NCBI GenBank assembly: GCA_937899065.1
Contig: CALBPG010000134.1
Coordinates: 1-35,316 of the forward strand
Direction: 5' to 3'
Origin: an uncultured Allomuricauda sp.
Lineage (GTDB): Bacteria; Bacteroidota; Bacteroidia; Flavobacteriales; Flavobacteriaceae
DNA: 35,316 nucleotides
Shown here: in pieces, positions 1-35,316 of the stretch
Numbering within the stretch: position 1 is the first letter of the stretch
How the letters are laid out: each line of letters starts with the position of its first letter
Program-made: the position numbers and the translations under genes
Notes under the pieces: generated by a model
What the model saw: only the letters and a program-made list of their open reading frames with translations
Database searches by the model: none
What the model was told of the DNA's origin: nothing

Positions 1-1
1 G

Positions 2-211
2 AACGCGCCGCCTAAAAAGGACTATGTGGATTTGACTTTTTGGAACTCTGCCCATTTGACCCAACACATCGAGTTGATGATATCTGAAAAAAGAAAAGTG
101 GTAAAATCGTTGCGATATACCACTTTGGAATCTATTGATGAAACCATTTTAGTCGAAGTGCTGACCGAAGCGGACCAACTAAAGGAAAAAGGTTTTTACA
201 AGCGGGATTAA
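2..211 (+). CDS. C-terminal fragment of an unidentified protein (5' end outside the window)
   Basis: The reading frame is open from the left edge of the window and ends in TAA, so only the last 69 codons of the gene are present. The ORF-track start is an internal GTG and is not a real start; the frame continues upstream with N-A-P-P-K-K-D-Y. The fragment is hydrophilic, has no membrane segment, and contains a predicted helical, Glu/Lys-rich stretch ending in KEKGFYKRD. I do not recognise the family. The gene is convergent with the leftward DUF3857 gene, whose stop is only 2 bp away, leaving no room for a separate terminator. Confidence 0.6.
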   Translation, partial: NAPPKKDYVDLTFWNSAHLTQHIELMISEKRKVVKSLRYTTLESIDETILVEVLTEADQLKEKGFYKRD

Positions 212-213
212 AC

Positions 214-2196
214 TTATTTTCCTTCTGATTTCCGAATAGTGATGGTTGCATTATTGTGCTGGTCCACCGCATAGGCAAAAAACTCACGCAACGGTTGATA
301 AGTATTTGTTGGAAAAAATGATTGTTTAAGGGTAAGCTCATAGGTGATTTTGGCACGTTGCCCTTGGGTAATACTAACAATTTTCAGATAGCCCAATCCT
401 TGCCCTAATTGCACCTCTTGGTTTTCCGGAAACTGCTGAATTTCATAACCCTCGGGCAGTGTCAAATTCACATCAAACTTCCAGCTTCGGCTATGCCCTA
501 AATCTACCGGGAAGGTTCTTTCCTCCAGATGAAAGGGATTACTGTCAAAGAAATCCCCTACAAATGGATTCAAAATCAAGGTATCGTCAAGGGATAAATC
601 TGTTTCAAAGGAAAAATTCTCCCAGGTACGCTCTTCAGAACTTTTCGCTTCTACAAAGTTGTACTCTTCAATTTCAAAATAGTCTCCATAAGCGTCATCA
701 AGTTCGTCTAAAACTTTATCCGTGTCGTTGTCGAGCTCTTTTAGCTGTTTTCTGCGGCCAATGCCGTCGTAACCCATACAGATTTGATCCACCGTTCCAG
801 TAAAGGCATCCAAGTCTGTATCATATTGAAGGTTGGTTCTGAAAATGATTTTGTTTCCTTCTTTTGGGGTAATGTTCTCCCAAAAGCTATCTTCTTTAAA
901 ATCCATCACCCTACCATAATGGTTCAAGCATTTATAAGGAACTCTTCCAAAGGGCATCATTTTATCCGTAGCATCCAAAAGATAGGTCTTTCCGTCAATT
1001 TCGGTATAGGCCACTAGGTAATTGAAATCATCCATTACTGGATATATTTTTTTTGCCAAACCACTACCACGCGTTGAGAGCAGCATCATATTGGCTTTAA
1101 TATCTGCTGCATTCAGCAAGTTTATCAAGGACATATTGATTTCAGCAGCAGTGCCTTTTCGATTATTAAAAGCCTGTCTAACTCGGGCTTTCCCGTAGCG
1201 CCCGTTTTCTTCATTCCAGGTGTAATGCTCCTTTACAAATTTGAATATGTTTTTGGCCTTGGTCATGGTATTTGCTTCCTGAAAAAGACTTTCAGGAACA
1301 TTACTTTCAAAGAATCCTTTTTTGGTCAATTGCCCGCCAATATCTTTGTCGTTTTTAAACTTTTTGTCTACACTTTTCCAGCTTGTTGTATAATCAGTAA
1401 CTTCTCCGTATCGATTGGTGTATTTGGATATCTCAAAATTCAAACGTGCTACATAATTTCTATCGGAAAGCATATACTCTTGATCGAATTCAAACGCTGG
1501 AACATCTTTCATAGCGAAGGTTAAATCTTCACAATCGGCCCCCTCACTTTCATTAGGAAAGTAAAAACATCGTTTTTTTACTTTGGCCTCATTGATATCT
1601 AAGGGTAGGCTTCCGACCAAAGCTTTGTTGAACGTATAGTTCGCAGGGATAAGAGCGCGATATTGGCTAAAAATCACAGGTATGTCAGTTTGAAAAGCCC
1701 AATCTTTCAAATTTCGAAGAAATGGGGAAACTAAAGTGTATTCATATTCCAGAATGGCCCCTTTTTGAACTTTCGGGAAGGTAAATTTTACTTGTTTCCA
1801 ACGTTCTGTATAATCGGATTCGAACATTTCAGATGGAGCAACATATTGTTTTTGTCCATTGATATAGGTTACGGCTTGAAAGTCTTCAATTTTTTGGGAT
1901 GTTCCATCGCTGTGGTACAAGAATATCTCGGGAGTACTTTGTTTGATATCCTCATTTTTAAGGACTTTCACTCTTATATGTACCTTCTTTTTTAAGACAA
2001 CCCATTTGTCTCCTAATTCAAATTTTAAATCACTGGTTGCAAAAAGGCATACCGCGGCTGCCGTAGTATCCTTTTCATAAACAGTCATGTTTTTTTCTTC
2101 GGCACTATAAACGCCAAATTCAGATTGCGCAAAAGAGCATAGGATTCCTGAGAAAAATAGGGTGGATACTAGAAGTAGTACTTGAGGTTGTTTCAT
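214..2196 (-). CDS. Secreted DUF3857 / transglutaminase-like protein with a degenerate catalytic site
   Basis: A protein of about 660 residues. I place the start at the ATG at 2196, 17 codons inside the ORF-track start, because it opens directly into a signal peptide (MKQPQVLLLVSTLFF...CSFAQ). The N-terminal half matches the DUF3857 pattern of Bacteroidota exported proteins. The middle carries a transglutaminase-like core, seen in the segment RKGTAAEINMSLINLL followed by DDFNYLVAYTEIDG and LLDATDKMMPFGRVP. Where true transglutaminases have the nucleophilic Cys, this one has Ala (KGTAAE), while the His/Asp-region motifs remain recognisable. It is therefore probably a non-catalytic, envelope-located member, which is common in this family in Bacteroidota. 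The substrate or partner is unknown. It stands alone, with a 209-bp gap from kdsA on its upstream side. Confidence 0.85.
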   Translation of the reverse strand: MKQPQVLLLVSTLFFSGILCSFAQSEFGVYSAEEKNMTVYEKDTTAAAVCLFATSDLKFELGDKWVVLKKKVHIRVKVLKNEDIKQSTPEIFLYHSDGTSQKIEDFQAVTYINGQKQYVAPSEMFESDYTERWKQVKFTFPKVQKGAILEYEYTLVSPFLRNLKDWAFQTDIPVIFSQYRALIPANYTFNKALVGSLPLDINEAKVKKRCFYFPNESEGADCEDLTFAMKDVPAFEFDQEYMLSDRNYVARLNFEISKYTNRYGEVTDYTTSWKSVDKKFKNDKDIGGQLTKKGFFESNVPESLFQEANTMTKAKNIFKFVKEHYTWNEENGRYGKARVRQAFNNRKGTAAEINMSLINLLNAADIKANMMLLSTRGSGLAKKIYPVMDDFNYLVAYTEIDGKTYLLDATDKMMPFGRVPYKCLNHYGRVMDFKEDSFWENITPKEGNKIIFRTNLQYDTDLDAFTGTVDQICMGYDGIGRRKQLKELDNDTDKVLDELDDAYGDYFEIEEYNFVEAKSSEERTWENFSFETDLSLDDTLILNPFVGDFFDSNPFHLEERTFPVDLGHSRSWKFDVNLTLPEGYEIQQFPENQEVQLGQGLGYLKIVSITQGQRAKITYELTLKQSFFPTNTYQPLREFFAYAVDQHNNATITIRKSEGK

Positions 2197-2405
2197 CGGG
2201 GTTATGTATTTGGAACGGAAAATTAACTTTTTGGCTTTTTTTAACACATCCTAAATGGATAAATGGTCAAAAAAATGGATGAATAGCTACAACAAAACCT
2301 TAAATGGACTACAAAAAAAACGTAAGTAATTCTGATAAGGCATTGGCAGAACCATCCTAAGGTCGTAAGGTGTTATTTTAAAATGACAAGAAAGTGTAAA
2401 AGGTT

Positions 2406-3227
2406 CTACCCAATGCGTACAACGGTTTCGCGAAGTGCTACTAAACCCGATAACAATTTTTCTAAAAGACTTAGGTCGAGCATATTGGCTCCATCACTTT
2501 TTGCATTTTTAGGGTCGAAATGGGTTTCCATAAAAAGACCATCTACACCGGCTGCGATTCCTGCCCGTGCCATAGTGCCAATCAAAGCAGGACGTCCCCC
2601 AGTAACACCAGAAGATTGATTGGGTTGTTGTAGCGAGTGGGTTACATCCAAGACGACGGGTGCAAATTGTTTCATAGTCGGAATCCCTCTGAAATCCACA
2701 ACCATGTCTTGATACCCAAACATAGTCCCTCGGTCGGTTATCCAAGCCTTTTCGTTACCAGAGTCTTTGACTTTCCGCACAGCGTGTTGCATGCTTTCAG
2801 GACTCATGAATTGCCCTTTTTTGAGGTTTACTACTTTTTGGGTTTCAGCAGCCGCCACAACCAAATCAGTTTGGCGCACTAAAAAAGCGGGAATCTGTAA
2901 AACATCGACATATTCAGCTGCTTTTTTGGCATCATCAACTTCGTGAATGTCGGTAACAGTAGGTACCTGAAAGGTTTCGGATACTTTTCTGAGGATTTTC
3001 AAGGCTTTTTCGTCCCCAATTCCGGTAAAAGAATCAATTCGACTCCGATTGGCCTTTTTGAAGCTGCCTTTAAAGACATAAGGAACTTTGAGTTTATCAG
3101 TAATGCTGACTACAGACTCAGCAATACGCAGCGCCATATCTTCACCTTCAATAGCACAGGGACCTGCTAGTAAAAAAAAGTTGTCTCCGTCCGTATGTTT
3201 GATTTGTGGAATAGCTGCTAGGTTCAT
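2406..3227 (-). CDS. kdsA: 3-deoxy-8-phosphooctulonate synthase (KDO-8-phosphate synthase), metal-dependent type
   Basis: A 273-residue protein of normal family length. It condenses phosphoenolpyruvate with arabinose-5-phosphate to give KDO-8-phosphate, the committed step to the KDO of lipopolysaccharide inner core, in the cytoplasm. Family motifs are clear: LLAGPCAIEGE near the N-terminus, KGSFKKANRSR, the TDIHE motif, ITDRGTMFGY, DVTHSLQQPN and MARAGIAAGVDG. Cys24 in the AGPCAIE motif is the metal-ligand position that separates metal-dependent enzymes (Cys) from metal-independent, E. coli-like enzymes (Asn), so this one should need a divalent metal. The gene ends in TAG. It follows a LytTR regulator in the same direction but has its own -7 box, so co-transcription is not certain. 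Confidence 0.97.
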   Translation of the reverse strand: MNLAAIPQIKHTDGDNFFLLAGPCAIEGEDMALRIAESVVSITDKLKVPYVFKGSFKKANRSRIDSFTGIGDEKALKILRKVSETFQVPTVTDIHEVDDAKKAAEYVDVLQIPAFLVRQTDLVVAAAETQKVVNLKKGQFMSPESMQHAVRKVKDSGNEKAWITDRGTMFGYQDMVVDFRGIPTMKQFAPVVLDVTHSLQQPNQSSGVTGGRPALIGTMARAGIAAGVDGLFMETHFDPKNAKSDGANMLDLSLLEKLLSGLVALRETVVRIG

Positions 3228-3241
3228 GCCGAAATTTTGGG

Positions 3242-3249
3242 CAAAGGTA
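3242..3249 (-). promoter_or_regulatory. Candidate Bacteroidota -7 box for kdsA
   Basis: Read on the minus strand this is TACCTTTG, a full match to the Bacteroidota housekeeping -7 consensus TAnnTTTG, 14 bp before the kdsA ATG. It lies in the short gap after the upstream regulator stop codon. No clear TTG-type -33 element is visible. Confidence 0.5.
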
Positions 3250-3255
3250 GCGAAC

Positions 3256-3978
3256 TTAGAGTATTAATTTCTTCAAAGTATCCATGTACCCACGGCTTAC
3301 CCGAACGACCTCTCCATTGGACATGGTCACGTCATAACTCTTGCCATACCGGTCCAATTCTTTGACCTGGTCTAGGTTAATGATGGAAGAGCGATGTACC
3401 CTAACAAAAACATCAGGATTTAACTTGTTTTCTAAATCGGAAATGCCATAGTTGCTCAAAAAAGCGTTGGAACTCGTATGCACTTTGGAATAGTCGCCAT
3501 AGGCTTCTACCCAAACAATATCCTCAACTTTAATGGAAACCAACTTTTTATTAAACTGTACCAAAACGCGACTTGGGAAAGTGCAATCATTCAAAACCAC
3601 ATTTTGAACCAGCGCTTGCAATTGATTTTGGTCCTGAGAAAGACGTTCAATAGCCGTTTTAAAACGCGCCTTGGTGTAGGGTTTCAACAAGTAATCCACT
3701 GCATGTACTTCGAAGGCTTTCAAGGCATATTCGTCATAGGCCGTAGAAAAAATGATTTTTGGGATTTCATCTAGGTAGTTTAGCACCTCAAAACCAGTCT
3801 TTCCCGGCATTTGGATGTCCAAAAAAATCAAATCAGGTTTAAATTCGTTGATTTCCTTAATAGCATCTACACCATTATTGGCTTCACCTACCAAAACCAA
3901 ATCAGGATAATCAGAAAGATATTCCTTGATGAGCTGCCTTCCGGCTTTCTCATCATCTGCAATTACTACTTTCTTCAT
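3256..3978 (-). CDS. LytTR-family response regulator
   Basis: A 240-residue two-domain regulator. Residues 1-120 form a receiver with the acidic pair DD (8-9), the phospho-acceptor Asp54 in IFLDIQMPG, and Lys99 in YLLKPY. Residues about 135-240 form a LytTR DNA-binding domain (VEDIVWVEAYGDYSKVH, and FVRVHRSSIINLDQVKELDRYG). It should be phosphorylated by the LytS-type kinase encoded just upstream; the kinase TGA and this ATG overlap as ATGA, so the two are translationally coupled. A plausible target is the divergent outer-membrane barrel gene, whose upstream region carries a two-copy direct repeat of roughly LytTR-site period. That target is inference; the family assignment is secure. Confidence 0.95.
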   Translation of the reverse strand: MKKVVIADDEKAGRQLIKEYLSDYPDLVLVGEANNGVDAIKEINEFKPDLIFLDIQMPGKTGFEVLNYLDEIPKIIFSTAYDEYALKAFEVHAVDYLLKPYTKARFKTAIERLSQDQNQLQALVQNVVLNDCTFPSRVLVQFNKKLVSIKVEDIVWVEAYGDYSKVHTSSNAFLSNYGISDLENKLNPDVFVRVHRSSIINLDQVKELDRYGKSYDVTMSNGEVVRVSRGYMDTLKKLIL

Positions 3979-5033
3979 ATGGCGAAAGTAATCTTAATCC
4001 CCTGCGGTAGATTGTCCAATACTTGAAGTTGGGATTGATACATTTTTTGCAAACGTAAACGGGTATTCGTCAAGCCGACCCCCTTACCAAAAATGGACTC
4101 TTTATCCCGGATGCCTACTCCAGTATCTGCAATTTCAAACTTGAGTTTTGAACCCTCTTTGAATATCGAAATGGAAATTTCCCCACCCTCTATGCTATTG
4201 GATATGCCATGTTTCACCGAATTTTCGACTAAAGGTTGCAGCAGCATAGGAGGAACCTTTTCATCCAGAATATCAGGAGAAACATTGAAGTCAATTTTGA
4301 GGCGCTCTTCAAAACGGGCTTTTTCCAATTCAAGATACTTCCGAACAAAATCCAGCTCTTCGCGTAAAGTGACGAGCTCTTCTTTGGTAGCTTTCAATTG
4401 GTATCGAAAGAGATCTGAAAGGGTGGCGACCATGTCTCTTGTACTTTCCAGATGGGGTGGAATAGTCGCATTTATCGTATTGAATACATTGTATAAAAAG
4501 TGAGGATTCAATTGTGCTTTAATAGCAGCTAATTCACTTTTTAGTGCGGCTTGTTTCAACTCTCCTTCAAGCTTGAGCTTTTTCTGGTTTTCGACATAAT
4601 ATTCATACACGTGATAAATGGCAAATTGAATCTGATAAAAAAGGGCTGGAATATAAATGTCCCATACTTCAGCAGTCCCTTTCAAATGTATCCAACCAAG
4701 TGATTCGCAAAGGGTATAGTAGATGTATTTTGAACCAAAAACAAAAAGCGGGAGTAAAGCCAAGTGTAGAGAAATACGTAACCAGAAGGACTTTTTCTTG
4801 AGTTTCGAGAACAGTAACCACCATATAGGAATCGTAAACAAAAGAAAGACCATATATTGTAAACCAGCGCCATCAATGTATGCTGTAAGACTAGCAAAAT
4901 CTACGTTGTCCCTACGAGAGACTGGAACACTTAACCAAACAGCAAGGTGGTACACCCATGAAGCAAAAAGATAAAGCCCCAAAACAGCCAGAAGTTGTTT
5001 TCCGGTAATCCCCCAAATGATTTTTCTATCCAT
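3975..5033 (-). CDS. LytS-type (His_kinase / HATPase_c) membrane sensor histidine kinase
   Basis: About 352 residues from the ATG at 5033. I chose this over the ORF-track start because it begins just before the first membrane segment (MDRKIIWGITGKQLL). The N-terminal 130-140 residues hold about four transmembrane helices with no large sensor domain, including GLQYMVFLLFTIPIWWLLF. A short coiled linker follows, then the PF06580-type phospho-acceptor motif QLNPHFLYNVFN, and an HATPase with N-box-like LVENSVKHGIS and G-box DTGVGI. This is the classic partner of LytTR regulators. The stimulus is unknown. A near-consensus -7 box (TACCTTTC on the minus strand, 5051-5058) lies upstream. The gene is divergent from the interrupted barrel gene. 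Confidence 0.93.
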   Translation of the reverse strand: MDRKIIWGITGKQLLAVLGLYLFASWVYHLAVWLSVPVSRRDNVDFASLTAYIDGAGLQYMVFLLFTIPIWWLLFSKLKKKSFWLRISLHLALLPLFVFGSKYIYYTLCESLGWIHLKGTAEVWDIYIPALFYQIQFAIYHVYEYYVENQKKLKLEGELKQAALKSELAAIKAQLNPHFLYNVFNTINATIPPHLESTRDMVATLSDLFRYQLKATKEELVTLREELDFVRKYLELEKARFEERLKIDFNVSPDILDEKVPPMLLQPLVENSVKHGISNSIEGGEISISIFKEGSKLKFEIADTGVGIRDKESIFGKGVGLTNTRLRLQKMYQSQLQVLDNLPQGIKITFAI

Positions 5034-5126
5034 GATAATCAACCTTTTGGGAAAGGTAGTTAATTCAATAACACGCAAAAAAGGTGCGTCGACGAAGTGA
5101 CCCATAGCCCGACGGATGGCCCTGGT

Positions 5127-5160
5127 CCACTCATCGGGTTATAAGCCCACCCATCGGGTT
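5127..5160. promoter_or_regulatory. Two-copy direct repeat, possible LytTR operator
   Basis: The 14-mers CCACTCATCGGGTT and CCACCCATCGGGTT differ at one base and start 20 bp apart, close to two helical turns. They sit in the intergenic region between the LytS/LytTR operon and the divergent barrel gene. LytTR proteins typically bind two direct half-sites about two turns apart, so this is a reasonable operator candidate. The half-site sequence does not resemble classic Firmicutes LytTR sites, and no binding evidence can be had from sequence. A further TGGGT...ACCCA inverted repeat (5194-5217) lies right before the barrel start codon. Confidence 0.45.
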
Positions 5161-5219
5161 GTTATTTTTTTTGTGTAACCTTATTCCAAATTTTGGGTAA
5201 TCATAATAAATAACCCATC

Positions 5220-7619
5220 ATGAAACATGTATTTTTTGCGCTCCTTTCTTTTTTTACGCTTTGCACGAGTGCGCAAACCATCAAAGGAAAACTAACCAAT
5301 GCAACGGATGCACCGGTGCCCTATGCGGCGGTCACCTTAAGTTCTCCTTTAGATTCTAGTTTGGTAAAGGCTACTATAAGCAATGAAGAAGGAATGTATG
5401 TTTTAAAAGACCTACAGCCCAGCGAGTACTTATTTAAGGTGAATGTTCTGGGCTATGCCGATTTGGAACGCAAAATCAACTATGAAAACGGAGATTTGGA
5501 TATGGGTACCCTTGTACTGACCGAGGTAACCGAAAATCTGGCAGAGGTTACTGTGGTGGCCGAAAAACCCATGGTGCAAGTCATGGCAGATAAAACCGTA
5601 TTCAATGTTCAAAACACTATTAACGCTACGGGAACTAGTGCTTTCGAACTGTTGCGCAAAGCGCCTGGGGTGATTGTCGACAACAATGGAGGAATCATTG
5701 TGGAAGGTAAGTCCGGCGTTCAGTTTTTTATTGATGGGAAGTTGTCGGTGCTGCAAGGCGACGATTTGGTGAACTTTTTGGAAAGTCTACAAGCTACTGA
5801 TATTGAATCCGTTGAAATAATCACTCAACCTTCTTCCAAATACGATGCAGCGGGGAATGCAGGTATCATCAATATTAAGCTGAAGAAAGACAAAAGTTTG
5901 GGAACCAACGGAACTTATACTACCGGAGTAACGACTGGGGATTTTTCCCGATACAATAACAGTTTGAACTTTAACAATAGAGGTGAAAAGGGAAACTTGT
6001 ATGGAACCTACAGCAATCGCTTTGGAAAAACAACGGGATTCATCAATCTATTTCGAACGCAGTCCGAGACCCAATTTGATGCAGTGACCAATAGTGTTTA
6101 CGACCGTAACAGCAACAACTTGAAGTTAGGGTATGATTACTATGTCAACAAAAAGCATACGATAGGGGCCATCTTCAATGGGAACTTCAATAACGGATTC
6201 AGTACGGATAACAATCGCACCCCCATTCGCCCAGTTGGGAATGTTGAAAACGACAGTGTTTTGGTCGCTTTGAACCAAACGGATAACACTTCCTACAACA
6301 TCAACGCAAATATGAATTATCGGTATGCCGATACCTTGGGATACAGTGTAAACGTGGATTTGGACTATGGGCGTTACAACAGTGACAGGAATGCCTTTCT
6401 CCCCAACACCTATTTTGATGGAACCGAAAGTATTATTCTCAGTCAACGGACGACCCTACAAGAAACACCTATCAACATCGATATCGCCACTATAAAAAGT
6501 GATTACGAACAGAACTTTTTAAAGGGAAAATTAGGCCTTGGCTTCAAGTTTTCTTGGATTGAAACAGACAATACTTTCAACCAATTCAATCAGATAAATG
6601 GCGAACCCATCCTGGATACGGACCAAAGCAATATTTTCACGTATTCAGAAAACATCAATGCGGCCTATTTCAACTACAATCGAAAATGGGGTAAATGGAA
6701 TTTGCAGTTTGGTTTGCGAATGGAAAACACCATATCAGATGGCAATCTAGAAAGTGAACAGGCCAATGAAAATGAACGTGTTGAAAGAAACTATACAGAT
6801 TGGTTTCCTTCAGGTGGATAGACGTATCAATTGAATCGAAAAAACCAATTAGCGCTTACCTACAGTAGAAGGATTCAACGTCCAAACTACCAATCCTTGA
6901 ACCCTTTCAAATATCAGCTCAACGAGTTATCCTTTAGTCAGGGGAATCCCTTTCTGCAACCACAATACACCAATAATGTAAAGTTGTCCCATACTTTTAA
7001 TTACAGACTGACTACCGCCTTGAGCTATACGCGTATCACTGACTTTTTTGCTCGAGTAACCGTAGCGGAAGGAGAGACCTCCAACTTTTTGACCACTTTG
7101 AACGTGGCCAATCAAAGTGTGTACAACTTAGGGGTTTCATATCCTAAGAAAATACTCAGCTGGTGGGATGTCTACGTTAGCGTTAATGCTTACATCAGCG
7201 ATTATGAAGCCACAAGTCCAGAGTTTTTGCCCGTACGCCAAGAGACTTTGAGTTTCTACGGACAGAATACCTTTAATCTTGGAAACGAATGGCGGGCTGA
7301 AGTATCCGGTTGGTATAACTCGCCATCTGTTTGGGGTGGAACATACCAGACCCGCTCATTAGGTTCCTTGAATGCAGCCGTTCAGAAAAAATTCTTTGAC
7401 GATCGTTTTACCGCAAGACTAGCGATGAACGATATCTTGTTCACCTCACCTTGGGCAGGGGTCACACAGTTTGGAGATTTGTTCATTGATGGTAGTGGAG
7501 GGAGTGATTCTCGTAGAGTGGCATTTAGTCTGACGTATGATTTTGGTCGCAGCGAAATCAAAAAAGCGCGTAAGCGTAAAACCGGACTTCAAGATGAGTC
7601 CGACCGAATTAGCAGCTAA
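5220..7619 (+). pseudogene. Outer-membrane beta-barrel (TonB-receptor-like) protein interrupted by one in-frame TAG
   Basis: The two ORF-track entries (5220-6821 and 6831-7619) are in the same frame and form one 799-codon gene with a TAG at codon 534. The first part has a signal peptide (MKHVFFALLSFFTLCTSAQ), a carboxypeptidase-regulatory-like domain (about 20-105), a plug-like domain (about 115-210, with a QPSSKYDAAGNAGIINI motif), then barrel strands. The part after the stop continues the barrel, with NQLALTYSRRIQRPNYQSLNPF-type family sequence, and ends in a normal barrel terminus (SLTYDFGRSEIKK). The context PSGG-stop-TYQLN fits a single-base change, probably TTG (Leu) to TAG. Without readthrough the product lacks roughly the last third of the barrel and should not fold. 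It is divergent from the LytS/LytTR pair. The ligand is unknown. A base-call error is possible. Confidence 0.88.
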
Positions 7620-7667
7620 AAGTTTCCAAAAAAGTAAAACACACAGGTCTCCCTTTAAAATTAGCAG

Positions 7668-7675
7668 TACCTTTG
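7668..7675 (+). promoter_or_regulatory. Candidate -7 box for typA
   Basis: TACCTTTG matches the TAnnTTTG consensus exactly, 18 bp before the typA start. It implies a very short 5' leader. No convincing -33 TTG is seen at the usual distance. Confidence 0.55.
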
Positions 7676-7693
7676 CGGCCTTAAACTGAGGGT

Positions 7694-9493
7694 ATGGCCA
7701 AAATTAAGAACATCGCAATCATCGCCCACGTCGACCACGGGAAGACCACTTTGGTTGACAAAATCATGTATCACTGTCGTTTATTTCGCGACAATGAGAA
7801 CAAAGGAGAGTTGATTCTTGACAATAATGACCTGGAACGCGAACGAGGGATTACCATTGTTTCCAAAAACGTTTCGGTAACGTATAAGGATACCAAAATC
7901 AACATTATCGATACACCCGGTCACGCCGATTTTGGAGGTGAAGTGGAACGCGTATTGAACATGGCGGATGGTGTTTTACTTTTGGTAGATGCCTTTGAAG
8001 GTCCAATGCCCCAAACGCGATTTGTGTTGCAAAAAGCGATTGACCTTGGTCTAAAGCCTTGTGTGGTCATCAATAAAGTGGACAAGGAGAACTGCACCCC
8101 TGAAGACGTTCATGAAAAAGTTTTTGATTTGATGTTTGAGTTGGGGGCCGAGGAGTGGCAATTAGACTTCCCCACGGTTTACGGCTCAGCCAAACAAGGT
8201 TGGATGAGCGAAGATTGGCAAAACCCTACTGAAGATATTTCACCTCTATTGGACATGGTTTTGGAGCATGTGCCTGAATTCAAACCGGAACAAGGCTCAA
8301 CCCAAATGTTGATTACCTCTTTAGATTTTTCAAGCTTTACAGGGCGAATCGCCATTGGTCGTTTGCAACGCGGTAACCTAAAAGAAGGTCAACAAGTAAC
8401 CTTGGTCAAAAGGGATGGGAGTCTTGTAAAATCCAAAATCAAAGAGGTATTTGTCTTTGATGGGTTGGGACGAAAGAAAGTGCAAGAAGTTCAAACTGGA
8501 GATATTTGCGCTTTGGTAGGAATGGATGGTTTTGATATTGGCGATACTGTCGCGGATTTGGAAAATCCTGAAGGGTTGAAAACCATAGCTATCGACGAGC
8601 CTACCATGAGCATGTTGTTTACCATTAACGATAGTCCATTTTTTGGGAAGGATGGTAAATACGTTACTTCTCGACACATCAAAGAACGTTTGGAGAAAGA
8701 GCTGGAAAAGAATTTGGCGCTTAGGGTAGAAGAAACCGATAGTGCTGAGAAATTCATGGTATATGGCCGCGGTGTTCTGCACCTTTCCGTATTGATTGAA
8801 ACCATGCGAAGGGAGGGCTACGAACTTCAAATTGGGCACCCTCTAGTATTCATAAAAGAAGTTGAAGGTGAAAAAAGTGAGACTATCGAGCATTTGACCA
8901 TTGATTTACCAGAAGAAGTATCCGGAAAAGCAGTTGAAATGGTCTCTATCCGAAAGGGAGAAATGACCAGTATGGAAGCCAAAGGTTCGCGCATGTTGTG
9001 CGAGTTCATGATTCCTTCTCGGGGGATTATTGGTTTGCGAAATCAATTATTGACCGCTACCGCTGGTGAAGCGATTATGGCGCATCGTTTTAAAGAGTAT
9101 CAGCCGTTGAAAGGCGATATTGCCCAACGTATCAATGGTTCCTTGGTATCCATGGAAAACGGAACAGCTATCCCTTATTCCATTGACAAACTTCAAGAAC
9201 GCGGAAAGTTCTTTATCGACCCAGGGGAGGATATCTACGAAGGTCAGGTGATTGGCGAGAATTCAAGGAATGATGATATGACCGTGAATGTGACCAAAAC
9301 CAAAAAGCTATCCAATGTTAGAGCCGCAGGTTCCGACGAAAAAGTGCGTATTGTTCCAGCCATTAAATTCTCTCTGGAAGAAGCTTTGGAATACATCCAA
9401 AAAGATGAATACGTAGAGGTTACACCGAACCACTTGCGTTTGCGGAAAATCTTCTTGAAAGAAGTAGATAGAAAACGGAATAAGATTACTTAG
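7694..9493 (+). CDS. typA: Ribosome-associated translational GTPase TypA/BipA
   Basis: A 599-residue protein of usual TypA length. The GTPase domain (about 1-195) has all the motifs: G1 AHVDHGKT (11-18), G2 region ERERGITI, G3 DTPGHAD, G4 NKVD. It is followed by the EF-G-like domain II, domain III/V elements, and the TypA-specific C-terminal domain ([11 protein letters not shown]-type motif seen as [18 protein letters not shown]). TypA binds the ribosome and supports 50S assembly and growth under stress or at low temperature. It has its own promoter-like box and no close neighbour on the same strand, so it is probably monocistronic. It ends in TAG. Confidence 0.98.
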
Positions 9494-9513
9494 CATAGTC
9501 CAGTATTTTAGAT

Positions 9514-9539
9514 GGATTACAGCTTTCGCAGGAATGACA
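9514..9539. repeat. Degenerate REP-like palindromic repeat, copy 1
   Basis: GGATTACAGCTTTCGCAGGAATGACA resembles the copy at 10064-10089 (same GGATT...GCAGGAATGACA frame with several changes). It lies right after typA. The palindrome is partly decayed, since the left arm no longer pairs fully. Confidence 0.55.
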
Positions 9540-9547
9540 TGCAGAGT

Positions 9548-9582
9548 GTTCTTTGGTCATTCCGCACTTGATGCGGAATCCA
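9548..9582. repeat. REP-like palindromic repeat, copy 2
   Basis: This is a 35-bp unit with core ATTCCGCACTTGATGCGGAAT, which forms an 8-bp stem (ATTCCGCA/TGCGGAAT) with loop CTTGA. It differs from the copy at 9699-9733 at a single base. Between the two copies (9635-9650) is a further half copy, GGATTCCTGCTTTGCG. Confidence 0.85.
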
Positions 9583-9698
9583 CTCCGAACTTTTAAGTTG
9601 TTTTTGCTTATTCCGATAGCTGTTTTTTAAATTGGGATTCCTGCTTTGCGCCACCGTTGAAGCTAGACGACACGCGGTCTCAGGGATGAATTATTGAG

Positions 9699-9733
9699 GT
9701 TCTTTTGTCATTCCGCACTTGATGCGGAATCCA
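9699..9733. repeat. REP-like palindromic repeat, copy 3
   Basis: Nearly identical to the copy at 9548-9582 (one mismatch over 35 bp), 151 bp away in the same orientation. It ends 2 bp from the stop codon of the GIY-YIG gene. It can form the same ATTCCGCA/TGCGGAAT hairpin in RNA or single-stranded DNA. Confidence 0.85.
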
Positions 9734-9735
9734 TA

Positions 9736-10029
9736 TCACTCATACCAATCCTTAGCTAAGTCTATCCAGTCTGGATTTGTACTTGCAATAAGCTCTAGTT
9801 TCCACGTCCTTTTCCATTTTTTTATTCGCTTTTCGCGTAGAATAGCATCCTTTACTTGGTTATGTATCTCAAAATACACCAGCATGTCCAAACCATATTG
9901 AGCACTAAATCCTTTGTAGGTGTGATGTTTGTGCTCATGGATTCTACGTTTGAGATTATTGGTCACTCCAACATATAGAGTGCCATTCTTTTTATTGGTA
10001 AGAATATAAACAAAATAGCTTGAGAGCAT
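9736..10029 (-). CDS. Small GIY-YIG nuclease-domain protein
   Basis: 97 residues from the ATG at 10029. The ORF-track start is an upstream TTG; the ATG gives MLSSYFVYILTNKK, the usual beginning of these proteins. The whole protein is one GIY-YIG domain: YFVYILT for the GIY part, TLYVGVT for the YIG part, the conserved Arg in NLKRRIHEH, and an acidic position in AILREKRIKKWKR. It belongs to the short stand-alone UvrC/YhbQ-like group, with no fused DNA-binding domain. Its cellular role is not established. The gene is bracketed by REP-like palindromes on both sides, with the 3' copy touching the stop codon. This suggests the gene and the repeats move or spread together (inference). Confidence 0.9.
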   Translation of the reverse strand: MLSSYFVYILTNKKNGTLYVGVTNNLKRRIHEHKHHTYKGFSAQYGLDMLVYFEIHNQVKDAILREKRIKKWKRTWKLELIASTNPDWIDLAKDWYE

Positions 10030-10031
10030 AA

Positions 10032-10058
10032 CGACAATTTCAAACAACGCGATTGTCG
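10032..10058. repeat. Inverted repeat upstream of the GIY-YIG gene
   Basis: CGACAAT (10032-10038) and ATTGTCG (10052-10058) form a perfect 7-bp stem over a 13-nt loop, starting 2 bp before the nuclease ATG. It could be a leader hairpin limiting expression or a binding site for the protein. Confidence 0.45.
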
Positions 10059-10063
10059 AGGTT

Positions 10064-10089
10064 GGATTCCTGCCTCCGCAGGAATGACA
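10064..10089. repeat. REP-like palindromic repeat, copy 4 (upstream of the GIY-YIG gene)
   Basis: Core ATTCCTGCCTCCGCAGGAAT has an 8-bp stem ATTCCTGC/GCAGGAAT. The outer edges GGATTCC and GGAATGACA match the other copies in the opposite orientation, but the inner stem sequence differs. It is therefore a second subfamily of the same element. The rest of the gap to 10207 holds only a short hairpin AAGTCCT-TTT-AGGACTT (10131-10147). Confidence 0.8.
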
Positions 10090-10207
10090 AATTCTAAAAA
10101 TGTTTTGCTAGGTTATCTCAATGAATATCCAAGTCCTTTTAGGACTTTGCTAGCACATACAATGGTCGGATTTGATTAATTAGACGCGAAAAAAAGCAAA
10201 GTAAATC

Positions 10208-10966
10208 CTAAACCACATGCCCATGATGCTGCTCGCGTAAGCAGGAGACTGCAGCACCTATGATGCCGGCACTGTTCATTAGTTCAGCCTTGACCACTTT
10301 GGTGTCTACGTCAATGTATTCATGGAATTCATGCCATTTTTTGCTGGTACCACCTCCCACAATAATCAAATCGGGAGCAGTAATGACTTCTACCAACTTT
10401 AGGAATTTATTGAAACGCTTGCCCCATTTTTCAAAAGAAAGCTTCTCGCGCTCTTTGGCCGAGGCAGCAGCCCACTCTTCTATCTTTCTGTATTTTTTGT
10501 AGGGAATTTGGCCTAACTCAAAATTGGGGAGCAATACCCCATTGTGAAAGACACCACTTCCAAGACCGGTGCCAATAGTAATCATAATGACCAATCCTTG
10601 TTGACCTTTGCCCACGCCATAGTTCATACTGGCATACCCGGCTGCATCGGCATCATTGACTACAGTAAAGGGCTGACCTACCACTTTGGTGAACAATTCA
10701 TCAATATTTACGCCAACCCAGCTTTTATGAAGATTACCGGAAGACTTGCATACGCCGTCCTTAACGATACTCGGAAAACCGCAACCTACGGGGCCTTTAT
10801 AATTGAAGTGTTCTACGATTTGTCCGACCACTTCGGCCATTTCATCTGGTTTTCGAGAAGGTGGGGTGGGAATTCGATGGCGCTCACTTACCATTTCACC
10901 CGTTTCCACATTTACCAAAGCTCCTTTAATACCGGTTCCGCCGATATCAATGCCCAATATTTCCAT
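10208..10966 (-). CDS. ppgK: ROK-family kinase, probable polyphosphate--glucose phosphotransferase
   Basis: 252 residues, full length for the short PPGK-type ROK kinases. It begins LGIDIGGTGIKGALVNVETGE with RHRIPTP soon after, a pattern typical of polyphosphate glucokinases. Further motifs are VVNDADAAG (substrate-binding/catalytic Asp region), the phosphate-binding MITIGTGLGSG, and PDLIIVGGG near the C-terminus. The zinc-site Cys cluster of ROK repressors is absent, and there is no helix-turn-helix, so this is an enzyme rather than a regulator. The expected reaction is glucose phosphorylation to glucose-6-phosphate with polyphosphate (or ATP) in the cytoplasm. Donor preference cannot be read from sequence. 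It is separated from the ftsE pair by a hairpin terminator, so it is transcribed alone. Confidence 0.85.
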   Translation of the reverse strand: MEILGIDIGGTGIKGALVNVETGEMVSERHRIPTPPSRKPDEMAEVVGQIVEHFNYKGPVGCGFPSIVKDGVCKSSGNLHKSWVGVNIDELFTKVVGQPFTVVNDADAAGYASMNYGVGKGQQGLVIMITIGTGLGSGVFHNGVLLPNFELGQIPYKKYRKIEEWAAASAKEREKLSFEKWGKRFNKFLKLVEVITAPDLIIVGGGTSKKWHEFHEYIDVDTKVVKAELMNSAGIIGAAVSCLREQHHGHVV

Positions 10967-11022
10967 GAATTGGTTTTTTATTCACGCAGGCAAAGAAACA
11001 AAAAACTTTAAAAGTTGAAGGG

Positions 11023-11047
11023 AAAAGCCGATAAAGGGCTTTTTTTT
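11023..11047 (-). terminator. Hairpin terminator after the ftsE/membrane-protein pair
   Basis: AAAAGCC and GGCTTTT pair over a short loop, with a longer T-run on the plus strand (T8) and TTTT on the minus strand. It lies just downstream of the leftward 11062-11487 gene, so it most likely ends that transcript. It is probably bidirectional. Confidence 0.6.
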
Positions 11048-11061
11048 GAACTTGGAAACTA

Positions 11062-11487
11062 TTAATCTTCTGTGGGTTCTACGTGATAATCAATCGAATT
11101 CAAAGAGTGGTTGGGGTCGATAAAGTCCAAGATAGTATCAATAAACTTTCCAAATCCGGTCAATGTGCCCAGCTGCTTGTTTTTGCCTAATGCACTGGAA
11201 ATGGTTTCATCACGGTTGCCAAATTTATATCCGTTTTTTTTAATCCAAAGGGAGTTGAATAAATGTTGCATCAAAACATTACCCAACTGGTCTACGGAAA
11301 TGGCCAGTTCCAACGTAAATTCCCCGATGCCTATCAATCCTTTTTTGAACAATTGCCGTACCAACCCATAAAGTAAACCAAGAGGTCCCGTGAACACGAA
11401 TAACACTATGGAAATCAAAAAGAGCAGAATGCCAATGAGAGGATTGGCTTTTCGGTCGGGTTTGCAATCCTGCTGTTTGATTACCAT
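11062..11487 (-). CDS. Conserved hypothetical small membrane protein, paired with ftsE
   Basis: 141 residues. The first 15 residues are hydrophilic. One long or two close membrane segments follow (NPLIGILLFLISIVLFVFTG and PLGLLYGLVRQL), then a soluble C-terminal part of about 90 residues ending in acidic EPTED. I do not recognise a named domain. The gene starts 2 bp after the ftsE stop and is clearly co-transcribed with it. A link to the FtsEX machinery or the inner membrane is a guess from position only. The gene is not FtsX, which is larger and has four membrane helices. Confidence 0.75.
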   Translation of the reverse strand: MVIKQQDCKPDRKANPLIGILLFLISIVLFVFTGPLGLLYGLVRQLFKKGLIGIGEFTLELAISVDQLGNVLMQHLFNSLWIKKNGYKFGNRDETISSALGKNKQLGTLTGFGKFIDTILDFIDPNHSLNSIDYHVEPTED

Positions 11488-11489
11488 TA

Positions 11490-12173
11490 TTAAATAGCTT
11501 TTTGAATCACTTCAAAAATTTTGCTTCCCTCACATTTAAGAGTTTTATGGGGATATTTTAAAATCAAGGCGTAATCATGGGTGGCCATGATGATGGTACG
11601 TCCACTATCATTGATTTCTTGCAATACTTTCATAACCTCCACACTGGTCTGTGGGTCAAGGTTTCCGGTAGGCTCATCTGCAAGTATCAATTCGGGGTCG
11701 TTCAAAAGGGCCCTGGCGATGGCAATCCGTTGCTGTTCACCTCCCGAAAGTTCATGGGGATACTTAAAGCCTTTGGTTTTCATACCGACCTTTTCCAGAA
11801 CCTCTTCAATTTTATCGTTCATTTTGTCGGTATCTGTCCATCCCGTGGCACTAAGCACAAAGCGGAGGTTATTATTGATATTACGGTCGGGTAAAAGTTT
11901 GAAATCTTGGAAAACAATCCCCAGTTTCCGTCGGAGATATGGTATGTCTTTCTCCTCAAGCTTTTCCAAATTAAAGTCTACCACCGAACCTTTTCCCTTC
12001 CGCCATGGCAAATCCGCATAAAGCGTTTTCATAAAACTACTCTTACCGCTTCCCGTTTTTCCAATGACGTAAACAAACTCTCCCTTTTTGACGTCAAGGT
12101 TGATATCACTAAAAATCATGTTCTCCTTTTGGAAAACGGCAACGTCTTGCAATTGAACTATGGTTTCGGGCAT
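11490..12173 (-). CDS. ftsE: Cell-division ABC transporter ATPase FtsE
   Basis: 227 residues, the usual FtsE length. Walker A is GKTGSGKS (about 37-44), the Q-loop is in GIVFQDFKLLPDRNI, the ABC signature is LSGGEQQRIAIARAL, Walker B is ELILADEPTGNLD, and the switch His is in MATHDY. The FQDFKLLPDR stretch is characteristic of FtsE as opposed to LolD or MacB ATPases. With FtsX it transmits ATP hydrolysis across the inner membrane to activate peptidoglycan hydrolases at division. No ftsX is in the window; in Bacteroidota it is often unlinked. It is the first gene of a two-gene operon. Confidence 0.9.
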   Translation of the reverse strand: MPETIVQLQDVAVFQKENMIFSDINLDVKKGEFVYVIGKTGSGKSSFMKTLYADLPWRKGKGSVVDFNLEKLEEKDIPYLRRKLGIVFQDFKLLPDRNINNNLRFVLSATGWTDTDKMNDKIEEVLEKVGMKTKGFKYPHELSGGEQQRIAIARALLNDPELILADEPTGNLDPQTSVEVMKVLQEINDSGRTIIMATHDYALILKYPHKTLKCEGSKIFEVIQKAI

Positions 12174-12316
12174 TTGTTTGCTTTACGATTAGAGCACTAA
12201 GTTCGTAAAAATGGGCGTGATATGAAGGGATTCACCTCAAGGATAGGTTCAAAACATACTTTGGCTTGGATTTTGACGTTATCATAACAATCAATCGAGA
12301 AACATTCAAGAACACT

Positions 12317-15300
12317 ATGTACCGGATACCTTCTCTTTTATGCCTCATTTTAATGGGGTATGGCGGACTGCTTTCTGCGCAACAAACCAAAGTTTTTTAC
12401 CACGAAAACAAAATGTACCAAGAAGCCTTGGCGCTGTACAATAGTCAGCAGTACCAAGCGGCACAAGCGCTTTTTGATAAGATAAAAGCTTCGGCACCCA
12501 ATGACGAAGTTGAGGCAAACAGCGTGTATTATTCCGCCAACGCAGCCATTCGGTTGAATCAGCGGGGTGCAGATAAAAAGATGGAAGATTTCGTGGAACG
12601 GTATCCCACCTCCACCAAGAGAAACTCTGCTTTTTTGGATGTTGCCGACTACTATTTTGAAACCGGGAAGTACCCGTATGCTCTGAAGTGGTATAAAAAA
12701 GTTGACGCTTCCACCATGTCCAGAAAGAACAAAGAACGTTTCAATTTCAACAATGGCTACGCACTGTATGCTTCAAGACGGCCGAAAGAGGCAGAGCGGT
12801 ATTTAAGTAAGGTGAGCACTACTGAAACCTATGGTTCTCAAGCAAAATATTATTTGGGGTATATCGCTTACGAACAAGATGATTATGAAGGGGCAAGCGA
12901 ACGCTTTGACCAAATCACAGACCCGGAGTTGCTCAACGAAAAGCTTTCCTACTATCAAGCGGATTTGAATTTCAAATTGGGGAATTTCGATGAGGCGATT
13001 GCCATGGCTCAAAAACAGTTGCCTAAATCTGACCGTAAAGAAATCTCAGAGTTGAACAAGATAATAGGGGAAAGCTATTTCAACCTTGGGAAGTATGAGG
13101 AAGCGATTCCCTACCTGCAAAAGTATCGTGGAAAACGAGGTCGCTACAGCAACACGGATTACTACCTAATTGGGTATTCGTATTACCAACAAGGCGACTA
13201 CGAACAGGCCATCGGCCAATTCAATAAGATTATTGGGGGAACCAATAGTGTTTCCCAAAATGCATACTATCATTTGGCCGAGTGTTATTTGAAGCTAGAC
13301 CAAAAGACGGAGGCCTTGAATGCCTTCAGAAATGCTTCGGAAATGGATTTTGGTACCGAAATCAAAAAGGATGCATTTCTCAACTATGCTCGATTGAGTT
13401 ATGAAATTGGGAATCCTTACGAACCGGTACCAGAAGTATTACAAGCCTATTTACAAACCTATCCCAAAAGTGAAGAACAAGAGGAAATACAAGAATTGTT
13501 GGTGGACTCATATATCACTTCAAAGAATTTTGAAGGTGCGATGACGCTTTTGGAACAAAACCAAGGCTACGCCAGTAAAGAAACCTATCAAAAGGTGGCC
13601 TTTTATCGCGGAGCAGAATTGTTTGTTGATGGCGATTATGAAGCTGCTGAAGAACGATTACAAAAATCACTCAAACAGGCTGAGAATGCAGATTTTGAAG
13701 CCCGAGCCCTTTTTTGGAAAGCAGAGGCGCTTTATCAAATGCGAGATTATGAAGCCGCTTTGGATGGATTCAATGCTTTTTCCAAATCTTCGAAAGCTAG
13801 TGTGCAAAAGGAAATGGTGGATTTACCGTATCACTTGGGATACTGTTATTTTAAATTAAAAGAGTATAGGAAAGCGGTTACAGCCTTTAAGGATGTGGTA
13901 GCCTCTTCAGCAATTGAAGATGAAAAAAAGGCGGACGGGCATTTGCGATTGGGCGATAGCTACTTTGTCACTGCCAAAAAATCGTATGATGAAGGTTCAA
14001 AACGGAATGGTCCAGAACGAGACTATGCGGCCTTTCAAAAAGCGCTTTGTGACGGGTTTTTAGGAAACAATACGGCCAAGACCAATGGGCTAAACACTTT
14101 CTTAGAACGGTATCCAAAATCTTCCCTTCGGGACGATGCCTATTTTGAATTGGGCAACACTTACGTAAAAGCTGGAAATGAACGAGAAGGTTTACTGATT
14201 TACGACAAGCTCATTTCCGAATACTCCAAGAGCAAGTTTGCACCAAGGGCGATGTTGCGACAAGGTTTGGTGCATTACAACGCCAGTCGCAACGATGCTG
14301 CTTTGCAGAGACTAAGAGGTGTAGTTAAGGAGTATCCCAAAACCCAAGAAGCCAAACAAGCTGTCGCTACTGCGAAATTGGTTTATATCGACGAAGGAAG
14401 AGTAGGCGAGTATGCTGATTGGGTGCGAGGACTTGATTTTGTGGAAGTAACTGATTCCGAGCTGGAAAGTGCCAGTTACGAAGCCGCAAACCGAAAATAT
14501 GTTGAAGGCAAAACCGATGCTGCTGCCAAGGCATTTAAAGATTACTTGAAAGAATTCCCAAGTGGAATCCATGCACTTGAGGCCAATTTCGCTTTAGCGC
14601 AAATCAATTTTAAAAAGGGTGACAAAAATGCTGCGCTACCCTATTACAAAACCGTGGCGGAAAGTTCAGGAGAATATTCGGAACAGGCTTTAACCCGTGT
14701 TTGTGAGATTTATGTTGGGCAACAAGATTATCGTTCCGCATTACCCTACCTCCAACAATTGGAACAAACTGCCGAAATCTCTCAAAATAAAACCTTCGCT
14801 CAATCGAATTTAATGAAGGGCTACTACGAGGAAAAGAAATACAATCTGACCCTGGAATATGCCGAAAAGGTGCTCAAGGCCCCTAAAATTGACAACCGTA
14901 TCAAGAGCGACGCTCAAATCATGATTGCCCGTTCTGCCATTGAGACAGGGGATGAAAATTTAGCGGAAACCGCTTTTGCCGAGGTAAAAAAGATTGCTAC
15001 CGGAGAAACGGCAGCTGAGGCTTGGTACTATGATGCTTTCTTCAAGAACAAGAATGGCAATTACGAAAAGTCAAATGAATCTGTTCAAAAGTTGGCCAAA
15101 GATTACGCCTCATATAAAATATGGGCTGGAAAAGGTCTCGTGGTCATGGCCAAGAATTTCTATGCGTTGGATGATGCTTTTCAAGCCACCTATATTCTGG
15201 AAAGTGTTTTGACCAATTTCAAGGATTTCGAAGATTTGGTAGCAGAAGCCGAAGGAGAATTGGCCATCATCAAAGCCCGCGAAGCCCAACGCAATTCATC

Positions 15301-15322
15301 AATCGATTCCAATACACCTTAA
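12317..15322 (+). CDS. Large periplasmic tetratricopeptide-repeat protein
   Basis: About 1001 residues from the ATG at 12317. The ORF-track start is 17 codons upstream, but the later ATG opens on a signal peptide (MYRIPSLLCLILMGYGGLLSAQQ). The rest is almost entirely TPR-like helical pairs, visible as repeated YxLGYxxYxxGDYxxAIxxF patterns (such as YYLIGYSYYQQGDYEQA) at about 34-residue spacing. There is no catalytic domain. It is exported, probably a periplasmic scaffold. The next gene, a plug-less outer-membrane barrel, starts 10 bp after its stop, so the two are an operon. This pairing suggests an outer-membrane complex, but the function is not known to me. Confidence 0.88.
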   Translation: MYRIPSLLCLILMGYGGLLSAQQTKVFYHENKMYQEALALYNSQQYQAAQALFDKIKASAPNDEVEANSVYYSANAAIRLNQRGADKKMEDFVERYPTSTKRNSAFLDVADYYFETGKYPYALKWYKKVDASTMSRKNKERFNFNNGYALYASRRPKEAERYLSKVSTTETYGSQAKYYLGYIAYEQDDYEGASERFDQITDPELLNEKLSYYQADLNFKLGNFDEAIAMAQKQLPKSDRKEISELNKIIGESYFNLGKYEEAIPYLQKYRGKRGRYSNTDYYLIGYSYYQQGDYEQAIGQFNKIIGGTNSVSQNAYYHLAECYLKLDQKTEALNAFRNASEMDFGTEIKKDAFLNYARLSYEIGNPYEPVPEVLQAYLQTYPKSEEQEEIQELLVDSYITSKNFEGAMTLLEQNQGYASKETYQKVAFYRGAELFVDGDYEAAEERLQKSLKQAENADFEARALFWKAEALYQMRDYEAALDGFNAFSKSSKASVQKEMVDLPYHLGYCYFKLKEYRKAVTAFKDVVASSAIEDEKKADGHLRLGDSYFVTAKKSYDEGSKRNGPERDYAAFQKALCDGFLGNNTAKTNGLNTFLERYPKSSLRDDAYFELGNTYVKAGNEREGLLIYDKLISEYSKSKFAPRAMLRQGLVHYNASRNDAALQRLRGVVKEYPKTQEAKQAVATAKLVYIDEGRVGEYADWVRGLDFVEVTDSELESASYEAANRKYVEGKTDAAAKAFKDYLKEFPSGIHALEANFALAQINFKKGDKNAALPYYKTVAESSGEYSEQALTRVCEIYVGQQDYRSALPYLQQLEQTAEISQNKTFAQSNLMKGYYEEKKYNLTLEYAEKVLKAPKIDNRIKSDAQIMIARSAIETGDENLAETAFAEVKKIATGETAAEAWYYDAFFKNKNGNYEKSNESVQKLAKDYASYKIWAGKGLVVMAKNFYALDDAFQATYILESVLTNFKDFEDLVAEAEGELAIIKAREAQRNSSIDSNTP

Positions 15323-15332
15323 GAACACAACT

Positions 15333-17087
15333 GTGATACGACTGCGAAAAAATATATTATCCATTCTTTTATTGAGCCTTTTGGGTCCATTACAAGCCCA
15401 AGAACAAAAGGATATTGGTACCGAAACGGTAACGGTGGTCAAACCATATTCCCCTACCGTTTCGGATGCCTTTAAGTTGAAGTCATCCCCAGTTTTAGAT
15501 GACTCCATCGTCCTGCAAAAGAAAAAAATAGACTACAACATCTTTTCGGTTCCTGTTGCTTCGACGTTTACTCCTGCAAAAGGAAAAGCGGCTAGGGTGA
15601 AGAAAACACCTCCGCCAAGACTCTTTAATTCCTACGCATCGGTGGGCCTGGGGAATTTTAACAACGCCTTATTGGATTTATACACCAGTAGGGAATTGAA
15701 TCGTGGAGAAGATTTGTTCGATATCGGATTACGGCATCATTCGTCTCGGGGCGATATTGAATCCACTCCACTCGATGCCAATTTCTACGACACGAAGCTG
15801 GAAGGTTCGTATGCCAAGAAAAATAGGGACATGGAGTGGGGTGCTGGCTTGGAATTTCAACATCAGCTTTACAATTGGTATGGTGTGGCACAGGAAGAAT
15901 TTGACCCTGCCCTAATTTCAGGTTTGGACGAAACGCAAAACTATTTCAGTATTGGTGCTACAGCCGATATTGAAATGGAGGATGGATTCTTCAAGAAAGG
16001 AAACCTCCTCTTGCGACGATTTTGGGATGCTACGGAATCCGGTGAAAACCGAATTGTGGTGCAACCGACCATTGAATTGCCCATAACCGATGAGCTCGTG
16101 ACCATTGGTACAAAACTGGATTATGTCAGCGGGAATTTTGAGAACGAATCCTTGAACAGTACCGTGAATACCATGGGTTCTAATTACAGTCATTTTCAAG
16201 TAGGAGTTACGCCAAGTTTGTTGATTCTTCGTGATGATTTAACGTTAAATCTGGGAGCTTCCTTAGTGTATGGATTGGATACAGAAAATAGCGATAGCCA
16301 GTTTTTCATCTATCCTTCTGTGACCGCCTCTTATCGGGTAGTTGAAGATAATGTGATTGCCTATGGCGGAATTGAAGGGAAGTTGAGACAAAATTCCTAT
16401 TACGACTTAGTGGCCGAGAATCCTTTTGTATCACCCACTTTGGAAATTCAGCCTACGGACCAACAATATGATGCATACATTGGTTTGAAAGGACAATTGC
16501 TTCCCAATTTAGGGTACAACCTTAAAGGTTCATATACAGCAGAGAATCGCAGACCTTTGTTTTTGCTGAATCCAGAAAATACCTTGCGTACCGATGATAG
16601 TGGATACTTTTTAGGAAATTCCTTTCAAGTGTTTTATGATGATATCAAAACTCTTGGCTTTTTTGGAGAATTGAATTTGGACATCAATCGCAACTTTACC
16701 CTTGGGATGAATGTCGAGTTTTACGATTACGATACCGAAACGGATAACCCTGCATGGAACCTCCCGAATATTAAAGGGGCTTTGTTTATGGATTATCAGA
16801 TTGATGAAAACTGGTTCGTAGGCGGAAATTTGTTCTATGTGGGCGAAAGGGAAGACTTGGAAGCGCAGGCGATTGCCAATGCAACACCTTCTGAGTTTCC
16901 AGCCGCCATTATTTCACTTGACGCCTTTTTTGATGCCAACCTACAAGCGGGGTATCGTTTTAATGAACAATTGACCATTTTTGTTAAAGCTTCCAATCTG
17001 GCCAATAACGATTATCAGCGTTGGGCCAACTTTAGAGTTCAAGGTTTTCAAGCCCTAGCCGGAGTGTCCTACAAATTTGATATGTAG
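15333..17087 (+). CDS. Plug-less outer-membrane beta-barrel protein (TonB-receptor-like)
   Basis: 584 residues with a signal peptide (MIRLRKNILSILLLSLLGPLQAQ). A short soluble segment follows, containing TETVTVVKPYSPTVSDAFK, a pattern seen in Bacteroidota TonB-receptor-like proteins that lack the plug. The remainder is alternating amphipathic beta strands ending in a C-terminal aromatic strand (FQALAGVSYKFDM), as expected for an outer-membrane barrel. No carboxypeptidase-regulatory-like domain or full plug is present, so it is not a classical TonB-dependent transporter. It is co-transcribed with the TPR protein upstream and likely works with it at the outer membrane. Confidence 0.85.
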   Translation: MIRLRKNILSILLLSLLGPLQAQEQKDIGTETVTVVKPYSPTVSDAFKLKSSPVLDDSIVLQKKKIDYNIFSVPVASTFTPAKGKAARVKKTPPPRLFNSYASVGLGNFNNALLDLYTSRELNRGEDLFDIGLRHHSSRGDIESTPLDANFYDTKLEGSYAKKNRDMEWGAGLEFQHQLYNWYGVAQEEFDPALISGLDETQNYFSIGATADIEMEDGFFKKGNLLLRRFWDATESGENRIVVQPTIELPITDELVTIGTKLDYVSGNFENESLNSTVNTMGSNYSHFQVGVTPSLLILRDDLTLNLGASLVYGLDTENSDSQFFIYPSVTASYRVVEDNVIAYGGIEGKLRQNSYYDLVAENPFVSPTLEIQPTDQQYDAYIGLKGQLLPNLGYNLKGSYTAENRRPLFLLNPENTLRTDDSGYFLGNSFQVFYDDIKTLGFFGELNLDINRNFTLGMNVEFYDYDTETDNPAWNLPNIKGALFMDYQIDENWFVGGNLFYVGEREDLEAQAIANATPSEFPAAIISLDAFFDANLQAGYRFNEQLTIFVKASNLANNDYQRWANFRVQGFQALAGVSYKFDM

Positions 17088-17181
17088 GTAAATACGCAAT
17101 ATAAAAGAGCGAAAATCGTTATGTATCGTATAAAATTCAAGGTTTTATTTTACCTTGAGTAAGCCAATGGTATTGGAAATC

Positions 17182-18270
17182 ATGCGATTACGATTCTTAT
17201 ATATCACGTTCGCACTCCTTTTCGTGTTCAACCTCACCACACTGCACGGACAAAATCTCGTATTGAATGGTGGTTTTGAAGACTTTTCGGATTGTCCCGT
17301 AAAAATGAGCAATCTCAACAACGATGTCTCATATTGGAATGCTCCTACCTTGGGTACAACGGACTATTTTAACGTTTGCAGCAAGACCAAGTTGGGAATC
17401 CCTATGAATTTTAAGGGCAAACAGGCTTCTCATGAAGGCAACGGCTACGCTGGACTCTATCTCTATGCCCCAAAAGATTATCGAGAGTACATTCAAGTAC
17501 CCTTGCAGGAACCCTTGCAACGAGGACATCGGTATCAATTGACGGCGTATATCAGTCTTTCAGAGAAGTCCGATGGTGCTGTACTTGATTTTGGAGCCGC
17601 TTTTTCCGAGCGTCCACTTTCCGTGCATACCAAAAGGCATTTATCCAATGTTTTGTTGTCTTCTCAAGAAACAAAAACTACACGTCCAAAACCTTTTTCT
17701 GCTAAAGGGTTTTATAAAGAGAAACAAGAATGGATAGCTGTTGAATTAACGCTAGTCGCCAAAGGATTTGAATCGCATCTGATTCTTGGAAACTTTAAAA
17801 GTAACAGTGCTACCAAATATTTACAGCAGAATACCAAAACGGCTAAAGAAGAGGGCTACGCCTACTATTATATCGATACCGTTTCATTGGAATACCTAGG
17901 TCCAGAATATCGCCCAAACCAAAGCTATGTCTTGGACCATGTGAACTTTAATTTTGACAGAGCCAATCTGGGAAACAAGGCCAAAGAAAATCTTCGAGCC
18001 GTATACGGTTACCTTGAAAAGCATCCCAAACTTAAAGTGGATATTAGTGGGCATACTGATGATCAAGGCTCTAAAGAATACAATCATGTACTATCCCACC
18101 GCAGGGCCAAAGCGGTAGTAAAATATCTGGTTGAATTGGGGCTGGATAAAAACCGTATCACTTCCAAAGGATATGGAAATCAAAAACCATTGGATAGCAC
18201 CCAAACGGAAAAAGCTCGACAAAAAAACCGTCGTGTCGAATTTGTCATGACGCAATTCGAGGATAACTGA
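17182..18270 (+). CDS. OmpA-family peptidoglycan-associated outer-membrane protein
   Basis: About 362 residues. I favour the ATG at 17182, which opens on MRLRFLYITFALLFVFNLTTLHGQ, a signal peptide. The ORF-track TTG at 17155 overlaps a TACCTTGA sequence that may be the -7 box. An alternative ATG at 17167 is possible. The N-terminal part begins NLVLNGGFEDFSDCP, a beta-rich domain often found before OmpA domains in Bacteroidota. The last 115 residues are an OmpA C-like peptidoglycan-binding domain (VNFNFDRANL, ISGHTDDQGS, NHVLSHRRAKAV, ITSKGYGNQKP, KNRRVEF). It anchors the envelope to peptidoglycan. Confidence 0.9.
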   Translation: MRLRFLYITFALLFVFNLTTLHGQNLVLNGGFEDFSDCPVKMSNLNNDVSYWNAPTLGTTDYFNVCSKTKLGIPMNFKGKQASHEGNGYAGLYLYAPKDYREYIQVPLQEPLQRGHRYQLTAYISLSEKSDGAVLDFGAAFSERPLSVHTKRHLSNVLLSSQETKTTRPKPFSAKGFYKEKQEWIAVELTLVAKGFESHLILGNFKSNSATKYLQQNTKTAKEEGYAYYYIDTVSLEYLGPEYRPNQSYVLDHVNFNFDRANLGNKAKENLRAVYGYLEKHPKLKVDISGHTDDQGSKEYNHVLSHRRAKAVVKYLVELGLDKNRITSKGYGNQKPLDSTQTEKARQKNRRVEFVMTQFEDN

Positions 18271-18287
18271 GACCCATCTACTTTTCT

Positions 18288-18295
18288 TACATTTG
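18288..18295 (+). promoter_or_regulatory. Candidate -7 box for the amidohydrolase gene
   Basis: TACATTTG matches TAnnTTTG, 16 bp before the ATG at 18312, in the 41-bp gap after the OmpA-family gene. It suggests separate transcription. Confidence 0.4.
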
Positions 18296-18311
18296 AGGAA
18301 AACCCTCAAGC

Positions 18312-19937
18312 ATGAAAATTATTAAAGTCCTTCCTTTTTTATTCTTGGTTACTATTGCCTGTAATCCTAAAGAAGAGGTCGACCTTATTGTCCACAATGC
18401 GAATATTTATACCGTGGATGAAGGCTTTTCCAAAGCGTCTAGTTTGGCCATAAAGGATGGGAAATTTATAGCCGTTTCCGAAGATGGGGATTTAACTGGG
18501 CAGTTTATGGCAAAAAGCCAGATAGATGCTAAAGGGAAAACCATTGTTCCAGGGCTGATTGACGCACATTGCCACTTCTACGGCTTGGGCATGAACCAAC
18601 GTGTAGTTGATTTGGTAGGTACCCAAAGCTATGACGAAGTGATTACCAGAGTTCTTGATTTTCATGAAAAAAATCCTTCGAATGTAGTTCTTGGAAGGGG
18701 ATGGGACCAAAATGATTGGGAGATAAAGGACTTCCCAAGTAAGGCCCAATTGGATGAACATTTTCCTGACATTCCAGTAGTATTGGAAAGGGTGGATGGC
18801 CATGCCTATCAAGTCAATCAAAAAGCGCTTGATATGGCTGGAATCACCAAGGAAACCCAAATAGCAGGTGGTGAAATCGTTAGGGCCGAAGATGGCAATG
18901 CTACTGGTATTTTGGTGGATGCCCCTATGGGATTGGTGGATGCAGTAATGCCGAAACCCACTAAAGAAACCCAAATCATCGCTTTACAACAAGCAGATTC
19001 CATTTGTTTGGATTACGGATTGACCACGGTACACGATGCCGGACTACATCGAAATGTCATTGAATTGATTGATAGTTTACAGCAAGTAGATGCGCTGCAG
19101 ATTCGAATGTACACAATGGTCAGCAATACGCCTGAAAACTTGGACTATTTTCTAAATAAGGGCATCATCAAAACCAACAAATTGAATGTGCGTTCCGTAA
19201 AGGTATACGGGGATGGGGCATTGGGTTCTCGCGGGGCAACCCTAAAGGAACCCTATTCGGATAAGGAAGGCCACTTTGGGGCTATGATTACACCTGCCGA
19301 TGAAATGGAAGCGCTGGCACAGCGTATTGTAAAAACTGATTATCAAATGAATACCCACGCTATTGGCGACTCCGCCAACATCGTGGTTTTACGGGCGTAT
19401 GAAAAAGCGCTAGAAGGACAATCCGATAGAAGATGGCGCATTGAACATGCTCAAATTGTTTCGCCCATTGACTTTGATTACTTCGAAAAAGGCATCATTC
19501 CCTCGGTACAACCTACCCACGCCACCAGCGACATGTATTGGGCAGAAGACCGAATAGGGGAGGAGCGGATGCATGGGGCCTATGCCTTCAAAACACTTTT
19601 GGATAAAGCAGGCACGGTTGCATTAGGAACTGATTTTCCGGTAGAAAGAGTTAGTCCTTTTCTAACCTATTATGCTGCTGTGGCAAGAAAGGATTTGGAT
19701 GATTATCCAGAAGGAGGGTTCCAAATGAAAGATGCGCTTTCGCGGGAAGAAGCTTTGCGCGGAATGACCATTTGGGCAGCGCATTCAGGTTTTGAGGAAA
19801 ACGAAAAGGGCAGTATTGAAGTAGGTAAAGTAGCAGATTTCATCATTTTAAGTGATGACATCATGACGGTTGCTGCAGAACAGATTCCAAACCTTGAAGC
19901 GGAGCAGGTTTTTTTAGGAGGAAAGCAGATAAAATAA
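18312..19937 (+). CDS. Lipoprotein amidohydrolase (YtcJ-like, amidohydrolase 3 family)
   Basis: 541 residues. The N-terminus MKIIKVLPFLFLVTIACN is a lipoprotein signal with the lipidated Cys in TIAC. The hydrolase core follows: the metal-site motif DAHCHF (HxH type), GRGWDQNDW, TTVHDAG, KVYGDGALGSRGA, NTHAIGDSAN, RIEHAQIV and GTDFPVE, all typical of YtcJ-like members. The family is metal-dependent and acts on amide or related bonds; the substrate is not predictable. It is probably tethered on the periplasmic side of an envelope membrane. It is convergent with the DUF2911 gene, with a shared hairpin between them. Confidence 0.92.
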   Translation: MKIIKVLPFLFLVTIACNPKEEVDLIVHNANIYTVDEGFSKASSLAIKDGKFIAVSEDGDLTGQFMAKSQIDAKGKTIVPGLIDAHCHFYGLGMNQRVVDLVGTQSYDEVITRVLDFHEKNPSNVVLGRGWDQNDWEIKDFPSKAQLDEHFPDIPVVLERVDGHAYQVNQKALDMAGITKETQIAGGEIVRAEDGNATGILVDAPMGLVDAVMPKPTKETQIIALQQADSICLDYGLTTVHDAGLHRNVIELIDSLQQVDALQIRMYTMVSNTPENLDYFLNKGIIKTNKLNVRSVKVYGDGALGSRGATLKEPYSDKEGHFGAMITPADEMEALAQRIVKTDYQMNTHAIGDSANIVVLRAYEKALEGQSDRRWRIEHAQIVSPIDFDYFEKGIIPSVQPTHATSDMYWAEDRIGEERMHGAYAFKTLLDKAGTVALGTDFPVERVSPFLTYYAAVARKDLDDYPEGGFQMKDALSREEALRGMTIWAAHSGFEENEKGSIEVGKVADFIILSDDIMTVAAEQIPNLEAEQVFLGGKQIK

Positions 19938-19939
19938 AA

Positions 19940-19963
19940 AAGGCGAGGAATGCTCCCCGCCTT
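19940..19963. terminator. Bidirectional hairpin between convergent genes
   Basis: AAGGCGAGG pairs with CTCCCCGCCTT, with one mismatch and a small loop. It is preceded by an A-run, which is a T-run on the minus strand. It lies between the amidohydrolase and DUF2911 stops and can end both transcripts, better in the leftward direction. Confidence 0.65.
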
Positions 19964-19985
19964 CGTAAATATCTTCTATACTAGT

Positions 19986-20525
19986 TTAGAATGTCACAGG
20001 TACCGCAACACGCGTGGTTCCCCATCCCATAATCATATGTACGCCATTATCTACATCTTTATAGGCTATAGAAAATGCTTCCAAGGACTCGCTATCGGAA
20101 GAAACACCACCAGTAACACGAACTACATCGGCAGCGCTGTCATAGGAGTAAGCTCCCCATTGGTTTAAGTTGGAATTCAGAACGATGGTCCACTCACTTT
20201 CACCAGGAATAGTGAACAAAGCGTACGTTCCGGCTTTAACGCTTTTTCCACCAAAAGTGGCATCTTTATAAAAGGTAATCTCGGCAGCTTCATTTGCTCC
20301 AGTTCTCCATACTTTTCCAGCAGGAGCCAGTTCAGAAAGGGTTCTACCTTTCAATTGTGGACGGCTGTAAATCACACGAACTGATTTGTCAGACTCTCGA
20401 TAACTGGTTGGGTAAGAAGCAATATCGGCAGGACTTTTGTCCATACCACTAAATTTTTGAGCAACGGTTTCTGTTGTAAGCCCAACAGATAAAGCACATA
20501 AAATAAAAAGAACAATTTTCTTCAT
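19986..20525 (-). CDS. Secreted DUF2911 protein
   Basis: 179 residues with a signal peptide (MKKIVLFILCALSVGLTTETVAQ). The body matches DUF2911: DKSPADIASYP, VRVIYSRPQLKGR, GKVWRTGANEAAEITF, KAGTYALFTIPG, WTIVLN and WGAYSYD. This is a small exported beta-rich domain, common in Bacteroidota, with no established biochemical function. It is a single-gene unit: a -7-like box lies upstream and a shared terminator downstream. Confidence 0.93.
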   Translation of the reverse strand: MKKIVLFILCALSVGLTTETVAQKFSGMDKSPADIASYPTSYRESDKSVRVIYSRPQLKGRTLSELAPAGKVWRTGANEAAEITFYKDATFGGKSVKAGTYALFTIPGESEWTIVLNSNLNQWGAYSYDSAADVVRVTGGVSSDSESLEAFSIAYKDVDNGVHMIMGWGTTRVAVPVTF

Positions 20526-20544
20526 GATGTTGTTTTTGAAGTTT

Positions 20545-20552
20545 CAAAACTA
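20545..20552 (-). promoter_or_regulatory. Candidate -7 box for the DUF2911 gene, overlapping a palindrome
   Basis: The minus-strand sequence TAGTTTTG matches TAnnTTTG, about 20 bp before the ATG. It overlaps the near-palindrome TTTTGAAGTTTCAAAA (20534-20549), which could be an operator. The rest of the gap to 20766 is AT-rich with no other feature I can support. Confidence 0.35.
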
Positions 20553-20766
20553 GGACGTTCCCCCAGCTTATACTTCTAAAGAGACGTTAAAATTTAACAA
20601 CCCTTTCAAAGTGAAACAAAATCTTTTCAAAACATAGTTCTGTATTGAAGTTAGATAAGAAAGTAAGGTTTACAGTTTCAAATTGAAATAGGTTTTATGT
20701 TTTTTGTTTTATAATTAAAAGAAAGAATGGAATTTTGTAACACTAATTGATATTAAGAAAAGAGAT

Positions 20767-22437
20767 ATGTGCGGAATTGTGTGCGCTTTTGACGTGAAGC
20801 AAGATACAGAAGAGTTGAGACCCCAACTATTGGAGATGTCAAAAAAAATACGGCATCGTGGTCCAGATTGGAGCGGAATTTTTTCGAATGATAAAGCCGT
20901 ATTGGCCCATGAGCGTTTGGCTATTGTTGACCCCACTTCAGGGAAGCAACCCTTATACAGTGATGATGGCCAGCTAGTTTTGGCAGCCAATGGCGAAATT
21001 TATAACCATCAGGAATTGCGGAAGCGATTCGAAGGAAAATATGAATTCAAAACCCAATCGGATTGTGAGGTCATTTTGGCCCTCTATAAAGAGATGTGAC
21101 CTGATTTTGTGGATGAAATGAACGGAATCTTTGGTTTTGCGATTTACGATGCGGCCAAAGACGAATATTTTATTGCCCGAGACCATATGGTGTTTATTCC
21201 CCTATACATTGGCTGGGATCGCAACGGAACTTTTTATGTTGCTTCCGAATTGAAAGCCTTGGAAGGTGTTTGCAGTAAAATTGAATTGTTTCCTCCTGGA
21301 CATTATTTACACAGTTCTGATGGAGAATTCAAAAGATGGTACCAACGGGATTGGATGGAGTATGAAGCGGTCAAGGAAAACGAAACGAGTATTCAAGAAA
21401 TTAAGGATGCTTTGGAAGCTGCGGTTCACCGTCAATTGATGTCGGATGTTCCTTATGGTGTATTGCTTTCTGGCGGATTGGATTCTTCCGTAACGTCGGC
21501 AGTAGCCAAGAAGTTTTCACAAATGCGAATCGAATCCGGAGATACCAAAGAAGCTTGGTGGCCGCAATTGCACTCGTTCTCTGTTGGTTTGGAGGGTTCT
21601 CCTGATTTGGCAGCGGCGCGAAAAGTAGCGGACCATATAGGAACCATCCACCACGAAATAAAGTTTACCATCCAAGAAGGTCTGGATGCCATCAAAGATG
21701 TGATTTATAACCTGGAAACCTATGATATCACCACGGTACGTGCGTCAACACCCATGTACCTCATGGCCCGTGTCATCAAATCCATGGGTATTAAAATGGT
21801 ATTGTCCGGTGAAGGCGCGGATGAGCTTTTTGGAGGCTATCTGTACTTCCACAAAGCACCAAGTCCAAAAGATTTCCACGAAGAGACCGTACGCAAATTG
21901 GATAAGCTCCATATGTACGATTGCTTGCGAGCCAATAATTCTTTGGCAGCATGGGGTATTGAAGGGCGTGTACCTTTCTTAGATAAAGAATTTATGGATG
22001 TCGCCATGCGCATCAATCCCAAAGACAAGATGATTAATGGCGAACGTATGGAGAAATGGGTCGTTCGCAAGGCTTTTGAGTCCTACTTGCCCGAAAGTGT
22101 GGCTTGGCGCCAAAAAGAACAATTTTCAGATGGGGTCGGCTACAGTTGGATTGACACCTTGAAAGCTTTGGTCGAAAAAGAAGTATCGGATGAGCAACTT
22201 GAAAACGCTCGCTTTAAATTCCCGATTCAAACCCCGACCTCAAAAGAAGAATATTACTATCGTTCCATTTTTGAAGGACATTTCCCTTCTGATGCGGCTG
22301 CGTTGAGCGTGCCACAAGAGCCTTCAGTGGCCTGTAGCACCAAAATTGCCTTGGAGTGGGACGAAGCCTTTAAAAATATGAATGACCCTTCAGGAAGGGC
22401 CGTGGCGCACGTGCACGAGGATGCTTATGTGAAATAG
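20767..22437 (+). pseudogene. asnB: Asparagine synthase B (glutamine-hydrolysing), interrupted by an in-frame TGA
   Basis: The ORF-track entries 20767-21099 and 21109-22437 share one frame and together give a full 556-codon AsnB with TGA at codon 111. The N-terminal glutaminase keeps Cys2 (MCGIVCAF), IRHRGPD, LAHERLAIVD and NGEIYNH. The synthetase half has the PP-loop LLSGGLDSS, LSGEGADELFGGY and NSLAAWGIEGRVPFLD, all intact. The family sequence near the stop is normally KEKG-PDF; here it reads KEM-stop-PDF, consistent with substitutions. A second oddity follows: the conserved RDHMGxxPLY is RDHMVFIPLY, losing the Gly at codon 142. Both defects fall in the glutaminase domain. It would make asparagine from aspartate, glutamine and ATP if intact. 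A low-quality stretch of sequence is the main alternative. Confidence 0.88.
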
Positions 22438-22497
22438 CCACGCACAAAAAACAGAGCGGTAGGTAGGTGACGCTTTGTTTCATTTTCAATTAGTCGG

Positions 22498-22524
22498 AAA
22501 AGCCCCTTTTTTAGGGGCTTTTTT
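22498..22524 (+). terminator. Strong intrinsic terminator after asnB
   Basis: AAAAGCCCC and GGGGCTTTTTT pair perfectly around a 7-nt loop and end in a T-run. It lies 61 bp after the asnB stop. Confidence 0.92.
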
Positions 22525-22526
22525 GA

Positions 22527-22576
22527 TGGAAAAACCCTGCTTTCGAAGTGCCTCACACTATGTTGGTTTTTCCACA
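22527..22576. promoter_or_regulatory. Inverted repeat with a DnaA-box-like sequence upstream of gyrB
   Basis: TGGAAAAACC (22527-22536) and GGTTTTTCCA (22565-22574) are perfect 10-bp arms over 28 nt. The right arm overlaps TTTTCCACA (22568-22576), one base from the DnaA box TTATCCACA, and is followed by GTGTTAATAACTT. This could regulate gyrB; only one box is seen. Confidence 0.4.
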
Positions 22577-22640
22577 GAAAAGTGTTAATAACTTGAGCGC
22601 TTCAAATACCCTCAACCCCTTAATTTTGCTGGGTTTTCCT

Positions 22641-22648
22641 TATATTTG
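22641..22648 (+). promoter_or_regulatory. Candidate -7 box for gyrB
   Basis: TATATTTG matches TAnnTTTG, 36 bp before the gyrB ATG, giving a leader of about 30 nt. Confidence 0.6.
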
Positions 22649-22681
22649 TAAGATTTGAAATTTTCATAGCAAACGAACTAA

Positions 22682-24625
<1,944 letters not shown>

Positions 24626-24645
24626 TTAACCGTTATTTTACAACA

Positions 24646-24674
24646 AAAACTCGCCCTCAGTAGGCGAGTTTTTT
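24646..24674 (+). terminator. Strong intrinsic terminator after gyrB
   Basis: AAAACTCGCC and GGCGAGTTTT pair perfectly over a 7-nt loop with a following T-run, 20 bp after the gyrB stop. Confidence 0.92.
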
Positions 24675-24697
24675 AGTTTTAGGAAAAAGTTTACAAA

Positions 24698-25708
24698 ATG
24701 AAGCGAATTATTTTGGGACTGTGTCTGCTACTCAGCGGCATGGTAAAATCGCAAGACCTCAATGACATTTTTGTAGCAGGTGTTGCCGATGCAGAACGTT
24801 TTTCCAATGCATATTTTGCCCCTGTGGCAGAATCTGCAGTGTATAGTATTTCCAATGGGTGGTACAATTCAGGAAAATCAAAACCTTTGGGAGGATTTGA
24901 GATTTCCATTGTGGGAAATATTACCGGTTTCAAAAACAAAGATGACAAACAGTCTTTTATTTTAGACCCTGCGGATTATGACAACGTAGATTTTGTTGTT
25001 AATCCAGGACAAGCTAGGTCCGTTTCTACAGCTTTAGGGGATATCGAAGGCGTTGTTATCGTAGTAGAAGACGAAGATGGTCTGTTTCGAGAAGAAATTG
25101 AATTGCCATCAGGCTTGGCTTCAGAAGATTTCAACTTTATTCCTTCAGGATACATTCAAGCAGCGGTAGGTTTGGTAAAAGGGTTGGAAGTGAAAGCGCG
25201 CTTCTTGCCCAAAATCAAATTTGATGATGATGCTGAAATTGGTCTTTTTGGGGCGGGAATTCAGTATGAGTTCACGAAATTACTTCCTGCGGATAAAATT
25301 TGGCCGGTCGCCATTTCTGGGGTAATTGGATACACCAACTTGAACGGAGAATACGATTTTACCGATTCCAATGTGATTGACGGTTCTAACCAACGCATTG
25401 ATGCTAATATGCGGTCATGGAACATCAGTGCGGTGATTTCAACTACTAAGATTCCGGTCATCAACTTTTATGGTGGATTGGGATATATTACCGGGAAATC
25501 AGACATTGACGTGTTGGGTACCTACGAAGCAAACGGTCCATTTTTATCCGTAGACGTTACTGACCCTTTTACGGTTGCTACGAATGTTAGTGGTGTAAAT
25601 GCCAATTTAGGGGCCAAAATAAAATTAGGTTTCTTCCGATTGAACGCCGAATACAACTTGGGTGAGTTTAATACCCTTACTTTTGGATTGAATTTCGGAT
25701 TTAGATAA
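24698..25708 (+). CDS. DUF6588-type secreted beta-rich protein, probable small outer-membrane barrel
   Basis: 336 residues with a signal peptide (MKRIILGLCLLLSGMVKSQ). Strand-rich sequence follows, with the recurrent phrases YFAPVAESAVYSISNGWYNS and GLVKGLEVKARFLPKI, and ends in a barrel-like aromatic C-terminus (FGLNFGFR). The pattern fits the DUF6588 family of Bacteroidota envelope proteins, whose function is unknown. It begins 24 bp after the gyrB terminator; a near-consensus TAGTTTTA at 24674-24681 may be its -7 box. It is convergent with a small lipoprotein gene. Confidence 0.8.
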   Translation: MKRIILGLCLLLSGMVKSQDLNDIFVAGVADAERFSNAYFAPVAESAVYSISNGWYNSGKSKPLGGFEISIVGNITGFKNKDDKQSFILDPADYDNVDFVVNPGQARSVSTALGDIEGVVIVVEDEDGLFREEIELPSGLASEDFNFIPSGYIQAAVGLVKGLEVKARFLPKIKFDDDAEIGLFGAGIQYEFTKLLPADKIWPVAISGVIGYTNLNGEYDFTDSNVIDGSNQRIDANMRSWNISAVISTTKIPVINFYGGLGYITGKSDIDVLGTYEANGPFLSVDVTDPFTVATNVSGVNANLGAKIKLGFFRLNAEYNLGEFNTLTFGLNFGFR

Positions 25709-25715
25709 AAGCAGA

Positions 25716-25740
25716 GCACCCCGCTCAATGAGCGGGGCGC
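25716..25740. terminator. GC-rich hairpin between convergent genes
   Basis: CCCCGCTC and GAGCGGGG pair perfectly over AAT, extended by an outer GC/GC after one mismatch. No T-run follows on either strand, so it may be a weak terminator or an mRNA 3'-end stabiliser shared by both neighbours. Confidence 0.55.
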
Positions 25741-25767
25741 TAGATTTCCATAGAGTGCAGGTTTTCG

Positions 25768-26139
25768 TTACTCTCTAATAGCGAAAACTGCTCCGTTAGT
25801 AAGTGAAAGTATGTCCGTGCCGTCTTCTTCAACGAGGCTTACGGCTACCTCCTCAACATCAGTACCGGTATAGGTAATGACATATATGTCGTTATCGTTA
25901 GACCATTTAAAGTCTGTGTAAAAAACCAATTCGTTGTTCGAATAGGCTTGGTATCTACCTAAGTATACATCATTGAAAATCCACTCTTCGCGGGTTATCG
26001 ATGCGGTCCTACTATTTGTTTCTAAAGTGTTGGAATTCGTCCAAACCCCTAAAATAGGGTCGTTGTTTTCTGGAATGTCAGAGCAATTGCTCACCACCAC
26101 CAACAACACGATGGACAAAAAAGAAAAGAGCTTCTTCAT
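25768..26139 (-). CDS. Small hypothetical lipoprotein
   Basis: 123 residues. The signal MKKLFSFLSIVLLVVVSNC ends in a lipobox with Cys19. The mature part begins SDIPENNDPILGVWTN and looks beta-rich (REEWIFNDVYLGRYQ, LVFYTDFKWSNDNDIYVITY). The ILGVWTN opening resembles lipocalin-like Bacteroidota lipoproteins, but the similarity is too slight for a firm call. It is a single gene with no obvious partners. Confidence 0.8.
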   Translation of the reverse strand: MKKLFSFLSIVLLVVVSNCSDIPENNDPILGVWTNSNTLETNSRTASITREEWIFNDVYLGRYQAYSNNELVFYTDFKWSNDNDIYVITYTGTDVEEVAVSLVEEDGTDILSLTNGAVFAIRE

Positions 26140-26183
26140 AGGTCAAACTCGTTACAATAAGATTTGGGACTAGGAGAACGACC

Positions 26184-26247
26184 TTATCGAGTGAACTATT
26201 GTACAAAAACCCTACAATCTCTCCAAAAAGCGCATTTTACTCGATAA
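26184..26247. promoter_or_regulatory. Inverted repeat in the divergent lipoprotein/mdh intergenic region
   Basis: TTATCGAGTGAA (26184-26195) and TTTACTCGATAA (26236-26247) are inverted copies with one mismatch, 40 bp apart. The right copy is part of a smaller palindrome, ATTTTACTCGATAAAAT. The 8-bp palindrome TTGTACAA (26199-26206) lies between. This may be an operator region; no regulator can be named. Confidence 0.35.
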
Positions 26248-26352
26248 AATGTACGTTTTGTTAACACTTTTGAGGATTTTACAACATTTTGGTCTTGCTG
26301 CACAATGTCATCTTGTACCCTTTAAAAAACAAGTTTTCTAAGCCAAATGCCT

Positions 26353-26360
26353 TATTTTTG
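26353..26360 (+). promoter_or_regulatory. Candidate -7 box for mdh
   Basis: TATTTTTG matches TAnnTTTG, 25 bp before the mdh ATG. Confidence 0.6.
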
Positions 26361-26385
26361 CATCAGAAAAATTAAAATCTAAACC

Positions 26386-27312
26386 ATGAAAATAACCGTT
26401 GTTGGAGCAGGTGCCGTAGGGGCGAGCTGTGCGGAGTATATTGCAATGAAAAATTTTGCATCCGAAGTAGTTTTGTTGGATATCAAAGAAGGATATGCTG
26501 AAGGAAAAGCTATGGATTTGATGCAAACCGCTTCCTTAAACGGATTTGACACCAAAATTACCGGAAGTACCAATGATTACGGTAAAACCGCAGGTAGCGA
26601 TATCGCTGTAATTACTTCTGGAATCCCGAGAAAGCCTGGGATGACGCGTGAGGAACTTATCGGAATCAATGCGGGAATCGTGAAAACGGTTTCACAAAGT
26701 CTTTTAGAGCATTCGCCCAACACCATCATTATTGTGGTGAGTAACCCAATGGATACCATGACTTATTTGGTGCACAAAACCACTGACCTTCCGAAACACC
26801 GAATCATAGGTATGGGCGGTGCTTTGGATAGTGCACGTTTCAAATATCGCCTGGCCGAGGCTTTGGAGGCTCCTATTTCTGATGTGGACGGTATGGTTAT
26901 CGGAGGACACAGTGATAAGGGCATGGTGCCACTTATTGGTCATGCTACCCGTAATAGTGTTAAAGTCTCTGAATTTATCTCACAAGACAAAATGGACTAC
27001 GTGGTTCAAGAAACCAAGGTTGGTGGTGCTACGTTGACCAAATTGTTAGGTACAAGTGCTTGGTATGCGCCTGGTGCTGCCGTTTCTGGTCTGGTACAAG
27101 CCATCGCATGTGACCAAAAGAAGATGTTCCCATGTTCTACTATGCTTGAAGGCGAGTACGGTTTGAACGATATCTGTATCGGAGTTCCTGTTATTTTAGG
27201 GAAAAACGGGATTGAGAAAATCGTTGATATTGAATTGAGCGATGCCGAAAAAGCGAAGATGCAAGAAAGCGCTGAAGGTGTTTCTAAAACCAATGGTTTG
27301 CTGCAATTGTAG
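26386..27312 (+). CDS. mdh: Malate dehydrogenase (NAD-dependent, LDH-like type)
   Basis: 308 residues. The Rossmann motif VGAGAVGASCAEYIA opens the protein, and Asp32 at the end of the second strand (LLDIKEG) indicates NAD rather than NADP. The substrate-binding loop has IPRKPGMTREEL. The N of VVSNPMDTMTY, the DSARFKYRLAE stretch, and the catalytic His in IGGHSDKGMVPL are all present. It interconverts malate and oxaloacetate in the TCA cycle. The Arg in the PRKPGMTR loop (rather than a Gln) supports malate over lactate. It ends in TAG, and a large hairpin terminator follows. Confidence 0.97.
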   Translation: MKITVVGAGAVGASCAEYIAMKNFASEVVLLDIKEGYAEGKAMDLMQTASLNGFDTKITGSTNDYGKTAGSDIAVITSGIPRKPGMTREELIGINAGIVKTVSQSLLEHSPNTIIIVVSNPMDTMTYLVHKTTDLPKHRIIGMGGALDSARFKYRLAEALEAPISDVDGMVIGGHSDKGMVPLIGHATRNSVKVSEFISQDKMDYVVQETKVGGATLTKLLGTSAWYAPGAAVSGLVQAIACDQKKMFPCSTMLEGEYGLNDICIGVPVILGKNGIEKIVDIELSDAEKAKMQESAEGVSKTNGLLQL

Positions 27313-27331
27313 TAGTTAATCTTATATAAAG

Positions 27332-27401
27332 ATTGCCCTTTCGAACTAGTGGTAAAGAAATCCTTTCGATTAAGATTTCCAGCCTGACCCGAAAGGGCAA
27401 T
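27332..27401 (+). terminator. Unusually long hairpin after mdh
   Basis: ATTGCCCTTTCG (27332-27343) and CGAAAGGGCAAT (27390-27401) are perfect 12-bp arms around 46 nt. The loop holds an inner pair GAAATC/GATTTC. A T-run (TTTTCGTTTC) follows, so it probably acts as the mdh terminator, although the large structured loop is atypical. Confidence 0.7.
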
Positions 27402-27478
27402 TTTCGTTTCATTCTGCCCCTTGTCGAATGGCAGTGCAATTCCAATAAAATCTATAATCAATTCTCGAAGGGAAATGA

Positions 27479-27486
27479 TATATTTG
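27479..27486 (+). promoter_or_regulatory. Candidate -7 box for secDF
   Basis: TATATTTG matches TAnnTTTG, 38 bp before the secDF ATG, giving a leader of about 32 nt. Confidence 0.6.
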
Positions 27487-27524
27487 CACGCTGTTTAAGA
27501 AAACATCTAAAATTTTAATAATCA

Positions 27525-30497
27525 ATGCAAAATAAAGGACTTATAAGGCTTTTTGCTATCCTTTTTGGTGTGGTGAGCATCTACCAGCTCTCCTACACTT
27601 TCATCACAAGCAAGTTGGAAAAGGATGCCGAAGTATTTGCAGTGAGCCAAATTTCAGAGGCTGAAGAGGATTATGTTGCGAAGCGTGAAGCGTTAGAAGC
27701 ATCTTATTTGGATTCCATCGGCTCGACTTCCGTCTTTGGATTCACGAGTTATGACGATGCAAAGAAGAAAGAACTAAACAAAGGATTGGACCTTAAAGGA
27801 GGTATCAACGTTACCTTACAGATTTCGGTAAAAGACATCTTAAAAGGGCTTGCCAACAATACCAAAAACCCTGTCTTCAATAGAGCCATCGCTGATGCCG
27901 ATGAAGCTTCCAAGGATAGCGATAAAACCTATTTGGAGCTTTTCTTTGAAGCTTTTGACCAAATTAAAGGAGATACCAAATTGGCCTCTCCTGATATTTT
28001 CGCCAATAAAGGTTTGAGCGATGCCATCAATTTCCAGATGACTGATGATGAGGTAAAACCCGTTATCCGAACAAAAATTGATGAGTCTATTGTTTCTGCT
28101 TTTGAAGTACTCCGGGAACGTATTGATGGTTTTGGGGTAACCCAACCAAACATTCAAAGAGAAGGAAATTCCGGACGTATTTTGGTGGAGCTTCCGGGTG
28201 CGCGTGACATTGCAAGAGCACAGGAGCTACTTTCGAGTACTGCACAATTGGAGTTCTGGGAAACCTATAAACAAAGCAACCAAAGCCTAGGGTCTTTCTT
28301 TATCAGTGCCAACGAACGCTTGAAAGAAATTCTAGAGCCTGTTGCAGAACAAGATTCCTCTGCCCTCGCTACGCCAGAGATTGAGATTGATTCGTTACTT
28401 TCTGACGTTGCACAAGATTCATTGGATTTGGCAAATGACGTGAACCCTTTGATGGGTAAACTATTGCCAGCAAGTCCAAATAGTTTTGCCATTGCTAGAG
28501 CGGCTATTGCCGATACCGCTGAAGTTGGTTCCTATTTGAGAATGCCGCAAATAAGAAGATTGTTGCCTGCGGATATCCAATTTGCCAAATTCCTATGGGA
28601 ACGTCCTTCGAAAGAAGCTGAAGTTGCCGAATTGTATGCGTTGAAATCCGATAGAGATGGTGTACCACGCATTAGTGGAGACGTAGTATCTGATGCTCAA
28701 GATACCTTTGACCAATATAACAAACCTGCGGTGAGCATGACTATGAACACTAAAGGTGCTAAGGAATGGGAGCGTCTGACAGGTGATGCCTTCAATAACC
28801 AAACCGGTATTGCTATCGTACTGGATAATAAAGTATACACTGCTCCTGGGGTTTCATCTGGGCCTATTTCCGGAGGTCGTTCCGAAATCACCGGAACCTT
28901 TACCGTAAACGAAACCAAAGATATTGCCAACGTTTTAAGAGCGGGTAAGCTTCCTGCATCTGCTGAAATTATCCAGTCCGAAGTAGTGGGTCCTTCATTG
29001 GGTCAAGAAGCTATCGATAGTGGTTTCATGTCCTTTTTGATTGCCATGGCCTTTGTATTGGTATGGATGATTTTCTACTACGGCAAAGCTGGAATTTTTG
29101 CTGACATCGCTTTGATTTTCAACATCGTTTTGATTTTTGGAGTTTTGACTAGTCTTGGAGCCGTATTGACTTTACCAGGTATTGCCGGTATCGTATTGAC
29201 CATTGGTATGTCGGTGGATGCCAACGTACTGATTTTTGAACGAATCAAAGAAGAATTGGTTCGCGGTAAAGGGAAAGCCCAAGCGGTTGCTGATGGTTTC
29301 AGTAATGCCTTGTCTTCTATTTTGGATGCGAATATCACCACCGGTTTAACTGCGATTATCCTCTTTATTTTTGGTTCAGGACCCATTAAAGGATTCGCGA
29401 CCACGCTTTTGATAGGTATTGTTACCTCTTTGTTCACCGCGATTTTCATTACCCGATTGATGGTTGATGGTTATATCGCCAAAAAAGGTAGAAAGCTCGA
29501 TTTCAGTACGCCAATTACCAAGAACCTGTTTAAAAATATGGGAATCAACTTCCTGGGCAAACGTAAGATTGCATATGTGATTTCTTTGCTTTTGGTAGGT
29601 GTTGGGGCCTTCTCTCTTTTCACTACAGGATTACAACAAGGGGTTGATTTTGTCGGAGGACGTTCGTACCAAATCCGTTTTGACAATGCAGTGAATCCTT
29701 CTGAGATTGCTTCAGAATTGAATACTGTTTTTGGTAGCGGAACCAATGTAAAGACGTTTGGAGAAGCCAACCAGATTAAGGTAACAACGCCTTATAAAGT
29801 AGATGTAGAAGGTATTGAAGTGGATAATGAAATTCAGAACAAGCTTTATACTGCACTTCAAAAGTACTTGCCAGATGGTACCTCTTTCGAGGATTTCACT
29901 GTGGGTGCTTCGGAAAAGTCAATAGGTATTTTGCAATCTGTGAAGGTAGGTCCTACTATCGCGGATGACATTAAAAAGAACGCTTTCTTGGCCATTATTG
30001 GTTCTTTGGCTGTGGTATTCTTGTACATTTTGTTGCGTTTCCGCAAGTGGCAATTCTCCCTTGGAGCGGTTATTGCCGTATTCCATGATGTGATGATTGT
30101 ATTGGGTATTTTCTCCTTAACAGGGAAAATCATGCCTTTCAATATGGAAATTGACCAAGCGTTTATCGCGGCAATCTTGACCGTAATTGGGTATTCGTTG
30201 AACGATACTGTGGTTGTATTTGACCGTATTCGTGAAATTGTCAACCTGAAGGGTTGGAACAACGGCGAGAACATCAATCAAGCCTTGAACAGTACTTTGA
30301 GTAGAACCTTGAATACTTCCTTGACGACCTTAATTGTGCTGTTGGCCATCTTCGTTTTTGGTGGAGAAAGCCTTCGCGGATTTATGTTCGCAATGATCAT
30401 AGGGGTTTTGGTGGGTACCTATTCATCGGTATTTATTGCAACGCCCATTATGTTCGATTCTTTGAAAAAGAAGATAGGTTCTTTAGCCACAGCATAA
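27525..30497 (+). CDS. secDF: Fused protein-export membrane protein SecDF
   Basis: 990 residues containing SecD and SecF in one chain, as usual in Bacteroidota. A first membrane helix (about 5-25) is followed by the large periplasmic P1 region. That region includes LNKGLDLKGGINVTLQI, LRERIDGFGVTQPNIQ and SGGRSEITGTF. The SecD membrane bundle carries GMSVDANVLIFERIKEE with Asp565. The SecF half begins near NFLGKRKIAYVISLLL and has GYSLNDTVVVFDRIRE with Asp894. These acidic residues correspond to the proton-path positions known in SecDF. It uses the proton-motive force to help pull proteins out of SecYEG on the periplasmic side. It is a single-gene unit with a strong terminator. Confidence 0.98.
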   Translation: MQNKGLIRLFAILFGVVSIYQLSYTFITSKLEKDAEVFAVSQISEAEEDYVAKREALEASYLDSIGSTSVFGFTSYDDAKKKELNKGLDLKGGINVTLQISVKDILKGLANNTKNPVFNRAIADADEASKDSDKTYLELFFEAFDQIKGDTKLASPDIFANKGLSDAINFQMTDDEVKPVIRTKIDESIVSAFEVLRERIDGFGVTQPNIQREGNSGRILVELPGARDIARAQELLSSTAQLEFWETYKQSNQSLGSFFISANERLKEILEPVAEQDSSALATPEIEIDSLLSDVAQDSLDLANDVNPLMGKLLPASPNSFAIARAAIADTAEVGSYLRMPQIRRLLPADIQFAKFLWERPSKEAEVAELYALKSDRDGVPRISGDVVSDAQDTFDQYNKPAVSMTMNTKGAKEWERLTGDAFNNQTGIAIVLDNKVYTAPGVSSGPISGGRSEITGTFTVNETKDIANVLRAGKLPASAEIIQSEVVGPSLGQEAIDSGFMSFLIAMAFVLVWMIFYYGKAGIFADIALIFNIVLIFGVLTSLGAVLTLPGIAGIVLTIGMSVDANVLIFERIKEELVRGKGKAQAVADGFSNALSSILDANITTGLTAIILFIFGSGPIKGFATTLLIGIVTSLFTAIFITRLMVDGYIAKKGRKLDFSTPITKNLFKNMGINFLGKRKIAYVISLLLVGVGAFSLFTTGLQQGVDFVGGRSYQIRFDNAVNPSEIASELNTVFGSGTNVKTFGEANQIKVTTPYKVDVEGIEVDNEIQNKLYTALQKYLPDGTSFEDFTVGASEKSIGILQSVKVGPTIADDIKKNAFLAIIGSLAVVFLYILLRFRKWQFSLGAVIAVFHDVMIVLGIFSLTGKIMPFNMEIDQAFIAAILTVIGYSLNDTVVVFDRIREIVNLKGWNNGENINQALNSTLSRTLNTSLTTLIVLLAIFVFGGESLRGFMFAMIIGVLVGTYSSVFIATPIMFDSLKKKIGSLATA

Positions 30498-30516
30498 AAC
30501 ATGACGTACATAAAAG

Positions 30517-30543
30517 AAAAAGCCGCTTTAAGCGGCTTTTTTT
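30517..30543 (+). terminator. Strong intrinsic terminator after secDF
   Basis: AAAAAGCCGC and GCGGCTTTTT pair perfectly over a short loop and run into T7. It can also act leftward on the kinase transcript that ends at 30624. Confidence 0.92.
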
Positions 30544-30623
30544 ATTTGGGTGGTAGAAGGTTCACGCGATGCAGTATTTCAGTAAATAAGTCTTCAACAA
30601 TATTGCATAATAATTCCATAATC

Positions 30624-32534
30624 TTAGTCTTGAAGCATTGGTAGCTGCAGCAATACTACATTGTATCCTTCAGCGTTGTCCTTTTTGTCTTTATATTTTA
30701 GAAAGTCAGTTGATTTGCGTTTAAAGTACTTCTGTGCCCTTTCCAATAGAATCTGAAGACCCAACGAGCGATGCTCACTGTTTTTGCCAACAAAACCAAT
30801 TCCATTGTCCTTTACTGCACACATCAAATTCCCGTTGAGGCCTTTGCTGAATTCGACGATGATGTTTCCTTTTTCCTTAAGAGAAGACACACCATGCTTT
30901 ATAGCGTTTTCTACTAGTGGTTGTACCATCATTGGAGGAATTCTGTTGGATTCAATATCTAAATCTTCCGGTAGAATTATTTTAAAGCTAAATGGAACAA
31001 CTGTTTGCTGGTAAATTTCCATATAATACTCCAAGGTTTTGATTTCATCTCCCATTTCCACAAAGTCTTCTCTGGAATTCTGCAAGTTCATCCGAAGTAG
31101 TTTTCCAAGTGCCGAAGTCAATTTTTGTGCTTTTTCCGGCCTATCACCAATCATGGATATCACGTTTTGCAAGACGTTAAAGATGAAGTGGGGATTCATT
31201 TGAGACAAGAGCAATCGCTGTTCCAAGGATATTTTTTGCAGTTTTCCCCTTAAACTCCTCCATTGAAAAATACCCAATAGAAATATTACCATCAAAATTG
31301 CTATTACAATACTTAAGGAGAGTTGCGACCTTTTTTTGGCGTAAGCAAGGTCCACATTCGCTTTTTCTGTTTCCAAACGTTGAATGGTTTCTACCTTTTC
31401 CTTCGTCTCATATTCGACGGTAAGATCTTCGATTTTGGATTCCAATTCCTTTTTATGAAAATCCTTGAGAACCGTTTCCTTTGATTTCAAATGAGAATTA
31501 GCCTCCTTATAATTTCCAAGTTTTTCATGCGCTTCCACCAGATACGAATAGGCATCGAGAATCATATCCCGTTCATCCGTATTTCGAGACATGGAATTCA
31601 AAAATCCAATTGCAGACTGCGCACTTTTGATAGCTTCTTGATAATCTTTCTCTTGAAGGCTCACGTAGGCTTTAACCACCAGAATGGATACTTCAATGGT
31701 GGTAGGCTCATAAGGCCCCTCAAAAGAAGGTCTATTCCGTTCGAATGCTTCCAGGGATTTTTTATAATACATTAAAGCAGAATCTTGATGCTGTACTTTA
31801 TAAGAAGCGCCTAAATAAGCATAGGCAAAAGGTAGGTTGTTTTGAAAGCCATTGGAGCGTAACGCAGATTGTATCTCTTTTCTAAAATAATAAGAAGAAG
31901 AATCAGGAATGTTCAAATAGTTTTTGGAATACACAACTCCCAATCGCAAAGTAACAGCAGATTTATTTCTAGTAGAGGCCATATACGAACTGTCCCCTGC
32001 CACCTTCATCAACAATTCTGCAGCTTTTCTATAACTACCTAGCGAAAGATGACATCTAGCCACTAAGTTCAACAAATACGGTTTCCATCTTTGGTCTGGA
32101 TACTTCTTTTCATAAAACAAAGCACTGTTGCCATGTTTCAAAGACTTTTCAGGGTCTTTTTGGGTGGAGTAGATTCTGCCCAACATATAGTTGGCTTCTT
32201 TCATACTCTTGTCGTCCAAATAGTATTTTAACTTCAAATTATTATGATGGTCAATCGCCTCATGGTAATAGATGGCGGCGGAATCCAGTTGGTTTTTCAC
32301 GAAATAAGAGGTTCCCAATTTGGTCAGGTATTCCGCTTTTCCATATAGAGTGCTGTCGCGCTTCAGTAGCATTTTCAGATGCTTCAAGTTTTTGCGGTGA
32401 TTAGGATTTCTGTACGAAAGGCAATCCTTGGCAAAAAGATCTATTCCTAATTGCGAAGTTTTATTGAACTGACTATTAGCTAGCTGGGATATTCCTACTA
32501 GAAAAATGAATATTCTTAACTTGGATGTTGGCAT
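30624..32534 (-). CDS. Sensor histidine kinase with an extracytoplasmic TPR sensor region
   Basis: 636 residues. A signal-like start (MPTSKLRIFIFLVGISQLANSQ) leads into about 340 residues of TPR-like helical pairs (YLTKLGTSYFVKNQLDSAAIYY, AYLGASYKVQHQDSALMYY). A coiled-coil stretch rich in Glu/Lys follows, then one membrane helix (SLSIVIAILMVIFLLGIF, about 400-425). The cytoplasmic part is a LytS-type kinase with phospho-acceptor MNPHFIFNVLQN and HATPase motifs MVQPLVENAIKHGVS and KDNGIGF. The TPR region should face the periplasm. The likely partner is the divergent LytTR regulator, whose start is only 18 bp away. A small double-glycine peptide gene lies on the other side of that regulator, so a peptide ligand is conceivable (inference). 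Confidence 0.93.
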   Translation of the reverse strand: MPTSKLRIFIFLVGISQLANSQFNKTSQLGIDLFAKDCLSYRNPNHRKNLKHLKMLLKRDSTLYGKAEYLTKLGTSYFVKNQLDSAAIYYHEAIDHHNNLKLKYYLDDKSMKEANYMLGRIYSTQKDPEKSLKHGNSALFYEKKYPDQRWKPYLLNLVARCHLSLGSYRKAAELLMKVAGDSSYMASTRNKSAVTLRLGVVYSKNYLNIPDSSSYYFRKEIQSALRSNGFQNNLPFAYAYLGASYKVQHQDSALMYYKKSLEAFERNRPSFEGPYEPTTIEVSILVVKAYVSLQEKDYQEAIKSAQSAIGFLNSMSRNTDERDMILDAYSYLVEAHEKLGNYKEANSHLKSKETVLKDFHKKELESKIEDLTVEYETKEKVETIQRLETEKANVDLAYAKKRSQLSLSIVIAILMVIFLLGIFQWRSLRGKLQKISLEQRLLLSQMNPHFIFNVLQNVISMIGDRPEKAQKLTSALGKLLRMNLQNSREDFVEMGDEIKTLEYYMEIYQQTVVPFSFKIILPEDLDIESNRIPPMMVQPLVENAIKHGVSSLKEKGNIIVEFSKGLNGNLMCAVKDNGIGFVGKNSEHRSLGLQILLERAQKYFKRKSTDFLKYKDKKDNAEGYNVVLLQLPMLQD

Positions 32535-32552
32535 TTAATCCCAATTCGTAAG

Positions 32553-33302
32553 ATGAACCTTAAAAAGGTACGTACTTTAATCGTAGAAGATGACAAGGAA
32601 ACACTGGAATATCTCAAAAAACTAGTTCGTCAGCACAACCAATTGGAGTTAGTCGCTGAAGCTTCTGACAAGTGCATGGCACTGCAGAAATTCAGGTTAG
32701 CGCAGCCCGATTTGGTATTGTTGGATATTGAACTAGGACAAGAGAATGCTTTTGACCTTCTGGACGAAATCGAGACAAAATCATTTCATCTCATATTTGT
32801 GACAGGACATTCTGAATATTTGCTACAGGCCCTGGAGTACTATGCCTTTTATTTTTTGATTAAGCCATTTGACAAACAAAAGTTCGACGGGATAATCGAT
32901 GCCTTCGTGCAAAAAGCAAATCTTTTCTATGACCAGTCAAAACTAGAGTACTTGTCAAGCTTTGTTAGAAATCAGGATTCTCGGTTCTTTTTGAATACAG
33001 GACTTGATTTCTTGGCCATAGATCTCAATGATGTGCTATACTGCAATTCAGAGGGTAATTTCACCAAGTTTTACTTTAAGGAAGGTCGGCCTGAACTGGG
33101 TTCCAATAATCTCAAGTTCTATGAAAACCTACTACGGAGAAGAGGTTTTTTCCGAGCTAACCGCTTTCATCTCATCAACATTACGAATATTGAAGCCATC
33201 CTGAAAAAAGAAACCCTCGTCATGAAAGATGGCACCAAAATCAGTATTTCCAATAGGAATAAGGCAAGACTAAAAGAAATAATCGATGTTTTGAATGGGT
33301 AG
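32553..33302 (+). CDS. LytTR-family response regulator
   Basis: 249 residues. The receiver has acidic pair DD (13-14), phospho-acceptor Asp58 in LVLLDIELGQ and Lys104 in LIKPFD. The C-terminal LytTR domain (about 145-249) shows LNDVLYCNSEGNFTKFYF and GFFRANRFHLINITNIEAILK. It is the probable partner of the TPR-containing kinase. Unlike the pair at 3256-5033, kinase and regulator here are head to head rather than coupled. The 18-bp gap cannot hold two full promoters, so each promoter must reach into the other gene. It is convergent with the small peptide gene at 33412-33585, a possible target. Regulation of that gene is inference. Confidence 0.93.
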   Translation: MNLKKVRTLIVEDDKETLEYLKKLVRQHNQLELVAEASDKCMALQKFRLAQPDLVLLDIELGQENAFDLLDEIETKSFHLIFVTGHSEYLLQALEYYAFYFLIKPFDKQKFDGIIDAFVQKANLFYDQSKLEYLSSFVRNQDSRFFLNTGLDFLAIDLNDVLYCNSEGNFTKFYFKEGRPELGSNNLKFYENLLRRRGFFRANRFHLINITNIEAILKKETLVMKDGTKISISNRNKARLKEIIDVLNG

Positions 33303-33322
33303 TACGGGCAGCACTTTTTTGA

Positions 33323-33363
33323 TAAAAAAAGCAATCCCTTGACATTTAACATTCAAGGGATTG
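33323..33363 (-). terminator. Intrinsic terminator of the small peptide gene
   Basis: Read on the minus strand, CAATCCCTTGA and TCAAGGGATTG form a perfect 11-bp stem with a 10-nt loop, directly followed by GC and T7. The T-run is only on the minus strand side, so it terminates leftward transcription. The peptide gene 48 bp upstream is the only candidate. This is independent support that the peptide gene is transcribed. Confidence 0.88.
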
Positions 33364-33411
33364 TATTGCGCAATTTTGAAGAATCTTCAGTTAATGAGAT
33401 TAATTAATCCA

Positions 33412-33585
33412 TTAAAGGTAGCAACATTGAGATTTGGTTGTTGGAACGGGTGAACCGGTACCTCCACAATTTACCGAACCTGTCGCACCTCTATCAGTGC
33501 TTGAACCACCTCTCAACTTTTCCTGGTGAAAATTTGAAACTACTTTCTTATTCAATGCTAAACCAATTTTTTTACCTTTTTTCAT
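33412..33585 (-). CDS. Double-glycine leader peptide, class I lanthipeptide-like RiPP precursor
   Basis: 57 codons, below the cutoff of the supplied ORF track. The leader MKKGKKIGLALNKKVVSNF followed by HQEKLRGG matches the Bacteroidota pattern of Lys-rich start, LxLNKK helix and GG cleavage site at 26-27. The 30-residue core after GG has five Ser, five Thr and all three Cys (40, 54, 55), ending SQCCYL, which suits Ser/Thr dehydration and thioether ring formation. No LanB/LanC-type modification enzyme or ABC peptidase-exporter is in the window, so modification is unproven. Its own terminator follows 48 bp after the TAA. No strong SD is present, and the upstream region is A/T-rich with a poor -7 match (TAGTATTG at 33622-33629). 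The alternative is an unmodified GG-type signal or bacteriocin-like peptide. Confidence 0.8.
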   Translation of the reverse strand: MKKGKKIGLALNKKVVSNFHQEKLRGGSSTDRGATGSVNCGGTGSPVPTTKSQCCYL

Positions 33586-33749
33586 TTTACTTGATTTTTA
33601 ATATTTGCTATTTAAGCTAGGCAATACTACATCATCAAGCAATAGAGTTTACATAAGGATAGCGAAAAAACTTACTAGTAGTGTGTAATCAGTTATGAAC
33701 GTTAAATCTTCTTTTTAATTGATTTCTTGGCGGTTAAAGGTGGTCTTTT

Positions 33750-34076
33750 TCATTTGGGTGGTAAAGACATCACATACTCATAGCCTTTTTGCAAATAACT
33801 ACCTAGTAAGGGTGGATTTTCCAGCAGCTTTTGCGGTATAAGCACATATTCACGCATAGTAGCGCCATAAGATAAAAAGGGTTGTGCACCAAATGCTTCA
33901 TCGAAAACCTTGGTGTCCTCCGGCGAAAGCCGAATACCTAGCTCCGCATCTTTGTTCACTTGAGAAAACATATGCCCATTGGCGGAAGTATAGGGCATAG
34001 TCTTTCCTTTACGTTCAAAGTTTGGATTCTCCGAAATGATGTCGTCAAAAAGTATAATTAGGTCTTCGCGATTCAT
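33750..34076 (-). CDS. TfoX N-terminal-like small protein
   Basis: 108 residues, soluble, no signal. The sequence runs KGKTMPYTSANGHMFSQVNKDAELGIRLSPEDTKVFDEAFGAQPFLSYGATMREYVLIPQKLL, matching the TfoX_N-like fold order: the small beta motif with GHMF, the GIRLSPED strand, PF-Y and the EYVLIP strand. Short stand-alone members are common in Bacteroidota and are not proven competence regulators. Its ATG overlaps the TGA of the upstream decarboxylase gene as ATGA, so it is translationally coupled to it. There is no terminator between it and the small peptide gene that I can see. Confidence 0.75.
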   Translation of the reverse strand: MNREDLIILFDDIISENPNFERKGKTMPYTSANGHMFSQVNKDAELGIRLSPEDTKVFDEAFGAQPFLSYGATMREYVLIPQKLLENPPLLGSYLQKGYEYVMSLPPK

Positions 34077-35316
34077 TTTTTGGATAAAATAGGTTCCACA
34101 GATACCATTTTTTCAGCCACCTCTCGTATAACCTCTAAAAGATAATCAGTGGTTTCTTCTGTTTTGCGATGGTTGATAAAGCAAGCACGAATAGCGTAAT
34201 CACCTTTCAGTTGTGTACCCATGATAAAAACCCGACCATCTTTCTCTAACTGCGGCATAAGCCTTCGGTTGAACTCTACGATTTCTTGTTTGTCTGTCAT
34301 ATTCCCTACATAACGAAAGCAAGAAACCGCAAGATGCGAATCGGCAACCAACTCAAAATCTGGAGCCTTCCCGACCTGCTTGTTCAGGTAGTTGGTCAAA
34401 TCAATATCCTTTTGAATCATCGCCTTCAACTGTTGCATGCCATAAGCCTTGATGCTCATCCAAACCTTAAAGGCCTTAGCATTTCGCGATAACTGGAAAT
34501 AATGCTCGTTGTACTCCAAACGATTGCCATCATTGGCTAGCTCAGTATCGAGGTAAGCTGCTTTTTTGAAATAGGTACGCTTCAACATGTCCCAATTCCG
34601 CACCAAGGTGCATCCCCCTTCAAAAGGTTGGTATAACCATTTATGAAAGTCTATCGCTATGGAGTCAGCCCTTTCCATACCCTTGTATAGGGGTTTTAGA
34701 TTGTCCAATAAGGCAGCTAAAGCACCATAGGCACCATCAATATGATACCAAAGGCCGAATTCTTGGGCAATATCTCCCAAAGTATCCAAATCATCTATAG
34801 CTCCAGTATTTACGGTGCCAGCATTGCCAACCAGACAAAACGGTTGTAGGCCATCGGTCAAATCTTTTTCAATTTGATTGCGTAATGCAATGGTATCGAT
34901 TTGAAAGGTTTCGTTGGTTTTGATTTTTCGCAAATGATTCGAACCTATACCCAGAAGCTCAATACTCTTATCCATGCAGCTGTGCACTTCTTCTGAAGCA
35001 TATACCACAAAAGGCTTTCTATTGAAAAGTCCGGTTTTGCGGATTCCTTCTTTTTCAAAGAAAATATTGCGAGCCACTGTAAGTCCTGTGAGGTTGGCTG
35101 CCGAACCTCCGCTAACCAATACGCCACCTGAATCTTTTGGAAAGCCCATCATTTCAGCCGTCCAACGAATGACTCTTTTTTCAATTTCATTCATGGCAGG
35201 GGCTAAATGCCACTTGGTTTGGTTTTGATTGATGGTATGCGCCAATTTTTCGGCAATAATGGCGATTTGGTTCCCGCCCGACATCACGTAAGCGTACATG
35301 TTGGGCCCCAGGTTTC
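34073..35316 (-). CDS. PLP-dependent decarboxylase, aromatic-amino-acid/glutamate type (5' end cut by the window)
   Basis: The frame runs through the right edge: the codons before the ORF-track Met read N-L-G-P-N, so at least the first 60-80 residues are missing. Group II decarboxylase motifs are present: GVLVSGGSAANLTGL (cofactor phosphate region), CLVGNAGTVNTGAIDDL, YHIDGAYGA (His-Asp pair on the pyridine ring), and the PLP-binding Lys in IDFHKWLYQPFEGG. The C-terminal part ends in the usual small domain (ACFINHRKTEETTDYLLEVIREV). The family decarboxylates amino acids such as DOPA, tryptophan, glutamate or related compounds; substrate cannot be told from this part. It is coupled to the TfoX-like gene. 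Confidence 0.92.
   Translation of the reverse strand, partial: NLGPNMYAYVMSGGNQIAIIAEKLAHTINQNQTKWHLAPAMNEIEKRVIRWTAEMMGFPKDSGGVLVSGGSAANLTGLTVARNIFFEKEGIRKTGLFNRKPFVVYASEEVHSCMDKSIELLGIGSNHLRKIKTNETFQIDTIALRNQIEKDLTDGLQPFCLVGNAGTVNTGAIDDLDTLGDIAQEFGLWYHIDGAYGALAALLDNLKPLYKGMERADSIAIDFHKWLYQPFEGGCTLVRNWDMLKRTYFKKAAYLDTELANDGNRLEYNEHYFQLSRNAKAFKVWMSIKAYGMQQLKAMIQKDIDLTNYLNKQVGKAPDFELVADSHLAVSCFRYVGNMTDKQEIVEFNRRLMPQLEKDGRVFIMGTQLKGDYAIRACFINHRKTEETTDYLLEVIREVAEKMVSVEPILSKK

Follow-up and report, generated by a model that had tools for sequence, protein, structure and literature searches.

The window, a stretch of 35,316 nucleotides from an uncultured Allomuricauda sp., a marine flavobacterium, carries a TPR sensor histidine kinase, a LytTR response regulator and a small double-glycine (GG) peptide gene. 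Together they probably represent a transferred module that unites regulation with the precursor of a secreted GG-peptide: kinase and LytTR regulator would constitute a two-component system dedicated to this pathway and accompanying genes for GG-peptide production and export, and the adjacent gene would be an orphan class I lanthipeptide precursor. Most likely, the pair serves as the dedicated regulator of a pathway for secreted GG-peptides, its sensor being a periplasmic TPR superhelix. The match of the peptide leader, the presence of the modifying enzymes in the same genome, equivalent pairs inside the clusters of relatives, the linkage within one kinase clade, a family survey and a single insertion site all argue for this reading.

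Table 1. Position and strand of the features discussed, with the basis for each; positions are those of the window unless a locus is named.
Feature	Position	Strand	Basis
Inserted segment between SecDF and TfoX-like gene	30542..33749	.	SecDF-TfoX contiguous in six sister genomes; GC
TPR sensor histidine kinase, 636 aa (periplasmic TPR, one TM, His_kinase/HATPase)	30624..32534	-	Pfam, conserved residues, kinase clade
Single transmembrane helix of kinase, about residues 405-427	31254..31322	-	Read from sequence (QLSLSIVIAILMVIFLLGIFQW)
Predicted periplasmic TPR superhelix of kinase, residues 20-405	31320..32477	-	AlphaFold2, Foldseek
LytTR response regulator, 249 aa, divergent from kinase	32553..33302	+	Pfam Response_reg and LytTR
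Intrinsic terminator of peptide gene	33323..33363	-	11-bp stem followed by seven T
Class I lanthipeptide-type precursor, 57 aa	33412..33585	-	Homology to precursors beside LanB/LanC
Upstream region of peptide gene	33586..33749	-	No LytTR direct repeat, no RNA model match
RNA element instances (outside the window)	L203:8562-8625, L204:7823-7886, L207:6093-6156, L148:15066-15129, L053:4067-4130, L028:2554-2617, G000:C145:23968-24030

All three genes lie where the first-pass annotation had placed them (Table 1), as confirmed by Pfam domains and, for the peptide, by paralogues. Pfam analysis of the kinase detected TPR repeats (TPR_12, 36.9 bits; cut-off 30.1) and a His_kinase domain (PF06580, 70.4 bits; cut-off 25.2); the HATPase match (21.3) stayed under its cut-off of 26.4, the N and G boxes being nevertheless conserved, as is H449 in the motif NPHFIFN. 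Because the N-terminus is a signal peptide, ahead of the TPR region, and a single transmembrane helix follows, both read off the sequence, the TPR region is placed in the periplasm, in agreement with the original proposal. AlphaFold2 predicted this region to be a superhelix (mean pLDDT 85.7, pTM 0.78), for which Foldseek returned TPR proteins including the peptide receptors NprR, Rap and RapH at a TMq of about 0.55, and generic TPR proteins (CTPR, LGN, OGT) matched as well or better by E-value. The predicted structure shows a fold of the peptide-binding type, a fold that does not identify the ligand. The regulator, with Response_reg (61.9 bits) and LytTR (54.6 bits) domains both above cut-off, is indeed head to head with the kinase, the two start codons being 18 bp apart, and with a PF06580 kinase carrying the conserved His, a receiver and a LytTR domain the pair has the composition of a LytTR two-component system.

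Peptide gene and regulator gene point towards each other, and the former encodes a double-glycine leader and has a terminator of its own, all as first described; the terminator, with a predicted fold of -15.7 kcal/mol for 33318-33372(-), was missed by a consensus terminator scan because of the loop limit of 8 in that scan. The precursor consists of the leader MKKGKKIGLALNKKVVSNFHQEKLRGG, with its double-glycine end, and the core SSTDRGATGSVNCGGTGSPVPTTKSQCCYL, in which 3 Cys and 10 Ser/Thr occur among 30 residues. The peptide belongs to a known class and is no unclassified pheromone. Aligned with 13 precursors, its leader (LALNKKVVSNF...RGG) fits the LxLxKx5L-GG type that Walker et al. (2020, PMC7268733) reported for those class I LanA precursors in Bacteroidetes that have C39 partners, the last motif position being F as in several relatives. 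The leader residues MKKxKKIGLxLNKK are common to precursors of three Allomuricauda genomes. A Pfam search of the peptide gave no match, and against NCBIfam NF038153 (lant_leader_L1a; cut-off 22) it scored 12.9 bits, which counts against the module reading; one copy on contig C18 of the same genome (26.1) and one copy of Allomuricauda sp. PL24a (23.8) passed, and the remaining relatives tested fell below the cut-off, though several of them adjoin LanB/LanC.

The peptide gene has three paralogues elsewhere in its genome (E 1e-7 to 3e-5) and homologues in two further genomes of the genus among those searched, which indicates that it is more than a chance reading frame. Two of these paralogues are located on C18 beside LanC, a split LanB, HlyD and a C39-peptidase ABC exporter; the third, on contig C118, is itself an orphan. 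As own-genome paralogues thus stand beside LanB/LanC machinery and one of them exceeds the NF038153 cut-off, the class of the peptide is settled: it is, by homology, an orphan precursor of the class I lanthipeptide type and of the Bacteroidota GG-leader kind. No LanB or LanC lies next to it in the window, and since it is an orphan, its maturation, if any, must come in trans from the enzymes of C18. The core of the C118 orphan is almost identical to that of one precursor of the PL24a cluster (GPGTTSCLSC.CEV; L007:637-801, L052:6262-6423), which suggests that parts of a cluster were transferred or lost.

The first-pass annotation had described the link between the three genes as one of position only and had proposed to look for it in related genomes, where it was found. 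In Allomuricauda sp. PL24a (G005, NZ_JANQIH010000284.1, a 17,734-bp contig) the orthologous pair, whose regulator is 48% identical to that of the window, is flanked by four precursors on one side and LanB/LanC on the other, and C39-ABC and HlyD come next. A second complete cluster, that of Maribacter algarum RZ26, has the order LanC, LanB (in two parts), LytTR, kinase, precursor, HlyD, C39-ABC. In G184 and G016 the pair is beside GG-peptide exporters of another type, adjoining C39-ABC, HlyD, a VKOR-thioredoxin protein and a Cys-rich GG peptide. In a tree of 82 kinases, the window kinase groups with these four, its nearest relatives, in a single clade (SH-aLRT 88; 97 when the unlinked G178 is added), and all five pairs of the clade adjoin GG-peptide genes, two in complete lanthipeptide clusters, two in C39/VKOR/GG-peptide clusters and one in the window. 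The clade therefore spans both VKOR/C39 and lanthipeptide cluster types. Linkage, the clade and the common insertion site described below together take the association beyond mere position.

The linked label was clustered on this tree (6 changes versus a shuffled mean of 11.4, with none of 500 shuffles as low), which describes clustering and not an unbiased rate, as the linked set was partly picked by viewing neighbourhoods. Linked kinases also occur elsewhere on the tree, namely on contig C145 of the same genome, in three further Flavobacteriaceae, in Pedobacter and in Chitinophaga, suggesting that GG-peptide clusters may have recruited such kinases repeatedly; the distant kinases (L149-L155) had no GG-peptide linkage and served as outgroup. 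A family survey seeded on LanB (PF14028, 299 genomes) and C39 (PF03412, 120 genomes), not on the kinase, detected a kinase/LytTR pair within 3 kb of 5 of the 14 C39+VKOR clusters, as opposed to none of the 24 C39 loci that lack both VKOR and LanB (Fisher p 0.004); the five positives include G184 and the window's own genome (C145). None of the 25 LanB loci had a pair within this distance, one having it 5 kb off, a result that speaks against the module reading. Such pairs are thus chiefly an optional companion of GG-peptide clusters of the VKOR/C39 kind, and lanthipeptide clusters have them only now and then.

In six genomes of sister species, SecDF is followed by the TfoX-like gene within about 50 bp, and among the genomes read the kinase-regulator-peptide unit occupies this site only in the window. 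The inserted segment has a GC content of 0.375 versus 0.42 in the flanks and bears at its left edge (30541-30570) a short copy of the 3' end of the TfoX-like gene (ATTTGGGTGGTA), suggesting that insertion may have occurred by integration at this end. In six other genomes a HEAT-repeat gene separates SecDF from the TfoX-like gene; across Allomuricauda the interval is thus variable, being empty or holding a HEAT-repeat-like gene or the three-gene module (window, L157-L170). The nearest kinase, that of G184 (76% identical and sister to the window kinase), has no lanthipeptide gene beside it, and DNA homology to G184 (77%) coincides with the kinase/regulator pair, breaking off at either end of it and leaving the precursor outside. 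Owing to this, one insertion site is no proof of one event, and the precursor may have come to the pair in an event of its own. Together with the side of the precursor relative to the pair, which varies among loci, these observations count against the module reading.

The same holds for the upstream region of the peptide gene, where the first-pass annotation had proposed to look for LytTR binding. No LytTR-like direct repeat was found there, 496 of 500 shuffles doing as well, and direct control of the peptide gene by the regulator is therefore unproven. Of the peptide-signalling module as first conceived, the linkage of kinase and regulator to GG-peptide genes was upheld and an upstream LytTR repeat was not supported. 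A promoter-like pattern, GTTAAT-N-TTGTAAG, at some lanthipeptide genes was rejected, since it had been derived from these same few sequences and also occurred at unrelated places.

From these data we infer the following course of events. LanB and LanC of the C18 cluster would modify the window precursor in trans, and the C39-ABC exporter of C18 would cut it after the GG and export the peptide with HlyD. The periplasmic TPR superhelix would then detect the mature peptide, or an envelope state caused by it, upon which the kinase would phosphorylate the LytTR regulator and the phosphorylated regulator would adjust transcription of precursor genes as a feedback or cell-density control. A bolder version, namely a Bacteroidota peptide-pheromone circuit in which the periplasmic TPR kinase directly recognises a secreted, C39-cleaved lanthipeptide, with LytTR feedback on the precursor genes and a movable kinase-regulator-precursor cassette, can be put forward only tentatively; it is just as conceivable that the pair senses damage which the peptide does to the envelope.

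Alternatively, the pair might serve as a sensor for envelope stress or immunity, responding to damage from lanthipeptides or bacteriocins of the cell itself or of others and controlling protective genes, with the peptide as an antimicrobial product and not a ligand. This appears unlikely, even though a single kinase clade that accompanies both lanthipeptides and the chemically different Cys-rich peptides of the VKOR type would be odd for a sequence-specific receptor; the window module has no immunity-type effector gene, and the inserted unit carries a precursor instead. Still less probable is that the pair regulates GG-peptide genes elsewhere, in the C18 lanthipeptide or the C145 C39/VKOR cluster, the adjacent precursor being a minor or decaying passenger. 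The genome does possess both cluster types and the sister pair of G184 adjoins a C39/VKOR cluster, but C145 has its own TPR-kinase/LytTR pair, and the precursor has an intact frame, a terminator and a conserved leader.

TPR-kinase/LytTR pairs are common in Bacteroidota, at least 574 relatives having been confirmed among at least 589 pattern-matching stretches, and C39 genes were near only 5 of 80 such loci; orphan precursors without a pair exist on C118 and on C308 of G005, and the nearest kinase lacks a lanthipeptide neighbour. All this would suit chance neighbours, with the pair serving something else and an orphan precursor having landed alongside, but the GG-peptide linkage throughout the kinase clade and the one insertion site shared by the three genes make such a coincidence very improbable.

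The second GG-peptide system of the genome (L174, G000:C145:15000-30625) comprises HlyD, C39-ABC, a Cys-rich GG peptide, a VKOR-thioredoxin-like protein and its own divergent LytTR regulator and TPR kinase, with genes nearby that look like glycosyltransferases. In C39/VKOR clusters, whose peptides have the leader MKNLxxLGKxLNKxEQKxINGG, the GG-peptide genes are preceded at about 20-40 nt by a conserved RNA element of roughly 60 nt with a hairpin, a second hairpin (GACAC...GTGTC) and an H-type pseudoknot between the loop of the latter and a downstream stretch. In 24 sequences, 90% of the pair cells were standard and 30 cells changed on both sides, versus a shuffled mean of 11.7; shifting the partners by 1-3 columns lowered pairing to 32-49%. 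GG-peptide genes follow 22 of 25 pattern matches, and a model of the 24 sequences that left out the pseudoknot detected the element in additional Allomuricauda genomes, nearly all readable instances being followed by a GG-peptide start. No Rfam family matches the element, which, judged by its covariation, is an undescribed pseudoknot upstream of VKOR-type GG-peptide genes. The element occurs neither in the window nor in the lanthipeptide loci tested, and an Rfam search of the window gave no match.

Class I lanthipeptides of Bacteroidota (NF038153; PMC7268733) share with the present system the leader motif, the GG end, a Cys/Ser/Thr core and, in the genome, split LanB, LanC, C39-ABC and HlyD; the window precursor differs in being an orphan away from LanB/LanC, under the NF038153 cut-off and beside a two-component system. 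Nearly a quarter of the class I LanCs in a large genome survey came from Bacteroidetes, and pinensins alone had by 2020 been isolated from this phylum (PMC7268733). In the accessible part of a study of RiPP clusters in another order, the Bacteroidales, one cluster had HK/RR genes and two others TPR genes, for which the authors suggested a role after pheromone binding, and no TPR-kinase/LytTR pair was found there (PMC10352776). Our literature search yielded no publication joining Bacteroidota lanthipeptides with LytTR regulation and no account of how Bacteroidota lanthipeptide clusters are controlled. The GG-peptide-linked kinase clade names a regulator to delete or activate for switching on silent clusters, and makes periplasmic TPR peptide sensing testable and a peptide-linked control circuit a concrete idea, beyond a guess from position.

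In lantibiotic autoregulation by NisK/NisR, kinase and regulator likewise travel with the lanthipeptide genes, but NisR is an OmpR-type regulator, whereas here a LytTR regulator and a periplasmic TPR sensor occur in a Gram-negative phylum; a pair inside the biosynthetic cluster, as for NisRK, is seen in PL24a and Maribacter algarum, and in the window only a precursor adjoins the pair. The peptide quorum-sensing systems AgrC/AgrA and ComD/ComE also use LytTR regulators, and Com/Blp also GG-type secreted peptides, but their receptors are polytopic membrane proteins and the window kinase crosses the membrane once and carries a periplasmic TPR region. With the RRNPP quorum sensors Rap and NprR the kinase shares the TPR fold known for peptide binding; these, however, are cytosolic receptors of a re-imported peptide, whereas the TPR region of the window kinase follows a signal peptide, is extracytoplasmic and is fused to a histidine kinase.
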